64,000 nucleotides of DNA, taken from NCBI GenBank assembly GCA_016177765.1, contig JACOUP010000008.1, positions 439,021 through 503,020 of the forward strand, read 5' to 3'. The number at the start of each line of letters is the position of its first letter. Positions within the stretch are counted from its first letter, which is position 1. Source of the stretch: Deltaproteobacteria bacterium. GTDB taxonomy: Bacteria; UBA10199; JACPAL01; JACOUP01. Under the pieces are notes generated by a model. The model saw only the letters and a list, made by a program, of their open reading frames with translations, searched no databases and was not told the origin of the DNA. Below, piece by piece: positions 1 through 64,000 of the stretch. The position numbers and the translations under genes are program-made.

Positions 1-253
1 ACTCTGGATCTACGGCTCCTGGGCCCGAGGGGACCAAAGAGCAGATTCCGACGTGGATCTTCTGATCGTCCTCCATCCGATTGAAAATCGGGAGCATGAC
101 AGCAATACGGTCTTTGAGCTTGCCTATGAGGCTACCTTTGGAAGGGATCGCCCTGTTCTCTTCTCAACAATAGTGATCAGTCAGAAAGACTTTCTTGAAG
201 GCATGGAACCGCTTCTTTTAAATATTCGTAAAGAGGGAAAGAAGGTGGCATGA
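1..253 (+). CDS. MNT-type nucleotidyltransferase, 3' part only
   Basis: The reading frame is open from base 2, so the gene begins upstream of the window. The visible N-terminal stretch carries the minimal nucleotidyltransferase signature GSWARG followed by DSDVDLL, the Gly-Ser and metal-binding Asp-x-Asp pattern of the pol-beta superfamily. Proteins of this size and motif are usually the MntA antitoxin of HEPN-MNT pairs, which AMPylate their HEPN RNase partner. The stop overlaps the ATG of a following HEPN-like start (ATGA at 250-253), supporting a two-gene unit. The partner is broken, so the pair is probably no longer functional. The motif makes the family call firm; the substrate is inferred. 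Confidence 0.8.
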   Translation, partial: LWIYGSWARGDQRADSDVDLLIVLHPIENREHDSNTVFELAYEATFGRDRPVLFSTIVISQKDFLEGMEPLLLNIRKEGKKVA

Positions 254-341
254 AAAAAGAACTAACCCAATTACTCTCAAAAAGGTAGAGGAGTTTGTTA
301 TTGAGGCCGAAAAATTCCTGATTCAAAACACCGCCGCCTGA
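250..341 (+). pseudogene. broken start of a HEPN-like gene
   Basis: An ATG overlapping the MNT stop opens a frame of 12 codons (MKKELTQLLSKR) that stops at 286-288. A neighbouring frame continues from about 285 as VEEFVIEAEKFLIQNTAA and ends at 339-341. Joined by a frameshift in the A-run near 279-284, the two parts resemble the first helix of a HEPN protein. Nothing of the remaining roughly 100 residues or the RxxxxH catalytic motif is present, and the convergent nuoN stop lies at 323. I read this as a remnant of the toxin partner. Identification rests mainly on position after the MNT gene. Confidence 0.45.
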
Positions 342-1822
342 AACGACTGTCTTGCCAAGGCAAAGAGTTCCTCAGGGAAAAGGCCAAGGTAGGCGACCGC
401 CACACCGGTGAGCCCAAGGGCAATCAGGAGAGGGGTGGAGATTGGGGCAACCGATTCTCCTTGGGTGAAGCACCCCTGCTCCTTCCTAAAGTAGATCACC
501 GAAACAACCCCCAAATAGTAAAAAGCGGAGACCACACTGTTGAGGACCGCCATCACCACAAGGCCAATCAGTCCTGATTCCACAGCGGCCCGGAGGAGAT
601 AAAACTTGCCGATAAAACCGATCGTCGGCGGGATGCCGGTTAAGGCGATCATAAAGAGCGCCATGACCGCGGCCAAGAGTGGGTGCGATTCGGAAAGACC
701 AGCATAATCCCCGATCTCCTCAACTGTTTCACTCTGAACATCCCCTTTTTTTCGTCCGACTGCCACAACCACAGCAAAGGCACCGATCGTCATCAACGAA
801 TAGGCCACCATATAAAAGAAGACAGAGGCCAACGCCTCTTCCCGGATCAGGCCGTTGTTGAGACAGGCTGCGAGCCCTACAAGGGCGTAACCGGCATGGG
901 CGATCGAGGAATAGGCCAACATCCTTTTGATGTTGCTCTGTTTCAAGGCGACCAGATTCCCCACCGTCATCGTCAAGATGGCGAGCGCTGAAATAACCGT
1001 GGTCCATGGGATCTGCGGGTAGGGGGCAAAGGCGATCGCCAAACGGACCAGTCCGATAAACCCGGCCGCCTTAACCCCGGAGGCCATCAGGGCGGTGATC
1101 GGGGTCGGCGCCCCTTCATAGACATCTGGCGTCCAGAAGTGGAAAGGAACCGCGGCCACCTTGAAACCGAGCCCGATCAGGAGGAGGGCGATCCCGAGCC
1201 GGATCAACCACGGGTCGGGGGAAGTCCCTTGGCTCGGGTTGACCCCCTCAGCAATCATCCTGAAATCGGTCGTCCCGGTCGCTCCGTAGATAAGGGCGAT
1301 CCCATACAGTAAAAAACCGGAGGCGAAAGCCCCCAAAATGAAATATTTCATCGACGACTCAGAGGACTTAAGAGTTCGGCTATAACCGGCAAGGATATAG
1401 GCGGCGATACTCATGATCTCGAGGGCGATAAATAGAAGAAGCAGGTCACCGCTATGGGCCATCAAGATCATCCCCGCTGTCGCAAAGAGGATCAGCACGT
1501 AGTACTCTCCCCCCTGACGACTCCCCTCTTCCGTCTCTCTGGAAAGGAGGAGGGCCAAAAAGGTAGCGATCAGGAAGACAAGATCAAAGGCGTAGGCGAT
1601 CTTGTCCGAGAGGACCATGCCGCTTTCCAGCGGAAAACCGCTCAACCAGGCCTGCCAGGCAAGAACAAAAGTCCCAACAATCGCAACCAGGGTAGGGGCA
1701 AAAAAGAGGACCCCCTTTTGCCGGGGTAAAAAGGCCGCAAAGAGGAGTAACACAAGACCGGCCCCCGAAAGGGCCAGGAAGGGAACCAACGCCTTGGCAA
1801 TAATAAGGAGCCAGAGACTCAT
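323..1822 (-). CDS. nuoN: NADH-quinone oxidoreductase subunit N
   Basis: A 499-residue polytopic membrane protein of the Mrp-antiporter-like family, one of the three proton-pumping arm subunits of complex I. It carries the conserved Lys/Glu-bearing helices, for example VAAVPFHFWTPDVYEGAPTP around residues 240-260 and KRMLAYSSIAHAGY near 300, as in other NuoN. Its ATG overlaps the nuoM stop by 4 bases, so it is the last gene of the nuo operon. Near the C-terminus a GGGTG-AAG-CACCC palindrome (463-475) lies inside the frame and encodes GCFTQG, in a loop between two membrane segments. Confidence 0.97.
   Translation of the reverse strand: MSLWLLIIAKALVPFLALSGAGLVLLLFAAFLPRQKGVLFFAPTLVAIVGTFVLAWQAWLSGFPLESGMVLSDKIAYAFDLVFLIATFLALLLSRETEEGSRQGGEYYVLILFATAGMILMAHSGDLLLLFIALEIMSIAAYILAGYSRTLKSSESSMKYFILGAFASGFLLYGIALIYGATGTTDFRMIAEGVNPSQGTSPDPWLIRLGIALLLIGLGFKVAAVPFHFWTPDVYEGAPTPITALMASGVKAAGFIGLVRLAIAFAPYPQIPWTTVISALAILTMTVGNLVALKQSNIKRMLAYSSIAHAGYALVGLAACLNNGLIREEALASVFFYMVAYSLMTIGAFAVVVAVGRKKGDVQSETVEEIGDYAGLSESHPLLAAVMALFMIALTGIPPTIGFIGKFYLLRAAVESGLIGLVVMAVLNSVVSAFYYLGVVSVIYFRKEQGCFTQGESVAPISTPLLIALGLTGVAVAYLGLFPEELFALARQSFQAAVF
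463..475. repeat. 13-nt palindrome inside nuoN
   Basis: GGGTG-AAG-CACCC, a 5-3-5 inverted repeat belonging to the dispersed palindrome family of this window. It lies in the coding frame of nuoN. Confidence 0.7.
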
Positions 1823-3324
1823 CGCACCATCACCTCCGGAACCCCCTTCTTGGCAAGCCCCCAGACCTTGGCCGCCGGTTCAATTTTGCGGAGATAGACG
1901 GAAGGGGTTAGACCGATTTGAAAAATGAGGAGGAGGATCGGCAACAAGAGCCCCACCTCGCGCCAGGAAAGATCCTGAAGGGCCTTGTTCTCCTGATGTT
2001 GGAGGGCACCAAAGAAAACCCTCTTGATCATCCAGAGGAGATAAACAGCGGAAAGGATGACCCCTAGCGTCGCAAGACTCGCCGCCAGAGGGTGTGTTGG
2101 GAATGTCCCGAGCAGGATCAGAAATTCACCGATAAACCCGTTTGTCCCCGGAAGCCCGATTGAAGAAAGAGAAACAATAATAAAGGCGGTGGTAAACCAG
2201 GGAAGGAGAGAGGCGAGCCCCCCGTAATCTTCAATTTTACGGGTATGCCGCCGTTCGTAAATCATCCCGACCAAAAGAAAGAGGGCCCCGGTGGAAAGCC
2301 CATGGTTGACCATCTGAAGGACCGCGCCGGAAACCGCCTCGGGCGTCCCGGCCACCAGGCCAAGGACAATAAATCCCATGTGCGAAACAGAAGAAAAGGC
2401 AACCAGTTTTTTAATATCAGTCTGGACCATCGCCACGAGCGCCCCGTAGAGAATTCCGATTACGGCCAAGGCAATCAGGAGCGGTGAAAAATAGGAGGCG
2501 GCCGCCGGGAAAAGGGGAAAGGCAAACCGGAGGAGTCCGTAGGTCCCCATCTTGAGCAAGACACCAGCCAGGATCACACTGCCACCGGTCGGCGCCTCCA
2601 CATGCGCATCCGGAAGCCAGGTGTGAAAGGGAAACAGGGGAACCTTGATCGCAAAGGCCAAGGCAAAGGCCCCAAAAAGCCATTTTTGCGATGAAACCGG
2701 AAGAGAAAGATTGAGGTAATCCGTCAGATTAAACGAGTGCCCGGCGGCAAAGTAGAGATACAAAATCGCCGCCAGCATCAAGAGAGACCCAACCATCGTG
2801 TACAGGACAAACTTGATTGCCGCGTAGAGGCGTCTCTCCCCTCCCCAAATCCCGATCAAGAAATACATCGGGACCAGCATCACCTCCCAAAAGATATAAA
2901 AGAGAAAGAGGTCCAGGGCCACAAAGACGCCGATCATCCCTACTTCAAGCAACAGGAAAAAAATGAAATACTCGCGAACTCTGCGCTGGGTATCGGTCCA
3001 GGAAGCGGCCAGGACTATCGGTACAAGGAGTGTGGTGAGCAGGATCAAAAAGAGACTGATCCCGTCAACGCCAAGCCTGTAATAGATCCCCAATGACGGG
3101 ATCCATGGAGACAACTCCTTGAAGGTAAAAACAGAATCAAGCGGATAGAAATCCGGAAAGCGGCTGTAAAGCACGAGGGAAAGGGAAAATGGAATGAGGG
3201 AAGAAAGAAAACCGATCCGCCGGACGAGACCTGTCTTCTCGCTGGGAATAAACAAAAGGAGGAGAATCCCCAAGAGCGGGGAAAAGACAAGAAACGAAAG
3301 CAGATGGGTCATAAAAAAGTTCAT
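1819..3324 (-). CDS. nuoM: NADH-quinone oxidoreductase subunit M
   Basis: A 501-residue antiporter-like membrane subunit of complex I. Visible family landmarks are the Glu-bearing stretch FYIFWEVMLVPMYFLIGIWG near residue 140, the Lys-bearing AIKVPLFPFHTWLPDAHVEA near 230, and KKLVAFSSVSHMGFIVLG near 310. Length matches the family. It overlaps nuoL upstream and nuoN downstream by 4 bases each, indicating translational coupling within one operon. Confidence 0.97.
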   Translation of the reverse strand: MNFFMTHLLSFLVFSPLLGILLLLFIPSEKTGLVRRIGFLSSLIPFSLSLVLYSRFPDFYPLDSVFTFKELSPWIPSLGIYYRLGVDGISLFLILLTTLLVPIVLAASWTDTQRRVREYFIFFLLLEVGMIGVFVALDLFLFYIFWEVMLVPMYFLIGIWGGERRLYAAIKFVLYTMVGSLLMLAAILYLYFAAGHSFNLTDYLNLSLPVSSQKWLFGAFALAFAIKVPLFPFHTWLPDAHVEAPTGGSVILAGVLLKMGTYGLLRFAFPLFPAAASYFSPLLIALAVIGILYGALVAMVQTDIKKLVAFSSVSHMGFIVLGLVAGTPEAVSGAVLQMVNHGLSTGALFLLVGMIYERRHTRKIEDYGGLASLLPWFTTAFIIVSLSSIGLPGTNGFIGEFLILLGTFPTHPLAASLATLGVILSAVYLLWMIKRVFFGALQHQENKALQDLSWREVGLLLPILLLIFQIGLTPSVYLRKIEPAAKVWGLAKKGVPEVMVR

Positions 3325-5258
3325 AATACAAAATAAGCAATCAGTACGATTGCCCCAATCCCGAAGAATAAGGCATAATTCTGCAAACGTCCGGTCTGCA
3401 GGAGCGACAAGATCTGCCCCCCCAGCCGGACACCCTGGCCCGAACCATTGACCATAAGCCCGTCAATCACCTTTTCATCGGTCCCCTTCCAGAGGATTTT
3501 ATCGGAAATGAAAAGGAGCGGTTTCAGGACAAGACGTTCGTAGATTTCGTCGATGTAAAATTTGTTTTCTGAGAACCGGTGTAACCAGAAAAAACGACGA
3601 GCCATTTGTGTCACCCTCCCCAGTTTCTGCGAATAGAGGATAAGGGCCACCAACCCCATATGAAAGGCAAAGAGGAGCGTCACCACCGAAAGAATCAGTT
3701 CCAGCCCGTGAGACCCCTTCCCGGCCCCTTCCACAACGGAGGGGTAGGCAAAGACCGGGACGATCCATTGATAAAAAATATTGTCTCCCTTGAGCGCCTC
3801 CGGAATCCCGATCCACCCCCCGACAAGAGAAAGGAGTCCTAGAAAAACAAGCGGGAGTGTCATGGAGAGAGGGGATTCATGGGGATGAAACTTTTCCCGG
3901 GCTTTGCCCAAAAAGGCGAGGGCCAGGGCGCGGCAGGTGTAGAATGACGTCAGACCGGCGGTGAGAAAACCAACACCCCAGAGGATCTTGTGGCCCTGGG
4001 CAAAGGTCTGCCAGAGGATTTCATCCTTTGAAAAAAAACCGGCGAAGGGAAAAATTCCGGCCAGCGCCAGTGACGCCATACCAAAGGTGGCAAAGGTGAC
4101 CGGCATCTTCCCCTTCAACCCCCCCATTTTGAAGAGGTCCTGTTCCCCCGAAAGGGCATGAATGATACTCCCCGCCCCCAAAAAGAGACAGGCCTTGAAA
4201 AAAGCGTGGGTCATCAGATGAAAAATCCCGGCGGCAAACGCCCCGACACCAACCCCCATCACCATAATTCCCAGTTGCGAAACCGTCGAGTAGGCCAAGA
4301 CTTTTTTAATATCCCTTTGTGTCAAGGCAATCAGCGCGGCAAAGAGGGCTGTGGCGGCACCGACGGAGGCAACAACATTCATCGCCACCGGGGAAAGGAG
4401 GTAGAGGAATGAAAGCCGGCTGATCAGATAGATCCCGGCGGTCACCATCGTTGCGGCATGGATCAGGGCGGAAACCGGTGTCGGACCGGCCATCGCATCC
4501 GGCAACCAGACGTACAAAGGAATCTGGGCCGATTTTCCGCAGACACCCGCAAAGAAGGCGAGACAAGCGATCGTCGCCACAGGGGCCAACAGATCGGTCC
4601 TTGAGGCTAAAACCGGGAAACTGAGACTCCCGGCCGCCTTGAAGAGGAGAAACATCCCGATTAAAAAACCGGCATCCCCGATCCGGTTGACCACAAAGGC
4701 CTTGAGCCCGGCAGTCGCCTTTTCGGCATCGGTAAACCAAAAACCGATCAGGAGGTAGGAACACAAACCGACCCCCTCCCACCCGATGAAGACTACCGGC
4801 AGACTCTCTCCCAGCACCAGGAGGAGCATCGCAAAGAGAAAAAGGTTGAGGTAGCAAAAGTACCGGCTGAACCCGGGGTCCTCGGTCATGTAACCAACTG
4901 AATAAAGATGGATCAGGGAACCAACCCCGGTCACGACGAGGATCATCACCAGGGAGAGACGATCAATGAAAAAGGAGAACTCTATCTTTAACCGGCCAAC
5001 CTCCATCCAGGGGAAGAGAGGCCCGACCTTTTCGCCGATCGCCATCTCTTTGAAGAGGAAGAAGACAACGAGGGCGAGGCCGAAGGCGAGCAGGGGAAAA
5101 CCAACCCCGAACAGGGAAACGAGTGATCGCGGAACCCCCCTTTTGCGGCGAACGGCAAAGAGCGACAGGAGCCCGTTGATGATCGCTCCCAGCAACGGAA
5201 GACCGGGGATCCAACAGACAATTTGCGAAAGCGGGATACCTAAAATAAGTGATTCCAT
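3321..5258 (-). CDS. nuoL: NADH-quinone oxidoreductase subunit L
   Basis: A 645-residue subunit at the distal end of the complex I membrane arm, with the long C-terminal lateral helix expected of NuoL. Conserved blocks include FIGWEGVGLCSYLLIGFW near residue 160, QIPLYVWLPDAMAGPTPVSA near 245 and DIKKVLAYSTVSQLGIMV near 315. The gene follows nuoK after an 18-bp gap that holds part of a palindrome, and its stop overlaps the nuoM start. Confidence 0.97.
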   Translation of the reverse strand: MESLILGIPLSQIVCWIPGLPLLGAIINGLLSLFAVRRKRGVPRSLVSLFGVGFPLLAFGLALVVFFLFKEMAIGEKVGPLFPWMEVGRLKIEFSFFIDRLSLVMILVVTGVGSLIHLYSVGYMTEDPGFSRYFCYLNLFLFAMLLLVLGESLPVVFIGWEGVGLCSYLLIGFWFTDAEKATAGLKAFVVNRIGDAGFLIGMFLLFKAAGSLSFPVLASRTDLLAPVATIACLAFFAGVCGKSAQIPLYVWLPDAMAGPTPVSALIHAATMVTAGIYLISRLSFLYLLSPVAMNVVASVGAATALFAALIALTQRDIKKVLAYSTVSQLGIMVMGVGVGAFAAGIFHLMTHAFFKACLFLGAGSIIHALSGEQDLFKMGGLKGKMPVTFATFGMASLALAGIFPFAGFFSKDEILWQTFAQGHKILWGVGFLTAGLTSFYTCRALALAFLGKAREKFHPHESPLSMTLPLVFLGLLSLVGGWIGIPEALKGDNIFYQWIVPVFAYPSVVEGAGKGSHGLELILSVVTLLFAFHMGLVALILYSQKLGRVTQMARRFFWLHRFSENKFYIDEIYERLVLKPLLFISDKILWKGTDEKVIDGLMVNGSGQGVRLGGQILSLLQTGRLQNYALFFGIGAIVLIAYFVL

Positions 5259-5268
5259 AATTACCCGT

Positions 5269-5283
5269 GGGGTGAATCACCCC
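5269..5283. repeat. palindrome over the nuoK stop
   Basis: A 15-nt perfect-stem palindrome whose core, GGGTG-AAT-CACCC, spans 5270-5282. It contains the nuoK stop codon (TGA, read on the minus strand at 5277-5279) and sits in the nuoK-nuoL junction. Member of the dispersed GGGTG-N3-CACCC family. Confidence 0.75.
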
Positions 5284-5573
5284 TTCATGAACGAGATCTC
5301 ATTCAGATCCACCGTCTCACGATCCTTGAAAACCTTGACCAGAATGGCGAGTCCCACCGCCACCTCCGCCGCCGCCACGACCATCACGAAAAAGGCCGCC
5401 ACCTGTCCGTGGAGGTTCCCCTGAAAACGGGCGAAGGTCAGAAAGACAAGATTGGCGGCGTTCAACATCAGCTCCACCGACATAAAAATCACCAGGGCGT
5501 TGCGACGGCAGAGGACACCGACAACACCGACAGAAAAGAGCAAGGCACTCAAAATAAGGTAATGGGTCATCAT
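5277..5573 (-). CDS. nuoK: NADH-quinone oxidoreductase subunit K
   Basis: A 98-residue protein with three predicted membrane helices. The acidic residues of helices 2 and 3 ([17 protein letters not shown], then [13 protein letters not shown]) are those used in the central proton-transfer axis of complex I. It overlaps the nuoJ stop by 4 bases. The stop codon lies within a dispersed palindrome. Confidence 0.96.
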
Positions 5574-6064
5574 TGGGAAAACCTCTCCTTTCCCAACACC
5601 ACCACGCCAACAATGGCAATCAGCAAGAGAAACGACGCCGCCTCAAAAGGGACGAGATAGATGGAAAAAAGGATTTCCCCCAACGGACGGAGGTAACCAA
5701 AAGAAGGAGGTAGTGTTACCTGTGGGTCCGCCAGACCGACCATCCTCAAGACCATGACCACGGCCAGATACGCCCCCACCAGGATCCCGATGAGCGCCAT
5801 AAAGGGGAGGCGGCCGACAACCATTCTCCGCCCGGGATTCAATAGCATAATCACAAAGACAAAAAGGACCATGATCGCCCCGGCATACAGGAGGATTTGC
5901 ATCGCCGCCACAAAATGGGCCTGGAGGAGAACATAAAGACCGGCGAGGCCAAAGAGGCTCACGACCAGGCTGATGGCGGAAGAAAGGGTATTGGGAAGGG
6001 CGATCACCCCAATCGCCCCCCCTAAAGTCACCAGCGCAAAGAGATAGAAGAAAAATGTCTCCAT
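5570..6064 (-). CDS. nuoJ: NADH-quinone oxidoreductase subunit J
   Basis: A 164-residue membrane subunit starting [18 protein letters not shown] chose the ATG at 6064 because it overlaps the nuoH stop by one base (TGATG) and because the 39 residues that could extend it upstream are only nuoH read in another frame. The conserved [23 protein letters not shown] segment marks the family. The gene comes directly after nuoH, where nuoI is normally found between them. Confidence 0.95.
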
Positions 6065-7131
6065 CAATACCACGCAATCATGAACCCGCCGGTCGCCAGG
6101 ATGTTGAGAAGCGCCAGCGGGAGCATGACCCTCCATCCAAAACTCATCAGTTGATCGTACCGGAAACGGGGAAGAGTCCACCGGACCCAGACAAAGAGGA
6201 AACAGAAAAAGAGAATTTTGGCAAGAAAAGTGGTCATCTGAAGAACAGCGGCAAAGAAAGACGGATGGAGGAAGACAGGGGCCATCGATCGAAGATTTTC
6301 GGTTGAAAGAAACGGCACCTGCCAGCCCCCCAGAAAAAGCGATGCCGCCACGGCGGAGGCGATCACCATCGCGGCATATTCCCCCATGAAAAACATCGCA
6401 AACTTCATACTGGAATACTCCACATGATAGCCGGCAACGATCTCCGACTCTCCCTCGGGCAGGTCAAAAGGGGTTCTGTTGGTCTCTGCATAAGAGGCGG
6501 CCAGAAAAACAAAAAAGGCGAGCGGTTGCCTGAAAAAGTTCCAATGCCAGGGCAGGGGGCCCTGATCCCGGACAATCTCGTTTAAGCCGACTGAACCGGA
6601 GATCATGAACAGGGCCACAACGGAAAGCCCCATCGCAATCTCATAACTGATCATCTGCGAGGAGGCCCGGAGACCCCCCAAAAACGAATATTTGTTGTTG
6701 GAGGACCAGCCAGCCAGCATAATACTGTAGACGGCCAGAGAACTGATGGCGAGGATGTAGAGGAGGCCCACATCCAGGTCAGCCAGCTGCATGGAGATAA
6801 CTTGTCCTTCCTCCCAATAAACGGAATCGGCAAAGGGAATCACCGCCACCGCCACAAAAGAGACAAACATCAGGATCGCCGGGGCCAAAACAAAGTAAAA
6901 TTTGTTCGCCCCCGCCGGAATAATATCTTCCTTGGTCAACAGTTTAATGACATCGGCAATATTATGGATCATTCCCCACAACCGGACCCCAAAGATAGAG
7001 GCCCTGTTCGGACCACGGCGATCCTGGATGTAAGCGGAGACCTTCCGCTCCATCCAGATCAGGAGAGGGATCAGGCTGATCACCAGCATCGGAAAAATAA
7101 TAATTTTTAACAGTGAAAATAGAATTTCCAT
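6064..7131 (-). CDS. nuoH: NADH-quinone oxidoreductase subunit H
   Basis: A 355-residue membrane subunit forming part of the quinone-binding chamber. Diagnostic stretches are ERKVSAYIQDRRGPNRA near residue 28, the acidic loop EGESEIVAGYHVEYSSMKFA near 225 and WVRWTLPRFRYDQLM near 325. It starts immediately before the nuoG stop. Its own stop overlaps the start of nuoJ, leaving no room for a nuoI gene. Confidence 0.97.
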   Translation of the reverse strand: MEILFSLLKIIIFPMLVISLIPLLIWMERKVSAYIQDRRGPNRASIFGVRLWGMIHNIADVIKLLTKEDIIPAGANKFYFVLAPAILMFVSFVAVAVIPFADSVYWEEGQVISMQLADLDVGLLYILAISSLAVYSIMLAGWSSNNKYSFLGGLRASSQMISYEIAMGLSVVALFMISGSVGLNEIVRDQGPLPWHWNFFRQPLAFFVFLAASYAETNRTPFDLPEGESEIVAGYHVEYSSMKFAMFFMGEYAAMVIASAVAASLFLGGWQVPFLSTENLRSMAPVFLHPSFFAAVLQMTTFLAKILFFCFLFVWVRWTLPRFRYDQLMSFGWRVMLPLALLNILATGGFMIAWY

Positions 7132-8685
7132 TTATTTTTTCAACAACATCCCCTGACCCCCGATCTTCTCATAATCCATCCCCTTGAAGGCCGCACTGTC
7201 CTGGGTCATCTCCAAAAAGAGCCCCCTCGCGGTGTCATAGGAGGGGACCGGTCTCTCCAGGAAACGGGTCAGGTGAGAGAGCCACTGCCAGACCGGTCGT
7301 GCCTCTCCACGCGGAGGGAAGGCCGGCCGGATCCTCTGCACCCTTCCCTGACAGTTGGTGAAGGTCCCGTCCGTTTCAGCAAATGTTGGAACCGGCAGGA
7401 CAATGTCGGCAAAATCCCCCTCGTGCCCCCCTTTGACAAAGGGGGGTGAGGGGGGATTTTCATCCCACGCCGTAAAAACGATAACCTTTCTCTGTTTTTC
7501 CAGCGTAATCCCCTTCAACTTCTCCTCCGAGAGGGGGCCCAGGGCAAAAACGATCTTGAAACGACGATCCCCACCGATCTCTTTAAAACCAAGGGCCGTA
7601 ACTCCCGTGGTATTCGGATTCTTGTCGGCCTGGATCAAATAATCATCGGAGGAAGGATTCTGCGGTTCAGAACGGTGGTAAAAGAAATGGGCGACGCCGC
7701 ACTCTTTCAAAAACCTCATGAGGGCGTAGTTGTCTTCATTGGTAAACTGGGCCGAACCGATACCGCAAACGAGCGTTGGGTCGACACCGGTCATCATCTC
7801 ACGAATGGAACGGAGCGCCTCATCCGGTGAGACAAATTTCTCCTTGATCTTTGCAAACCGCAAACGATTTTCCTGATTCACCGGCTTATAAGTCACCCTC
7901 CCCTCGTCACACATCCAGCACTCATTCACCCCTTCGTTGACCCGCGGGGTCAAGCGGTAGATCTTCCCCTCATGCTGATCGATGTTGATATTGCACCCCA
8001 TGGAACAGCCGGGGCAGACCGATTCGGTCCTTTCCAGAAACCAGACGCGGCACTTGAAACGGAAATCCTTGTTGGTCAGCGCCCCGACGGGGCAGACCTC
8101 CACCACATTGGCCGAATAAGGGTTCTCCAACTTCTTCCCTGGAAATGCGGTCAAGACGGAATGATCGCCTCGTTCGGCGATGCAAAGTTCCTCCTCTTCC
8201 GCCACCTCCTGGCAAAAACGGACACACCGGCTGCAGAGGATGCACCGCTCCATATCGAGCATCACCCAGGGCCCCAGATCGATCGCCTTTTCCTTGTGGA
8301 CTTTTTCTTCAATCGGAAAACGGGAGGAGGACTGGTCATACTTCATGTAATACTCCTGAAGCTTGCATTCCCCCGCCTGGTCGCAAACGGGGCAATCGAT
8401 CGGGTGGTTGATCAGGATAAACTCAAGGACCGAACGGCGGGCCTTTTCAACCCTCGTGTTTCGGGTATGAACCACCATCCCCTCGGCGACTTTGGTGTTG
8501 CAGGCGATCTGTAGTTTCGGACTTTTCTCGATCTCGACAAGACACATACGACAGTTGCCGGCAACCGAGAGTTTTGGATGGTAACAATAGTGGGGGACTT
8601 CAATACCGGCCTGGCGGGCCGCCTCAATCAGATTCGTCCCTTCCCGAACCTCGAGATTTTGGCCGTCAATGGTAACCTTGGGCAT
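7132..8685 (-). CDS. nuoG: NADH-quinone oxidoreductase subunit G (short form)
   Basis: Fe-S subunit of the peripheral arm. Residues 1-78 are a [2Fe-2S] ferredoxin domain with C34, C45, C48 and C62. H94, C98, C101 and C107 (HPIDCPVCDQAGEC) bind the His-ligated [4Fe-4S] cluster. CILCSRCVRFC and VCPVGAL bind another, and CPGCSMGC with a distant WMCDEGR forms the N7-type site seen in some bacteria. At 517 residues it is far shorter than the roughly 900-residue enterobacterial form and keeps only part of the molybdopterin-enzyme-like domain. About residues 409-425 are encoded by a 50-nt inverted repeat (PPSPPFVKGG type). Confidence 0.95.
   Translation of the reverse strand: MPKVTIDGQNLEVREGTNLIEAARQAGIEVPHYCYHPKLSVAGNCRMCLVEIEKSPKLQIACNTKVAEGMVVHTRNTRVEKARRSVLEFILINHPIDCPVCDQAGECKLQEYYMKYDQSSSRFPIEEKVHKEKAIDLGPWVMLDMERCILCSRCVRFCQEVAEEEELCIAERGDHSVLTAFPGKKLENPYSANVVEVCPVGALTNKDFRFKCRVWFLERTESVCPGCSMGCNINIDQHEGKIYRLTPRVNEGVNECWMCDEGRVTYKPVNQENRLRFAKIKEKFVSPDEALRSIREMMTGVDPTLVCGIGSAQFTNEDNYALMRFLKECGVAHFFYHRSEPQNPSSDDYLIQADKNPNTTGVTALGFKEIGGDRRFKIVFALGPLSEEKLKGITLEKQRKVIVFTAWDENPPSPPFVKGGHEGDFADIVLPVPTFAETDGTFTNCQGRVQRIRPAFPPRGEARPVWQWLSHLTRFLERPVPSYDTARGLFLEMTQDSAAFKGMDYEKIGGQGMLLKK
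7411..7460. repeat. in-frame 50-nt inverted repeat in nuoG
   Basis: The two 25-nt halves are nearly complementary: AAAATCCCCCTCGTGCCC on the left and GGGTGAGGGGGGATTTT on the right, separated by a short TTTGACAAA turn. It is read through in frame and encodes a Pro/Gly-rich insertion (NPPSPPFVKGGHEGDF) in the C-terminal part of NuoG. From memory, peptides of the PPFxKGG type recur in many bacterial proteomes as footprints of dispersed palindromes. I cannot confirm further copies here. Confidence 0.75.
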
Positions 8686-8782
8686 ATCCCCCCAACCGAA
8701 TTTTTCCTAATAGCTCGGAGGGAAATAGCGGGGAAACGGGGGAGCGTCAAGCCTATTTAAGGGACCTACGAGTTTTGAAACT

Positions 8783-9718
8783 TTAGAGCAAGGGACAGGT
8801 GATCGAACCCCCGGCGAGAACGGTATTGCTTTCCCCATTGCCATACGGGTCCTGGCTCCGGACACCACAACAGACCCAAGGGACCGACGCGCCGCCGCCA
8901 TCGACAGTTACTGCAGCCGAGGTCGTCCCTGTCACCGTCGTGGGGGTGGCACCAAATACAGCGGTGAGATCGGCGGCATCGTTACAGTCGGAGTCGGCAC
9001 TCACTGCCGCATAGACGCTATAGATGATCCCGGAAGCGTCGCCTATATTATCCGAGGCCACAGACCAGGAACAGGTCAGAGGACACTGGGCCCGGGTACC
9101 CTCCCCGTTATCCGCGATTGAAGTGGCCCCCGCAAAGGTCGGCGCGGTTCCGTCGGTGCCGAAGGTATCCAGATTGGCACCCGCAGTCGTGGCATTACCG
9201 GATTGATCGTTGATCGTCACATTCGATGGCTTGTCGGTATGGGTGAGGCTCAAGGTACAACCGGCCGTCCCGGTCGGGAGGGTCACCGTAAAGCCGGAGT
9301 AGTTCACACACCGACTATTTGTTCCGTCAACCGCCGCGGCCCCGGAAGTCGCCGTTGTGGCACCACAGGTCAACTGGACGGAGGCGGCGGTCGTCACCAG
9401 GAAAAAACCACTCTGGATTGTCTGATCGAAACAGACCTGGGCGGTCAGCCCTGTGGTTGCGGTAATACTCCCGTCGGTATTGGAAGGGGTGATCGAGGTC
9501 CCGGTGACGGCAAGGGTGATTGCGGCCACCCCACTGGTCCCCTCTTCGGAATCGGCGACGCCGTCATTATCGGTATCGGTACCCCCGGAACCAGCGGCCT
9601 GGGTCTCCTCACTCCCATCCCCGACCGTCCCCCCACAACCACCACCGCCGCTCACCTGGCCGGTCAGCAATAGGGTGGAGAGGAAGAGGAGAAAAACCCA
9701 CTTTATAGACCCTGACAT
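8783..9718 (-). CDS. exported Cys-rich protein with a calcium-binding-type repeat
   Basis: A 311-residue protein of unknown function. It begins with a signal peptide (MSGSIKWVFLLFLSTLLLTG) leading to GGGGCGG, so it may be a lipoprotein, although the lipobox is not canonical. Around residues 46-58 is DTDNDGVADSEEG, a thrombospondin type 3-like acidic calcium-binding repeat. The remainder is Thr/Ser/Ala/Gly-rich with paired cysteines, compatible with disulfide-bonded beta-sandwich domains. It lies between nuoF and nuoG in the same direction but with gaps on both sides and an AT-rich dyad upstream, so it may be an independent insertion into the nuo operon. Confidence 0.8.
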   Translation of the reverse strand: MSGSIKWVFLLFLSTLLLTGQVSGGGGCGGTVGDGSEETQAAGSGGTDTDNDGVADSEEGTSGVAAITLAVTGTSITPSNTDGSITATTGLTAQVCFDQTIQSGFFLVTTAASVQLTCGATTATSGAAAVDGTNSRCVNYSGFTVTLPTGTAGCTLSLTHTDKPSNVTINDQSGNATTAGANLDTFGTDGTAPTFAGATSIADNGEGTRAQCPLTCSWSVASDNIGDASGIIYSVYAAVSADSDCNDAADLTAVFGATPTTVTGTTSAAVTVDGGGASVPWVCCGVRSQDPYGNGESNTVLAGGSITCPLL

Positions 9719-9758
9719 ACAAAGGTAGTATACCGATACTCCGGGAAGGGGTCAAGCC

Positions 9759-9783
9759 ATTATTTATCATAATGATAAATAAT
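9759..9783. promoter_or_regulatory. 25-bp AT-rich dyad between nuoF and the exported-protein gene
   Basis: ATTATTTATCAT and its exact inverse flank a single A, giving a perfect 12-1-12 dyad in an otherwise AT-rich 87-bp gap. With a one-base centre it is a better fit to a protein-binding operator than to a terminator hairpin. It is 41 bp upstream of the exported-protein gene (minus strand) and downstream of nuoF. The cognate regulator is unknown. Confidence 0.5.
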
Positions 9784-9805
9784 TATGGGTAATTTATAAC
9801 TCTAT

Positions 9806-11074
9806 TTAAGCTATCGTTTTGGGACACTTTTTCAGGGAGATGTGGTCCTCAAATTCCTTGCGAAATTTGGTGATGAACGCCTTGGTTGGCATCGCGATTG
9901 AATCAGCCAGGACGCAGATCGTCTGCCCGATCATGTTGTCGGAGATATCCAAAAGGAGGTCCAGATCGGAGGCCTTCCCCTCCCCCTCTTCTATCCTTTT
10001 AAGAATCTTATGAACCCATCCGGTCCCTTCCCGGCAGGGGGAGCACTGCCCGCAGGACTCGTGGGCATAAAACCGGGCCAGGATCCGGAGCGCCTTGACC
10101 AGACAATAATCCTCATCAATCACAATCACCCCGCCACTCCCCAAAAAGGTCCCGAACTTGTTCATCGACTCGTAATCCAGCGTCACCTGCTCCACCTCTT
10201 CGGCATTCAGGATCGGCATCGAGGAACCACCCGGGATCACCCCCTTCAGGATCTTCCCGGGCCTTAATCCCCCTGCCTGCTCCTGAAGAAATTTTCTGAG
10301 CGGGAACCCCATCTCCACTTCATAGACCCCCGGTTGATTGACAGGACCGGAGATAGAGAAAAGCTTTGTCCCGGAACTTTTTTCAGTCCCCATCTTTTTG
10401 TAAGCCCCGGCCCCTTTTTCAATAATATAGGGAAGGGCGCAAACGGTCTCCACATTATTGACCGCCGTCGGACAACCAAACAGGCCCTGAATCGCCGGAA
10501 ACGGCGGCTTGATCCTGGGGTACCCTCTTTTTCCTTCCAGAGATTCAATGAGCGCCGTCTCTTCACCGCAGATATAGCCCCCCGCCCCGCGATGGGTGTA
10601 GATCTCCAGATCATAACCGCTTCCCAAGATATTTTCCCCCAGATACCTCTTGGCCTTTGCCTCTGACAACGCCTGTTCCAGTATTTTGTACTCTCTGAAA
10701 AACTCCCCACGGATATAAATATAGGCGGTATGACAACCGATCGCGTAACTCCCAATAATGGTCCCCTCAATCAAACGGTGCGGGTCCTTGAGGAGAAGCG
10801 CCCTGTCTTTAAAGGTCCCCGGCTCCCCTTCATCCGCATTCACACAAAGATAAGTTTCTTTTCCACTGTTCTTCGGGATAAACCCCCACTTCATCCCGGC
10901 AGAAAAACCGGCCCCTCCCCTTCCCCGTAATCCCGATTTTTTGACCTCTTCAATTACCTCATCCGGTTTTAGGGAAAAGAGTTTTTTTAAGGATGAGTAC
11001 CCTCCCCTTCCTTCATAGACCGGAAGACTGAAGGCATCAGGAAGGTCAAAATTTTTGGTAAGGACAAGATCCAT
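9806..11074 (-). CDS. nuoF: NADH-quinone oxidoreductase subunit F
   Basis: A 422-residue NADH- and FMN-binding subunit. RGRGGAGFSAGMKW near residue 50 is the FMN/NADH glycine-rich loop, CGEETALIESLEGKRGYPR near 170 is the conserved FMN region, and CGQCSPCREG near 340 plus a later Cys bind the N3 [4Fe-4S] cluster. It starts 2 bases after the nuoE stop. NADH enters complex I here and passes to NuoE and NuoG. Confidence 0.97.
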   Translation of the reverse strand: MDLVLTKNFDLPDAFSLPVYEGRGGYSSLKKLFSLKPDEVIEEVKKSGLRGRGGAGFSAGMKWGFIPKNSGKETYLCVNADEGEPGTFKDRALLLKDPHRLIEGTIIGSYAIGCHTAYIYIRGEFFREYKILEQALSEAKAKRYLGENILGSGYDLEIYTHRGAGGYICGEETALIESLEGKRGYPRIKPPFPAIQGLFGCPTAVNNVETVCALPYIIEKGAGAYKKMGTEKSSGTKLFSISGPVNQPGVYEVEMGFPLRKFLQEQAGGLRPGKILKGVIPGGSSMPILNAEEVEQVTLDYESMNKFGTFLGSGGVIVIDEDYCLVKALRILARFYAHESCGQCSPCREGTGWVHKILKRIEEGEGKASDLDLLLDISDNMIGQTICVLADSIAMPTKAFITKFRKEFEDHISLKKCPKTIA

Positions 11075-11076
11075 AA

Positions 11077-11559
11077 CTATTTCAATCTCTCCAATAACCG
11101 ATCAACATTCTCCGTTGTCTTTAAATCTTCGTGATACTCTTCATTCACCTGAATAACCGGCCCACTCCCGCAGGCGGCCAGACATTCCACCTCTGAAAGG
11201 GTAAACTTCCCATCCGGAGTTGTTTCACCCGATCGGATGCAGAGCCTCTTTTCCAGATGACTTAAGGTCTCTTCAGCCCCCTCCATACAACAGGAAAGGT
11301 TCGTGCAGACCTGAAGGTGGTATTTCCCGACAGGCTTCTTGTTAAAGAGGGTATAAAAGGTGGCCACCCCATAGATCTGGGCCGGCGGGATATCCAGGAT
11401 TGAGGCAACATAAGTCATGACCTCTTCACTCACAAAACCAAACTGTTCTTGCGCCAGTCGGAGGAGTGGCAGGAGCGCCGCCTGACGTCCCACTTTTCCT
11501 TCCGGGTAACGTTTTAGGATTTCGGAAACCTTTTTTTTGTTTTCTGGCGTGAATTCCAT
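11077..11559 (-). CDS. nuoE: NADH-quinone oxidoreductase subunit E
   Basis: A 160-residue thioredoxin-like [2Fe-2S] subunit. The four cluster cysteines fit the family pattern: one pair in VCTNLSCCMEGAE and one in ECLAACGSGP. The N-terminal helical part (RYPEGKVGRQAALLPLLRLAQ) is typical. It overlaps nuoD by one base upstream and precedes nuoF. Confidence 0.96.
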   Translation of the reverse strand: MEFTPENKKKVSEILKRYPEGKVGRQAALLPLLRLAQEQFGFVSEEVMTYVASILDIPPAQIYGVATFYTLFNKKPVGKYHLQVCTNLSCCMEGAEETLSHLEKRLCIRSGETTPDGKFTLSEVECLAACGSGPVIQVNEEYHEDLKTTENVDRLLERLK

Positions 11560-12746
11560 TATCGATCCAATTCTCCCACCACAATATTCAATGATCCCAG
11601 CACCGCTACCGCGTCCGCAATCATTCCCCCTTCCACCAGTTTTGGAAAGGCGGAAAAAATCGGGAAACAGGGGGGACGAACCCGAACCCGATATGGCTTC
11701 GGCCCACCGTCGCTCACAATATAAAATCCAAGTTCTCCGTTCGCCGCCTCTGTCGCCGAATAAACCTCCCCTTTGGGCGGCTTGATCCCGTCGATAATCA
11801 ACATAAAATGATTCATCAATCCTTCGATGCTGTTATAAACCTTTTCCTTCGGAGGGAGCGCGATCTTGGGATCATTCACAATCACCGGGCCATCCGGAAG
11901 ACGATCAAATGCCTGTTCGATAATCCGCCGCGACTGGCGCATCTCATCAAAACGGATCATAAGCCGATCATAAGTGTCTCCGTTCGGCCGCGTCGGGACC
12001 TCCCAGTCGAATTCATCGTAGTGGTAATAAGGTTCCGCTTTACGGACATCGTGGGGGACACCGCAGGCCCGGAGACAAGGCCCGGTAAAACCGTAGCTGA
12101 TCGCCTCCTCTTTGGAAATAACGCCGATCCCCCGCGTCCGGTCAATAAAGATCCGGTTCTTCTCCAGAAGAGTCGCTACTTCCTTGATCGCCTTGTCCAA
12201 CTCTTTCAAGACCTGTCGGATCCCTTTGATAAAATCATCCGGAAGATCCCTCATCAGCCCACCAATCCGTGTGTAAGCGGTTGTCAACCGTGTGCCGCAC
12301 ATTTTTTCCGTGTAGTCGTAAATTTTTTCCCGGACATTGAAGAAATACCAGAAATTGGTCAGGGCCCCGAGATCCACGGCCGAGGTCCCGATACAAACCA
12401 GGTGATCCATGATCCGCGACAACTCACAGATGATGACACGGATGAAGACCGCCCTCTCCGGAATTTCGATCCCCAACAATTTTTCAACCGCCCGGCAGTA
12501 ACCGACATTGTTCATGAGGGAAGAACAGTAGTTAAGGCGATCCGTGTAAGGGATGACCATTGTCCAAGTCCCATGTTCGGAATGTTTTTCAAAGGCCCGA
12601 TGGAGGTAGCCAATCTCCGGGTGGGCCCGGACAATCGTCTCCCCATCCAGCTCAATATTGATACGAATCGCCCCATGGGTCGCCGGGTGCGATGGACCCA
12701 TATTGAGAACCATGGTTTGTGGTTTTTTTTCTGCGGTCTGGCCCAT
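11559..12746 (-). CDS. nuoD: NADH-quinone oxidoreductase subunit D
   Basis: A 395-residue 49-kDa-type subunit that, with NuoB, forms the quinone reduction site. MGPSHPATHGAIRI near residue 15 contains the His-bearing loop at the quinone head group. EIGYLHRAFEKHSEH, TDRLNYCSSLMNN and the C-terminal DPVxGE-like region are also family-typical. It starts one base after nuoC stops. The long plus-strand open frame on its opposite strand has no recognisable content. Confidence 0.97.
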   Translation of the reverse strand: MGQTAEKKPQTMVLNMGPSHPATHGAIRINIELDGETIVRAHPEIGYLHRAFEKHSEHGTWTMVIPYTDRLNYCSSLMNNVGYCRAVEKLLGIEIPERAVFIRVIICELSRIMDHLVCIGTSAVDLGALTNFWYFFNVREKIYDYTEKMCGTRLTTAYTRIGGLMRDLPDDFIKGIRQVLKELDKAIKEVATLLEKNRIFIDRTRGIGVISKEEAISYGFTGPCLRACGVPHDVRKAEPYYHYDEFDWEVPTRPNGDTYDRLMIRFDEMRQSRRIIEQAFDRLPDGPVIVNDPKIALPPKEKVYNSIEGLMNHFMLIIDGIKPPKGEVYSATEAANGELGFYIVSDGGPKPYRVRVRPPCFPIFSAFPKLVEGGMIADAVAVLGSLNIVVGELDR

Positions 12747-12747
12747 A

Positions 12748-13218
12748 TTAAGGGGTCTCCACCGGTACCGGAATTTTTTGTCTCTTTCCCATCGGGTAAT
12801 CCTTCCTCAAAGGATACCCCTCAAAGGTCTCCGGCAGAAGGATTCTTTTCAATTGTGGATGCCCGGTAAACCGGATCCCCAGCATGTCGTAGACCTCCCG
12901 TTCCTGCCAATCGGCCGTCTTCCAGAGATTTACCGCGGAATCAATCACCGGGTCTTCTTCGGGCAATGCCACCCGAATCCGCAGGCGGTGATTGTTCGCC
13001 AGGGAATAGAGATGATAGACCACTTCAAAGCGGGGTTGGCGCCCCAGATAATCAACACCGCAGAGGTCCATCAAGAAATCAAACTGATACCCCTCCGTAT
13101 CCCGGAGAAAGGAAAGGAGTGAATGACTCTTTTCCCTGGGGACAAGGAGGGTCCAATCACCCAACGCCTCGCTTTTTTCGAGAGGCCCAAACTGGTTTTC
13201 TAGAAGTTCGAGGTTCAT
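12748..13218 (-). CDS. nuoC: NADH-quinone oxidoreductase subunit C
   Basis: A 156-residue 30-kDa-type subunit. DWQEREVYDMLGIRFTGHPQ and RILLPETFEGYPLRKDYP are the hallmark C-terminal motifs. It is a separate gene here, not fused to nuoD. Its start overlaps the stop of an exported TPR-like gene that separates it from nuoB. Confidence 0.96.
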   Translation of the reverse strand: MNLELLENQFGPLEKSEALGDWTLLVPREKSHSLLSFLRDTEGYQFDFLMDLCGVDYLGRQPRFEVVYHLYSLANNHRLRIRVALPEEDPVIDSAVNLWKTADWQEREVYDMLGIRFTGHPQLKRILLPETFEGYPLRKDYPMGKRQKIPVPVETP

Positions 13219-14027
13219 TAGTAACTCAACCCGTAAAAAACCCCGTCGTTTTGGTCATGGACCAACAGATCGTATTCCTTCTTGGCCACCACCGCCTCTT
13301 TTGATTGCGGGAACAAGTTCATCACCTGTTTGAAGGCCCAGAGCCCCTTTCCTTTATAGCGCATCGCCATGTCATCAAGAGCCTGGTCATCCACCTGCAT
13401 GCCGATCGCCACAAAGGTCCTTGTCTTGAAAAGATACCAGCCATCGGCATACAAACGACCCAAGAGGAGCCAGGCCTGTGGTGCGAGAGGAGACTTCGGG
13501 TATTTCTTCAACCAATTGTCGACCTTTGCAAAAACGACCTCCGGATCATTGTTGATCAACTCACCCCCTCTCAGCAAACGAAACGAGGCCTCATCCTGAT
13601 AACGACTTTTCGGGTACTGTTCCAGCAACTGCCGATAGTGGAGCCCGGTGTACTGGATCAAGATCTGGTCCCCCAGATACTCAAAAGAACCGGACCCATA
13701 TTTTTCATTGAGACCCTTCACCTCTTTTTCAAAACAGGCCGGGGTCGCCGACAACCGACGTTGGTAGCGATAACACTTGGCGTCCGCCTCTTCATAAAAG
13801 TAGGGGGTCAAAATATCAAGGGCGCGGGCCTTTTGAATCAAGGCCTCATCCCCCTTTAAGGTCGCCGTCCTTTGCCACTCCTCTTCTGCCTTTTTCCGGA
13901 CAGCCAGGGCCTCAGGGGTTTTGAGCCTCAAAAATTTTTCATCAGCGGCAGGGTCACCAGCCCGGACCAAGGGAGAGACCAGCAAGAAAAAGAGTGCTAT
14001 CACCCTGAGTCTGACGAAGGGTCTCAC
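13218..14027 (-). CDS. exported TPR-like protein embedded in the nuo operon
   Basis: A 269-residue protein. I chose the GTG at 14027 because it overlaps the nuoB stop (GTGA) and immediately yields a signal peptide (VRPFVRLRVIALFFLLVSPL). The mature part is helical with TPR-like spacing: YRQLLEQYPKSRYQDEASFR, then VDNWLKKYPKSPLAPQAWLL and FKQVMNLFPQSKEAVVAKKE. It resembles YbgF/BamD-type periplasmic repeat proteins, but no lipobox is evident. One-base overlaps with nuoB and nuoC show it is translated as part of the complex I operon. Role unknown; a periplasmic assembly or scaffold function is speculation. Confidence 0.8.
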   Translation of the reverse strand: MRPFVRLRVIALFFLLVSPLVRAGDPAADEKFLRLKTPEALAVRKKAEEEWQRTATLKGDEALIQKARALDILTPYFYEEADAKCYRYQRRLSATPACFEKEVKGLNEKYGSGSFEYLGDQILIQYTGLHYRQLLEQYPKSRYQDEASFRLLRGGELINNDPEVVFAKVDNWLKKYPKSPLAPQAWLLLGRLYADGWYLFKTRTFVAIGMQVDDQALDDMAMRYKGKGLWAFKQVMNLFPQSKEAVVAKKEYDLLVHDQNDGVFYGLSY

Positions 14028-14509
14028 GAGGCCTCTCTCAATCGTTTCGCCTCCACCTCGATCTTTTCCTGGATCTTGAGGATCCCGTTTAAGATCGCCT
14101 CGGGACGTGGGGGACAACCGGGAACGTAAACATCGACCGGGATAATTTCATCGATCCCCTGGAGCACAGAATAATTATTGTAGAAACCACCGGAAGAGGC
14201 ACAGGCCCCGGCGGCGATCACCCACTTCGGCTCACACATCTGTTCATAAATCCGTTTCAAGATCGGCGCCTGTTTGTAGTTGATCGTTCCTAACACGAGC
14301 AAAAGATCGGCTTGGCGAGGGGAAAAACGGACCAGTTCCGCCCCAAAACGGGAGATGTCAAAAACCGAGGAGACCGTCCCCATGAATTCGATCGCACAAC
14401 AGGCGGTCCCGTACGGGAGCGGCCAGAGGGAATTCTTCCTCCCCCAAGCAACCATCTCGGAGAGTTTGGTGGTCACGACAGCGCCCCCCAGGAGTTCTTT
14501 GAGTCCCAT
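14024..14509 (-). CDS. nuoB: NADH-quinone oxidoreductase subunit B
   Basis: A 161-residue subunit carrying terminal cluster N2. The ligands are the tandem pair C37-C38 (YGTACCAIEFM), C103 (GACASSGG) and C132 (VPGCPPRPEA). It is the first gene of the nuo cluster. Only 65 bp separate it from the divergent gene at 14575, so nuoA, normally immediately upstream, is absent at this locus. Confidence 0.97.
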   Translation of the reverse strand: MGLKELLGGAVVTTKLSEMVAWGRKNSLWPLPYGTACCAIEFMGTVSSVFDISRFGAELVRFSPRQADLLLVLGTINYKQAPILKRIYEQMCEPKWVIAAGACASSGGFYNNYSVLQGIDEIIPVDVYVPGCPPRPEAILNGILKIQEKIEVEAKRLREAS

Positions 14510-14574
14510 AAGGTGAGGAGGATCTTAGACAAAAAGCGATTGCTTTGGCAACCCCCATTCCCCATACTCGTCTC

Positions 14575-16233
14575 ATGAACCGGCTTGGCGAAGAAAAGAG
14601 TCCCTACCTCCTTCAACACAAAGACAACCCGGTCGACTGGTACCCCTGGGGAGAGGAGGCGTTCCAGGCGGCCCGCGACCAGAACAAGCCGATCTTTCTC
14701 TCGATCGGTTACGCCACCTGTTACTGGTGCCACATGATGGAAAAAGATTCTTTTGAGCGGCAGGAAGTCGCCGACGTTCTCAATCACTATTTCATCAGCA
14801 TCAAAGTCGATCGCGAGGAACACCCGGATGTCGATCAGATCTACATGGATGCGGTCATGGGATTGACCGGTCACGGCGGCTGGCCGATGAGCGTCTTTCT
14901 GACCCCAGACCGAAAACCTTTTTTTGGCGGCACCTTCTTTTGGCGCGCCCAATTTACAGAACTCCTGAAAAAGATCGGAGAGGCGTGGGGAGAGGAGCCA
15001 GATAAATTGATCGAATCCGGAAAAGAACTGACTTTATTTTTAGAAGGGAACGACAGCGCCAAACTTGTCTGTAATATTAAGGGGGGTGACACCCAGGGAT
15101 GCCAGCCCCCCGATGAAAGCCTCCTGAAAGAGGCGTTGGCCCAACTCTCCGGGAGTTTTGACGCCGTTCATGGGGGGTTCGGGCTACCCCCAAAATTCCC
15201 GCACAGCATGAGTCTTTCCCTTTTGCTTCGGATCCACCAACGGACCGGCGACGAAAAAGCACTGGCCATCGCCACCAAAACCTTGGAGGCGATGGCCAGT
15301 GGCGGGATCTATGACCGGATCGGGGGTGGTTTTCACCGTTACGCCACACGCGCCGACTGGAATGAACCCCATTATGAAAAAATGCTCTACGACAACGCCC
15401 TTCTCTCATCGACTTATTTGGAGGCGTATCAAGTCACAAAGGGTGCGTCACCTAACGAGGTGTCACCCAAAAATAAACTTTATGCCGAGGTTGCCCGCGG
15501 GACACTTGATTATGTTTTGAAAGAAATGACTGATCCAGAAGGGGGCTTTTATTCAGCGCAAGACGCCGGTCAAGTGGGCAAAGAGGGGGAGTATTATCGT
15601 TTGAACAAGGAAGAGAGATCCAGGCACAAGCCGCCGGATAAAGATGACAAGGTCCTCACCTCCTGGAACGGCCTGATGATCGCCACGATGGCGCAGGGGT
15701 ACTCGATTTTGAAGGAGTCTCGATACCTCGAGGCGGCCCAAAAGGCGGCCCGGTTCATCGAACAGCAACTCTGGCGAGACGGCAGACTCCTCCGTCGTTG
15801 GCGCGAGGGGGAGAGCCGCTTTGACGGGACATTGGTCGATTACGCCTTTTTGATCCATGGGCTCCTCAACCTTGATGAAGCCGATGCCGACCGTCACTGG
15901 AGGCAATGGGCTAAAGAATTACAAACCAAACAGGATGAACTTTTTTGGGATCCTGAAGGCGGCGGGTATTTTTTCAGCGCCTCTACAGAAACCGCTCTTA
16001 TCGTCCGTAAAAAAGATTTTAACGACGGCGCTACCCCTTCCGGAAACTCCATCGCCGCCCTGAATCTCCTCCGACTCCACAACATGACGGACAATGCCGC
16101 TTACGAAAAAAGGGCGGCCGTTCTGCTCTCTATTTTTTCTGGTCTGATCCCCCGTTACCCCGCCAGCTACGCCCAGGCCTTGATCGCCATTGACAGACGA
16201 CTCAACCCTCCTAGCCCCTCTTCACTCCCTTAA
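14575..16233 (+). CDS. DUF255 thioredoxin-fold protein (YyaL/SPATA20 family)
   Basis: A 552-residue protein. Residues 1-125 form the thioredoxin-like domain with [25 protein letters not shown] and the CYWCHMM active-site-like motif. The rest is a six-hairpin glycosidase-like (alpha/alpha) domain with FPEGGF/GGGFHRY-type stretches. Family members are usually near 650-700 residues, so this one is short in the second half. I chose the ATG at 14575; an upstream TTG would add ten unlikely residues. Around 15441-15468 two short palindromes are read in frame as [10 protein letters not shown]. The biochemical role of the family is not settled. Confidence 0.9.
15441..15468. repeat. tandem palindromes in the DUF255 gene
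   Basis: GGGTG-CGT-CACCT followed after a short spacer by GGTG-T-CACC. Both are degenerate members of the GGGTG-N3-CACCC family read in the frame that gives G-A-S-P / E-V-S-P. A related GGGTG-A-CACCC occurs in the same gene at 15084-15094. Confidence 0.55.
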
Positions 16234-16669
16234 TCCCCCGTTCCATCTCCCGGTCATGAACTTTTTTCTTGAGTGACTCCCGCTTGTCTGAAAATTTCTT
16301 CCCCTTGGCCAAAACAATCTCCACCTTGGCCCGGCCCCTTTTAAAATAAATCTTGGTCGGGACGACCGTCAGCCCCTTCTCCTTCATCTTCCCCAAAATT
16401 TGATCAATCTCCCGTTCATGCAAAAGAAGTTTCCGGGAACGGAGCGGTTCATGGTTTAAAATATTGGCCGGCGGGTAGACGCTGATATGAAGATTTACCA
16501 GATAAAGATCATTCCCCTTAGGCATCACATAACTATCGCCAAGATTCGCCTGTCCGTCCCGAAGCGATTTGACCTCGCTCCCCAAGAGGACCATCCCTGC
16601 CTCATACTTGTCTAAAAGGTGATAATGAAAACCGGCCTTACGATTGGTAGCGACGATCTTTTCAGACAT
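16211..16669 (-). CDS. smpB: SsrA-binding protein
   Basis: A 152-residue tmRNA partner in trans-translation. [36 protein letters not shown] and the basic tail ending in [19 protein letters not shown] are canonical. The start MSEKIVATN at 16669 matches the family. A longer frame exists upstream but overlaps the preceding gene. Its 3' end overlaps the convergent DUF255 gene by 23 bases. No tmRNA gene is visible in the window. Confidence 0.96.
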
Positions 16670-17963
16670 GCTTGTCACTACTTTTGAGAGGACGCCCTTC
16701 CAGGTAAACTCCTTTGACACTCCCCTCTTGCGTATGACCGATCAACCAAGCCGGTAGTTCCCCCAAAGAGAGATTTTCTTTGGCGGCCACCACGATAAAA
16801 TCAGCCTTTTTCCCAGCCTCCAGCGATCCAATCTCCCCTTCTAAACCCAAGGCGGTAGCCCCCCCCAGCGTCCCCATCTCCAAAACCTCCTCACTGGTAA
16901 CCGGTGTCCCTTCCGAACCATGGAGTTCCAAGGCCGCCCTCATCTCTCCCCAAAGGGAGACCGACCCATGCTTCATGGAACCCTGCTTCAGGGAACCCTG
17001 GTTGAAACTGAGGTCGGTCCCCAGCCCGACCGGGATCCCGGCATCCAGAATCTTGCGGATCGGCGCCTTTCCCAGTTTGAGATCAATATTACTGCGGGGG
17101 CAATGGACCACCGAAGAACGGGCCTGACGGATCAGCCGAAGATCCCCCTCGGAGAGGTGCAGACAGCCAACTAGCGAGGGGCCCGCCTCCAGAAAACCAA
17201 TGGAGGCGAGGTATTCGATCGGTGTCTTGCGGTGCGGTGGCGGCAGATTCTTGCCCCAACCGGCATGACCAAAGAGGTATTCCGCCACCTCCCCCTTGGA
17301 ATCGTAGAAAAACTGCATCTCGGCAAACGATTCGGCCGCATGAATCTGCAACGGGATCTTCGATTCCATCGCATGCTGGGCCAACACCTTTAAAAGATGC
17401 CGCGAGAGCATAAAGGGGGCGTACGGCGCCACACCGGCACGAATCCGGTGAGAGCCGGCTGCTTTCATCTCCTCCACAAAATCAAGCGAACTCTCAAAAA
17501 CCTTGTGGATTGACTCCTGTTGGGAAAGGAGGATCTCGGAAAAAGCCACCAGCCGGAGACCCAGACCATCCACCAAAGACCCCGGATCAAAATACCCCCC
17601 AACATCCGCCACACAGGTGGTGCCGGATTGGAGTGATCGGACAAGTCCTGTCTGGATCGACTCCCGCCGTCCTTCCGGACTCAAGTTTTTCTTGTAATCG
17701 ACCAGGGCGATAATGGATTGGACGAACTTGGGTTCTGACCACTGCAACCGGCTGGTCATCAGATCCAGATGGGCATGGGCGTTCACCAACCCCGGCATCA
17801 AAACCGCAGGACCAAAATCGATCTGTTCTGTTTTCGGGTACCGCCGGATTAATTCTTCCTGGGTTCCAACAGCCACAATATCGGCTCCCTCCACAAGAAG
17901 GGCCCCTTTTTCAATCGGGTCACCAGCAATCGGCAGGAGGTAGCGGGCACAATAAAGAGGCAT
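16662..17963 (-). CDS. amidohydrolase, SAH/MTA or aminodeoxyfutalosine deaminase type
   Basis: A 433-residue metal-dependent deaminase of the ATZ/TRZ branch. Metal and catalytic motifs are VNAHAHLD near residue 62, IHAAES near 208, HCPRSN near 288 and GTDLS near 317. The nearest known activities are deamination of S-adenosylhomocysteine, methylthioadenosine or aminodeoxyfutalosine (menaquinone pathway). The substrate cannot be read from sequence. The stop overlaps the smpB start. Residues after GTDLSF contain a repeat-encoded insertion (NQGSLKQGSMKHGS) in a region that is short in relatives. Confidence 0.85.
   Translation of the reverse strand: MPLYCARYLLPIAGDPIEKGALLVEGADIVAVGTQEELIRRYPKTEQIDFGPAVLMPGLVNAHAHLDLMTSRLQWSEPKFVQSIIALVDYKKNLSPEGRRESIQTGLVRSLQSGTTCVADVGGYFDPGSLVDGLGLRLVAFSEILLSQQESIHKVFESSLDFVEEMKAAGSHRIRAGVAPYAPFMLSRHLLKVLAQHAMESKIPLQIHAAESFAEMQFFYDSKGEVAEYLFGHAGWGKNLPPPHRKTPIEYLASIGFLEAGPSLVGCLHLSEGDLRLIRQARSSVVHCPRSNIDLKLGKAPIRKILDAGIPVGLGTDLSFNQGSLKQGSMKHGSVSLWGEMRAALELHGSEGTPVTSEEVLEMGTLGGATALGLEGEIGSLEAGKKADFIVVAAKENLSLGELPAWLIGHTQEGSVKGVYLEGRPLKSSDKHV
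16966..17000. repeat. tandem 5-3-5 palindromes, CCNTG-CTT-CANGG type
   Basis: CCATG-CTT-CATGG (16966-16978), AA, CCCTG-CTT-CAGGG (16981-16993), AA, then a third half-unit CCCTG. The 15-nt period and 3-nt loops match the GGGTG-N3-CACCC tandem arrays elsewhere, but the stem sequence differs. It is read in frame in the amidohydrolase gene. Confidence 0.6.
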
Positions 17964-18011
17964 TATTTAGGAAGGTAACAAAAAGGAAGAGGTCCGGCAA
18001 ATTAAAAAATG

Positions 18012-18098
18012 CGGAGGGGGTAGGATTCGAACCTACGGTACCCTTTCGGGTACTCTAGTTTTCAAGACTAGCGCCTTCAACCACTCGGCCACCCCTCC
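18012..18098 (-). tRNA. tRNA-Ser(TGA)
   Basis: The minus strand folds as a class II tRNA: acceptor GGAGGGG pairing with CCCCTCC and G discriminator, D-arm GGCCGAGTGGTTGAAGGC, anticodon loop CTTGAAA (anticodon TGA), a long variable arm TACCCGAAAGGGTA, and T-loop GGTTCGAATCC. CCA is not encoded. Decodes UCN codons. Confidence 0.96.
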
Positions 18099-18200
18099 TT
18101 AATGGGGGCTCACGTCGCCATCCGCCCCTCTCTCTCGAGTATGCTAAGAAGGGTTATTTTTCAATTGAAAAGGAGGACGAAGGCTTGTAGATCACCCCCG

Positions 18201-19562
18201 ATGCCGTTTCAATCAATCAACCCGGCAACGGGCGAGCTTTGCAAGACCTACCCCGAAACCCCTCGGAAAGAGGCGGAAAGGGCGGCCGAGGAGATCCATG
18301 AGGGGTTTCATCGTTGGCGCCGGATTCCGTTGTCAGAGAGGGCTCCCCTCCTTAAAAATCTGGCGCAGGGACTTAAAAAAGGGAAATCCCGTCTGGCCCC
18401 CCTTATCACCCAGGAGATGGGAAAGCCGATCGGTCAGGCGGAGGCCGAGGTGGAAAAATGCGCCTGGGTAACCGATTTTTATGCCGATCATGCCGCCGAC
18501 TACCTCAACCCGAAGGAGGTCACCTCCGATGCCTCAAAAAGCTACATCCGGTACGACCCGTTGGGGGTTATTCTGGCGATCATGCCCTGGAATTTTCCGT
18601 TCTGGCAGGTTTTTCGGTGTGCCGTCCCATCCCTCGTGGCGGGGAACGCCATTATTCTCAAGCATGCCCCCAATGTCCCCGGCTGTGCCATTGCGATTGA
18701 AGAATTATTCACCCAAGCCGGTCTGAAAGAGATTTTCTGCTCCCTCTTCGCCAGTCTGGAAACCACCGCCCGACTGATTGAATCCCCGTTTGTTCAAGGG
18801 GTCTCGCTGACAGGAAGCGACCGAGCCGGAAGCCAGGTGGCCGCACTGGCCGGAAAACACTTAAAGAAGGTGGCCCTGGAGTTGGGGGGCTCGGACCCGT
18901 TCATCGTGTTGGAGGATGCCGATTTGAAAACAGCAATCCCTGCCGCCATTGCCGCACGGATGCAAAATTCCGGGCAGAGTTGTATTGCCGCCAAACGGTT
19001 TTTGGTCACCGAAAAAATCGCCAAAAAATTTGAGCAGGCGCTGGTGGAGGCGGTGCAGGAACAGAAGATCGGGGACCCGATGGACCTGACAACAACGATC
19101 GGTCCGATCGCCAGGGCCGATCTCCTGACCAATCTGGTCCGTCAGGTTGAGGAGTCACGAAAACAGGGGGCCAAGGTCCTCGTCGGGGGAGAGCGATGGG
19201 GGAAAAAAGGTTTTTTCTATCTTCCCACCGTTCTTGAAGAGGTCCGTCCCGGTATTTGCGCCTTTGAAGAAGAGACCTTTGGACCGGTCGCTTCTCTGAC
19301 CACGGTGAAGGACGAAAATGAGGCGGTTGCGCTGGCCAACAAAACCGCGTATGGTCTCGGGGCCAGTCTTTGGACAAAAGATTTGGCAAAAGCGGAACGG
19401 TTGGCCTCCCAGATTGAAGCGGGGGCTGTTTTCATCAACGGGGTTGTCCACTCGGACCCGCGTCTTCCGTTTGGAGGGATCAAACGTTCCGGCTATGGCC
19501 GCGAACTGGGACGCGAAGGGATTTTAGAATTTACGAACGTAAAGACTGTTTGGATTAAATGA
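18201..19562 (+). CDS. aldehyde dehydrogenase, short succinate-semialdehyde type
   Basis: A 453-residue NAD(P)-dependent dehydrogenase. Catalytic Glu lies in LELGGSDPF and the nucleophile Cys in NSGQSCIAAKRF. IMPWNFPFWQ and FGPVASL are family signatures. Length and the GGSDPFIVLEDAD block match the short GabD-like (succinate semialdehyde) dehydrogenases. I chose the ATG at 18201 (MPFQSINPATGE); the upstream frame lacks family similarity. It lies between two tRNA-Ser genes and appears monocistronic. The true substrate is inferred. Confidence 0.9.
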   Translation: MPFQSINPATGELCKTYPETPRKEAERAAEEIHEGFHRWRRIPLSERAPLLKNLAQGLKKGKSRLAPLITQEMGKPIGQAEAEVEKCAWVTDFYADHAADYLNPKEVTSDASKSYIRYDPLGVILAIMPWNFPFWQVFRCAVPSLVAGNAIILKHAPNVPGCAIAIEELFTQAGLKEIFCSLFASLETTARLIESPFVQGVSLTGSDRAGSQVAALAGKHLKKVALELGGSDPFIVLEDADLKTAIPAAIAARMQNSGQSCIAAKRFLVTEKIAKKFEQALVEAVQEQKIGDPMDLTTTIGPIARADLLTNLVRQVEESRKQGAKVLVGGERWGKKGFFYLPTVLEEVRPGICAFEEETFGPVASLTTVKDENEAVALANKTAYGLGASLWTKDLAKAERLASQIEAGAVFINGVVHSDPRLPFGGIKRSGYGRELGREGILEFTNVKTVWIK

Positions 19563-19573
19563 GCGGTAGTGCG

Positions 19574-19664
19574 GGAAGGGTGGCCGAGTGGCCGAAGGCG
19601 GCGGTTTGCTAAACCGTTATACGGTTGAAAAGCCGTATCGGGGGTTCGAATCCCCCCCCTTCCG
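19574..19664 (+). tRNA. tRNA-Ser(GCT)
   Basis: Class II tRNA with acceptor GGAAGGG/CCCTTCC and G discriminator, D-arm GGCCGAGTGGCCGAAGGC, anticodon loop TTGCTAA (anticodon GCT), variable arm TACGGTTGAAAAGCCGTA and T-loop GGTTCGAATCC. CCA is not encoded. The last 20 bp of the gene region recur 186 bp downstream. Confidence 0.96.
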
Positions 19665-19665
19665 C

Positions 19666-19706
19666 AAAAGTCGGTGCGCCCCCTTTGGGGCGAGCCGACT
19701 TTTTTG
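19666..19706 (+). terminator. rho-independent terminator after tRNA-Ser(GCT)
   Basis: Stem AAGTCGG...CCGACTT with an inner GCCCC/GGGGC stem and CTTT loop, followed by a run of T. It begins two bases after the tRNA. Confidence 0.85.
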
Positions 19707-19832
19707 TTGGGGGGATTCGAAGCCGACCCGAAGCGCGTCCAGTGGACGAAAAGCGAGCCGTGGCTCACTCCACGGCGAGCGACAGCGAGGGCGGCCGGGT
19801 TCCGGAGGAGGAGTGAAACGACGGGGGAGGAA

Positions 19833-19852
19833 CGAATCCCCCCCCTTCCGCA
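19833..19852 (+). repeat. att-like duplicate of the tRNA-Ser(GCT) 3' end
   Basis: The 20 bases CGAATCCCCCCCCTTCCGCA at 19647-19666 (T-loop to just past the discriminator) are repeated exactly at 19833-19852. A duplicated tRNA 3' end is the usual scar of site-specific integration, but no integrase is present in the 166 bp between the copies. Confidence 0.65.
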
Positions 19853-20013
19853 TTGGGTCGAGAGTCAAAAAAATGGTGTGATCGTCAAAAATCCAACGGT
19901 TTTTGGGGGGAGGCTCCCGGTTTCGACTACCCATAAGGATCTTGGATAGTTATAACTGTTTAGAAACTCGATGAAATTGGGTATACCAAAAAACTGAGGG
20001 GTTAAGTTGTCTT

Positions 20014-20028
20014 TGGCACATCTCTTGC
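20014..20028 (+). promoter_or_regulatory. sigma-54 promoter (-24/-12)
   Basis: TGGCAC-ATCTC-TTGC matches the RpoN consensus TGGCAC-N5-TTGCW at every position, with GG at 20015-20016 and GC at 20027-20028. Transcription should start near 20040, about 17 bases before the ATG at 20057, with GAGGAG just upstream of that ATG. A sigma-54 activator would be required; none is encoded in the window. Confidence 0.85.
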
Positions 20029-20056
20029 TTCTAGGGTATCTTAGAGGAGAGAGACG

Positions 20057-22852
20057 ATGCGGTTTCGGCCATTCTCGCCAAAGGTGATTCACCCAAGGGT
20101 GATTCACCCAAAGGTGTTTTTCGGGTTCTTCGGGGCGATTCTCTTTCTTGGTTCTCAAACAGTTTTTGCCTCCCCCCCGATCCAGATCGGTTACCAGGGG
20201 TTCATCGCGGATGACCAAGGGGTCCTGATCGATGGGCCTGCCTCCTTCAAATTTTGCATTGCGGGCGATGCCGGCAAGGGGGCCGGTTCCTACCTTTGGT
20301 GCCACGACAACCGGTCGGGAGGGGTCGGAGAACCGACCGGGGCGATCGATCTGGATGTCAAGGCCGGTTTTTTTAGCGTGGTGATGGGGGATGACGCGAT
20401 TCCCGGCATGGAGGAATTGCCCTCGGAAATCTTCGATACGGAAGAACAACTCTACCTTTGCAGCTGGTTCAAGGAAGAAAACAAGCCTTTTGAAAAACTG
20501 GAGCCGTGTCAAAAATTTACCTATAGCGCCTTCGCCATCAATACGGCGGGGGGTGGTTCGGGCGGGGGGGGTGCCAGGAATGGGGACCTGACGGTGGAAG
20601 AGGGAAACCTGATCCTTCCCAAAGGGACGGCGTATGTTTCGGAGCTCTTCTTGGGACCCGGTGTCCCGGGAACCTTCGCGGGACGGTTTTTCTACGATGC
20701 GGCAGCCGACCAGTTCAAGACCTGTACCCGCAGTGGTTGTGATTCAATCGGGGGCGGCAGTACCAACACATCCGGCTTTATGCGGAAAAATGTGAATGAA
20801 ACCAGTCTCGGCATGATTACAGCCGGTGGTTTTGTCACCTCCGGGGTGGTCACCACCGGAGCGCTTATTTCCGGGAGTTTGACCAACAGCGGGAACCTGA
20901 CGGTCGATACCAATACCCTGAAAGTGGATGCTAGTAATAACCGTGTCGGGATCGGGACAGCGACCCCCTCGTACCCATTCCATGTCACCAGCTTGCTGAC
21001 CAATACCCATCTTGCCTATATCGATGGGACCTCGGTGACGACCGGGAACGCGCTGACCATCCAGACCGACAGTTCGCTTACCACCGGTACCGCCCTCCGG
21101 ATCCTTTATGACGACGCGAATATGGCGGATGGGGAAAACATCCTGGAGGTGATCAATCAGGACAGTCTTGGAAACCAGACTAGTCGGTTTGCCGTCCGCG
21201 AGGATGGTCAGGTTATGATTAACGGGACGATTTTGAGTTCGACCTATTCCGGCACCTCGGCGGTGATCGTCTCCTCCGGTACCGGTCAGGATCTCACGCT
21301 CGATGGTGGTAACGGATCGGTTCTGGTCGCGAGCGGGGATACCCTCACGGCAGGAAGCGGCAACTGGTCGATTAACGATTTGGGGAATACCAGTTTTAAT
21401 ATCATGAATACCGGCACGGTCCAGACCGGTGGAACCATACGGATTACCAGCGGTGGGGCGTTGCAAAATATCACCTCCCTCACGACGACCGGGGCGATCA
21501 GTTCCAGTTCGACGATTGCGACAACGAGTACGAATGCGGCGGGTGGTTCTGCCAATCCGTTGGATATCACCAGCACTCTGGGGGCCTTTGACGGTTCGGA
21601 TGATTATACGGCCCTTGACCTCAACCTGACAAACGCCAACCACAGTGGCACCGGGAATACGGTTCAGGGTTTGGACATCAGCGGGATTACCGGGGATACC
21701 GAGGCGACCGAGACGGCAATCAAGGTCGGGGCGGGATGGGATGCTGGTTTGGATCTCAATCAAAATACGATCGTTTTTGAAGAGACCGATGCAGGGACGG
21801 AGACGGTGACGGTCCAGCCCCCGGCGACGGTTGCCGGAAATGTCACCCTGACACTGCCTTCTTCCACAGGGACCTTGGCCCTCACGACGAGTAATGTCTC
21901 GACGGCGACGGCGTTGGCGGCGAACGGATCGAACTGTGCGGCAGGGAGTTATCCTTTAGGAGTGAATGCCTCGGGGGCGGTGGAGAGTTGTACGGTAGCC
22001 GATTCAGTCTCCTCCACAACCTGGGGAGGGGATCTGACCGGGACCGGTTCTTCACCGACTGTTGCCGACAATTCGATTGATGGTACCGACATCGCCCTCG
22101 GCTCCGATGCCCAGGGAGATGTCCTGTACTACGACGGTACCAACTGGGCAAGACTGGGTGCCGGGACGTCGGGGCAATTTCTGAAAACTAACGGGGCCGG
22201 GGCCAATCCGGGTTGGGCAACTGTCAGTGGTACGGGGACCGTGACCAGTGTCGATTCGGGGGGTGGTTTGACGGGAGGGGCGATTACCGGGTCGGGGACG
22301 CTCGCGGTGGGTGCGGGGACCGGGATTGTAGTCAATGCCGATGATGTAGCGGTCGATGTCGGGACAACCGCTGATAAAATTGTGCAGTTGAACGGATCGG
22401 CCCAGATCCCGGCGGTGGACGGGGCGTTACTGACCGCCATCCGGCCGGGAAACATTGTGAATGTGACGGATACCACCTCCCAAAGTTTGACCGATGCCAA
22501 TGAGGTGATTACTGATAGCAACCCCTCCATCACACCGGTTAGCACGGCGAGTCGTATCTTGGTAATGATTAGCGTCAACATCGATTCCGATAATTCCGAT
22601 GATGAGGTCAACGTCTTTGAGGTCTGGCGCGGCGGGACCGGCTGTAATGCGGGGGGGGCGACACAGGTCGGGGGGGATCTGAAGACCTTTACCACCAACG
22701 CGACCGAATTTCGAAGCACCTCGGCGATCTTTGTCGACAGCCCGTCAACGACCAACGCTACCACTTATCGGCTCTGTCACAGTTCTGATGCAACGGGAAC
22801 CGTCAGCAATGATACCGTGACGGTGAGCATTACGTTGATGGAGATCCTCTAA
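20057..22852 (+). CDS. large secreted Ser/Thr/Gly-rich surface protein, tail-fibre-like
   Basis: A 931-residue protein with an extended N-terminus and signal peptide (VFFGFFGAILFLGSQTVFA). It has a conserved early segment IQIGYQGFIADDQGVLIDG and then long low-complexity beta-strand repeats. The block around residues 690-760 (DVLYYDGTNWARLGAGTSGQ, TSVDSGGGLTGG) resembles modules common in phage tail fibres and bacterial surface adhesins. Two palindromes at its 5' end encode PKVIHPRVIHPKV just before the signal peptide. It is preceded by a sigma-54 promoter and coupled to a downstream lipoprotein gene. A surface or fibre role is inferred. Confidence 0.8.
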   Translation: MRFRPFSPKVIHPRVIHPKVFFGFFGAILFLGSQTVFASPPIQIGYQGFIADDQGVLIDGPASFKFCIAGDAGKGAGSYLWCHDNRSGGVGEPTGAIDLDVKAGFFSVVMGDDAIPGMEELPSEIFDTEEQLYLCSWFKEENKPFEKLEPCQKFTYSAFAINTAGGGSGGGGARNGDLTVEEGNLILPKGTAYVSELFLGPGVPGTFAGRFFYDAAADQFKTCTRSGCDSIGGGSTNTSGFMRKNVNETSLGMITAGGFVTSGVVTTGALISGSLTNSGNLTVDTNTLKVDASNNRVGIGTATPSYPFHVTSLLTNTHLAYIDGTSVTTGNALTIQTDSSLTTGTALRILYDDANMADGENILEVINQDSLGNQTSRFAVREDGQVMINGTILSSTYSGTSAVIVSSGTGQDLTLDGGNGSVLVASGDTLTAGSGNWSINDLGNTSFNIMNTGTVQTGGTIRITSGGALQNITSLTTTGAISSSSTIATTSTNAAGGSANPLDITSTLGAFDGSDDYTALDLNLTNANHSGTGNTVQGLDISGITGDTEATETAIKVGAGWDAGLDLNQNTIVFEETDAGTETVTVQPPATVAGNVTLTLPSSTGTLALTTSNVSTATALAANGSNCAAGSYPLGVNASGAVESCTVADSVSSTTWGGDLTGTGSSPTVADNSIDGTDIALGSDAQGDVLYYDGTNWARLGAGTSGQFLKTNGAGANPGWATVSGTGTVTSVDSGGGLTGGAITGSGTLAVGAGTGIVVNADDVAVDVGTTADKIVQLNGSAQIPAVDGALLTAIRPGNIVNVTDTTSQSLTDANEVITDSNPSITPVSTASRILVMISVNIDSDNSDDEVNVFEVWRGGTGCNAGGATQVGGDLKTFTTNATEFRSTSAIFVDSPSTTNATTYRLCHSSDATGTVSNDTVTVSITLMEIL
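20082..20116. repeat. tandem GGGTG-ATT-CACCC palindromes at a gene start
   Basis: AGGTG-ATT-CACCC (20082-20094), AA, GGGTG-ATT-CACCC (20097-20109), then AA and a half-unit AGGTG. The period is exactly 15 nt, so the frame is kept; it encodes V-I-H-P repeats at residues 9-20 of the surface protein. Confidence 0.8.
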
Positions 22853-23130
22853 TGAACCGGCTTCGTTCCCCTTTCCTTCTAGTCTGCCTCGGGTTGTTTT
22901 TTCTGGCCGGTTGTAAATTGGGGGAGGATAGAGAGGAACGGGCGACGGAGAACGTTCCACTTCCAGGGAGTGAACATTACCAGGTTCTGGATGCCTCCAC
23001 CCAGGGGGGGCGTGCCAAGGCCGACTCCTCCAGCTATCAGGCGATTTTTGAGATCAGCAGTCTGAACAGCCAAACGACATCGGCCGGATACGCCACGAAG
23101 CCTTTTCTGGGACTTTTTTCAGAAAAATAA
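22852..23130 (+). CDS. small lipoprotein
   Basis: A 92-residue protein with a lipoprotein signal ending in the lipobox LAGC near residue 20. The mature part is short, polar and of unknown function. Its ATG overlaps the TAA of the preceding surface-protein gene by one base, so it should share the sigma-54 transcript and may anchor or assist that protein. Confidence 0.8.
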   Translation: MNRLRSPFLLVCLGLFFLAGCKLGEDREERATENVPLPGSEHYQVLDASTQGGRAKADSSSYQAIFEISSLNSQTTSAGYATKPFLGLFSEK

Positions 23131-23161
23131 AACAGACCTGGGCTTAATTTCCGACGGGCGA

Positions 23162-23497
23162 TCAAATAATCTGACCGATCTTGGCCGCGAGGATGAAATC
23201 GTTTTCGTGCAGGCCACCGATCTTGTGGGTATAGACTTCCAGCCGGACATTTTTCCAGCCGTGGACCAAAATATTGGGGTGGTGCCCCTCTTCTTCCGCC
23301 ACTGCGGCAACCTTATTTACAAACGCCATCGCCTCTTTAAAATTGGTGAACTGATAATCCCGTGTCAGGCGGAAAGGTTCATCATCCGAAAGGACCCAAC
23401 CCGGGAGCCCCTTGAGAGAAGGGATAATCTCTGCTTTTTGGAGCGGCGGGATCCCGACGGCGCAAGGACCGCATTTTTTGGAAGTGAGCTTGTTCAT
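23162..23497 (-). CDS. phhB: 4a-hydroxytetrahydrobiopterin dehydratase
   Basis: A 111-residue pterin-4a-carbinolamine dehydratase. EEEGHHPNILVHGWKNVRLEVYTH is the active-site block (written here in part: EGHHPNI, VYTHKIGGL). I chose the ATG at 23497 (MNKLTSKKCGPC), a typical family N-terminus; an in-frame extension to 23521 is less likely. It recycles the pterin cofactor of aromatic amino acid hydroxylases; no such hydroxylase is visible nearby. Confidence 0.92.
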   Translation of the reverse strand: MNKLTSKKCGPCAVGIPPLQKAEIIPSLKGLPGWVLSDDEPFRLTRDYQFTNFKEAMAFVNKVAAVAEEEGHHPNILVHGWKNVRLEVYTHKIGGLHENDFILAAKIGQII

Positions 23498-23694
23498 CGG
23501 TTCACTTCTATAGCATTTCAACTTTTTATTTGTACGATAGTGCGGATAAAAAGTTAGAAATACTTATGGTTTATTAACAAAAATGTACTCACTAAAAGTT
23601 AATCAACCATACTACAATCACCATTAGGCTTCAACCTCAAGTTTTTGTTTCCAACTTGCCTTCGTCGTTCGGGCAGATTATGGGAAGAGAGTTT
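23498..23694. other. AT-rich gap without a gene
   Basis: This gap upstream of phhB is AT-rich in its middle (23520-23640) and probably contains the phhB promoter. I cannot assign boxes with confidence and see no coding potential. Confidence 0.4.
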
Positions 23695-23715
23695 GGAAGG
23701 GTGGCCGAGTGGTTG
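23695..23715 (+). pseudogene. tRNA-Ser 5' remnant
   Basis: GGAAGGGTGGCCGAGTGG at 23695-23712 is identical to the acceptor and D-arm of tRNA-Ser(GCT) at 19574. The rest of the tRNA is missing. The sequence instead runs into two tandem palindromes at 23716-23745. Confidence 0.7.
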
Positions 23716-23745
23716 TCCGCCAGAGGCGGATCCGCCTTAGGCGGA
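23716..23745. repeat. tandem TCCGCC-N3-GGCGGA palindromes
   Basis: TCCGCC-AGA-GGCGGA followed directly by TCCGCC-TTA-GGCGGA: two 15-nt units with 6-3-6 structure, abutting the truncated tRNA-Ser. Confidence 0.75.
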
Positions 23746-23773
23746 AAGGTAAGAAGATATTAAAAGAGCTTTT

Positions 23774-23861
23774 GGAGAGGTGGGTGAGTGGTTGAAACCG
23801 TCGGTCTCGAAAACCGATATACCCTAAAAGGGTATCGAGAGTTCGAATCTCTCCCTCTCCG
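23774..23861 (+). tRNA. tRNA-Ser(CGA)
   Basis: Class II tRNA with acceptor GGAGAGG/CCTCTCC and G discriminator, anticodon loop CTCGAAA (anticodon CGA), variable arm TACCCTAAAAGGGTA and T-loop AGTTCGAATCT. The D-arm (GGTGAGTGGTTGAAACC) differs from the other two serine tRNAs. CCA is not encoded. Reads UCG. Confidence 0.94.
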
Positions 23862-23862
23862 C

Positions 23863-24924
23863 ATGTCCCCGAGTAGTGACCCCTGTTGCCACGAGTCTCC
23901 GAGAGCCGCCTCGCCCGGATGGGGAAAACGTTTTCTAGGGAATAAGCTCCTCCTCATCGGTCTGGCAGACCTCCTCCTTTATAGTAGCGGGTTTGTCTTT
24001 CCCCCCTTGAGGCCGTTTCAGGAGTCATTCCGTGGTTACCTCCGAATGATCTGGTGGGCGCTCGCCTTTGGTTTCCTGCTGGCGGGAGTCATCGACCGGT
24101 ATATCCCGACCGAATATGTCTCCAAGATCCTGGCCCGTCCTTCCAAGAAAACCATTCTCTACGCCTCCGGCCTCGGGGTATTGATGAGCGCCTGCAGTCA
24201 CGGCATCCTGGCGATCGCAATAGAGCTCCACAGAAAAGGGGCCTCGGGACCGGCAGTCATCAGCTTCCTCCTGGGAAGCCCCTGGGCCAATCTGCCGGTG
24301 ACACTCCTGTTGATCGGATTTTTTCATGGCAAGGGATTGGTGATTATCGGTGCCGCCCTAGGAGTCGCGATCACTACCGGTCTTCTCCTGCAACTCCTGG
24401 ATCGTTGGGGATGGATTGAAACGAATAAGAACACGGCCATGATCGATCCTGATTTTTCGATCCGCACCGATCTTTACCGCCGGTGGCAGGAACGTCAGTG
24501 GGATGGCAAGACCCTCATTTCCGATGCGAGAGAAATCTTCAAAGGGGCGGTGGCCATGGCCAACATGATCGGTTGGTGGCTTCTCTTGGGGATTACGCTG
24601 GCCGGCCTGATCAGTGCCTTTGTCCCCTCTCACCTTTTTCATACCTACCTGGGGCCTTCACTCACCGGCCTCCTCCTGACACTCGCGGCGGCAACAGTCA
24701 TTGAAGTCTGTTCCGAAGGATCAGCGCCATTGGCCTTTGAAATTTACCGGCAGACCGGGGCCTTTGGCAATACCTTCACCTTTTTGATGGGGGGAGTGGT
24801 GACTGATTACACCGAGATCGGTCTCGTCTGGACCAATTTAGGGTGGAAAACCTCACTCTGGATGGTCGCCTTGACCGTGCCGCAGGTGCTATTGATCGGT
24901 TGGTTGATGAACCAGGTTTTTTAG
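23863..24924 (+). CDS. ArsP-like permease
   Basis: A 353-residue polytopic membrane protein of the permease family that includes ArsP (organoarsenical export). SACSHGILAIAIELHRKGAS near residue 105 and EVCSEGSAPLAFEIYRQTGA near 285 give the paired Cys-bearing helices characteristic of the family. The only reasonable ATG (23863) lies one base after the tRNA-Ser(CGA) gene, so gene and tRNA are probably cotranscribed. Longer frames would run through the tRNA. An arsenate reductase gene follows 9 bp downstream, supporting an arsenic-related role; the exact substrate is inferred. Confidence 0.82.
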   Translation: MSPSSDPCCHESPRAASPGWGKRFLGNKLLLIGLADLLLYSSGFVFPPLRPFQESFRGYLRMIWWALAFGFLLAGVIDRYIPTEYVSKILARPSKKTILYASGLGVLMSACSHGILAIAIELHRKGASGPAVISFLLGSPWANLPVTLLLIGFFHGKGLVIIGAALGVAITTGLLLQLLDRWGWIETNKNTAMIDPDFSIRTDLYRRWQERQWDGKTLISDAREIFKGAVAMANMIGWWLLLGITLAGLISAFVPSHLFHTYLGPSLTGLLLTLAAATVIEVCSEGSAPLAFEIYRQTGAFGNTFTFLMGGVVTDYTEIGLVWTNLGWKTSLWMVALTVPQVLLIGWLMNQVF

Positions 24925-24932
24925 GAGAAGAA

Positions 24933-25379
24933 ATGAAATCGATCCTTTTTATCTGTGTCGGAAATGCCTGCCGCAGTCAAATGGCCGAAGGATTTGCACG
25001 AGCCTACGGACCGGAAGACTTGATCGTTTACAGCGCAGGATCTAATCCGGCCGGGTTTGTCGCGCGAGAGGCTGTCGAATTTATGGAAGAGAAAGGGATC
25101 GATATCTCAAAACACTACTCAAAAGGCGTTAGCAACATCCCCATCAAGGAGTTCGATGTTGCAGTAACGATGGGGTGTGGTGATTACTGCCCCGCCGTAA
25201 AGACCAAGACGATCATTCATTGGCAGATCCCAGATCCCTTTGGCCGTTCCCAAGAATTTTTCCGGGAGGTTGGGGATGACCTAGAAACCAAGGTAGGGGA
25301 GCTACTAAAAACTGTTGAAAAAGCTAAACCCGTATCGGCCTCAAGAACAATAAAACCGAGGCGGCAAAGGCCAGGCTAG
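24933..25379 (+). CDS. arsC: arsenate reductase, low-molecular-weight phosphatase type
   Basis: A 148-residue protein with the P-loop CVGNACRSQMAEG at residues 8-20. The redox Cys pair region is MGCGDYCPAV near residue 75 and the acid/base loop is DPFGRS near 98, as in thioredoxin-coupled ArsC. I chose the ATG at 24933, which has an AGGAG motif upstream. It directly follows the permease gene. Its 3' end overlaps the convergent MFS gene by 56 bases. Confidence in the arsenate function comes from motif plus neighbour. Confidence 0.88.
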   Translation: MKSILFICVGNACRSQMAEGFARAYGPEDLIVYSAGSNPAGFVAREAVEFMEEKGIDISKHYSKGVSNIPIKEFDVAVTMGCGDYCPAVKTKTIIHWQIPDPFGRSQEFFREVGDDLETKVGELLKTVEKAKPVSASRTIKPRRQRPG

Positions 25380-26490
25380 CCCCCATCAAAAAGGCGCTGG
25401 CCGCGCCCCACTGCTGCCAGACAAGGCCGAAGATCAAGCTGGCCGGAAAGGCGGCGATCCCGACAACAAAATGATAAAACCCAAATCCGGTCCCGCGGAG
25501 TTCCGGTGGGACAAGCCTTGAAACGAGCGCCCGTTCGGCCGGTTCCACCAAACCAAAGTAAACCCCATACGCCAGAAAAATGGTGATAAGCGCCGTGGGG
25601 GATTGAAAAACGGCAAAAGCCAAATAAACAGCGGCATAAAAAATCCAGCCAATAAGGATCATCGGGCGAGGACCGATTTTGTCGGAAAATCGGCCTCCCC
25701 AATAGGTTGAAAAACTTTTAAAGAGGTGGTGCAAGGACCACAAAAGGGCAATCCCGCTCGCGGTAACCCCTGCCTTGGACAACCGGAGGATCAGAAAGGC
25801 ATCGGTAGAATTACCGAGGGCAAAAAGGAATAGCACCAGTAAAAAGAATTTAAAATTGGGAGTCAATCGCCGCCACCCGGTAGAGAGATTGAACGGTTGA
25901 ACCGGCTCCGTCGTAAAATCTTTTTTATCTTCCTTTAACCCCAGGAGGAGGATCAGAAGTGCGATCACCCCGGGAATCGCGGTGAGAAGGAAAATTTTTC
26001 GCAAACCAAAACCGGGGATCATCAGCAAGAGGGCCGCCACCAAGGGACCGACCACCGCACCGGTATGATCCATCGCCCGGTGAAAACCGTAAGCGGTCCC
26101 CCTCTGTTCGGGAGGAGTGACATCGGCAATCAGGGCATCACGAGGTGACGTCCGCAACCCCTTCCCTACCCTGTCAAAAAACCGCAGGGCAAAAACAAAC
26201 GGCCACGAACGGGCAATCCCGATCAATGGCCGAACCAACCCGGCAAGCCCATAGCCAGAAACGATGAGCGGTTTCCTTTTTTTTACCGCATCTGTCCAGA
26301 GTCCGGAAACAACTTTTAAAAGGGAGGCGGTCGCCTCGGCAACCCCTTCAATCAGACCCAGCGCCACCAGACCAGCCCCGAGGAGGCTGGAGAGAAAAAC
26401 CGGAAGCAACGGGTAGACCATTTCGCTTGAAAAATCGTTGAAGAAACTGACCAGGCCCAACAGGAGAACGGTGCGCGGGATCTTTTTCAT
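25324..26490 (-). CDS. MFS transporter
   Basis: A 388-residue, 12-helix major facilitator. The loop motif DRVGKGLRTSPRDALIADVT near residue 105 and the N-terminal SFFNDFSSEMVYPLLPVFL mark a subgroup often found beside metal or arsenic resistance genes. Its 3' end overlaps arsC convergently. It may be cotranscribed with the upstream moa/tauE cluster, but the 45-bp gap to tauE leaves this open. Substrate unknown. Confidence 0.85.
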   Translation of the reverse strand: MKKIPRTVLLLGLVSFFNDFSSEMVYPLLPVFLSSLLGAGLVALGLIEGVAEATASLLKVVSGLWTDAVKKRKPLIVSGYGLAGLVRPLIGIARSWPFVFALRFFDRVGKGLRTSPRDALIADVTPPEQRGTAYGFHRAMDHTGAVVGPLVAALLLMIPGFGLRKIFLLTAIPGVIALLILLLGLKEDKKDFTTEPVQPFNLSTGWRRLTPNFKFFLLVLFLFALGNSTDAFLILRLSKAGVTASGIALLWSLHHLFKSFSTYWGGRFSDKIGPRPMILIGWIFYAAVYLAFAVFQSPTALITIFLAYGVYFGLVEPAERALVSRLVPPELRGTGFGFYHFVVGIAAFPASLIFGLVWQQWGAASAFLMGASLAFAASVLLFLRPIRV

Positions 26491-26535
26491 ACCAAGGTGG
26501 TTTACCTAATAACTGGCTCGTTTTGAAAAGGATAC

Positions 26536-27285
26536 TTATTTTTGGAGAAGGAGTCTCCCCGAAATATACAGGATGAGGAGGGCGGTGATCCTTTGGATGG
26601 CAAGCCTTGGGAGTTTTTGAGAACCGAGACGACTGCCGATCTGCCCCCCCAGAAAAACGGCAACCAACAGGGGAAGAACCTCCGAGATCTCAAAAGAGAG
26701 TCCGCTTTTTGAAAACTGCCCGATCAGGCCGGCCATGGAATTAACCAGAATGAAAAAACTGGCGGCCGCGGCGGCCTCTTTGGAATCGGCCCATCCGAGA
26801 ATCATCAGAAGCGGGGAAAGATAGATCCCCCCTCCGATCCCGACCAAGCCTGAAAAAAAACCCAAAACAGCACCGATCGGAATCCCCGTAACCCAGGCGT
26901 TTCGCCAAGAGAGTTCTGTTCGTCTTTCAAAAGAGTACCCGGATAAAAGCATTCGCAAAGCGGCAACGGCTAAGGAAATCCCCAAAAGGAGGGTAAACAA
27001 TTTTTTCCCTATCGGGACTGTTCCCCCGTAATAAGCCATCGGGATCGAACTCACCACAAACGGCAGGACTCGTCGCAGCGAAAAATGTCCCCCTTTTATA
27101 AAAAACCAACAACCCCCGCAAACCACCACCAGGTTGCAGAGTAGCGCCGTCTGCGGCATGGATTGATAAGGAACCGAAAAAAAAGCGAGCAGGGCCAGAT
27201 AGGTAGAGCCACCGCCGAAACCGGCCATGGAATAAATCAGGGCGGTCAGAAAGAATAGAGGAACAAGAACGATCCAGAGCTCCAT
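26536..27285 (-). CDS. TauE/SafE-family permease
   Basis: A 249-residue membrane protein with the TauE/SafE signature YSMAGFGGGSTYLALLAF near the N-terminus and GFFSGLVGIGGGIYLSPLLMI in the second half (inverted duplication). Members export sulfite, sulfonates or other anions. Its ATG overlaps the moaCB stop by one base, so it is the last gene of the Moco operon. A role in oxyanion traffic linked to molybdoenzymes is possible but unproven. Confidence 0.88.
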   Translation of the reverse strand: MELWIVLVPLFFLTALIYSMAGFGGGSTYLALLAFFSVPYQSMPQTALLCNLVVVCGGCWFFIKGGHFSLRRVLPFVVSSIPMAYYGGTVPIGKKLFTLLLGISLAVAALRMLLSGYSFERRTELSWRNAWVTGIPIGAVLGFFSGLVGIGGGIYLSPLLMILGWADSKEAAAAASFFILVNSMAGLIGQFSKSGLSFEISEVLPLLVAVFLGGQIGSRLGSQKLPRLAIQRITALLILYISGRLLLQK

Positions 27286-28190
27286 CAGTGCCCTCCCCCT
27301 TTCATCATGTTAAAAATGTGGAGGGCGTTTGGAAAAACGGCGGCGATCGATTCCTTCACCCCGCGCGAAGAACCGGGGAGTGTTATCAGCAGTGTCTTGC
27401 CGCGCACGCCAACAACCCCTCTTGAGAGCATCGCATAGGGGGTCCGCCGCTGGCCGTAGGAACGGATCGCCTCCGCAATCCCCGGAACCTCCCGTTCGAT
27501 CAATTCACGCACCGTTTCCACGGTCAGATCCCTCGGCCCCAGACCGGTGCCACCGGTTGTCAGGATCAGATCGATCCCCTCCTCCGTCCAGCCGAGCAGT
27601 TTTCTCCGGATCTCGGTCTTATCATCCGGCACGACCTCATAATGTCGAACAGTGACCGGAAATTTTTGTACCTCCTCCGCAATGATCCTCCCTGATTTGT
27701 CCTCCTTTTTCCCGGACGAGACGCCGTCAGAGGTCACCAGGACAGCGGCGCAGAGCGGTTTTAAGAACTCTTCTTTGAAGTCGCTCTTCCCTCCATGTTT
27801 TTCCAGAAGCCTGGTCTCGCCGATGACGACCTCCTTATCAATCCCTTTGAGCATGTCATAAATGGTGAGCGCGGTCACAGAGGCCGCTGTCAGCGCCTCC
27901 ATTTCAACACCGGTCTTGCCAACAGTCCGCACCTCCGTCCTGATAATAATTTTTCCATCACCCAATTCGTACCGGATGCCGACGTAATCCAGGGGTAGCG
28001 GGTGACAGTAGGGGATTAATTCCCAGGTCTTCTTGGCCGCCATGACACCGGCCGCACGGGCCACATCAAGAACATCCCCTTTGGGGGTTTCTCCTCTCTC
28101 CGCCCGCGCGATCGTTTCCTGTCTGGCCAAAACTCTCGATTCGGCGATCGCTGTCCTGAGTGTTTCAATCTTTTCCGAAATGTCGATCAT
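27285..28190 (-). CDS. moaCB: MoaC-MoaB fusion protein of Moco synthesis
   Basis: A 301-residue bifunctional protein. Residues 1-145 are MoaC (cyclic pyranopterin monophosphate synthase) with IPYCHPLPLDYV, GKTGVEMEALTAAS and YDMLKGIDK active-site blocks. Residues 148-301 are MoaB/MogA-like with TTGGTGLGPRDLTVE and LPGSSRGVKE, the molybdopterin-binding and adenylylation fold. The fusion joins steps before and after dithiolene formation. It lies between moaA and tauE in a continuous minus-strand cluster. Confidence 0.94.
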   Translation of the reverse strand: MIDISEKIETLRTAIAESRVLARQETIARAERGETPKGDVLDVARAAGVMAAKKTWELIPYCHPLPLDYVGIRYELGDGKIIIRTEVRTVGKTGVEMEALTAASVTALTIYDMLKGIDKEVVIGETRLLEKHGGKSDFKEEFLKPLCAAVLVTSDGVSSGKKEDKSGRIIAEEVQKFPVTVRHYEVVPDDKTEIRRKLLGWTEEGIDLILTTGGTGLGPRDLTVETVRELIEREVPGIAEAIRSYGQRRTPYAMLSRGVVGVRGKTLLITLPGSSRGVKESIAAVFPNALHIFNMMKGGGH

Positions 28191-28206
28191 AAAACCCTCC
28201 TTTCAG

Positions 28207-29193
28207 TCATCCCCCGATCCCAAACATGCAGGGGGTCCGCTCCCCATCGCTTTGACAAAAACCGTCGTGCCCTTCCCTTTTCCCCTGCAAGAGAGAAACA
28301 ACCTCATTGGCAATTCCCTCGTCGGTAAAATTTTCATTGCGGAGAAAGTCCCGCAGGGAAAAAGAACCGTCATAGGCGAGGCAATCCTGAAATCGGCCGT
28401 CGCTGGAGATCCGGACCCGGTTGCAACTGCCACAGAACGGCTCGGACACCGGACTGATGAAACCGACCAGCGTCCCCAATTCACCCACCTTATAATAGAC
28501 CGCAGGGCCACTCCCCACCCGTTCCGTTGAGGGGATTAAGGTGAACCTCTGCCTGAGGCGTTTCTTCACCTCTTCCAAGGGAACAAAAAGCCCCGGTGCC
28601 AGCTGTCGGGCCGGTCCGATCGGCATCAGTTCGATCAGACGGAGGACAAGTTCATTCCGCGCGGTAAATTCAAGGAGTTTCTCGACCTCACCATCGTTGA
28701 TCCCCTTTTGAACCACCATGTTGATCTTGATCGGTGAAAGACCGACCCGTCTTGCCTCCTGGATCCCTTTCAAGACATCCCCAAGATTTCCCCATCGGGT
28801 AATCTTTCTAAAAATTTCGGGATCGAGGCTATCCAGATGGATGTTCGCCTTTTTAAGGCCGGCCTTTCTCAATTCTTTGGCGAGTGGCGCGAGGAGAATC
28901 CCGTTGGTTGTGAGCAGAACTTCTTCGATCTGCGGAATCGCCTTGAGCTCTCTCACCAATTCAGGGAGCCCCTTTCTGACGAGCGGCTCCCCCCCGGTCA
29001 ACCGGATACGCCGGATCCCCAAACCGGCCAGGATTCTCGCCAACCGGATAATCTCTTCAAAGGAAAGGATCTCCTCATGACAGGCTCGCACAACACCCTC
29101 AAGCGGCATACAGTAGGAGCATCGGATGTTACAAAGCTCTGTCACGGAGAGACGGAGGTAATCAATCTTTCTGGCAAAACGATCAATCAGCAT
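28207..29193 (-). CDS. moaA: GTP 3',8-cyclase
   Basis: A 328-residue radical SAM enzyme that starts Moco synthesis. CNIRCSYCMP near residue 20 binds the SAM [4Fe-4S] cluster. CGSCNRVRISSDGRFQDC near 265-285 supplies the second cluster. The C-terminus ends in GG (FGIGG), required in known MoaA. Its start overlaps the mobA stop by 11 bases. Confidence 0.96.
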   Translation of the reverse strand: MLIDRFARKIDYLRLSVTELCNIRCSYCMPLEGVVRACHEEILSFEEIIRLARILAGLGIRRIRLTGGEPLVRKGLPELVRELKAIPQIEEVLLTTNGILLAPLAKELRKAGLKKANIHLDSLDPEIFRKITRWGNLGDVLKGIQEARRVGLSPIKINMVVQKGINDGEVEKLLEFTARNELVLRLIELMPIGPARQLAPGLFVPLEEVKKRLRQRFTLIPSTERVGSGPAVYYKVGELGTLVGFISPVSEPFCGSCNRVRISSDGRFQDCLAYDGSFSLRDFLRNENFTDEGIANEVVSLLQGKREGHDGFCQSDGERTPCMFGIGG

Positions 29194-29806
29194 GCCGTTC
29201 CTCCAATAATTTCAAATCCTCAGGCCTGTTCACACTCAGACAGGAATCCCCCTCGACAGGAAACCACCTGACCTGAGTCAACTGGGTGCAAAATTCCTTC
29301 ATCGAAAGTTTTCCCGTTTTAAGACAATGACAGACGTGAGGTAAAACGTGCCGCGAATAGAGGGCCATCAGGTACTGCGGCTCTCCATGATGATGGGGGT
29401 GCTTCACCCAAGGGATCACCGCCTCGATTTCATCCTCCACCGCAACGATCTGCCGGATCACCGCCGGATCAAGGAGCGGCATGTCACACCCGACAACAAA
29501 GATCCTGGAGTTGGTGGTATGGCGGAAGGCGGCAAAAATCCCCCCAAGCGGCCCTTGGTCCGGTTCCTCGTCTTGTATAATCAGGGGCCCCGTCAGCGGC
29601 CCCGTCTTTTGGCACAACTGAAGATGAGTGTAAACTTCGGGGGTATTGGTGGCCAAAAGAATTTCGCCGAATACCGAACCGATCACCTCCAAAATTCCTT
29701 CGATAAGAGGCCGCCCCTTGAAAAGGGCAAACGCCTTGTTGGAGCCAAAGCGGGATGATTTGCCACCTGCCAGAATGACGCCGGTCACGTCAGAAATTTT
29801 GGGCAT
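29183..29806 (-). CDS. mobA: molybdenum cofactor guanylyltransferase
   Basis: A 207-residue nucleotidyltransferase that makes the bis-MGD form of Moco required by DMSO-reductase-family enzymes. The N-terminal LAGGKSSRFGSNKA is the GTP-binding signature, and VGCDMPLLDP is the conserved metal site. I chose the ATG at 29806; the longer frame upstream is moaE in another frame. A palindrome encodes WVKHP near residue 135. It fits the NxrA-like enzyme made from the same strand. Confidence 0.94.
   Translation of the reverse strand: MPKISDVTGVILAGGKSSRFGSNKAFALFKGRPLIEGILEVIGSVFGEILLATNTPEVYTHLQLCQKTGPLTGPLIIQDEEPDQGPLGGIFAAFRHTTNSRIFVVGCDMPLLDPAVIRQIVAVEDEIEAVIPWVKHPHHHGEPQYLMALYSRHVLPHVCHCLKTGKLSMKEFCTQLTQVRWFPVEGDSCLSVNRPEDLKLLEERHAD
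29398..29410. repeat. 13-nt palindrome in mobA
   Basis: GGGTG-CTT-CACCC, read in frame on the minus strand as V-K-H-P. Member of the dispersed family. Confidence 0.65.
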
Positions 29807-30176
29807 ATTTTTTCTCCTTACTTTTCCAGATCGGAACCCCTTTTTTGATTTCATCAATGATAAACTGGCAGGCCTCGAAGGCCTCCCTTCGATGGGGAGA
29901 GGAAACGGCAATAACCAGAGACGCCTCCCCCACCGGCACCCACCCGATTCGATGAACAACAGCAATCTTTTCAATGGGCCATTTTTCTTTTGCCGATTGT
30001 ACGATTTTTTCCATCTCACGAACTGCCATCAATCGATGCGCCTCGTAAAACAGTCCTTCAATACCATCCTCACTACGAACGGTGCCGATAAAAGGGACGA
30101 TGGCGCCCGCCGACTTCGTGGCGACCGATTGAAACAGTTTCCAGACCTCGATCGGCTTTTCTGTGATCTCAATCAT
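29790..30176 (-). CDS. moaE: molybdopterin synthase catalytic subunit
   Basis: A 128-residue large subunit of molybdopterin synthase. GTVRSEDGIEGLFYEAHR, VHRIGWVPVGEASLVIAVSSPHR and the C-terminal PIWKSKEK (catalytic Lys) are canonical. I chose the ATG at 30176, which has GGAGG just upstream and lies one base after the moaD stop; a GTG at 30188 is an alternative. Its stop overlaps the mobA start. Confidence 0.95.
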   Translation of the reverse strand: MIEITEKPIEVWKLFQSVATKSAGAIVPFIGTVRSEDGIEGLFYEAHRLMAVREMEKIVQSAKEKWPIEKIAVVHRIGWVPVGEASLVIAVSSPHRREAFEACQFIIDEIKKGVPIWKSKEKKYAQNF

Positions 30177-30177
30177 T

Positions 30178-30423
30178 TCAGCCTCCACTCACCGGGGGGA
30201 TAAACGCAAGTTCGTCACCATCGTGAACCAGCGTCTCCGACGGCACATACTCACAGTTGACGGCGAAACGGGTTGACGGGAGAAACCGTCCCGCCTCGGA
30301 ACGATCACTAAAAAGCCTGAGAAAGAGCTCCTGGGCGGGACAGGGTCGATCAATCTCGACAGTTGCCTCTTCCGACCGAAACCGATTTTTGAGCGTCGCA
30401 AAAAAAAGCAGTTTGATCTTCAT
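30178..30423 (-). CDS. moaD: molybdopterin synthase sulfur carrier subunit
   Basis: An 81-residue ubiquitin-fold protein ending in SGG, the C-terminal Gly-Gly that is thiocarboxylated and donates sulfur to precursor Z. VHDGDELAFIPPVSGG is diagnostic. It overlaps moeA by 4 bases and is followed immediately by moaE. Confidence 0.95.
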   Translation of the reverse strand: MKIKLLFFATLKNRFRSEEATVEIDRPCPAQELFLRLFSDRSEAGRFLPSTRFAVNCEYVPSETLVHDGDELAFIPPVSGG

Positions 30424-31643
30424 CGCTCCCCCTCCAAGAGTTCGATCTCAACCGACTCCCCTTTATGAATTTTTTCTTGGGAGGCCGGGATGATCAGCGT
30501 CGCATTTGCCCTGGCGAGCGGCAGAAGCCTTGCCGACCCTTGAACCCCCGCTGACCGGGCGAGGTAGTGTCCCCCAATATAGTTGACGACCCCACGTAGA
30601 TAATCTTCCTTTCCTTTCGTCCCGGCCAGTTCTTCCTCGGCCTCGGCAACCCTCCTCTCGCGAAAAGGTTGGCGGGCCCCCATCATCTTGAGAAGGGCTG
30701 GCCTTACAAACCGGTCGAAGACCATGTAGGCAGAAACTGGATTACCCGGAAGACCAAAGACAACCGTTTTACCTCTGGTTCCAAAAAGTAACGGCTTCCC
30801 AGGCTTGATTGCCACTTTATGAAAAAGGATCCTGGCCCCCAGCTTTTGAAGAACCTTGGGAACCAGATCGTAGTCACCAGCGGAGACCCCTCCCATGGTG
30901 ATCAAAACATCATACTTCAACTGTTGTTGGATTGTTTGGGCCAGATCCTCCTCGATATCAGACACCTTCGAGACCACAGCCGGTTCAAGCCCTATCTCCT
31001 GAAGAGAAGAGATCAGGGCAGGACCGTTGCTATTATAAATTTCTCCATCACAAAGCGGACGCCCCGGTTCGACAAGCTCACTGCCGGTGGAAATAATCGC
31101 CACCCGGGGTTGACGAAAGACAGAAATATTTTGAATCCCAACAGAGGCAAGAAGGGCAATGGTCCTGGGGGTGATCCGCTCACCCACTTCCAAAATCTTT
31201 TGCCCTTTTAAAACATCCTCCCCCGCCTTGCGGACGTTATCGCCATGAACAACAGACCTAAAGAGACGGCAACTTTTCCCCTCGGATTGGGCCTCCTCGA
31301 ACGGAACAACCGCATCCACTCCTGCTGGAAGAGGAGCCCCCGTCATAATTCGAACGGCTTGGTTCGAAAGTAAGGGCGACCGGCCGGTCGCCCTTACAGG
31401 ACCTGCCCCAACCGTGTTGGCTACTTCGAGCGAGACCGGCGAGGAGAGACAAGCCGCCTTTGTATCGCCGCTACGCACTGCGAAACCATCCATAGCGGCA
31501 TGAGTAAAAGGCGGGAGACAAATTGGGGCAAAAATGGGCGAGGCGAGCCGTCGGAACAGCGTTTGGCACAATGACAACGCCTCTTCCCCAAGGGGGACAA
31601 CATTCTCAAGGATGATTTTATGTGCCTCATTGGCGGTAATCAT
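30420..31643 (-). CDS. moeA: molybdopterin molybdenumtransferase
   Basis: A 407-residue enzyme that inserts molybdate into adenylylated molybdopterin. PPFTHAAMDGFAV near residue 45, IMTGAPLPAGVDAVVP near 98, TTGSELV-like STGSELVEPGRP near 195 and FGLPGNPVSAYM near 290 match the family. Residues 82-91 are encoded by a 28-bp perfect palindrome, in the region that in relatives is a variable surface loop. It is the first Moco gene after tatA. Confidence 0.95.
   Translation of the reverse strand: MITANEAHKIILENVVPLGEEALSLCQTLFRRLASPIFAPICLPPFTHAAMDGFAVRSGDTKAACLSSPVSLEVANTVGAGPVRATGRSPLLSNQAVRIMTGAPLPAGVDAVVPFEEAQSEGKSCRLFRSVVHGDNVRKAGEDVLKGQKILEVGERITPRTIALLASVGIQNISVFRQPRVAIISTGSELVEPGRPLCDGEIYNSNGPALISSLQEIGLEPAVVSKVSDIEEDLAQTIQQQLKYDVLITMGGVSAGDYDLVPKVLQKLGARILFHKVAIKPGKPLLFGTRGKTVVFGLPGNPVSAYMVFDRFVRPALLKMMGARQPFRERRVAEAEEELAGTKGKEDYLRGVVNYIGGHYLARSAGVQGSARLLPLARANATLIIPASQEKIHKGESVEIELLEGER
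31370..31397. repeat. 28-bp perfect palindrome inside moeA
   Basis: GTAAGGGCGACCGG followed directly by its exact reverse complement, with no spacer. It is in frame in moeA and encodes part of VRATGRSPLL. From memory, GGGCGACCGGCCGGTCGCCC cores recur as dispersed repeats in other genomes; no second copy is seen in this window. Confidence 0.8.
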
Positions 31644-31783
31644 AGGCTCTTTTCCAATTCAGCAAGGGCTATTCATCGATTGCCCCTACATCGGGAGGCG
31701 ATGCCGTTTCCAACATCGCCCCGTCCCGTTCCCCATGCCCCGAGCGAAGTCGAGGGGTTTAGGGGGACAAGATCAGAAACATT
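31644..31783. other. repeat-rich gap between tatA and moeA
   Basis: 140 bp without a gene. It holds GGGC-ATTCATCGAT-GCCC-like dyad symmetry at 31666-31685, an inverted pair GGCGATG/CATCGCC at 31697-31720 and CCCCGAGCGAAGTCGAGGGG at 31738-31757. These look like remnants of dispersed palindromic repeats and could attenuate transcription between tatA and moeA. Confidence 0.5.
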
Positions 31784-31960
31784 TTAAAGTTTTAACTGGT
31801 CCTTAATCTCCTTTGTCTCCTTCTCGGCCTCCTTCATCCCCCCCTTGAAATTTTTTAAGAAATCAGCGAGCCCCTTTCCCAGGGCGGGGAGTTTGCTCGG
31901 GCCGAAAATAAGAATCAGCACCCCCACAATGATCGCAATCTCCCATGGTCCTAAACGCAT
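31784..31960 (-). CDS. tatA: Sec-independent translocase subunit TatA
   Basis: A 58-residue protein I found by translating the gap: MRLGPWEIAIIVGVLILIFG followed by PSKLPALGKGLADFLKNFKG and a charged amphipathic tail ending KEIKDQLKL. This is the TatA/E layout: one N-terminal helix, the FGPSKLP hinge, then an amphipathic helix. It lies between the molybdoenzyme operon and the Moco genes on the same strand. The NxrA-like subunit carries a twin-arginine signal, so TatA supplies part of its export route. TatC is not in the window. Confidence 0.93.
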   Translation of the reverse strand: MRLGPWEIAIIVGVLILIFGPSKLPALGKGLADFLKNFKGGMKEAEKETKEIKDQLKL

Positions 31961-31971
31961 AAAACCTCCTC

Positions 31972-31999
31972 GGGTGAACCACCCTTGGGTGAATCACCC
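31972..31999. repeat. tandem palindromes upstream of tatA
   Basis: GGGTG-AAC-CACCC, TT, GGGTG-AAT-CACCC: two units with 15-nt period filling the 39-bp gap between the hemerythrin and tatA genes. Confidence 0.75.
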
Positions 32000-32482
32000 T
32001 TAGCAACATTTTTCATACCGCTCCGGCGGCAAAGACTCCATTTTCTGAAAGACAGAAGAGAGCTCCTGAGGACTGATCACACTATCGATCGCCGGGTAGA
32101 GGATTTTTTCCTCCTTGATATTGTGAGGGCTTAAGAGATCGAGCAGATCCTGTTCTTCTTTTTCCGTATCCGGATTCCCCTGCCCGACCTTGCCATGGAT
32201 CGCCTCCAGCGCCCGACCGATGAGGCGATGTTCTTTGCGCATCACGGCCGTCGGCCCGACATCCCTCATCCCGGTTTTTGATTCGTAAATCGCAAAAAGA
32301 ATCTCTTCCTCCCAGATAATATGTCTTTGCAGGCCAAACTTGAATTGCACGAAGTTCTTCTTGGCCTCACCCCTATTTGTCCTCTTCATCTCCCGATAAT
32401 TCTTGAAGAGAAGATCCAGGCGGTCGTGATCTTTTGCAAAAAAATCGGTCACACTTGGGTGAAGCACCCTTTCAGGAGACAT
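32000..32482 (-). CDS. hemerythrin-like HHE domain protein
   Basis: A 160-residue four-helix protein with the hemerythrin iron-site pattern: KDHDRLD, QRHIIWEEEILF, RKEHRLIGRAL and LSPHNIKEEKILYPAID. Such proteins bind O2 or NO at a di-iron centre or serve in Fe-S repair. I chose the ATG at 32482, preceded by GGAGG; TTG/GTG alternatives lie upstream. It is translationally coupled to the TorD-like chaperone of the molybdoenzyme, which suggests NO or O2 handling linked to that enzyme. A palindrome near its start encodes RVLHPSV. Confidence 0.88.
   Translation of the reverse strand: MSPERVLHPSVTDFFAKDHDRLDLLFKNYREMKRTNRGEAKKNFVQFKFGLQRHIIWEEEILFAIYESKTGMRDVGPTAVMRKEHRLIGRALEAIHGKVGQGNPDTEKEEQDLLDLLSPHNIKEEKILYPAIDSVISPQELSSVFQKMESLPPERYEKCC
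32458..32470. repeat. 13-nt palindrome at the start of the hemerythrin gene
   Basis: GGGTG-AAG-CACCC, read in frame on the minus strand as V-L-H-P at about residues 5-8. Confidence 0.65.
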
Positions 32483-33158
32483 CTTGGCATCCTCCACATT
32501 CAAATTGCGTTGATGAAATGGTTGGGTCAGGACTCCAGCCGGTGACTCCAGGGTGAATGACCCTTGGGTGAATCACCCTTTCCGGCGTGACACCCAGACG
32601 CCGACACTCTGACTCCACAAACTGTGCCAGCCGATGGCCCACTTCACGATAAAAGGGGTGCTGGGCCGACTCGGCCGTCTGACTCCCAAAAAACGAGCCC
32701 CAGCGTCCAAGGTGGTCGGTCATAAACTTCTCTGCCGCCTCCCGACATAACTCGGCCTGTTGAGGCAATCCTTTTTCCTCGCCCCTTTTCTCCTTGAGCC
32801 TAAGCCAGTGCATAAACTCCAGCTCGACGCCGATATGATCCACCCGCTGGTGGGCCGAGTCGGCAACCTCAAAACCGAAGGCGCGGTAAAACCCGGCGAT
32901 ATCGGCCATTCGCTGTGTCTTGAAAAAGATATCCTTGTGACCATATTCGGTTTCATAGGGGGTAATTCCGCCAGCCACGGTCAGCGAGAAGAGACGCGTA
33001 TGCTCCGCCTGAAGTGATTTGAGCGACGCCCCTTTGAGCGCCTTGCGAAAGAGAGCGGTCTCACTCAATCCTCGAAGGAACAAATCGTCCGGGGTGTGAA
33101 AAACAGAGGAAAGAATTTTATAGATTAAGGCCTCGTCTTTGAGTGAATCACTCTTCAT
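32472..33158 (-). CDS. TorD/DmsD-like molybdoenzyme chaperone
   Basis: A 228-residue all-helical protein of the TorD family, which holds molybdoenzyme apoprotein for cofactor insertion before Tat export. LFSLTVAGGITPYETEYG and DIAGFYRAFGFEVADSAHQR, with DHIGVELEFM, are family blocks. The last 40 residues differ from the family: they include palindrome-encoded ERVIHPRVIHPGV and end in a Cys-containing tail. An N-terminal palindrome encodes SDSL. Its ATG overlaps the gamma-subunit stop, so it belongs to the molybdoenzyme operon. Confidence 0.88.
   Translation of the reverse strand: MKSDSLKDEALIYKILSSVFHTPDDLFLRGLSETALFRKALKGASLKSLQAEHTRLFSLTVAGGITPYETEYGHKDIFFKTQRMADIAGFYRAFGFEVADSAHQRVDHIGVELEFMHWLRLKEKRGEEKGLPQQAELCREAAEKFMTDHLGRWGSFFGSQTAESAQHPFYREVGHRLAQFVESECRRLGVTPERVIHPRVIHPGVTGWSPDPTISSTQFECGGCQDVS
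32551..32578. repeat. tandem palindromes near the 3' end of the TorD-like gene
   Basis: GGGTG-AAT-GACCC (one stem mismatch), TT, GGGTG-AAT-CACCC with 15-nt period, in frame as R-V-I-H-P-R-V-I-H-P. Further degenerate units may flank it on both sides. Confidence 0.75.
33141..33153. repeat. compensated palindrome at the TorD-like start
   Basis: GAGTG-AAT-CACTC: the second stem pair is changed on both arms relative to GGGTG-AAT-CACCC. It encodes S-D-S-L at residues 3-6. Confidence 0.55.
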
Positions 33159-34378
33159 TGGAGACTCCTTAGGTATTCGGCAATATCATTGTAATCCTTG
33201 TCCGGGACCTGGTCACCGAACGACGGCATCGTGGACGTCAAGGTTTTAGGATCGTAGTAACCGGGGGCGGGGACAATAACGGCATTCGGATTTTTCACCG
33301 ACTCCAGGAGGTATTCAATACGATGGATCATCCCGGCGTGGGTCAGGTCAGGACCGACATTGGTCGCGGGACTCAATGGCAGGTTGTGACAAGAAACACA
33401 CCCTAGATCGACTGTGAGCTGTTTTCCTCGGGAGGCATTGGCCCCTGGAATCGAATCGATGACCAGGTTTTGAAGGGCCCTCTTCGGAACCGCTTCTCCC
33501 TCGAACCGGAGGAACCGCCATCGGGTGAGCCCCTTCATCCCGTTCCTCTCACTGATCGCCCCATCCCAGACGGCAAAGGTGATCGGAACAAACCCCTTGC
33601 TCAAAGCCACCGCTGACCCTTTCGGATTCCTCGGTCTCTTGATCACCACCTGCCATTCATTATTCTTCCAGAGGCCACGCCCCATCAGCCCCTCGGACGG
33701 GGTCGAGGTCAGGGTTCCAAACCCTTCGGCGAGCAGATTTTCCACGTAATCTGCCTTTCGAGAGATCGATTTTGGATTACCAGCCTCTTCACCCGTTCGG
33801 TGATTAATCGGATAACCGGCCTCAAGCAGATCGCTGCGGAGGATCGGGTTTGGCCCGTCCGGAGCCTCCAAAGATGCCTTCCAGTGCCAGATATTGACAG
33901 GGTTCCCTGGATTCCCCATCCCTATATAAGGAAGGGGAGACCCGTCGTGATTCATCGGGAATCCGACAGCAACCGCATCCCTAAAAAGGGTGACACCACT
34001 CTCCCGGTCATCCACCGTGGCATCCTTCCAGGAAAGGAGGAGACCGACCTCCTTATTGTTGCCAAGGGCCCTGACGGTCAGGTCAAACTTCTTATAGGGG
34101 TGGTTCACCCCATCAGGGTGATTCACCCCAGCGGAACGGGGAGACACAGAGATTTGCGGACCGAGGGGGATGGTCACAGCCTTGGCCTCTTGCCAGGCCG
34201 CATCGAAGGGATCGATCGGCACCGTCTCCTGGATCCGTTTCACCAAAATCAGATCTCCCTGGGCTTCCAGTTTTGTGATTTGGCCCTCCGCCTCCGGATC
34301 CATTTTTACCTTGGCACAGGCGGTCATCTCCCCAAAGAGTAGAAGGATTGAAAAAAGTTTTAAAAAGTTAGACCGCAT
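33155..34378 (-). CDS. heme-binding gamma subunit with c-type cytochrome domain
   Basis: A 407-residue exported protein with a lipoprotein-like signal (ILLLFGEMTAC). The central part resembles the ethylbenzene-dehydrogenase/NxrC-type heme b domain of type II DMSO-reductase-family gamma subunits (DAVAVGFPMNHDGSPLPYIGMG, WHWKASLEA). C-terminal CVSCH at residues 327-331 and a STMPSF methionine form a mono-heme cytochrome c domain. It would pass electrons between the FeS beta subunit and soluble carriers. I chose the ATG at 34378, overlapping the beta-subunit stop by 11 bases. Tandem palindromes encode GVNHPDGVNHP near residue 80. Confidence 0.87.
   Translation of the reverse strand: MRSNFLKLFSILLLFGEMTACAKVKMDPEAEGQITKLEAQGDLILVKRIQETVPIDPFDAAWQEAKAVTIPLGPQISVSPRSAGVNHPDGVNHPYKKFDLTVRALGNNKEVGLLLSWKDATVDDRESGVTLFRDAVAVGFPMNHDGSPLPYIGMGNPGNPVNIWHWKASLEAPDGPNPILRSDLLEAGYPINHRTGEEAGNPKSISRKADYVENLLAEGFGTLTSTPSEGLMGRGLWKNNEWQVVIKRPRNPKGSAVALSKGFVPITFAVWDGAISERNGMKGLTRWRFLRFEGEAVPKRALQNLVIDSIPGANASRGKQLTVDLGCVSCHNLPLSPATNVGPDLTHAGMIHRIEYLLESVKNPNAVIVPAPGYYDPKTLTSTMPSFGDQVPDKDYNDIAEYLRSLQ
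34098..34128. repeat. tandem palindromes in the gamma-subunit gene
   Basis: GGGTG-GTT-CACCC, CATCA, GGGTG-ATT-CACCC with an 18-nt period (still a multiple of three), read in frame as G-V-N-H-P-D-G-V-N-H-P. Confidence 0.75.
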
Positions 34379-35567
34379 TGGTTCTCTCCTTGGGCCGAAT
34401 ATGAACCGGCTCCTCGACGGTCGTTCTGAAAATCTCCTTCCCATCCTCACTAAAGGCGATGACCGTATCGTTGTACAAGGTAAACGGTTTTCCATGGATC
34501 AAGTTTTCATAAACCTTCGGCCCCTCTTCAATCTCGTAGCGAAAAATGATCTCCTGGCTTCGACGAAAGAGTTGGAGGACTGCCAGCAGTTCCCGATCGG
34601 GTGCCAGGTATTTGTCAATCGCCCCATCCACACCGGGGCCGAACATCTGGTGGAGGTAGGCCTTTGGGACCCAGCGCGGCGGGATATAATAAATGTTCGG
34701 CTCCGTTCCAAATTGCGGGTAGAGCGGCAATGCAATCTTCGCCACCTTGATCATGTAATAAAGGGGGCTCTTGCGATTTTCCGTCCAAGACCCGTCCTGA
34801 TTCAGATCAACAAGCCCTTGCAAGCGAATCTGTCCGACACAGGCGGACATGCAACGGGTCTCCATCCTCTTTCCTTTGAGCAACGGGTCTTTCCCTTCCA
34901 CGCGCGGGTAACAGCCGATGCATTTTTCCGAAACACGGGTCTCGGTGTTAAACATCGGCTTTTTGTAGGGGCAGGCCTCCATACATTTGCGATAGCCGCG
35001 GCACCGTTCCTGATCGATGAGAACAATCCCGTCTTCCGGTCTTTTGTAGATCGCCTTTCTTGGACAGGCGGCAAGACAGGCTGGATAGCTGCAATGGTTA
35101 CAAATCCTCTGGAGATAGAAAAACCAGGCCTTATGTTCAGGGAGACTGACCCCTTCCCCGGAAAGACCGAGCGGACCTCCCGAATTGTATTTGGTCGATG
35201 TGTCCTCGTAGAGGTTTGGGGCCTTCCATTCACGATCGGTGGGAAGATACCCCAAAACGTTTTGCCCCTCTGGGGCTGCTTCAAAGATGGTTTTTTGTCC
35301 GCTGGGGTCCGCCTTGGCCAGCATTGAGAGGAGTTTCACATCCCAGTTTCGAGGGTAGCCGCCGTACGGTTTTGTCTCGACGTTGTTCCACCACATATAT
35401 TCCTGCCCCTTGGAAAAGGTCCATGTGGACTTGCAGGCCATCGAGCAGGTCTGACAGGCAATGCATCGATTGGTATTGAAGACGGCGGCAAACTGTCTTT
35501 TGGGATGGACCCCTTCATACGGGTAATCCATCTCGCGCCCGATCTGCCAGTTGTAAACCTTAGCCAT
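34368..35567 (-). CDS. NxrB/NarH-like iron-sulfur beta subunit
   Basis: A 399-residue protein with four Fe-S cluster motif sets: CIACQTCSMAC near residue 36, CNHCSYPACLAACPR near 157, RCRGYRKCMEACPYKK near 190 and CIGCYP with later CMSAC near 215-245. The N-terminus VYNWQIGREMDYPYEG and KSTWTFSKGQEYMWWNNVET strongly recall NxrB of nitrite oxidisers and the related periplasmic nitrate reductases. It has no signal peptide and would be co-exported with the Tat-bearing alpha subunit. Direction of catalysis (nitrite oxidation or nitrate reduction) cannot be told from this gene. Confidence 0.9.
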   Translation of the reverse strand: MAKVYNWQIGREMDYPYEGVHPKRQFAAVFNTNRCIACQTCSMACKSTWTFSKGQEYMWWNNVETKPYGGYPRNWDVKLLSMLAKADPSGQKTIFEAAPEGQNVLGYLPTDREWKAPNLYEDTSTKYNSGGPLGLSGEGVSLPEHKAWFFYLQRICNHCSYPACLAACPRKAIYKRPEDGIVLIDQERCRGYRKCMEACPYKKPMFNTETRVSEKCIGCYPRVEGKDPLLKGKRMETRCMSACVGQIRLQGLVDLNQDGSWTENRKSPLYYMIKVAKIALPLYPQFGTEPNIYYIPPRWVPKAYLHQMFGPGVDGAIDKYLAPDRELLAVLQLFRRSQEIIFRYEIEEGPKVYENLIHGKPFTLYNDTVIAFSEDGKEIFRTTVEEPVHIRPKERTNAV

Positions 35568-35811
35568 TTCTCACCTCATGAATAATATTTTTCACAAACT
35601 CCTCCCCCTTCTTTTTCAAGACATCATGCGTTCCGCGGTAAAAGGGATCTTTAAAAAGAGAGAAAACCTCCTCATCATCCCACCCCATCATCAGGTATTC
35701 CTCAACAAAGGTCCGGGTCATCTCCTCGTAAAACCGGTCATCGGCCGGTGCCTCCAAAAAGGCCTGGACCATTTCAAACGGATCTTCGGTTTCAAACTCT
35801 TTTTCAGCCAT
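35560..35811 (-). CDS. small acidic protein between alpha and beta subunits
   Basis: An 83-residue acidic protein starting MAEKEFETEDPFEMVQAFLE, without signal peptide, membrane helix or cysteines. It begins 3 bp after the alpha stop and overlaps the beta start by 8 bases, so it is translated with the enzyme subunits. I do not recognise the family. The position suggests an assembly factor or a small accessory subunit of the molybdoenzyme. Confidence 0.8.
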   Translation of the reverse strand: MAEKEFETEDPFEMVQAFLEAPADDRFYEEMTRTFVEEYLMMGWDDEEVFSLFKDPFYRGTHDVLKKKGEEFVKNIIHEVRNG

Positions 35812-35813
35812 GG

Positions 35814-38800
35814 TTACCCCTTTTTCACAAACCCGCCTGCCAGATAGACCTGCATCTCCCTGTTTTCTTCCCCTGGCGTATGACCGGTCGTCGCCCCTTC
35901 CCACTTCCCCTTCCCGCCAAGTCCGCCATCTTCCGCCTTCACCACCCGAACAAGCGTCTCTTTGGGGACGGTGTTGATCATATGATTGTCCGCCTCTCCT
36001 CCAAAAATAAACCTCTGGCCGATCTTGGCCTTGTGAAAGAGGGTGTCGGTCTGATGCATCGGCATCGCCCACTCACGGGTAATGCTCTGCTGGGAACCGT
36101 AGCGGAAATTGGCCTGATAACCGGTTTCGGACAGGGCTCTTCCGTCGGGGCGTGTTTCATGGGCCTTCACGGTCCGTTCAGTCGCAATCCAGGTCCCATG
36201 TTTGATCATGACCACATGATACGGGTAGGCCGGGTTGTATTTCGCCCGGAGCATCAGCCGCGCCACCTTGTAGAACGGGTCTTCCCTCTTCCACCCGATG
36301 TAGGGACGATCGGCCGGGTTGGCATCGACATAGACATAGTCCCCATCGTTGATCCCCAAATCCTTCGCCGCCTGGGGATTGATATGGACCTGGTGATCGG
36401 CCGCATCCGGCTGTCGTTTATCTTCGCGGAGCTGATCTGCAAAATTGGAAGCCCAGACCCGGTTCCAGGTCACATTCGACCACTGGGAATGAACAGTGTG
36501 GCGCGTCTTTGGCGTCACACAGTAAAAATGAAACCCCTGTTCCCAAAGCGGGTTTTTCGTTTGCTTGACCTCACTCCAGGGCATTTTCACGTTCCGGACA
36601 TGACGGGCCTCCGCCTCCATCTCCTCTTTTGAAAGCCCATAGTCCTCCGGCCGGACGAGCGGGTTCGACGAAACAATCGCGTTGGGAAGGTACGGCGTTG
36701 CCTCCACCCCTTCGCGGTGGACGATGAAATTCTCCCCGTACTCAATCGCCTCTGGAATATCGCAGTAACTGTTGAGGCGCCCGGTATCGGTAAAAAACGG
36801 TTTGTCTTCGTGGATCTGTTCCCAAAAAGGAACGCGCGGGTAGGTCCGAAAGAGCATCAGCGCCGCCCCCGGTTCCCCATATTTGCCGGCGATAATATCC
36901 TTGAACTGGTAACCGTTCAGAGTTGACGAAGCATCCAGCAGTCTTTGAATGTACACCTCCGTCTTTCCGTTCAGGGCAAACTTCCAGTAATCCTCAAACC
37001 GTTTGTCCTTAAAGATCTCCCCCATCCTCTTGGCCACACCGGCCAGTATGGTCACATCATCTTTCGTGTTAAGAGGTGGCTTGAGCGATCCCTTCCAGGT
37101 CTGGAGGAACGGGTTGGAGCAGGAAGAGGTGACTTCATAGTTTTCGATCTCCGCCCACCAGCTGGCCGGGAAGGCGATGTCACAGTATTCAATCGTGCCG
37201 TTCAGTTCGACGTCGGTCACGGCAATCATGTTGCAGGTCGGCAGGACGTTCTTGATGACCTGATAGGCCCACTTGGAGTTGTTGATATGATTCACATTGG
37301 TGAACCACATCCCCTTTGTCGGCGTCGGCATATGGGTTTTACCGGTGAAAATCTTGCGACCAAACTTTGGCGTCTCAACAATCAGGGGATGATCGCCATG
37401 CGCCCAGTACGAAGCCCCTTCATCCAGGGCATAATTCTTGACCGGCACCTTTTTCCCCGGAGTGCCGGCATCGAGCGCGGAGTGAAATGGATCTTCGGCG
37501 ACCCAAACCCCAAGCCCCGCGCCAGTCTCTGGAGAGGCCTGAAAATTTGCCGATTTGTAATTGCCAGCCCAAGTGAATGAACCGGCGCCGTTTTTCCCGA
37601 TGTTGCCGGTCAGCATGAGCGGCAGGTAGGTGGACCGATTCACCTCGGTCGCATGGAACCAGTGGTTGATCCCCTCCCCCATATGAATCGCTACCGGTTT
37701 GATGGTGGCAAAATCCTTGGCCAGTTGTTCGATGAGCATCTTCGGCGCCTGTGTGATCTCGGCAACGGAGTCGAGATCGTAATCTTTCAGATGGATTTTA
37801 TACGCCTCCCAGAGGGTCATCGCCTCGACAGTTGTGCCATCCACTAGCTTCACGGCCCCTTTCCATTCCAGAACCGGATCGATCCCCTTTTCTTTCAGAT
37901 GCCCTCCGACATCGTCACGGGTTACCGCTTTAAATTCATTCGAGGCATCGCGAATGACAAAGTCCCCCAACTTTTCGTATTGATCTTTTTTCAGCCCTTG
38001 TTCCTTAAAACTGGCCCCCTCTTCCCTGAGTCCTGACTGATAACCAGCAAAAATCTCGGAGGCATGGAGGCGTTTTAAATTGTCTGTCCGGACCAGGAGC
38101 GGGAGATCGGTGAACTGTTTGACGAAGTCGGCGTCATACATCTTCCGATCCATCAAGATCTTTGCAACACCTAAAAAGATGGCCGTATCCGAGGCAGGGC
38201 GGACCGGGATCCAGTAATCCGATTTAGTCGCCGGCGGGCTGTACTCGGGGGTGATCGTCACCACCTTGGCGCCGCGTTCCATCGATTCGATGAACCAGTG
38301 GGATTCCGGCATCTTGTTTTCCACCAGATTCTTGCCGCACTGGATATGCAGTTTGGTGAAGCGAAGGTCGTTGAAATCGCAATCGGATGTCTGAAGGCCG
38401 TGGACAAAAGGATAACCGGGGGCCTGATCGCCATGTTCCGTATAATTGTCCCAACTGCGTCCCCCCTTCGCCTCTTTTTCATCAACCCCCCGGATATGAC
38501 TGTCGGCGAGCGCCATCATGTTGGAGAAACGGAACATTCCGAATTTGCCGATGACGCCCAAGAGTCCCATCCCGCCGCGGAATTTAAGGGCCCGAACCCC
38601 GGCCCCCTCCATCCGCTGGACCATCTCAGGAACGTACCCTTCTTCGGCAAGCCGCTTCGATCCTTCCGGACCATCATACATCTTGGCAATCGCAATCATC
38701 CCGGAGGCGGCCAGATCAAACGCCTCATCCCAGGAGATCACCTGCAGTTGATCGCTCCCACGACTGTCGAATTTATATTTTTTCTTCAACTCCGGTGTCA

Positions 38801-39251
38801 GGTAGGGGAAACCGTCTTTCGCCCATTCACGCCACCCTTTTCGCACTAGCGGGTCTTTGAGCCGGTTCGGCCCGTACATCCGTTGGGCCAGCGTATACCC
38901 CTTGGGACACATCCTCGGATTCCAATTGGGGGAGGCCTTGTTGCCGTAAAGATCGGAATACCGCTGGACATCATAGTTTTGTTCTGTACGGACAAGGATA
39001 CCATTCCGGACAAAGGCCCTGACCCGGCAGGCATGGGTATCATTGGGGGAACAGACAAAGGTGAAAGAGGAATCATACCGGTACTGATCCCGATAGACCT
39101 TTTCCCAATCGCGACTGGGGTAGAACTCCAGCGGATTGTCCACCCCAACAATCGGTTTCAGGAAGGAATAGGCCTGAGAGGAAAGAAAGGCGGTCGCCAC
39201 CCCGCCAGCCCCTGCCATCTTGAGAAATTGACGCCTGTCGATCCGTTTCAT
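35814..39251 (-). CDS. NxrA/NarG-like molybdopterin alpha subunit, Tat-exported
   Basis: A 1145-residue type II DMSO-reductase-family catalytic subunit. Residues 1-30 are a Tat signal (DRRQFLKMAGAGG). C67, C75 and C115 line up by eye with FS0 cluster ligands of NarG. The NarG His49 position is Cys67 here, and the Cys53 position is Asp71. The candidate Mo-ligand Asp lies in TSDCDFND near residues 290-292. Length and the SRDWEKVYRDQYRYDSSF segment resemble periplasm-facing NxrA and pNarG. The start at 39251 has GGGGGAAAG upstream. It is the first gene of the operon, divergent from an Rrf2 regulator. Substrate (nitrite/nitrate versus other oxyanion) is unresolved. Confidence 0.9.
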   Translation of the reverse strand: MKRIDRRQFLKMAGAGGVATAFLSSQAYSFLKPIVGVDNPLEFYPSRDWEKVYRDQYRYDSSFTFVCSPNDTHACRVRAFVRNGILVRTEQNYDVQRYSDLYGNKASPNWNPRMCPKGYTLAQRMYGPNRLKDPLVRKGWREWAKDGFPYLTPELKKKYKFDSRGSDQLQVISWDEAFDLAASGMIAIAKMYDGPEGSKRLAEEGYVPEMVQRMEGAGVRALKFRGGMGLLGVIGKFGMFRFSNMMALADSHIRGVDEKEAKGGRSWDNYTEHGDQAPGYPFVHGLQTSDCDFNDLRFTKLHIQCGKNLVENKMPESHWFIESMERGAKVVTITPEYSPPATKSDYWIPVRPASDTAIFLGVAKILMDRKMYDADFVKQFTDLPLLVRTDNLKRLHASEIFAGYQSGLREEGASFKEQGLKKDQYEKLGDFVIRDASNEFKAVTRDDVGGHLKEKGIDPVLEWKGAVKLVDGTTVEAMTLWEAYKIHLKDYDLDSVAEITQAPKMLIEQLAKDFATIKPVAIHMGEGINHWFHATEVNRSTYLPLMLTGNIGKNGAGSFTWAGNYKSANFQASPETGAGLGVWVAEDPFHSALDAGTPGKKVPVKNYALDEGASYWAHGDHPLIVETPKFGRKIFTGKTHMPTPTKGMWFTNVNHINNSKWAYQVIKNVLPTCNMIAVTDVELNGTIEYCDIAFPASWWAEIENYEVTSSCSNPFLQTWKGSLKPPLNTKDDVTILAGVAKRMGEIFKDKRFEDYWKFALNGKTEVYIQRLLDASSTLNGYQFKDIIAGKYGEPGAALMLFRTYPRVPFWEQIHEDKPFFTDTGRLNSYCDIPEAIEYGENFIVHREGVEATPYLPNAIVSSNPLVRPEDYGLSKEEMEAEARHVRNVKMPWSEVKQTKNPLWEQGFHFYCVTPKTRHTVHSQWSNVTWNRVWASNFADQLREDKRQPDAADHQVHINPQAAKDLGINDGDYVYVDANPADRPYIGWKREDPFYKVARLMLRAKYNPAYPYHVVMIKHGTWIATERTVKAHETRPDGRALSETGYQANFRYGSQQSITREWAMPMHQTDTLFHKAKIGQRFIFGGEADNHMINTVPKETLVRVVKAEDGGLGGKGKWEGATTGHTPGEENREMQVYLAGGFVKKG

Positions 39252-39405
39252 TTGATCTTTCCCCCATTCGTTGACACAAGATCCTGGTAATAATGGATGA
39301 TGATATCTATTATGATAATCATTCAAACAGCGGTAATGATGAGAATCAGTTCTCAACATGATTGTGATCAGTTGAGGGGGATAAAAAAACTTCTAGGTTG
39401 AAAAC
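39252..39405. promoter_or_regulatory. divergent control region, molybdoenzyme operon / Rrf2 gene
   Basis: 154 bp shared by two divergent genes. It contains ATGAT-A-ATCAT (39312-39322), a larger imperfect dyad 39300-39322, and TGAGAA-TCAG-TTCTCA (39340-39355), a perfect 6-4-6 inverted repeat. These are plausible operators for the adjacent Rrf2 protein or another regulator. I cannot place -10/-35 boxes securely. Confidence 0.55.
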
Positions 39406-39825
39406 ATGCTCTTGGCGCAAACTGCTGAATATGCCCTTCGTGTCATGGCGGAGATGGCGGTCCAGAGATCCCGCGGCCCTTTTCGGGCCAGGGATCTTGC
39501 CAAAAAGGCCCATGTTCCTCCGGCCTTTCTCTCCAAGGTGATGAGACAGCTTGTCAAGGCAGGGCTCCTCGAAGCGAGGCACGGCCGCGGAGGGGGGTTT
39601 TTCTTGACGCGTCCCCTCTCCAAAATCAGTTTTGCCGAGATTCTGGCCGCCGTCGGTTCCGAGTTTGAATCGAATCGCTGCCTCTTCGGCTGGAAAAAAT
39701 GCCCCAAGAAGAACCCCTGTCTCCTTCACAACCAATGGAAAGGGATGAAAGGGAGGCTCCTCCGCTGGGCCAAAGAGACAACGCTCAAAGATGTCAGACA
39801 AGACAGGCCCAGGATCTCAACTTGA
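39406..39825 (+). CDS. Rrf2-family regulator with Fe-S type cysteines
   Basis: A 139-residue winged-helix protein. LLAQTAEYALRVMAEMA, then FLSKVMRQLVKAGLLEARHGRGGGF are the Rrf2 DNA-binding domain. Three cysteines, CLFGWKKCPKKNPC near residues 92-105, match the [2Fe-2S] ligand region of NsrR/IscR-type members. Its position, divergent from the molybdoenzyme operon, suggests it senses NO, nitrite-derived stress or Fe-S status and controls that operon. The last residues are unlike IscR. Confidence 0.88.
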   Translation: MLLAQTAEYALRVMAEMAVQRSRGPFRARDLAKKAHVPPAFLSKVMRQLVKAGLLEARHGRGGGFFLTRPLSKISFAEILAAVGSEFESNRCLFGWKKCPKKNPCLLHNQWKGMKGRLLRWAKETTLKDVRQDRPRIST

Positions 39826-39858
39826 CCTGACTCAAAATCCTTTGATAATGGGAGCCTC

Positions 39859-41478
39859 ATGACAACCTTGGGCAACTATCTCACCCAGTCCCTCAAAGAA
39901 CTCGGTGTCTCTACCCTTTTTGGGATCCCCGGTGACTACATTCTAGACCTCTGTCACGAACTGGAGACGACCAATGGGTTTCGATTCATCCCCCTCTCCA
40001 CGGAGCCAGGTGTTGGATTTGCAGCCCAAGCTTTCGCGCGAGCCACCGGAAAACTGGGGGTTGTCTGCGTTACTTATGGGGTAGGTGGTCTAAGCGTCCT
40101 CAATCCGGTCGCCTGTGCCTATGCAGAAATGGCCCCTCTCCTTGTTTTGAGCGGTGGACCGAGTCGGGAAGAAAAAGAAAGGGCAAGCATCCTGGTCCAT
40201 CACCAGGTCAAATCCCCCTCAAGCCAGTTAAAAATTTTTGAAGAGGTCACCCAATACGCCGCCGTTCTGGACGATCCTGCCACAGCGGCGCAAAAAATTG
40301 ACCACGCCCTTGAATGCACTCTCCAGTACATGAAACCGGTCTATCTGGAGATCCCCCGAGGGGCCATCCATCAAGAGATTCGGGTCCCAACAGAAAAAAA
40401 GAGGCCTCTCCTGACGGTTAATGAGGAGGCGGTGACAGAAGCGGCTCACGAAATTGGCGACCGGCTCAGCCGGGCCAAAAAACCGGTTTTGGTCGTCGGC
40501 ATTGAGGTCCATCGCAAAAAATTGGCCGGTAAAGTGGTCCGGTTTGCAGAGCAGTGGGGCATCCCGGTGGTTTCCACATTCCTCGCCCGCGGGACTTACC
40601 CGTACGACCATCCCCAATACCTTGGCACCTACCTCGGCGCCGCCTGCCCTCCTTTGGTGCGTGAAACCGTCGAGAAATCGGATTGTCTTTTCATGCTGGG
40701 GGTTATCCTCACAGATACAAACATGGCGGTGCGCCTGAAAGATGTCGATCCAAAGAATGTGATGCTCTGCCTCGGCCGAGAGGTTAAAATACAGCACCAC
40801 AAGTACGAAAATGCCCCTCTCGAAAAAGTTCTGGATCGAATTCTAGAAGGCCCTGTCCAACAGAAGGCCCGGCATTTTGAAAAAATACCCCCCCCTGACA
40901 TTGCCCCCCCTCCCACAGGGAATGGGCCGATTACCGTTGGGCAGGTGATTGATCACCTTAATTATTTTCTTAAGACCCAGGAACAGATGATTGTTGTGGC
41001 CGACACAGGAGACTCTCTTTTTATCTCTTACGAATTAAACGCTAAAAGGGTGATGGCCCCCGCCTATTATACCACGATGGGGTTCGCCGTCCCTTCTGGA
41101 ATAGGAATTCAGATTGGAACCGGCGAGAGGCCCTTGATCCTTGTTGGTGATGGGGCCTTCCAGATGACAGGGACGGAGTTGGCCCAATGCCCCCGCTACG
41201 AGATCAACCCGATCGTCATCCTTCTCAATAACAACCGATGGGGGATGCTGGAGCCGTTTCTCCCAGAAGGAGGGTACAACAAGATCCCCAACTGGCCGTA
41301 TGCTGAGATGGCCCGCGGCTGGGGAGGAAACGGTTTTTCCGTCAAGACACCCAAGGAATTCCAGGAAGCCCTGCAAACCGCCCATCGCTCTGACCGGTTT
41401 TCCCTCATTGAAGTCGCAATCCAGCCTGGGGATTACACGAAGACGTTGCAAATCTTTGCAAAGGGGATCAAGAGCTAA
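39859..41478 (+). CDS. thiamine-diphosphate 2-oxoacid decarboxylase, IpdC-like
   Basis: A 539-residue ThDP enzyme of the pyruvate/indolepyruvate/phenylpyruvate decarboxylase group. It has three domains: an N-terminal PYR domain (GIPGDYILDLCHELE; catalytic Glu in PLSTEPGVGFAAQAFAR), a central domain, and a C-terminal PP domain with GDGAFQMTGTELAQ...NN, the ThDP-Mg motif. It would decarboxylate an aromatic or branched 2-oxoacid to an aldehyde; the aldehyde dehydrogenase at 18201 is too distant to link. The gene stands alone, 33 bp after the Rrf2 gene. Confidence 0.88.
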   Translation: MTTLGNYLTQSLKELGVSTLFGIPGDYILDLCHELETTNGFRFIPLSTEPGVGFAAQAFARATGKLGVVCVTYGVGGLSVLNPVACAYAEMAPLLVLSGGPSREEKERASILVHHQVKSPSSQLKIFEEVTQYAAVLDDPATAAQKIDHALECTLQYMKPVYLEIPRGAIHQEIRVPTEKKRPLLTVNEEAVTEAAHEIGDRLSRAKKPVLVVGIEVHRKKLAGKVVRFAEQWGIPVVSTFLARGTYPYDHPQYLGTYLGAACPPLVRETVEKSDCLFMLGVILTDTNMAVRLKDVDPKNVMLCLGREVKIQHHKYENAPLEKVLDRILEGPVQQKARHFEKIPPPDIAPPPTGNGPITVGQVIDHLNYFLKTQEQMIVVADTGDSLFISYELNAKRVMAPAYYTTMGFAVPSGIGIQIGTGERPLILVGDGAFQMTGTELAQCPRYEINPIVILLNNNRWGMLEPFLPEGGYNKIPNWPYAEMARGWGGNGFSVKTPKEFQEALQTAHRSDRFSLIEVAIQPGDYTKTLQIFAKGIKS

Positions 41479-41483
41479 CACCG

Positions 41484-41524
41484 GTGCCTGGCACCACGAG
41501 GGTCATTTGTACCAGGCACGCGTG
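41484..41524. repeat. REP copy 1
   Basis: A 41-bp element beginning GTGCCTGGCAC and ending CCAGGCACGCGTG. GTGCCTGG and CCAGGCAC form the outer stem, and an inner GGTGCC-T-GGCACC palindrome lies at 41483-41495. It is identical to the copy at 43066-43106. Confidence 0.9.
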
Positions 41525-41557
41525 TAACATATTGAAAAATAGTAGAAAAATTTACTG

Positions 41558-42244
41558 TTAAAAGTGGGTCTCTCTTTCGGCTATTGTTTTCAAGCGGTGA
41601 AGGAGGGTTTCATTATCCAAGGAAGCGATTTCTACAGGAGTGATTACTTGATCAAAAACGGCTTCAACCGATCCTGGGCGAACACGCCACTCTCCAAATG
41701 GCAATCGTTCTCTCGCCCCTCGCATCACTAATGGAACAAGGGTCGCCCCTGCCTCTCTCGCCAGAATCAAGGCACCCTTTTTGTACCTTTGTAACTGACC
41801 ATCCCGGCTTCTCTGCCCTTCAATGGAAATTCCAAAATTCATCCCTCGACGCATACGACGGGCAGTTTTCTTCAATCCTCTCAAAGCCTGCCAACGCCAT
41901 TGACGAAAGATCGCCACCCCTCCTAAAAGCCAAAGAAGCCAACCCACAAAAGGTAAAAGGACATATCCGATATTCATAAACATCCGGAAAGGAACCGGCA
42001 TCGCTACAACGTAGGGCAACACCTCAATGAGACTCGCCTGATTTAAATGGACAAAAAGATATGGCGGATTGTTGTAGACCCCCTGATTCCGGTCTTCCAC
42101 GTGAACCTGTATTTTAAAAATATGGAGTTGAAGCGAAACCCATCTCTTCATCAATCCCATCGCCGCTGGATAAGAAAATGGGGCGAGAAAAAGAGCCGGT
42201 CCCAAATAAAAGGGAGCGCTAACTACTGAGATAAACCACCTCAT
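41558..42244 (-). CDS. PlsC-like acyltransferase with altered catalytic motif
   Basis: A 228-residue membrane-associated protein of the lysophospholipid acyltransferase fold. SIEGQRSRDGQLQRYKKGAL and AGATLVPLVMRG match motifs III and IV. The usual NHxSxxD motif I reads NQASLIE, so the catalytic His and Asp appear as Gln and Glu in my hand alignment. I start it at the ATG 42244 because the longer frame runs through a REP half-copy. The gene lies between REP copies beside a RAYT gene, so it may have moved or been captured with them. Confidence 0.75.
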   Translation of the reverse strand: MRWFISVVSAPFYLGPALFLAPFSYPAAMGLMKRWVSLQLHIFKIQVHVEDRNQGVYNNPPYLFVHLNQASLIEVLPYVVAMPVPFRMFMNIGYVLLPFVGWLLWLLGGVAIFRQWRWQALRGLKKTARRMRRGMNFGISIEGQRSRDGQLQRYKKGALILAREAGATLVPLVMRGARERLPFGEWRVRPGSVEAVFDQVITPVEIASLDNETLLHRLKTIAERETHF

Positions 42245-42262
42245 AAGACTTGGCAAAATACC

Positions 42263-42276
42263 CGGTGCCTGGCACG
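42263..42276. repeat. REP half-copy
   Basis: GGTGCC-T-GGCAC-GC, the inner palindrome of the REP element, followed by AACATATTGA, which is also found just after REP copy 1. It lies between the acyltransferase and the RAYT gene. Confidence 0.75.
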
Positions 42277-42375
42277 CTTTAAACATATTGATCAGCAAAG
42301 GTATTAACAGTCCTAAAATCGAACTGTCAGTACGAAAATCGAACTACTTCTTCAGACTTCCGTGCTCAAAAAACT

Positions 42376-42390
42376 TGGCATGTAGTTTGC
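42376..42390 (+). promoter_or_regulatory. sigma-54-like promoter before the RAYT gene
   Basis: TGGCAT-GTAGT-TTGC followed by TT keeps the invariant GG and GC spaced 10 bp apart. Predicted transcription start is about 42402, leaving almost no leader before the ATG at 42404. A second TGGCAT overlaps the start codon. Confidence 0.55.
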
Positions 42391-42403
42391 TTATACCTTT
42401 GGC

Positions 42404-43039
42404 ATGGGAAGACTACCACGAATTCAGGAAAACCAACTTCATTATCACATTATTGTCCGCTGTAATAATGAGGCGTTTCATTTTGAAACCAAGGAAGATT
42501 TTGAAAGGTATTTAAACACCCTCTCCTTTTTTAAAAAGAGGCATCGCTTTAAACTCTATAATTATGTCCTCATGAATTCCCACGTTCATCTGCTACTCCA
42601 GCCTTCTGAGAAGACTCCTCTCCAAGAGACAATGCACCTCATTAATTGGAACTATGCCAAGGACTACAATCAGCGCAAGAATAGGAAAGGTCATTTCTGG
42701 CTGGACCGCTATACAAGCATCCCTGTGCAAACAGACTTATACGCCTTGAGCCTTATGCGATACATGGATCGAAACCCTATTCGTGCGGGAATCATCAAGA
42801 AACCGGATAATTGGCAATGGGGTGGTTATCGATTTTATGCCTTTGGAGAACCCAATTCCATACTCGATTCACATGTCAGTTACTTAGCTTTGGGAAGTAA
42901 AGACAAAATAAGGCAAGAAAACTATAAAAATTTTGTGACCATGATCCTTCCCGGCGAAGATCAAAAAAAACATGAATTTAGCAAAGCAGCTTATATCGGC
43001 TCGGAAAGTTTCGCGCGTCGACTAGGACTCTCCAAATAA
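42404..43039 (+). CDS. REP-associated tyrosine transposase (RAYT)
   Basis: A 211-residue Y1 HUH-family protein of the IS200-like superfamily. The HUH motif is NSHVHLLLQP near residue 60, and the catalytic Tyr is expected in WNYAKDYNQ near 85. HFWLDRYTSIPV and MRYMDRNPIRAG are typical of RAYTs. These proteins nick and join REP hairpins. Two identical 41-bp REP copies flank the locus, with one 27 bp downstream of the stop, supporting a cognate pair. The gene looks intact. Confidence 0.92.
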   Translation: MGRLPRIQENQLHYHIIVRCNNEAFHFETKEDFERYLNTLSFFKKRHRFKLYNYVLMNSHVHLLLQPSEKTPLQETMHLINWNYAKDYNQRKNRKGHFWLDRYTSIPVQTDLYALSLMRYMDRNPIRAGIIKKPDNWQWGGYRFYAFGEPNSILDSHVSYLALGSKDKIRQENYKNFVTMILPGEDQKKHEFSKAAYIGSESFARRLGLSK

Positions 43040-43065
43040 ACATTATATTTTAATGCGTTATACGC

Positions 43066-43106
43066 GTGCCTGGCACCACGAGGGTCATTTGTACCAGGCA
43101 CGCGTG
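43066..43106. repeat. REP copy 2
   Basis: Same 41 bases as REP copy 1 (41484-41524) in the same orientation, preceded by GC to give a slightly longer stem. It lies between the RAYT gene and the oxidase operon. Confidence 0.9.
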
Positions 43107-43129
43107 GAAGTGGTTTATTTTAAATGATA

Positions 43130-43315
43130 TTACTTCATCAACCGATAAACCCACCACCCGAGAACGCCGAGAAGGAGGAGTGGCAAGAGGCTCATCAGGA
43201 TTGTGCTCCCGTAGTAGGCCCAGAGATTCCGGGCATCGGCCCAGTAACAGGAGGGGCAGGCCAACGCGAGGGCAGGAAAGAAAAGAGACAGGATGCTAAA
43301 AATAGAGGAGCGCAT
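43130..43315 (-). CDS. small membrane protein of the oxidase operon
   Basis: A 61-residue protein: a signal or first helix (SILSLFFPALALA), then CPSCYW, then a second helix (LLPLLLLGVLGWWVYRL). The ATG at 43315 lies within the end of the preceding subunit gene, so it is translationally coupled. The CPSC motif at the membrane exterior could bind copper or a redox partner during Cu site assembly. I do not recognise a named family. Confidence 0.7.
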   Translation of the reverse strand: MRSSIFSILSLFFPALALACPSCYWADARNLWAYYGSTILMSLLPLLLLGVLGWWVYRLMK

Positions 43316-43850
43316 AAAGGATCGGCCAGACAAGGACGACGAAAATCCAGAACATCCGGGCGGCAATGACCCCTGCCTGGTTTAGTGCCGAATAACGACG
43401 ATACACCGCCCTGAAAAAGACAACCAGTAAAACAGCTAACGCCGCCATGACATGAGCGGCATGGGCCCCCACAATGATATAAAAGGTCCCTCCGTAAATA
43501 TTCAGGGCGGTGGTCAACCCAAACCGGATCAGCTGAATCCACTCGTACCCCTGGATCCCCAAAAAGAAGAGCCCCCCCAGCGCTGAAAGCCCCAACCACC
43601 AGACCAACCCGGCAAGGTTTCCCCGCTTCAAGGCCGCGCCGGTCTGCCCCATCGCCAGACCGCTGAGCAAGAGGATAACAGTATTGACGGCGGTAACAGT
43701 GATTGGAAGACGAGGCTGTCCCATCGGCGGCCATGAGATAAACTGGGCCCTTAAAACCCAATAGGCACTGATCAAACCGGCAAAGAACATCCCCTCCGCC
43801 GCCAGAAAGAAGGCCATGGCTATTTTTGTCGATCTATCGTCCGTAGACAT
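43296..43850 (-). CDS. heme-copper oxidase subunit III-like protein
   Basis: A 184-residue, five-helix protein of the CoxC/CyoC family (AMAFFLAAEGMFFAGLISAYWVL, FYIIVGAHAAHVMAALAVLL). It is a second subunit III-like gene in this operon, the other being at 44100. It overlaps the subunit IV-like gene by 17 bases. Two paralogous subunits III could form one complex or serve alternative assemblies. Confidence 0.87.
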   Translation of the reverse strand: MSTDDRSTKIAMAFFLAAEGMFFAGLISAYWVLRAQFISWPPMGQPRLPITVTAVNTVILLLSGLAMGQTGAALKRGNLAGLVWWLGLSALGGLFFLGIQGYEWIQLIRFGLTTALNIYGGTFYIIVGAHAAHVMAALAVLLVVFFRAVYRRYSALNQAGVIAARMFWIFVVLVWPILYALLYF

Positions 43851-44103
43851 GGATGATATCCGGAACCAGCGTGAAATAGAGAATCACGATGAGCCCGACC
43901 CCCCCTAAAAGGATCCACAAGATGTAACGAGGCTCCTCTTTAAGCCTCATGTAATAGGCCCCCACCAGCCACGCCTTAAAAATGGCAATGGTAAAGATCA
44001 AAACGGTCGCCAAAAAAACGTTGCCAAGATGCCCCAGAACCAGGCTCACCCCCAATAACCCTAAAAGAGCGGCCCAGATGGTGACAAGAAATTTCTCGGT
44101 CAT
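43834..44103 (-). CDS. cytochrome c oxidase subunit IV-like protein
   Basis: An 89-residue, three-helix protein of the prokaryotic subunit IV family (CyoD/CtaF-like): LATVLIFTIAIFKAWLVGAYYMRLK is the conserved central segment. It overlaps both neighbouring subunit III-type genes by a few bases. Confidence 0.88.
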   Translation of the reverse strand: MTEKFLVTIWAALLGLLGVSLVLGHLGNVFLATVLIFTIAIFKAWLVGAYYMRLKEEPRYILWILLGGVGLIVILYFTLVPDIIHVYGR

Positions 44104-44726
44104 CGGACCCCTCCCGAAGAAGCCAGGTAGAGGAGTGGAAACAGAAAGATCCAGACAACATCCACAAAGTGCCAGTAAATCCCGACTGACTCAATCCTGT
44201 GAAGACTCCGTCCCTTTCTTAACCCCTGCCAGACGACCAGGTTTGCGACCTGCCCGCCGATCACGTGCAGGGCGTGAAGGCCGGTCATCAGATAATAAAA
44301 AGACCAGAAGAGACTTCTGGCCGGGACAAAACCGTTCTTGATTTCGTGGTGATACTCGTAACTTTTAAACCCGAGAAAGAGACAGCCCAGTAAAATGGTA
44401 ACGCCCAAAAATCGGATGGCCCCCGCAAGCTCTTTCCCTTCAACACGGTGATGGGCAAGAATCATCGTCAAGCTACTGGTCAGCAGGACAACGGTATTGA
44501 TCGCCCCGATGGAAGAGAGGGTATGCGCCGCCTCCACCCCCCATTCCGGATGATGAAAACGATAGAGGATGTAGGAGGCGATCAGCCCCCCGAAGACCAC
44601 GACTTCCGAACCGAGAAACCACCAGATACCCATTCGCCAGGGCGGGCAAAGCCCGACCCTGGCTAAAGTCGGTGGGAGATACCGCTCTCCCCCCGACACC
44701 CCCCATCTGTTTTTTTGTTCATTCAT
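44100..44726 (-). CDS. coxC: cytochrome c oxidase subunit III
   Basis: A 208-residue subunit III. WWFLGSEVVVFGGLIASYILY, FYYLMTGLHALHVIGG and VGIYWHFVDVVWIFLFPLLY are canonical. The start at 44726 was chosen because upstream residues overlap the subunit I gene. Residues about 18-32 (TLARVGLCPPW) are encoded by a dispersed hairpin (44637-44662), giving a longer soluble N-terminus than needed. Confidence 0.93.
   Translation of the reverse strand: MNEQKNRWGVSGGERYLPPTLARVGLCPPWRMGIWWFLGSEVVVFGGLIASYILYRFHHPEWGVEAAHTLSSIGAINTVVLLTSSLTMILAHHRVEGKELAGAIRFLGVTILLGCLFLGFKSYEYHHEIKNGFVPARSLFWSFYYLMTGLHALHVIGGQVANLVVWQGLRKGRSLHRIESVGIYWHFVDVVWIFLFPLLYLASSGGVR
44637..44662. repeat. in-frame hairpin in coxC
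   Basis: CCAGGGC-GGGC-AAA-GCCC-G-A-CCCTGG: an outer 6-bp stem, a C-G pair, one bulged A and an inner 4-bp stem with AAA loop. Read through as LARVGLCPPW near the N-terminus of coxC. Confidence 0.7.
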
Positions 44727-44727
44727 A

Positions 44728-46380
44728 TTACTCGGTCTGCCCCAACCAATCTTTCTGCTGGCCGGGGAGGCTGTATTCATAAGGACCCCGGACCACCCGA
44801 AGTTCTGTATCAAAATTGCCGTGCCCCGGTGGGGAGGGAGCCACCCATTCAAGCGTCGCCGCAGACCAAGGGTTCCGATCCGCCCTTCGGCCGCGGAAGA
44901 GACTCACGACAAAATTGATGACAAAAGGAATCTGCCCGGCAAACATCACCATCATCCCGATCGTCGCAATCACGTGCAGGTATTGGTGCTTCTGAAGGTA
45001 GTCAAAGAGGGTTGGATCAAAGATCCTCCGCTGGTGCCCCGCGAGCCCCATCACAAACATCGGGAGAAAAACCACATTGAAGGAAAGCGTGGTGACCCAG
45101 AAGTGGACCTTCCCCCAGGTCTCGTTTAAAAATCGCCCAACCATTTTTGGAAACCAGTAATAGATCCCGGCAAACGCCCCCAAAAAGGTCACCGGGAAAA
45201 GGGTAAAGTGGAAATGGGCTACAACAAAGTAGGTATCGTGCAGGTAGATATCAGCCGCGGAAGAGCCGTTAAAAATTCCGGTCACCCCCCCCACCATGAA
45301 TTCCGCAATCATCCCAAGTGCAAAGAGCATCCCTGTTGAAAACTGGATGGAACCGCGCCAGAGCGTCGCAATGAAGGCAAACAGCATGATCGCAAACGGC
45401 ACGGAGATCAGGATGGTGGTGACACTAAAAGGGGCGGCAAGCCTTGGATCAATACCACTGATAAACTGATGATGGGCCCAGACGAGAAAACTCAAAATTC
45501 CTGCGACGATGGTTGAATAAATAATCGCCTTGTAACCAAACAGCGGTTTTCTTGAAAAGACGGGAAAAATTTCAGCCAGGATCCCCAGGGAAGGGAGGAG
45601 CAGGACGTACACCTCCGGATGACCAAAAAACCAGAAGAGGTGTTGAAAAAGAAGAGGGTCCCCGCCGGAGGCCGGGAGGTAAAAACCGGTGCCGAGTAGA
45701 CGATCGGCAAGCAACATCAACGCCCCGGCAATGAGCGGTCCGACCGAAAACAGGAAGAGGAGTGAGGCGATATTGATCATCCAGACAAAGATCGGCAGGC
45801 GGAAAAAACTCATCCCCTTGGCCCTCATGCTGATCGTCGTGGTCAGAAAATTGATTCCCCCCATCAGCATCGAGGTAAATTCCAGCGCCACCGCCAGGAT
45901 CCAGAGATGACCACCCCAGAAGACACCGGTGTATCCCGGTTCAGCAGAGAGCGGCGGGTAACTGGTCCACCCCCCGGAGGCGGCCCCTCCCGGGACAAAG
46001 AAGGAGGCGATCAGGACCACGGTGCTCAAGAAAAAGACCCAGTACGACATCCCATTCAGCCGTGGGAACGCCATGTCGGGGGCCCCAACCATCAGGGGGA
46101 GGAGAAAGTTGCCGAATCCGGAAAGGAGGATCGGCATCGCGACCCAGAAGACCATGATGGTCCCATGCATCGTCACGAAGGCGTTGTATTGATCCGGTCC
46201 GATCGGGCCGATGAGCGGCACCGATTCCCCCGGCCAGGCCAGTTGGTGCCGGAAGGAAAAGGCAAGAAACCCGCCGACGAGCGTCATCAGGAGACCGGTG
46301 ATCAGGTACTGCTTGCCGATCATCTTATGATCGACAGAGAAAACGTAGCGCCTCCAAAAACTTTCTTTAGCGTGATCCAA
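44728..46380 (-). CDS. ctaD: cytochrome c oxidase subunit I
   Basis: A 550-residue catalytic subunit. Heme a ligand in FVTMHGTIMVFW, CuB ligands and cross-linked Tyr in WFFGHPEVYVLLLPSLG and WAHHQF, and heme ligands in VVAHFHFTLF. The D-channel segment GAPDMAFPRLNGMSYW indicates an A1-type oxidase. I chose the TTG at 46380, which follows GAGGAG and overlaps the coxB stop; a start at 46422 would overlap coxB further without family support. Confidence 0.95.
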   Translation of the reverse strand: MDHAKESFWRRYVFSVDHKMIGKQYLITGLLMTLVGGFLAFSFRHQLAWPGESVPLIGPIGPDQYNAFVTMHGTIMVFWVAMPILLSGFGNFLLPLMVGAPDMAFPRLNGMSYWVFFLSTVVLIASFFVPGGAASGGWTSYPPLSAEPGYTGVFWGGHLWILAVALEFTSMLMGGINFLTTTISMRAKGMSFFRLPIFVWMINIASLLFLFSVGPLIAGALMLLADRLLGTGFYLPASGGDPLLFQHLFWFFGHPEVYVLLLPSLGILAEIFPVFSRKPLFGYKAIIYSTIVAGILSFLVWAHHQFISGIDPRLAAPFSVTTILISVPFAIMLFAFIATLWRGSIQFSTGMLFALGMIAEFMVGGVTGIFNGSSAADIYLHDTYFVVAHFHFTLFPVTFLGAFAGIYYWFPKMVGRFLNETWGKVHFWVTTLSFNVVFLPMFVMGLAGHQRRIFDPTLFDYLQKHQYLHVIATIGMMVMFAGQIPFVINFVVSLFRGRRADRNPWSAATLEWVAPSPPGHGNFDTELRVVRGPYEYSLPGQQKDWLGQTE

Positions 46381-47044
46381 TTTTTGTCTCCTCTTCAAGC
46401 CATTTTTGGTAATTGGCCGCATTCAGGACACGCATCTCCCCCTTCATCACCCCATGACCGCTCCCGCAAAGCTCCGCACAGGCGACCGGAAAGGTCCCTT
46501 CTTTAGTCGCCTCAAACCAACCAGGGATCGTCCTCCCCGGCACGGCATCCTGCTTGAGCCTCAAGTTAGGGATCCAGAGGCTGTGAATGACATCGGCCGA
46601 TTGGAGTTCAAACTGGATTTTTGTGTTGATCGGAACGGTCAGTTGATTGGTCGCCAGAATATCGTCCGCGGTATCGAGCCGTCCGTCCCGCCCCGGATGC
46701 GTGAACTCCCAGACAAACTGGCGCCCCTTGATCCGGATCGTTTGATCCGGTTGAGGCAGAGACTGTTTGATCTCCGTCCAGACCGGGCCCTGCATGAAAT
46801 CAATCCCCAGATCAAAACCGAGGATCAGAATGGCTGGGACCAGGAGCCAGAGGAGCGGCCTCCATTTTGTCCCTGGTTGATAGGTGGCCGAAACACCGGG
46901 CCTGCGCCGGTAACGGATCAAAAAATAGAAGAGGACCGCCTCAACAAGGAGAAACCAGACCCCGACAATCCAGGCGATTGCCTGAAGGATCCCGTCAATC
47001 CGGTGGCCGTAGGTAGAGATATTTTCGGGAAGCCAATGAAGCAT
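46367..47044 (-). CDS. coxB: cytochrome c oxidase subunit II
   Basis: A 225-residue subunit with two N-terminal membrane helices and a periplasmic cupredoxin domain. CAELCGSGHGVM near residues 190-201 plus a His in ADVIHSLWIP form the CuA site. No C-terminal cytochrome c domain is fused, so this is aa3 rather than caa3 in layout. First gene of the oxidase operon. Confidence 0.95.
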   Translation of the reverse strand: MLHWLPENISTYGHRIDGILQAIAWIVGVWFLLVEAVLFYFLIRYRRRPGVSATYQPGTKWRPLLWLLVPAILILGFDLGIDFMQGPVWTEIKQSLPQPDQTIRIKGRQFVWEFTHPGRDGRLDTADDILATNQLTVPINTKIQFELQSADVIHSLWIPNLRLKQDAVPGRTIPGWFEATKEGTFPVACAELCGSGHGVMKGEMRVLNAANYQKWLEEETKIGSR

Positions 47045-47079
47045 GGCCCCTTCCTTATAGAGGAAGGAAACCAGAGGCC

Positions 47080-47093
47080 ATGATCTTAATCAT
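47080..47093. promoter_or_regulatory. FNR-like dyad upstream of coxB
   Basis: ATGAT-CTTA-ATCAT, a 5-4-5 dyad matching the FNR/ANR core TGAT-N4-ATCA, 36 bp upstream of the coxB start. Suggests oxygen- or NO-responsive control of the oxidase. Confidence 0.4.
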
Positions 47094-47170
47094 ACTATTT
47101 TACTCACCATTATTTTTTTTCGACATCCGGCAATTCTTATGCTATGAGGTGGCTTGTCTAAAGTGAGTGT

Positions 47171-47240
47171 CCGGCTAAAGCCGGCACGAACGCGGGGGTA
47201 CGGGGGCCATCGGAGACCGAAGGTCGTACGGGGCCCCCGC
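47171..47240. repeat. GC-rich hairpin pair between coxB and the 99-aa membrane gene
   Basis: CCGGC-TAAA-GCCGG at 47171-47184, then a long hairpin with outer stem GCGGGGG (47192-47198) and CCCCCGC (47234-47240). Dispersed-repeat style; no T-run, so not an obvious terminator for either gene. The remainder of 47045-47256 holds no gene I can see. Confidence 0.6.
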
Positions 47241-47256
47241 TAAAAAGGGAGGACTT

Positions 47257-47556
47257 ATGATGATGCCGTCTCATTTTGCTTCTGGCGCCCATGCCGCCAT
47301 CGCCCTGAACCTGATCGCCCTGGTATCGGGGCTTCTTCTCCTCAACAAGGCCTGTGGGACCGAGTTTTTCTGCAAGAAGACCGGAAAGTTTTTCGGCGGC
47401 CTTGTCGTGATCGTCTCGCTCCTTTCGATCCTCTGTCTGGGCTACCTCTGCTACCAGAAGAGTTGCGCCCGGCCGGGGACAGGATCAGGGATGTGGCAAC
47501 ACCCACCTATGGGTGAGGCACCGATGGGTACTCCCCCGTCCGAGCCGGGAAAGTAA
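47257..47556 (+). CDS. small membrane protein of unknown function
   Basis: A 99-residue protein with two predicted membrane helices (AIALNLIALVSGLLLLNKACG and GLVVIVSLLSILCLGYLCY) and a Pro/Gly/Met-rich tail. Five cysteines lie near the membrane surfaces. GGAGG precedes the ATG by a few bases. The tail includes a degenerate palindrome (47511-47523). No family recognised; the plus-strand gene is flanked by two minus-strand operons. Confidence 0.7.
   Translation: MMMPSHFASGAHAAIALNLIALVSGLLLLNKACGTEFFCKKTGKFFGGLVVIVSLLSILCLGYLCYQKSCARPGTGSGMWQHPPMGEAPMGTPPSEPGK
47511..47523. repeat. degenerate palindrome in the 99-aa gene
   Basis: GGGTG-AGG-CACCG with one stem mismatch, flanked by further GGGT/ACCC half-sites. 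Confidence 0.45.
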
Positions 47557-47557
47557 T

Positions 47558-48601
47558 TTAAACATCCCAGGTCGTCAGGCACTTCAGGATTTTAAGGTTT
47601 TTGTCCACCCACTGCTGGATGGAAGCAATCTCCTTTTCCCGCCCTTCAATAACCACCGGTTCTCCGCCTTTGGGTGAATCACCCTTCCCTTCACGGACCA
47701 GGTGATGAAACCGGCGTTGCGGTGATAGAAATCGCGTTACCGGCGTCCGGCGGGCTGGGTCCAGCGAGACATGTTTTAAAAAACCCTCTTTCCCCTTCTC
47801 CTTGATAAAGGTGGGGAAGAGACCGGTCTCGGAGGCGAGCCGGGCCAGCTCCACGGTTCTCCCCTCCTCATATTTCCAACCGGTGATGCAGGGGGAAGGA
47901 ACAAAAATCACCGCCGTCTCCGGACAGGCGAGCGCCTTTTCACAGGCCTCGGTGAATTCCTTCGGAAAGGCGGGAGAGACCTGCGCCACAAAACCGGCCC
48001 CCGCCATCAAGGCAAGGCCGATATGGTTGATCGGCTCGCTCAAATTCCCCGGAATAAAATCCCCCGAGGGGGTTGTGGCGGTATCGGCATAGGGGGTTGC
48101 GGTGACAGCATACTGAAAACCGGTGTTGGCAAAAAATTCGTTGATCAGCACAACAATGGTGATCCGTGAACGCCGTTGGATCGTATGGAGGAGGGAACGG
48201 AGGCCAATCACCAAGGCCCCGCCATCTCCCGAGTTTGAAACGACCTGAACCGGCTGTTTCAATGCTCCAAGGTCTGTCAGCAGGTCGGCGGTATCCCTGA
48301 TCCCTTCCGCCACCGTTGGCGCCGACTCAAAAACGTTATGGATGATCGAAAATGATTTGGAAAACTCTTTCGGCGATTCATCCCCCCTCCCCCAGGCGAT
48401 CACATCCGGCCAGTAGAGGGTCGAGACCTCCCCGCAAAAGGTCCCCAGGGTGTAGATGGTTTTGATCCCGTTATCGGTCGCCCGGCCGATGTTCTGAAAG
48501 GCGATCGACTCCATGCAACCGACACAGAGGGTCGAGCCGGGGCGAAAACAACTTTCCTTCTCCGCCATTTCTTTGTAAGGGATTTTTTTTCTTTCTGTCA
48601 C
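47558..48601 (-). CDS. 2-oxoacid:ferredoxin oxidoreductase beta subunit
   Basis: A 347-residue ThDP- and [4Fe-4S]-binding subunit. CVGCMESIAFQNIGRA near residue 25, LGTFCGE near 53 and SPCITGWKYEEGRTVE near 225 hold the cluster cysteines; SGDGGALVIGLRSLLH is the ThDP-Mg site. With the alpha and gamma-delta genes upstream it forms a pyruvate- or 2-oxoglutarate-type oxidoreductase producing acyl-CoA and reduced ferredoxin. A palindrome encodes GDSPKGG near residue 308. Confidence 0.9.
   Translation of the reverse strand: MTERKKIPYKEMAEKESCFRPGSTLCVGCMESIAFQNIGRATDNGIKTIYTLGTFCGEVSTLYWPDVIAWGRGDESPKEFSKSFSIIHNVFESAPTVAEGIRDTADLLTDLGALKQPVQVVSNSGDGGALVIGLRSLLHTIQRRSRITIVVLINEFFANTGFQYAVTATPYADTATTPSGDFIPGNLSEPINHIGLALMAGAGFVAQVSPAFPKEFTEACEKALACPETAVIFVPSPCITGWKYEEGRTVELARLASETGLFPTFIKEKGKEGFLKHVSLDPARRTPVTRFLSPQRRFHHLVREGKGDSPKGGEPVVIEGREKEIASIQQWVDKNLKILKCLTTWDV
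47672..47684. repeat. 13-nt palindrome in the beta-subunit gene
   Basis: Exact GGGTG-AAT-CACCC, read in frame as G-D-S-P-K. Confidence 0.75.
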
Positions 48602-49905
48602 AGGGCTTCCCCTTGATGGACAAAGCAGCTCTCTCCCACCTTCATCTTTGGGAGGAGTTCGATCATCTTCTCCCAGGAACCGACTGAAATATCCGCACCA
48701 CCCAGCCCGGCAAAAAAACCGGTGGTCTTGATCGGAAGACTGTTCAACGCCTCGGAGACAAGGGTGGTCAAGTGCCCTCTTTCGGAATGAAAGGCGTTGT
48801 TGACCACCCCCACCTCTGCCGACCCCTGGAGTAACTCCCGAAGCAGGGCTGAAGGAAACGGGGTCAGGAGCCGGATCACCACGAGCCCCAGTTTTTCCCC
48901 TCCCTTTCTCTTTTTTTGGATCACCTCGTAGGCGGTCCCGGCATCCGGACCCATCGCCACGATAACACGCGACGGGCCATCCTCCATAAAATAACTTTCA
49001 AAAGGAACAAGACCCGGCCGGGAAAACTCCTGCTCAAATTTTTTCCCTACCTTCAGAAACCTGGCCAAAACCTGATCCATCCGTTTTTTCTGTTCCCACT
49101 TGAATCCCTGAAAGTGGGCGCTCGTCACGATATTCCCCATCGCTGTTTCTCCGCCAATCAACCCTGGCAGAGGACACTGTTTCGGCAAAAAACCGTCCTG
49201 AAACTCATGGATCTTCCGGTCCGGTTCGACCCAAAACGGCTCGCTCCGGTGACTGTCCTTGAGGCCGTAAAATCCGGGCATCGTCGGGATCATCACCTCG
49301 GGGTCCATCCCGACCACCGGCAACTGGATCATGGTGTCGTAGATCTGCTGTTTGCCGCGACAAACGACCTGGATCCAGCCATCATCCCGGTGGGACAAGG
49401 CATCTGAGGGGTCTCCTTCGATGCAAATCGGAAAGTTGGCGGTGGCCCGGTAGACGTTGACCAGCATGACGTTTCCCAGACCGCTCGCCCCCAGAGACTT
49501 GGTCGTCTCTGTCATATGGTCGAGCCCGACCGACGAGGTGGCGGTCATAAAAATCAGTTCGCGACAGGCGGCGGCTGCTCCCACCAGATAATCCGCCACC
49601 GCATGTTCCGCCTCCAGGAGTTTGACTCTTTTGGTGCTCACCTTCCGGCCGTTTTCTTCCACCACAAATTTTCCGGCATTCACCAGGGAGGCAACCGTCT
49701 CCAGCCACTTGGTCGAAGGGGTTATGGGAAAACCGGCATAGAGGACGGCACGCCAAAACTGCAGGGCCGCCGTGGCCGAGGCGGTATTCCCATCCATTTG
49801 CACCCTTTCTTGCCGGTCATACAGCGGGTGATGCCTCTTCCTGACCTGATCCAGATCAATGATATGGGGAAACGACAATCCGTAGAGTTCTTCAGTCGGC
49901 CTCAT
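48598..49905 (-). CDS. 2-oxoacid:ferredoxin oxidoreductase alpha subunit
   Basis: A 435-residue subunit with the pyrimidine-binding ThDP domain (FPITPSTKWLETVA, EAEHAVADYLVGAAAA, GLDHMTETTKSLGASGLG) and a transketolase C-terminal-like domain (VAMGPDAGTAYEVI). The SHRDDGWIQV segment differs from the common SDRQD of pyruvate enzymes, so the substrate remains open. Overlaps its neighbours by 4 bases on each side. Confidence 0.88.
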   Translation of the reverse strand: MRPTEELYGLSFPHIIDLDQVRKRHHPLYDRQERVQMDGNTASATAALQFWRAVLYAGFPITPSTKWLETVASLVNAGKFVVEENGRKVSTKRVKLLEAEHAVADYLVGAAAACRELIFMTATSSVGLDHMTETTKSLGASGLGNVMLVNVYRATANFPICIEGDPSDALSHRDDGWIQVVCRGKQQIYDTMIQLPVVGMDPEVMIPTMPGFYGLKDSHRSEPFWVEPDRKIHEFQDGFLPKQCPLPGLIGGETAMGNIVTSAHFQGFKWEQKKRMDQVLARFLKVGKKFEQEFSRPGLVPFESYFMEDGPSRVIVAMGPDAGTAYEVIQKKRKGGEKLGLVVIRLLTPFPSALLRELLQGSAEVGVVNNAFHSERGHLTTLVSEALNSLPIKTTGFFAGLGGADISVGSWEKMIELLPKMKVGESCFVHQGEAL

Positions 49906-50858
49906 GTCAACGCCTCAATCCCGACTTCGTCAAAGAGATCGACGGGACAGACTTCGATGCATTCGCGGCAGAGTTTACAAAACTGATTGGTGTCCGCGCC
50001 GGTCACCCGAACCCCCCGTTTTGGGTCCGGTTCAAACCGGATAATTCCCTCGGGGCAATTGACAATGCAAAGACTGCAACCGGTGCAACGATCGGTCGGG
50101 TCACGGAAGACCAGTCGCCTCCCGGCCCTGGCATAGTTGGCGGTCTTGTTGGAAAAACTGGTCCGGAGGCGGCTCTGCGCGGCGGTGGGATAATCCTCGT
50201 ACCTGTCAAAGACAGGGAGGGGGTGGTCCAATTCTTTGCGAACCAGTTCTCTATCCTGAACCTCCTGGAGGGAAGCGGTAAAACAACGCTCATTGGCCTG
50301 GATAATTTTTTCGGGGAGTCTTCTCTTCTCGTTGATATGGCGAATTGCCGTCTTCATTGTGTCGTCAGAGACCAAGGGGAGCGCCTTGTGCAACGCCGCC
50401 AGGACGGAAATATTCGGGATCGAATGCCCCAGATATTCCAGACCCAACCGGTTGGCGGCAATCGTATAAATTTCTCCAGAGAGCCGAAAGAAGGTGGCCG
50501 TCTCTTCAGGGGACCGTTCGCTGTTCACAACAAACATCCCTTCCGACAAGCCGCTCGCAAAATCCAGTTCCTCTCCGGTCTTCTCGCTCAGGAGAAGGGC
50601 CACGTGGGGTCTTTCGATCTGGCAGGTCATCTGGATCTCCCCCTTCGCGATCCTCAGGAAACCACGAACGTTAGCCCCTTTCCTGGCCGAGCTGAAGAGA
50701 GGCCACTCCTGGACCTGATAGGTCCCTTCGAGAGAGACCGCCTCGGCAAAGGCCTGAAGGATCATCACGAGACCACTCCCCGCCTTGCCATCGGCACGGA
50801 GATCGATCGTTTCCCCCTTCGTCAAACGGGAGAGAAGTTTTTTTTGAAGAAACCCCAC
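49902..50858 (-). CDS. 2-oxoacid:ferredoxin oxidoreductase gamma-delta fusion
   Basis: A 318-residue protein. Residues 1-185 are the gamma domain (GKAGSGLVMILQAFAEAVSL glycine-rich start). Residues 235-318 carry two [4Fe-4S] sites, CTGCSLCIVNCPEG and CKLCRECIEVCPVD. It completes a three-gene enzyme with a built-in ferredoxin relay, 10 bp from the citrate synthase gene upstream in the operon. Confidence 0.9.
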   Translation of the reverse strand: MGFLQKKLLSRLTKGETIDLRADGKAGSGLVMILQAFAEAVSLEGTYQVQEWPLFSSARKGANVRGFLRIAKGEIQMTCQIERPHVALLLSEKTGEELDFASGLSEGMFVVNSERSPEETATFFRLSGEIYTIAANRLGLEYLGHSIPNISVLAALHKALPLVSDDTMKTAIRHINEKRRLPEKIIQANERCFTASLQEVQDRELVRKELDHPLPVFDRYEDYPTAAQSRLRTSFSNKTANYARAGRRLVFRDPTDRCTGCSLCIVNCPEGIIRFEPDPKRGVRVTGADTNQFCKLCRECIEVCPVDLFDEVGIEALT

Positions 50859-50867
50859 GAAGGAGCC

Positions 50868-52124
50868 TCACCTTTCATGAATGGGAATATAATCCCGTTG
50901 GAGAGCCCCCGTATAGATCTGCCGTGGCCTGGCGATCTTCTGTTCCGAATCGAGAATCATCTCCTCCCACTGGGCCAGCCATCCCGGAGTTCTCCCGATG
51001 GCAAAGAGGACCGGGAATATCTCCACGGGAAATCCCATCGCCTGGTAGATAAGCCCCGAGTAGAAATCGACATTCGGGTAAAGCTTCCGTTTAACAAAGT
51101 AGTCATCCTGAAGGGCGATCCTCTCCAATTCGAGGGCAATGTCAATCAAAGGATTGCGCCCCGTCACCCCAAAGACTTCATAAGCCATTCTTTTGATGAT
51201 TTTCCCACGGGGGTCAAAATTTTTGTAGACACGATGACCAAACCCCATCAGTCTTTTCTCACCCGCAACGACACTCTTGATAAAGGCAGGGATCTTGTCC
51301 ACAGAACCGATCTGTTTTAACATCACCAGGACCATCTCATTCGCCCCACCATGCAACGGACCATACAAGGTCCCGGCGGCGGCGGAGACGGCGGTGAAGG
51401 GGTCCGGGTGGGTAGACCCGGCACTCCGGATAACGGTGGTGCTGGCATTTTGTTCATGATCGGCATGGAGCAGGAACAAAAGATCGAGCGCCTTTTCCAA
51501 AACCGGGTTCGGGGTATAACGAGACTCCGTCATCTTGAACATCATGTTCAAAAAATTCCCGGCATAACTCAGATCATTATCCGGAAGGATATAGGGAAGC
51601 CCCATACTATGCCGGTAGCTGTAGGCCGCCAGCGTGATCATCTTCCCCATCAAACGGATCATCTGTAAATGACGGGAGGCGGCCTCCTTGATATTTTTGG
51701 CATCCTTATAAAAGGTGGAAAGAGCGGCAAGCGTGCTAACCAGCATCCCCATCGGGTGGGCATCATAAAGAAAACCATCCATGAACTTTTTCAAGTTCTC
51801 ATGGACCATCGTATGCTTGGTCACCTCGTTCGCCCAGGCCATCAACTGCGGTTCTGTCGGGAGCTGCCCCTTGAGCAAGAGGTAGGCGACCTCCAGAAAC
51901 TGGCTCCTCTCCGCCAATTGTTCGATCGGGTACCCCCGGTAAAGGAGTATCCCTTTGTCACCGTCAATATAGGTGATGGAACTTTTGCAGGAGGCAGTGT
52001 GAAAAAAAGCCGGGTCGTAGACCAGGAGACCCATCTCATTCAAGACCTTGGCCTCAATCGTACCGTTCGCAATCGGCACCTCGTACTCCTTCCCGGTCCG
52101 TTGGTCCTTGATTGTTAATTTCAT
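50868..52124 (-). CDS. gltA: citrate synthase
   Basis: A 418-residue type I/II-like hexameric-size citrate synthase. Catalytic His/His/Asp lie in GPLHGGANEMVLVML, GFGHRVYKNFDPRG and NVDFYSGLIYQAMGFP. N-terminal DGDKGILLYRGYPIEQLA is typical. Shares an operon with the 2-oxoacid oxidoreductase and NfnAB, suggesting central-carbon flux through ferredoxin-linked TCA reactions. Confidence 0.96.
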   Translation of the reverse strand: MKLTIKDQRTGKEYEVPIANGTIEAKVLNEMGLLVYDPAFFHTASCKSSITYIDGDKGILLYRGYPIEQLAERSQFLEVAYLLLKGQLPTEPQLMAWANEVTKHTMVHENLKKFMDGFLYDAHPMGMLVSTLAALSTFYKDAKNIKEAASRHLQMIRLMGKMITLAAYSYRHSMGLPYILPDNDLSYAGNFLNMMFKMTESRYTPNPVLEKALDLLFLLHADHEQNASTTVIRSAGSTHPDPFTAVSAAAGTLYGPLHGGANEMVLVMLKQIGSVDKIPAFIKSVVAGEKRLMGFGHRVYKNFDPRGKIIKRMAYEVFGVTGRNPLIDIALELERIALQDDYFVKRKLYPNVDFYSGLIYQAMGFPVEIFPVLFAIGRTPGWLAQWEEMILDSEQKIARPRQIYTGALQRDYIPIHER

Positions 52125-52750
52125 GAAACTTCCTTTCTTCTATCCCTCTCGGATTCCAAGAGGGCGATGTGGTCTTTTTCCTCCGCCGCCAGTTCGAGGT
52201 AGAGCTCCTTTTCCTTCCCCTCCGGTAGGGAGGCCGCCCTGTTGCGAAAGAAATGATAAGTCCTGTGCTCGAGTGTCAAGGCACAATTGTAGAGCTTGCA
52301 GAGATCCCCTGTATCGGCAAAAAAACAAAGCTCGTCAAAGAAAGGTTGCGGGAGCGGCCGGTTCGTCTCCTGATAGACCTCGTCCCCCAGATGGATATGG
52401 TACTTTTCTATCAATTCCCGGGCATGGTCTTTTTCCATGATTGAAAAATTTTCGAAAAAGTCACTCGTCTTCGGATCATCGACCGCCTCCGCAAGATGTC
52501 TATAAAAGTGATAGGCGGAGACCTCGATTTGAACCGCCTCCTGCAGGATAAGAAAACGTTCATCCGAGTTTCTTGACCTCTCTTCAACCTGGACCAACCG
52601 CCCATTGCAGAGCGGGCAGAGACCAAACGGAAGGACAAAGCCGCGTGTCCTTTTCTGGCAGGAAAGACACTTCCATTGAAATTCGACACCGGCACAGCAG
52701 ATGATATCCTCATCCACCGGCTGGTGACACTGCGGGCATTGTGAGGCCAT
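52121..52750 (-). CDS. ferritin-like di-iron protein with zinc-ribbon N-terminus
   Basis: A 209-residue protein. Residues 1-55 contain CPQC, CC, CLSC and CPLC, a double zinc-ribbon or rubredoxin-like metal module. Residues 70-200 are a rubrerythrin/ferritin-like four-helix bundle with EAVQIEVSAYHFYRHLAE, IMEKDHARELI, LTLEHRTYHFF and AAEEKDHIALLE as di-iron ligand helices. A peroxide- or O2-detoxifying role protecting the ferredoxin enzymes of this operon is likely. The start at 52750 lies inside the nfnAB 3' end. Confidence 0.85.
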   Translation of the reverse strand: MASQCPQCHQPVDEDIICCAGVEFQWKCLSCQKRTRGFVLPFGLCPLCNGRLVQVEERSRNSDERFLILQEAVQIEVSAYHFYRHLAEAVDDPKTSDFFENFSIMEKDHARELIEKYHIHLGDEVYQETNRPLPQPFFDELCFFADTGDLCKLYNCALTLEHRTYHFFRNRAASLPEGKEKELYLELAAEEKDHIALLESERDRRKEVS

Positions 52751-55058
52751 GGCTTCCCTCCTTCGATTGTTTTTGGAGCCCAAGATATTCCAGTATCCCC
52801 TTGGCCGCCTTCCGTCCCGCCCCCAGGGCCAGGATGACGGTTGCGGCGCCGGTCACAATATCCCCGCCGGCAAAGACACCAGGCATTGAGGTCATCCCGT
52901 TGTCATCAATCTCAAGATAGCCGCGGGGATTGGTTTTGAGTTCAGGGGCAGAGCGGCTGATGATCGGGTTCGAAACCGTCCCCAGCGCATAGATTACCGT
53001 ATCCACCGGTATTCGGAACCGACTCCCCGGTTTCGGTTGCGGTGACCGGCGGCCCGATTCATCCGGTTCTCCCAAAACCATTTCGACGCATTCCATCTCC
53101 CTGACCCTACCCCTCTCATCCCCATAAAATCGGATCGGGTTGGTCAGCCAGCGAAAAACGACCCCCTCCTCCTTGGCATGACGGAGTTCCTCCACCCGTG
53201 CCGGGGATTCCCGTTCGGTCCTCCGGTAGATTATCGAAACCTGTCGTGCCCCGAGGCGAAGGGCGATCCGCGCCGCATCAAGGGCGGTATTCCCTGCCCC
53301 AATCACCACCACCTCCTGCCCCATCCCGACAGGGGTGTCGGCCCCTTCGTAGCCATGCATCAGGTTGACCCGAGTGAGAAACTCATTGGCGCTCATGATC
53401 CCGCCCAGGTGTTCGCCGGGGAGCCCCATAAACTTTGGCAAGCCGGCCCCTGTCCCGATAAAGATGGCGGAAAATCCTTTCTCACCCATCAGCTGGGTAA
53501 TGGTGAAAATCTTGCCGATCACGGTATTCAACTCCAGTCGGACCCCCAGTTCTTGAAGAGTCTTGATCTCCTGTTCAATCGTTTTTCTCGGAAGCCGGAA
53601 CGGCGGTATTCCATAAGTCAAAACGCCACCAGCGGTGTGAAGCGCCTCATAGATGGTGACCGCAACACCAGCACGCGCCAAGTCTTGGGCGCAGGCGATC
53701 CCGGCGGGACCGGAGCCGACAACAGCCACCGCGTGATCAGACCTCTCCCTGACCCTCTCCTTACTAAGGAGAGGGTGGTCCGCCTCCAGCGGACCGGGTG
53801 AGGTCTTCTGTTCCAACCCCCAATCCCCCACAAACCGCTCCAGAAAACCGATCCCGACCGGTTCCCCTTTTTTGCCAACCACACACCGTATCTCGCACTG
53901 GGTCTCCTGCGGGCAGACCCTTCCGCAAACCGCCGGGAGCGGATTGGATTGTTTTAAAATGGTATAGGCCTTTTCAAGATCCCCCTCCTGGATCTGACGG
54001 ATGAACCCGGGGATATCGATCCCGACCGGGCAACCGGGGACACAGAGCGGTTTTTTGCAAAAGAGACACCGCTCCGCCTCCAGCTGGGCCATCCCCAAAC
54101 TGTAACCAAGGTTGACCTCGCCAAAATTGTTCCTGCGAGACTCTGCCGGGGCCTCGGGCATCGGCAAGCGGTGGAGATTCAGTGATTTGACTCGTCGATT
54201 TTTTGCAGAAATCTTCACCCTTCCTTTTTCAAGGGCGCAGTCGTCCTGATACCTCTTCCACGAGCTTTCTTCTTCGACGCAAAAACGCTTTTGTCTCGTC
54301 TTGAGCTCCTCAAAATCGATCTTGTGGGCATCCATATCCGGGCCATCCACGCAACCGAACAACACCTTGCCATCCACCGTCACCCGGCAGGAACCGCACA
54401 TCCCGATTCCATCCACCATGATCGGGTTCATCGAGGCGATGGTCTTGATTTTTAGGGGCCGCGTCACCTCGGCCACCGCCTGCATCATCCCGAGGGGGCC
54501 AATCGTCAAAACCTCATTTGGCAGGGAGGGGCGAGATAAAACCTTTCGGAGGGCATCGACCGTCGTCCCCTTCTCGCCGAAACTCCCATCCTCCGTCATC
54601 ACCACAAGGTGATCGCTGTATTTCTGAAAGCGATCCAGCCAAAAACAATCCGCCTTGGAACGGAATCCAATAATTGTCGTTGTCCCCGACCCGGCCTCCT
54701 TGAAACCGCGCAAGACCGGAAAAAGGGGGGCGACCCCCAGCCCTCCCCCTACAAAAACAACTTTCCTTTTTTCAATCAACGTTGGTGAACCGAGCGGCCC
54801 GATCAGGTCCTGCAGGCCCCCCCCTTCCGGGAGTGCCGCCATCTCCCCGGTCGTCCTCCCCACGACCTTGACGACGAGCGTCACGATCCCTTTTTTGCGG
54901 TCAAAATCGGCAATCGTGAGCGGGATCCGCTCCCCCCCCTCCCTCAAACGAACCATCACAAACTGGCCCGGCTGACCGCTCCGGACAAGGTCTGGCGCCA
55001 AGACCCTCATGAGGAAGGTCGTCGATGAAAAGAGTTTTTTCTCAACAATGAGAAACAT
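52710..55058 (-). CDS. fused NfnA-NfnB, ferredoxin:NAD(P)H transhydrogenase-like
   Basis: A 782-residue fusion. Residues 1-280 are NfnA-like: FAD/NAD-binding FNR fold (GGGLGVAPLFPVLRGF) and a [2Fe-2S] site (GIGMCGSCRV...FGC). Residues 290-782 are NfnB/GltD-like: CLFCKKPLCVPGCPV and CGRVCPQETQCEIRC cluster cysteines, FAD site GSGPAGIACAQDLARAG and NADPH site GAGNTALDAARIALRLGA. It should interconvert NADH, NADPH and ferredoxin. Residues about 421-435 are encoded by a repeat (SPGPLEADHPLLSKERVRER). First gene of the operon ending at 47558. Confidence 0.9.
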   Translation of the reverse strand: MFLIVEKKLFSSTTFLMRVLAPDLVRSGQPGQFVMVRLREGGERIPLTIADFDRKKGIVTLVVKVVGRTTGEMAALPEGGGLQDLIGPLGSPTLIEKRKVVFVGGGLGVAPLFPVLRGFKEAGSGTTTIIGFRSKADCFWLDRFQKYSDHLVVMTEDGSFGEKGTTVDALRKVLSRPSLPNEVLTIGPLGMMQAVAEVTRPLKIKTIASMNPIMVDGIGMCGSCRVTVDGKVLFGCVDGPDMDAHKIDFEELKTRQKRFCVEEESSWKRYQDDCALEKGRVKISAKNRRVKSLNLHRLPMPEAPAESRRNNFGEVNLGYSLGMAQLEAERCLFCKKPLCVPGCPVGIDIPGFIRQIQEGDLEKAYTILKQSNPLPAVCGRVCPQETQCEIRCVVGKKGEPVGIGFLERFVGDWGLEQKTSPGPLEADHPLLSKERVRERSDHAVAVVGSGPAGIACAQDLARAGVAVTIYEALHTAGGVLTYGIPPFRLPRKTIEQEIKTLQELGVRLELNTVIGKIFTITQLMGEKGFSAIFIGTGAGLPKFMGLPGEHLGGIMSANEFLTRVNLMHGYEGADTPVGMGQEVVVIGAGNTALDAARIALRLGARQVSIIYRRTERESPARVEELRHAKEEGVVFRWLTNPIRFYGDERGRVREMECVEMVLGEPDESGRRSPQPKPGSRFRIPVDTVIYALGTVSNPIISRSAPELKTNPRGYLEIDDNGMTSMPGVFAGGDIVTGAATVILALGAGRKAAKGILEYLGLQKQSKEGSHGLTMPAVSPAGG
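53750..53796. repeat. in-frame double hairpin in nfnAB
   Basis: ACCCTCTCCTTACTAAGGAGAGGGT (12-1-12 dyad) followed by GGTCCGC-CTCCA-GCGGACC. Both are read through as a charged linker between the two halves of the NfnB domain's N-terminal region. Confidence 0.75.
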
Positions 55059-55183
55059 GACGCTTCTATGCTCGCTTTATATTTGGTAAAATGGCATGAT
55101 AAAGGTCATCCCCTCAGGTGACATGAGTCATAAGAAAAAAACCGGTAATCCCGTAGACTGGTGTTCAAGGAGATAAACCTTTA
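55059..55183. promoter_or_regulatory. divergent promoter region, nfnAB / multiheme operon
   Basis: 125 bp between divergent genes. AT-rich at 55075-55110 and with a purine-rich AAGGAGA upstream of the plus-strand GTG. No clear operator; I cannot place promoter boxes with confidence. Confidence 0.4.
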
Positions 55184-57751
55184 GTGGCCCTCCATCAGCG
55201 GCAGGGAAGGCAGGTTATCAAAATCGCCCTCTGGGGCAGCCTCCTCTTTTGGGTCATCGCCTGTGCGGAACGGAAAATAGATTGGGCCTCCCCGGATCAA
55301 GGGGGTATTCCTCTGCCGTCGGCGGGGGGAGAGCTCCCGAGCAACCTTTTTCCCCATCCTGAAAACTGGTCACAGGCCGACAGTCATGGGGATTGGGCCC
55401 TCAAGTTTGGCCCACAGGCCTGTTTTAACTGCCACAAGGAGGAGAATCCCGATCTTCAGGCCTTGTCATCGTCACCACCACCCGGGTCTGCCCCTGCCTG
55501 TCATTCCTGCCACAAGTATCAACCGCACGCCAAGGACTGGGTCAGTACCCATGGGGCCTTAGTCCTCAAGGAGGGAAAACAGGCCTGTGGCACCCAGTGT
55601 CATGGGACAGACCTGCAAGGGGGGCTCTCGAAGATTTCCTGTACCTTATGCCACACCTTTTGGCCCCATCCTCCCCAATGGCCCAGCCCGAAAAAACATG
55701 GCAAGGCCTTTCTTGGAGCCCGATTGGCCTGCCAGAGCTGTCATGGCAAGGACCTGCTGGGGGGGATCAGCGGGGTCTCCTGTCTGAAGTGTCACAAGAT
55801 TTACCCCCATCCTCCGGGATACAGGGAGCCCTCAAAACATGGTTTGACGATGCTCGCGTTTGGCAAAGTCAATTGCGGCACGGAGTGCCACGGTTTCAAT
55901 TTTGAGGGGGGGGATTCCGGGGTTTCTTGTTCCGGTTGCCACGAATACCCGCATACTGACCTCAATTGGGTAGCGCCCGAGACAGGTGCCAACCATGCCC
56001 CTCGTTTCCGCCAGAAATTGAGAGAGCATAAGGAATCGGATTGTCAACGTTGTCACGGGAATAACTACGATCGTCCCCTCGGCGAAAGAAGATGCCTCGA
56101 TTGTCACCCCGCCTACCCCCATCCTCCAGGATGGAGGGAGAAAACAGTCCATGGCAATTTTCTTAAGATGAATGGCCTGGGCTCCTGTGGCGTTACCTGT
56201 CACGGCCGCCCCGACTACACAGGAGGCGCCTCCGGGGTCTCCTGTTTTGACTGTCACCCGGGGCATCCCGATTACCCGCATACCGATCCTCAGTGGGTTG
56301 CCCCCGGAAGGGGGGCCATCCATGCCCAGACCTTCCTCCGGAGGGATGCCGCGGGAGATCCCAACCCCTGCGCCTCCTGCCATGGACTGAATTACGATAC
56401 CGTCCTTAACGGAAAAACCTGTATCGGCTGTCATCCGGCAGGGATTACCCATCGAAGGGTGGAGGGGAGGGCCTGGAAGAAGGAGGGGCATGGGCGGTAT
56501 TTTTCCCGAATTGCCGGACTGACCGCCATCTCGGCTGATATCCCCTGCCAGAGGTGCCATGGGGACTTTGTCAGCTTCTCCGCAACGGACACCCGAGATT
56601 CGTTGGCGACGAGATCGGACTGCTACAAAACCTGCCATGACCCAGCCGATCCGAGCCTTAAGGGGCATGGGGTCTATCCCCACAGGGTGTATGACGGTCT
56701 CCCCTGGGAACCGGTCATCGAATGTAACCCGGCAACCAATCGAAGAAACGTGACCGGTTTGGGACATTTCTTTCTTCTTCTTGGTAATTCCCCACTCTTT
56801 GTGGATGCGGCTGGCAACCCCCCTGACCGATCCACCCCTCTCGCGGCGATCCGGGCCTCCTGTGGCGGGGGAACGGAGGGTTCTTGCCACTACGAGGGGT
56901 ATCGCTCCTTCCAGACACAGGATCCTTCTTCCTCGACATGTGCCGTCCTTTGTCATGGGGCCGGGACCGCCGTAACCCCTGTTCCTGATTGTGCCACCCC
57001 TTCCGAGGCGGATAACGGCCTCCCCCCGACCGTAACCCAAAAAACCCCTTCCCCGGGACAAGAAAATATATTACTCGACACGGATGTTGTGGTCCGTTTT
57101 GATAAATCGATGAGGAGTGATACCGTTCATCGAGAAACCTTCACCCTGACCAAACTCCGTGACGACCTGACTCCCGACGGGTCTCCTCTGACCGCCAGTG
57201 TCAGTTGCAGTAGCAACTGGTGCCGGACGGCAACGCTCAATCCCGCGGCTCGTTTACTCCGGGGAATTAATTACGAAGCTCGGCTGACGACCGCCGTCAC
57301 CGACTGGTGGGGAAGGCCGTTGGGCGGGGTCACCTGGAGATTCAGGACGGATACGACCCCTCCCAGTATTGCCTCAAGAAGCCCGGAGACCAATGCGATC
57401 GGTGTCTCCTTCGATCTGGAGTTGATCGCTGTCACCTTCAATGAACCGGTGGATCCGTCGAGTGTCCGGCTGAATAGCCTCCTCCTGCGAACGGTGTCGG
57501 GGGTATCGGTCCCCTCTTGGGGAACCTTTCCCAGTAGCTATGACTGTTGTACCAACCGAACCATCTACATGACGATCACTCGTCCCTCCGGACGAGGGAG
57601 ACACCCTTTGAATTCTGATACAGAATACCGGGTTACCGTCCAGGCGGGTATCAAGGATCTTGTCGGTAATGAGATGACCGAACAGAGTTGGACATTTACA
57701 ACAGACTGCTATAGGGATTACCGCGGCCGTTGCGATGAGTTCGATGAGTAG
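55184..57751 (+). CDS. multiheme c-type cytochrome lipoprotein with Ig-like C-terminus
   Basis: An 855-residue exported protein with a lipoprotein-type signal (LLFWVIAC). Residues about 75-600 contain twelve CxxCH and five CxxxCH motifs (CGTQCH, CGTECH, CGVTCH, CYKTCH, CAVLCH), 17 candidate heme sites. Repeats of the form CxxxCHG-x-GG-x-SCxxCH-x-PHP occur several times. Residues about 610-855 form two bacterial Ig-like (SbsA/Big_5-type) domains. The GTG at 55184 follows AAGGAGA. It overlaps the porin gene by 17 bases. Likely the outer-surface or periplasmic cytochrome of an electron conduit. Confidence 0.9.
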   Translation: MALHQRQGRQVIKIALWGSLLFWVIACAERKIDWASPDQGGIPLPSAGGELPSNLFPHPENWSQADSHGDWALKFGPQACFNCHKEENPDLQALSSSPPPGSAPACHSCHKYQPHAKDWVSTHGALVLKEGKQACGTQCHGTDLQGGLSKISCTLCHTFWPHPPQWPSPKKHGKAFLGARLACQSCHGKDLLGGISGVSCLKCHKIYPHPPGYREPSKHGLTMLAFGKVNCGTECHGFNFEGGDSGVSCSGCHEYPHTDLNWVAPETGANHAPRFRQKLREHKESDCQRCHGNNYDRPLGERRCLDCHPAYPHPPGWREKTVHGNFLKMNGLGSCGVTCHGRPDYTGGASGVSCFDCHPGHPDYPHTDPQWVAPGRGAIHAQTFLRRDAAGDPNPCASCHGLNYDTVLNGKTCIGCHPAGITHRRVEGRAWKKEGHGRYFSRIAGLTAISADIPCQRCHGDFVSFSATDTRDSLATRSDCYKTCHDPADPSLKGHGVYPHRVYDGLPWEPVIECNPATNRRNVTGLGHFFLLLGNSPLFVDAAGNPPDRSTPLAAIRASCGGGTEGSCHYEGYRSFQTQDPSSSTCAVLCHGAGTAVTPVPDCATPSEADNGLPPTVTQKTPSPGQENILLDTDVVVRFDKSMRSDTVHRETFTLTKLRDDLTPDGSPLTASVSCSSNWCRTATLNPAARLLRGINYEARLTTAVTDWWGRPLGGVTWRFRTDTTPPSIASRSPETNAIGVSFDLELIAVTFNEPVDPSSVRLNSLLLRTVSGVSVPSWGTFPSSYDCCTNRTIYMTITRPSGRGRHPLNSDTEYRVTVQAGIKDLVGNEMTEQSWTFTTDCYRDYRGRCDEFDE

Positions 57752-58982
57752 TTTTAAAAACATTGTTTTGCCCTTCACTCTTTTTCTCCTCTTCCCACTA
57801 TCGGGGCAATCGGCCGATTTTCATATCGATTCTTCTCTCCTCGGCCAGGTCCGGAAAAATTCGGAAGGCCAGACGGAGGTCCCGATCAATGGCTACCTCG
57901 GCTTTGCGGTCGCCCAACCTTCCTGGCGACTCTCGTCCGAAACAAACATGCGCCTCTTCCGCGACTTCGATCAAAAAATAAACGATTACGACCTCTACCA
58001 GGCGGTCCTCCATATCAACCCGACGGAGCCGCTCAAGATCGATTTCGGCCGGCAGTTTGTGAATCAGGGGTTTTCTGTCGAGACACTCGATGCGATCCGC
58101 CTGACACTCACCGCCATCGACCCCCTCGCCGTAACCCTCTACAGCGGCATCCCCAGGAGTGTGGAAAGGGGGGATTTCAACAAGGATGACGGCCTCTTGA
58201 CCGGTCTCTCCCTCGCCCTGAGGGACCTTGGCGGTACTCGCGGCGCCCTCCATGTCGCCTGGCGAAAGAATAGCATTCAGCTCTCCGATCTTCAAAACGA
58301 CCAGGTCTTTACCGGCCTCAACATCTCACATCGTTTCAATGTCAAGAGTTCCCCCATGATCTACGGCCTCTTTGAGTACGATGCGACAGGCAAGACGGTC
58401 AACTCAGGGACGGCCGGGGTGGACATCTATCCCTCCCACCGGCTCGCGCTGAATGCCGAGTTCGACTACTACGACATTAACCGGAAGTACGACCGGCGGA
58501 CTATTTTTGGCACTTTTACCAAGGGGGGACTCATTAGCGGCCGTTTCTCTTCCACCGTGACCCTCGTCCCCGGCTGGCTTGATTTTGTGGAGACCTATGC
58601 CTACCAGAGTGTCGCGATCCAGGAAGGGATCCGCAAAAATGGGCACCTTCTCGATACCTCGCTGGAGATCAATATCGATACGATCGGGTTCACCTTTGGG
58701 CCCGGTTATTATTTTGCCAAGAGTTTTGGGGGGCAGGTGCACGGGATCCGCTTCTTCGGGCAGGAACAGTTCACGGAGAAGTGGACTGCCGATCTTGGCG
58801 TGGACTACAGTCAATACAAAAAAGTGACCAATGACAACGATTACGCCTTTTCAACGATCGCCTGGACAGGGTATGAGGTCGTCAAGGGGTTGACCGTTTC
58901 CGGCGGATTTGAGTTTAACCAGAATAATCTTTTCAACAAAGACACACGGGGGTCGTTTAAAATTGATTACCGGTTCAATTAA
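57735..58982 (+). CDS. outer-membrane beta-barrel porin of a porin-cytochrome module
   Basis: A 415-residue protein with a signal peptide (FTLFLLFPLSGQS) and alternating amphipathic strands such as WRLSSETNMRLFRDFDQ, GALHVAWRKNSIQLSD and FSTIAWTGYEVVKGLTVSGGF. It ends in a strand closing with YRFN. It lies between two multiheme cytochrome genes, the arrangement of porin-cytochrome (Pcc/MtrCAB-like) conduits in which a barrel houses a cytochrome across the outer membrane. No sequence match to MtrB is claimed; the call rests on topology and context. Confidence 0.8.
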   Translation: MSSMSSFKNIVLPFTLFLLFPLSGQSADFHIDSSLLGQVRKNSEGQTEVPINGYLGFAVAQPSWRLSSETNMRLFRDFDQKINDYDLYQAVLHINPTEPLKIDFGRQFVNQGFSVETLDAIRLTLTAIDPLAVTLYSGIPRSVERGDFNKDDGLLTGLSLALRDLGGTRGALHVAWRKNSIQLSDLQNDQVFTGLNISHRFNVKSSPMIYGLFEYDATGKTVNSGTAGVDIYPSHRLALNAEFDYYDINRKYDRRTIFGTFTKGGLISGRFSSTVTLVPGWLDFVETYAYQSVAIQEGIRKNGHLLDTSLEINIDTIGFTFGPGYYFAKSFGGQVHGIRFFGQEQFTEKWTADLGVDYSQYKKVTNDNDYAFSTIAWTGYEVVKGLTVSGGFEFNQNNLFNKDTRGSFKIDYRFN

Positions 58983-58985
58983 CCC

Positions 58986-59027
58986 TTCGACAAGCTCAGG
59001 GTGTCCGGACATGGTGAGCCTGTCGAA
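58986..59027. repeat. dispersed-type inverted repeat containing a start codon
   Basis: TTCGACAAGCTCA (58986-58998) and TGAGCCTGTCGAA (59015-59027) form a 13-bp imperfect stem. The ATG of the heptaheme cytochrome (59011) lies in the loop side, and the right arm encodes MVSLSNH. CTTCGACAAGCTCAGG-type repeats are, from memory, widespread in bacterial genomes. Confidence 0.75.
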
Positions 59028-59598
59028 CCATAAACAACCTATTTTATTTTTCCTTCTAATCTTCTTTCTCTCATTTTCTCTGTCCGCCGAAGCCAGAAAG
59101 AAAAAATTTCACCCCTTTGATCTCTTTGACCACGAGATGCATACCCCGATGTTTGAGGGGGTGATCCCGTGCGAAACCTGCCACGCCGATCCGGACTCTT
59201 ACACCGACCGGAGAAAAATAAACCGTCTCGGCTGTCACACCTGTCACAACAACCCTAACCCCCCCCTCCCCGGAAACAATGATTGCAACGTCTGCCATAA
59301 AACTGGTTCGGGTGGAACACCCTTTCCAAAGCCGGCCAGCCATAAGATGGATTGGCTGAACAAACACAAGACGCTCGCCCAGCAGAACCCGGCCGAATGC
59401 ACCCAATGTCATGCCAATGCGATTTTCTGCATCAACTGCCACAAGAGGCGGGATACCATTCAGCAGAGGATGCACCGCCGGAATTTCAAATTCTTTCATT
59501 CGATCGAGGCGCGGGCCAACCCACACCGTTGCGATGCCTGCCACCTGGTGAATTTCTGCCAGGATTGCCACTCGGGAAGGGGGAACTCGAATAGATGA
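59011..59598 (+). CDS. heptaheme c-type cytochrome
   Basis: A 195-residue periplasmic cytochrome with signal peptide (ILFFLLIFFLSFSLSAEA) and seven CxxCH motifs: CETCH, CHTCH, CNVCH, CTQCH, CINCH, CDACH and CQDCH. The HPFDLFDHEMHTPMFEGVIP region supplies extra His ligands. Size and position after the porin fit the inner, periplasmic cytochrome of a porin-cytochrome conduit. The start codon lies within a dispersed inverted repeat; no better start is seen downstream. Confidence 0.9.
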   Translation: MVSLSNHKQPILFFLLIFFLSFSLSAEARKKKFHPFDLFDHEMHTPMFEGVIPCETCHADPDSYTDRRKINRLGCHTCHNNPNPPLPGNNDCNVCHKTGSGGTPFPKPASHKMDWLNKHKTLAQQNPAECTQCHANAIFCINCHKRRDTIQQRMHRRNFKFFHSIEARANPHRCDACHLVNFCQDCHSGRGNSNR

Positions 59599-59909
59599 GG
59601 GAGAGAACCCATTCCTGCTCTGTCGTTTTCTGCCTCATCGTTCTATTGATGGCCTGCGGCGGGAGTCCTGTGAATGAAGGGGAGAATTATGGCAACCTCC
59701 TGTCGACCGATCAGGGGTTGGTCCTGACCGAGGGGGAACATGAGGCCGGCTGGGGGCGGTCCGACTGCACCCTCTGCCACAACCTGGAAAATATCCATCG
59801 GATCAACCGGACAGGGATCCCGATCGACATCGACGCCATCCATGACCAGGCTTTGAGTGACGGAATCGCCTCTTGCGCTACCTGTCATGGGACTAACGGC
59901 GTGCCGTGA
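59595..59909 (+). CDS. diheme c-type cytochrome lipoprotein
   Basis: A 104-residue lipoprotein (lipobox LLMAC) with CTLCH and CATCH heme motifs and a possible distal His-rich segment (ENIHRINRTG). Overlaps the upstream cytochrome stop by 4 bases and hemG by 4 bases. Could pass electrons between the heptaheme cytochrome and membrane carriers. Confidence 0.85.
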   Translation: MRERTHSCSVVFCLIVLLMACGGSPVNEGENYGNLLSTDQGLVLTEGEHEAGWGRSDCTLCHNLENIHRINRTGIPIDIDAIHDQALSDGIASCATCHGTNGVP

Positions 59910-61240
59910 AGATCAACAATCTCATTATAGGCGGCGGGCTCTCGGGCATCACGATCGCCACCCACCTCTGGAAAAGATCGGCTGAGTTCCTGCTCCTCGA
60001 GTCGGCCCCGAGACTCGGGGGAAAGATTGAAACTAAAATGACCCCCGAGGCTTCTTACGAATTTGGGCCGAACTCATTCACCAACCAGACAGAGGAAATT
60101 CTTGAATTACTAGAACTGCTCGGCCTGGGACCAGAAATCCTGGAACCGTCCCGCTCCTCAAAAAAGAGATTTATCCTTAAGAGAGGGAAGATTACCCAAC
60201 TCCCTTCAAAACCGCCGGAGATCTTGACCACAAAGGCGTTGACGTTTGGAGGCCGGCTTCGATTTTTACGGGAGTTTTTCTACACCCCTCCCCGACCCTC
60301 CGGAGAAGAATCAGCCTGGGATTTTTTTGAAAGGCATTTTGGCCGTGAAGTCGCCGACTATTTTGTCGATCCCTTCGTCTCCGGGATCTTTGCCGGCGAT
60401 GCCAAAAAGATCTCGCTCGCCCAAGCCTTCCCGACAATGGCCGAGGCGGAGGGAAAATCAGAGTCGCTCCTCCGGTACCTGATTAGCCAACGCAAAACAG
60501 CCAGGACGACACCCCAATCCTACCAGCTCAAAAATGGGCTTGAATCAATCTTTCACCGTTTCTTAAAGCAGGTCGGGGATGAAAAGATCCGTCTCTCCGA
60601 AAAAGTTCAGGAGATCTCCCCCGATGGAAACAAATTTAGGGTGGTCACCGACAAGGCGGAGTACGAGACCTCCAGGTTATACCTCACCACCCCTGCCTAT
60701 GTTTCCGCACCCCTTCTCAAGAAAAACTTTGCCGGTCTCGCAGCCCCCCTGTCGGCGATTGATTACGCCCCGGTCATTACGATCCATCTGAAGGTTCCTC
60801 AAAGTGAAAACTACCCCTTTGACGGCTTCGGGATCCTGATCCCCTCCTCCGAAGAAAGGAAAATCCTGGGTGTCTTGTGGAACTCCGGCAGTTTTCCCTC
60901 ACTGTTCCCCGACAAGCGACACCATTACCTCACCGTCTATGCCGGTGGCGCCCGTCAGAGAGAGCTGGTTCAGGAGGATGAAAACCGTGTCAAAGCCATT
61001 ATCTTGAACGAGGTCCAGCAGATTTTCGATCTTCGTGCTGAACCAATTTTAATCCATCTGCGCCGCCATCATCAGGCAATCCCGCAATATAATTTGGGGT
61101 ACGGTAAAATCTTAAAAGCCCTGGAGGAGAATTTAAAAAATTGTCCCAATCTGAAACTGGCGGGGAATTACATCGGTGGGATCAGTATGCCCAAGACGGT
61201 TACCTCGGCCAAGAGAACCGTTGTCAGTGATGATTTTTAA
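59906..61240 (+). CDS. hemG: protoporphyrinogen oxidase
   Basis: A 444-residue FAD-dependent oxidase of the HemY/HemG (PPOX) type. NLIIGGGLSGITIATHL is the FAD fold, GPNSFTNQTEEI and the C-terminal NLKLAGNYIGGISMPKTVTSA are PPOX blocks. It makes protoporphyrin IX for heme, fitting its place at the end of a multiheme cytochrome operon. GTG start overlapping the diheme gene stop. Its TAA shares TTAA with the convergent cytochrome stop. Confidence 0.9.
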   Translation: MKINNLIIGGGLSGITIATHLWKRSAEFLLLESAPRLGGKIETKMTPEASYEFGPNSFTNQTEEILELLELLGLGPEILEPSRSSKKRFILKRGKITQLPSKPPEILTTKALTFGGRLRFLREFFYTPPRPSGEESAWDFFERHFGREVADYFVDPFVSGIFAGDAKKISLAQAFPTMAEAEGKSESLLRYLISQRKTARTTPQSYQLKNGLESIFHRFLKQVGDEKIRLSEKVQEISPDGNKFRVVTDKAEYETSRLYLTTPAYVSAPLLKKNFAGLAAPLSAIDYAPVITIHLKVPQSENYPFDGFGILIPSSEERKILGVLWNSGSFPSLFPDKRHHYLTVYAGGARQRELVQEDENRVKAIILNEVQQIFDLRAEPILIHLRRHHQAIPQYNLGYGKILKALEENLKNCPNLKLAGNYIGGISMPKTVTSAKRTVVSDDF

Positions 61241-62418
61241 GGCTTTGCAGGAGGAGTAGAACTCCTCACATACTGGAGATACCCCAGCAGGTAGTTTAAC
61301 TCGTTCTCCTCGAATTTTGGCCAGGGGATATTCTTTTCCTTCATCAGCGACTGCATGAAAGGGGCATGGTTCCAGATCGAGGCGACCATTTCCATCACCG
61401 ACGAGGCCTTCCGGGTGACCGACAGATCGGGGCCGACCCCTTGCGCCCCACCCCCTGCTGAATGACAAACGGAACACTGCTTTTGAGAAAAGAGCTTCTG
61501 ACCGGCCGCTGAATCGGGAGGGGGGTCAAAGTAGTTCAGGAAGTAGAGGGAGGCGACAAGATCCGCTATCTCCTTTTCAGTAAACCGGGGAACCGCCATC
61601 CGGACCTCTTGCATCCGGCCAAAAATATCGGGGGCATGGTTCCACATCCGGGCAACCACCTGTGTCAGGCTCTTTTTCAACCCGCGAGAGCGTTCGGAAA
61701 GATCGATCCGGGCGGCGCCGGCTTCGCTACCGTGGCAACGAACACATCCCTTGTTCTGAAAAACCTTGATTCCCTCATTTGGATTACCGGGGGCGTGGTA
61801 GGAGACCGCTTCCCCCCGTGCCGCCCCTTTGAGATAGGCCACGAGGTCCATGATCTCCGTCCCCTCAAATTTTGGCCAAGAGATTCCCCTTTGGGCCATC
61901 GCGGCCTTCATCGAGGGGCCATGGTTCCAGAGGGCCTTGGCGAGAAAAATGGGGGAGAGATCCCGCGGAAAGGCGGCCAGGGGAGGGGCCGAAGCATTCT
62001 TACCTGTGGAAGAATGACAAGAGTGACAACCGCGGCCTGAAAAGAGCTTTTCCCCGCGGACCGTATTCCCGGCCTGGTCAAAGTAATGAACATAGTAAAG
62101 GTAGGCCACCAGACTTTCCACCTCGGCCCCTGTCAGCCTTGGCCAGATGACCTTCATCTCTGCCATCTTGGCATTCATCGTCGGGGCATGGTTTAAGAGG
62201 TCACCGGCAATGGCCAACTGGGAACCGCCGATGTCGACACGACCCAAGTCATGCCCGACATGCCCCCCCTCCCCCAGGATCGCATGGCACCGGAAACACC
62301 CTTTCTCCGAAAAGAGCCGCGCCCCTTCCGCTGGATTATTCGGGAAACTTGGCTGTCCAAAGGCAGTCAGAGGAGAAAGAACAATCAAACAAATAAAGAG
62401 ACAAAGATAACTCATCAC
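61237..62418 (-). CDS. four-domain c-type cytochrome
   Basis: A 393-residue exported protein with four repeats of a class I cytochrome c domain of about 95 residues. The heme motifs are CFRCH, CHSCH, CVRCH and CSVCH. Each domain ends with a WNHAP/W-P-x-F-x-Met-ligand-type segment (MKVIWPRLTGAEVESLVAYL and similar). Its start overlaps the NrfD-like gene stop by 4 bases. Probably the electron acceptor or donor of the quinone-linked complex encoded upstream. Confidence 0.9.
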   Translation of the reverse strand: MMSYLCLFICLIVLSPLTAFGQPSFPNNPAEGARLFSEKGCFRCHAILGEGGHVGHDLGRVDIGGSQLAIAGDLLNHAPTMNAKMAEMKVIWPRLTGAEVESLVAYLYYVHYFDQAGNTVRGEKLFSGRGCHSCHSSTGKNASAPPLAAFPRDLSPIFLAKALWNHGPSMKAAMAQRGISWPKFEGTEIMDLVAYLKGAARGEAVSYHAPGNPNEGIKVFQNKGCVRCHGSEAGAARIDLSERSRGLKKSLTQVVARMWNHAPDIFGRMQEVRMAVPRFTEKEIADLVASLYFLNYFDPPPDSAAGQKLFSQKQCSVCHSAGGGAQGVGPDLSVTRKASSVMEMVASIWNHAPFMQSLMKEKNIPWPKFEENELNYLLGYLQYVRSSTPPAKP

Positions 62419-63758
62419 CCTTCCCTCCCACTGAGACTCGGTTCTTCTGCACCCGGCAGGTATCCTTTCACCCGTTCATGAACCTCTTGGAGTGAACTCT
62501 CCCGTCCTTCTTCAATCTCCCAGATGGAAACAATCGGAAAAATCTTGGTAAAGATCATATAAAGGAGGATGAAGGCGGCAAAACAGCCGGCGGTGATCGC
62601 CAGCTCGACCAAGCTCGGATGGTAGCGCCCCATGGTGTAGGGTAGGCGTGGATTAACAAGACTCGGGACGACAATGGTGAAACGCTCCAGCCACATTCCG
62701 ATAGTCACTAGGCCAGAGGCGATAACAGTCCCCGAGACGGTCCTGGTTTTTCGGTTGGCCAGGATAATCAGGGGACCGATAAAACAACAGACCACCATCG
62801 TCCAGAAATAGAAGGCGTAAGGACCGAACAGTTTTGAACGAAAGATCTCCATCTCCCGCGGCTCGTTGCCGTAAAAGACGGTTAAGTGTTCGCAAAAGGT
62901 GAAATAAAACCAGAGCAGGCTCATCACCAGAAGGAGAATCCCCAGATAGTTAAAGTGAATTTTTTTCAGGTACTCTTCCAGATGGTAGGCCTTCCGGATG
63001 ATGGCCATCGCGATAATCAAGGCGGCAATCCCTGAAAAAATAGCCCCGACGACAAAATAGGGGCCGAAGATGGCCGAATGCCACATCGGTTGGATCGTCA
63101 TGGAAAAGACGTAGCTGACGACCGTGTGCACCGAAATCGCCACAGGGATCACAACGACGGCCATGATGGAGATCAAGACCTCCAGAATCCGCTTCTGCCG
63201 GGGTGTCTCCTGCCAGCCGAGGGCCAAAATTCGGTAAAACCGCGGCCACTTGAGGCCGCAATCACGGAGCCGGGCGATATCCGGAATCAGGGGAAGGTAC
63301 AGGTAGATGCAGGAGGCGGTGAGATAGCAGGTGATGCTCGTCACATCCCAGAGGAGCGGCGAGGTAAAGTGCGGGTGACGGAGTACATTCAGCATACGGT
63401 CGGGGCGGCCCAGGTCAATCAAGATATTCCCGACACCAAAGAGGAGGACCATCACGGTAATCACCTCTGCTGATCGCGTGATGGCACGACGCCATTCCGC
63501 CTGGGCAATACGGAGGATGGCGGAGATCAAGGTCCCGGCATGAGAGATCCCAATGAAGAAGACAAAGTTGGTAATGTAGAGCCCCCAATAGGTCGGGCGG
63601 GAGAGCCCGGTCACCCCGAGTCCCCCAAAAAATTGGTAGAGGTAGGCCCCAACGCCGACCAACCAGACCGAAAAGAGGATGCCGGCCGTGATCCAGAACC
63701 GGCGGGTCGTCTCCAACACCGGCTTGAGGAGGACGAGATCCATCTCGTTCGTCTTCAT
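62415..63758 (-). CDS. NrfD/ActC-like quinone-interacting membrane protein
   Basis: A 447-residue protein with about ten membrane helices. NFVFFIGISHAGTLISAILRIAQAEWRRAITRSAEVIT near residue 70 is the NrfD/PsrC/ActC signature (HAG and TRSAE segments), and FYFTFCEHLTVFYGNEPREM near 305 is typical of ActC-type members. It would oxidise or reduce quinone and exchange electrons with the FeS subunit encoded upstream and the cytochrome downstream. Alternative complex III is the best guess, but other ActA/D/E/F genes are outside the window or absent. Confidence 0.88.
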   Translation of the reverse strand: MKTNEMDLVLLKPVLETTRRFWITAGILFSVWLVGVGAYLYQFFGGLGVTGLSRPTYWGLYITNFVFFIGISHAGTLISAILRIAQAEWRRAITRSAEVITVMVLLFGVGNILIDLGRPDRMLNVLRHPHFTSPLLWDVTSITCYLTASCIYLYLPLIPDIARLRDCGLKWPRFYRILALGWQETPRQKRILEVLISIMAVVVIPVAISVHTVVSYVFSMTIQPMWHSAIFGPYFVVGAIFSGIAALIIAMAIIRKAYHLEEYLKKIHFNYLGILLLVMSLLWFYFTFCEHLTVFYGNEPREMEIFRSKLFGPYAFYFWTMVVCCFIGPLIILANRKTRTVSGTVIASGLVTIGMWLERFTIVVPSLVNPRLPYTMGRYHPSLVELAITAGCFAAFILLYMIFTKIFPIVSIWEIEEGRESSLQEVHERVKGYLPGAEEPSLSGREG

Positions 63759-64000
63759 TCGACACCCCCCTCAGTCAGGTAAATTACCTTCGGTTCCGTC
63801 CCGAGGTCCTCCATCAAGCGAAAGGCCCGTCGGCTACGGACCAGTTGGGAGACCTCGCTTTTTGGATCATCGAGATCCCCAAAGAACATCGCCTGGGAGG
63901 GACAGATTTCAACACAGGCGGGGAGATAATCCTCCGAGATCATCTCTCTCCCCTCCACGCGGGCCTTTTCCCTCCCCTTCTGAAGCCGGTGGGAACAAAA
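63755..64000 (-). CDS. 4Fe-4S ferredoxin subunit, C-terminal part
   Basis: The gene runs off the right edge. The visible 82 codons include FCSHRL, LPACVEICPSQAMFFGDLDD and an ending typical of PsrB/NrfC/ActB-type subunits, where ACVEICP supplies cluster cysteines and FGDLDDPKSEV follows. It overlaps the NrfD-like gene start by 4 bases, so the two subunits form a unit. Confidence 0.85.
   Translation of the reverse strand, partial: FCSHRLQKGREKARVEGREMISEDYLPACVEICPSQAMFFGDLDDPKSEVSQLVRSRRAFRLMEDLGTEPKVIYLTEGGVE

Follow-up and report, generated by a model that had tools for sequence, protein, structure and literature searches.

Genes and repeats of the interval

The genome considered here comprises 1.92 Mb in 19 contigs, and the window, i.e., the whole stretch of 64,000 nucleotides that was analysed, corresponds to C8:439021-503020. 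Within it, we observe the order TPP-enzyme gene, REPIN (41484), plsC-like ORF, solo repeat arm (42265), Y1/HUH transposase gene, REPIN (43066) and COX3-like gene. The features of the interval and its neighbours are:

39859-41478, plus strand: TPP-enzyme gene, left neighbour of the interval
41484-41519, plus strand: REPIN copy 1, two inverted 11-bp arms with a 14-nt loop, CACGAGGGTCATTT; the right arm is tailed to about 41535
41558-42298, minus strand: PlsC-like acyltransferase ORF (Pfam Acyltransferase match, 5.8e-13)
42264-42291, plus strand: left end of the RAYT unit, a solo REP arm, GGTGCCTGGCACGCTTTAAACATATTGA
42308-42345, plus strand: two direct GTCCGAAAATCGAAC-like motifs in the leader of the RAYT; the aligned units of relatives have them as well
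42404-43039, plus strand: RAYT / Y1-HUH transposase gene, 211 aa, intact (Y1_Tnp match, 4.3e-16)
43050-43077, plus strand: right end of the RAYT unit, an inverted REP arm that doubles as the left arm of REPIN copy 2
43066-43101, plus strand: REPIN copy 2, within the identical 41-bp stretch 43066-43106
43296-43850, minus strand: COX3-like gene, right neighbour of the interval (cox operon side)

The original prediction described two 41-bp REP copies, identical in every base, that enclose a plsC-like gene, a half-copy of the repeat and an intact transposase gene. All of these contents are present, and 41484-41524 agrees with 43066-43106 at every position. Compared over 44 nt the two copies show one mismatch, and the sequences, which lie 1.6 kb apart, diverge immediately beyond the 41 bp. 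The flanking repeats are not single REPs, as had been assumed; each is a REPIN, i.e., an inverted pair of GTGCCWGGCAC arms of 11 bp separated by a 14-nt loop. The half-copy, GTGCCTGGCACGCTTTAAACATATTGA, occupies 42265-42291 and corresponds to the left end listed above. Allowing up to one mismatch, GTGCCTGGCAC occurs eight times in the window, every time at one of the repeat sites of the interval, with a chance expectation of 0.7. In DNA folding, the REPIN strand at 43066 folds well (z = -3.9), better than the copy at 41484 (z = -1.4).

The transposase has kept the HUH (SHVHL) and Y---NP (RYMDRNP) motifs, both of them features of the RAYT / TnpA_REP class 2 (PMC6006769). The NCBIfam model REP_Tyr_transpos (NF047646) scores 66.5 bits (E = 2.3e-18), which is under its curated cut-off of 80; it is still the best family. 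As in a REPtron, the gene is flanked by repeats that are dispersed as doublets (16 REPINs plus solo arms), and as in a TIRYT/TIRtron, its terminal inverted repeats belong to a repeated family unrelated to GTAG REPs. The 5' GT[AG]G at the hairpin foot, the mark of a canonical REP, is absent from the arms read. The closest RAYTs of related genomes are found in G005:C11 (63% identity) and, as two copies, in G004 (59-60%), and a plasmid search returned RAYT matches of only 29-34% among the matches listed. A second RAYT-like gene of the same genome (G000:C3:20315-20914) has 47% identity to the one in the window. In G022:C11 (L109:396-5803), ten REP arms are spread over 5.4 kb around a truncated RAYT, the 5' part of which is replaced by an arm.

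The plsC-like ORF starts with TTG, and its first residues are encoded by the REP arm; the real start is likely the ATG at 42244. The left-end arm lies about 20 bp upstream of this start, as would be expected if the RAYT unit had inserted next to a gene that was already there. Orthologues occur at G004:C5:38578 (45%) and G003:C1:501115 (45%, interrupted), next to a Fic gene and an acyl-CoA dehydrogenase gene, respectively, and neither a RAYT nor a REP core was found near them in 18 kb. The protein resembles PlsC (1-acylglycerol-3-phosphate acyltransferase) in its PF01553 fold, its EGxRSxDG motif and its sequence match to 5KYM, but the catalytic NHX4D motif is NQX4E in this subfamily: it reads NQASLIE in the window and NQTSLVE and NQTSLSE in the orthologues, so that the Q/E change is common to all three. 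The other PlsC homologue encoded in the genome reads NHQGMFD. Given the NQX4E form, catalysis by means of the usual dyad is doubtful.

Both enclosed genes are low in GC within surroundings of 54%, and their GC3 values of 0.46 (plsC) and 0.43 compare with 0.62 +/- 0.05 for the other ORFs of the window. No plsC was found beside the COX3 orthologues of relatives or beside the TPP-enzyme orthologues in G003 and G005. The low GC, together with this absence from either flanking gene in the relatives examined, suggests that plsC was acquired. A plasmid search gave no plsC match over more than 38% of its length.

Ends of the RAYT unit and the dispersed REPIN family

Four RAYT units were aligned, namely the one in the window, one from G005 and two from G004. 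Their homology begins at the left arm, GGTGCCWGGCAC / GGTGCCWGGCACGC, and in comparisons across genomes it ends at the right arm, GGCACCA / GCGTGCCTGGCACCA, with unrelated outer flanks. From arm to arm the units span 826-836 bp in the relatives and 801 bp in the window. The three units of the relatives are solo units of about 0.83 kb with the same inverted arms and no plsC inside. The unit is TIRtron/REPtron-like, since it terminates on both sides in REP arms that are inverted relative to each other. The equivalents of these ends in the window are the half-copy and the first arm of the REPIN at 43066, and thus plsC lies outside the unit. That the right end of the RAYT is itself a REPIN arm also bears out the assignment of the repeats to this RAYT.

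The two RAYT copies of G004 share 1330 + 125 bp at 91-94%, from the left arm to about 600 bp past the right arm. These 600 bp run through a glyoxalase-like frame, an assignment made by reading the sequence rather than by a family search. A RAYT segment can thus be copied along with flanking DNA. This extra DNA is downstream of the RAYT in G004; plsC is upstream of it in the window. Of the two G004 copies (L064:7403-8857 and L069:7520-9123), one adjoins a truncated duplicate of a Cupin_5 gene, the intact copy of which is 3 kb away.

A genome-wide search, as proposed in the original prediction, was carried out with the pattern GTRCCWGGYAC-(8-24)-GTRCCWGGYAC and confirmed that the repeat is dispersed: 16 REPINs were found, besides solo arms. 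When aligned, the REPINs are symmetric and consist of a tail TCAATNAGTTATACGC, the core GTGCCTGGCAC, a loop of 14 or 15 nt, the core again and the inverted tail. The arm tails of these REPINs match the ends of the RAYT unit. A third instance of the 41 bp lies on another contig (C2:98483-98518), where 3 kb were inspected and none of the ORFs encodes a RAYT. Seven loci have the loop CACGAGGGTCATTT or a version of it changed at one base, and other loci of this loop family differ by one or two bases in most comparisons. With an identical copy at an unlinked third locus and a loop family of seven loci, the identity of the flanking repeats is a property of a dispersed subfamily and not of the ends of a single insertion. 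The perfect identity had been taken as a sign of recent activity; this holds insofar as near-identical copies at unlinked loci suggest a recent spread, but not for the two copies as the ends of one insertion.

Interpretation and alternatives

Implementing these observations, we regard it as likely that two separate things lie side by side here: a self-contained RAYT unit, and an unrelated plsC-like gene next to another REPIN, which is a dispersed one. The unit spans about 0.81 kb (42264-43077), consists of a Y1/HUH gene between terminal inverted REP arms and is of the REPtron/TIRtron kind. Its right arm, placed head-to-head with a second arm, forms a REPIN, and the plsC-like gene sits between the unit and the dispersed REPIN at 41484. 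Most likely, the RAYT works in trans on REPIN arms that have folded into single-stranded hairpins, and it may in this way catalyse the spread of the REPINs. These would have moved through the genome to reach 16 copies, landing mainly at the 3' ends of genes. The two flanking REPINs presumably match as members of one subfamily that spread recently.

The original prediction suggested a composite unit with the acyltransferase as passenger. For this, the left-type arm of REPIN copy 1 (41509) and the right arm at 43066 would have acted as ends, and plsC would have moved with the RAYT, which we consider unlikely. The arm orientations permit it, as the REPIN at 41484 supplies a second left-type arm oriented for a longer unit. 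Both genes are low in GC and GC3, as in a co-acquired island, and relatives are without plsC beside either flank. A RAYT copy of G004 even carries neighbouring DNA, but on the other (right) side. Against this reading, the inner left arm is common to the three solo RAYT units of the two relatives, in which the RAYT is the only gene between the same two ends. In 46 genomes of the class, a pair of plsC and RAYT was seen at no other locus. REPs are missing from the surroundings of the plsC orthologues, and an unlinked copy has the same 41 bp. Synteny of plsC with the same neighbours in RAYT-less relatives had been named as evidence against a passenger gene; in none of the relatives examined does plsC adjoin the TPP-enzyme gene or the cox operon, in a comparison with relatives of other genera that differ in their cox and TPP neighbourhoods. 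Both enclosed genes are compositionally foreign. The passenger status of plsC is neither proven nor refuted. Judging from the sequences compared, the identical flanking repeats probably do not mark a two-gene transposon. A literature search revealed no paper linking RAYTs with passengers, as far as titles and abstracts tell. The contig L073 (JACOYB010000010.1, labelled Magasanikbacteria; 1-6969) came up as a candidate empty site. It ends in 1065 bp at 99.8% to window positions 41330-42394, joined to CPR genes, and was judged chimeric, because the shared sequence takes in a portion of the TPP gene and its break point is no repeat but a site 10 bp ahead of the RAYT start.

The two REPINs could also have been made identical by gene conversion or local duplication, without transposition. 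Copies 1.6 kb apart that are identical over 41 bp and then diverge at once would agree with such an event, but local conversion alone is insufficient for the 41-bp identity on another contig and the subfamily of seven loci, and we hold this to be highly improbable.

It is quite unlikely that plsC, and separately the RAYT, are cassettes between REP arms of the same orientation, whose capture or exchange would be due to the action of the RAYT or to recombination between REPINs. A wider version, in which the RAYT ends are cassette boundaries and a Y1/HUH transposase captures small accessory operons delimited by same-strand arms or REPINs and lines them up much as an integron does, appears improbable to a similar degree. 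It would cover plsC here, DUF6036 elsewhere in this genome, and type II/IV toxin-antitoxin operons in G012, G027 and G004. In its favour, another pair of REPINs, spaced by 1.45 kb (C8:325816/327270), encloses an operon with DUF6036 that has 41% GC vs 55% and is located between convergent genes. At this locus (L072:3817-5306; G000:C8:325816-327305) the REPINs have the same orientation and extended flank similarity, the operon encodes a DUF6036 nucleotidyltransferase, and there is no RAYT. The chance probability of at least two REPIN pairs under 1.6 kb among 16 is 0.016 if uniform placement is assumed. Of the 46 genomes of the class, 7 have tailed arms. In G012:C30 (L108:5758-10550), six same-orientation arms lie within 4.8 kb and alternate with toxin-antitoxin-like operons; the genes between them are an HTH_37+Gp49 pair, one for DUF6036, and an HTH+HigB-like pair, and further arms of this contig adjoin HicB and PIN genes. 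Arms also adjoin BrnTA operons in G027 and an AbiE operon (AbiEi gene) in G004, and neighbouring arms of relatives that are 0.1-4 kb apart have the same orientation in 20 cases and opposite orientation in 8, three of the latter being RAYT units.

Against these points, the pattern was recognised post hoc from counts that are small and not independent, most REPINs of this genome adjoin ordinary genes with no cassette, no cassette was found to recur at a second arm-bounded locus, and G012 and G027 are without a close RAYT. The known preference of REPs for the 3' ends of genes (PMC3733652) could produce the association. As for an integron at G012:C30, no integrase was found among the three larger upstream ORFs scanned. 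Titles and abstracts retrieved in a literature search contained no apparently relevant paper that links REPs with toxin-antitoxin cassettes. Two further candidates were discarded: the arms of G027:C31 as toxin-antitoxin-associated, since they lie inside one giant ORF, and the direct arm pairs of G007 as cassette boundaries, since they flank ordinary genes. Within L120 (G027:C31:7000-20000), three GTGCCTGGCAC cores are located inside a single open frame of more than 4300 codons. The arm array of G012:C30 lies beside Fic and DUF4143 ATPase genes.

Relation to known systems and biological meaning

With the TIRtron/TIRYT (PMC3733652), the separate RAYT unit that we favour shares a RAYT-like gene whose terminal inverted repeats are unrelated to GTAG REPs, and a repeat family that is dispersed in moderate numbers, often in the form of dimers. 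Unlike in the TIRtron, the core of the inverted repeat is itself an 11-bp palindrome (GTGCCWGGCAC), and this core is common to several genomes of one class, whereas loops and tails are genome-specific. A literature search for the 11-mer core returned only unrelated human or mouse papers. The REPtron with its REPINs (PMC6006769, PMC3116915) is similar in that a Y1/HUH gene of the Y---NP type is present in single copy and has its dispersed repeat on either side, with inverted doublets scattered mainly between genes. It differs in that the guide tetranucleotide GT[AG]G is missing from the hairpin foot here, W is present and Q95 is replaced, only 16 REPINs occur, the unit ends are clean and inverted, and G004 has two copies of the unit. 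IS200/IS605 elements likewise have a Y1 transposase with HUH, but the IS200 family model stays far under its cut-off, and the ends found here are inverted repeats.

From a biological point of view, the analysis establishes exactly where a RAYT unit starts and stops in a class that has received little study. In related genomes, core, tail and loop of the repeat family vary together with the RAYT clade. It also corrects the inference that identical flanking REPINs indicate a composite insertion. Should the cassette reading prove true, RAYTs would represent a second, integrase-free route to gene-cassette arrays.
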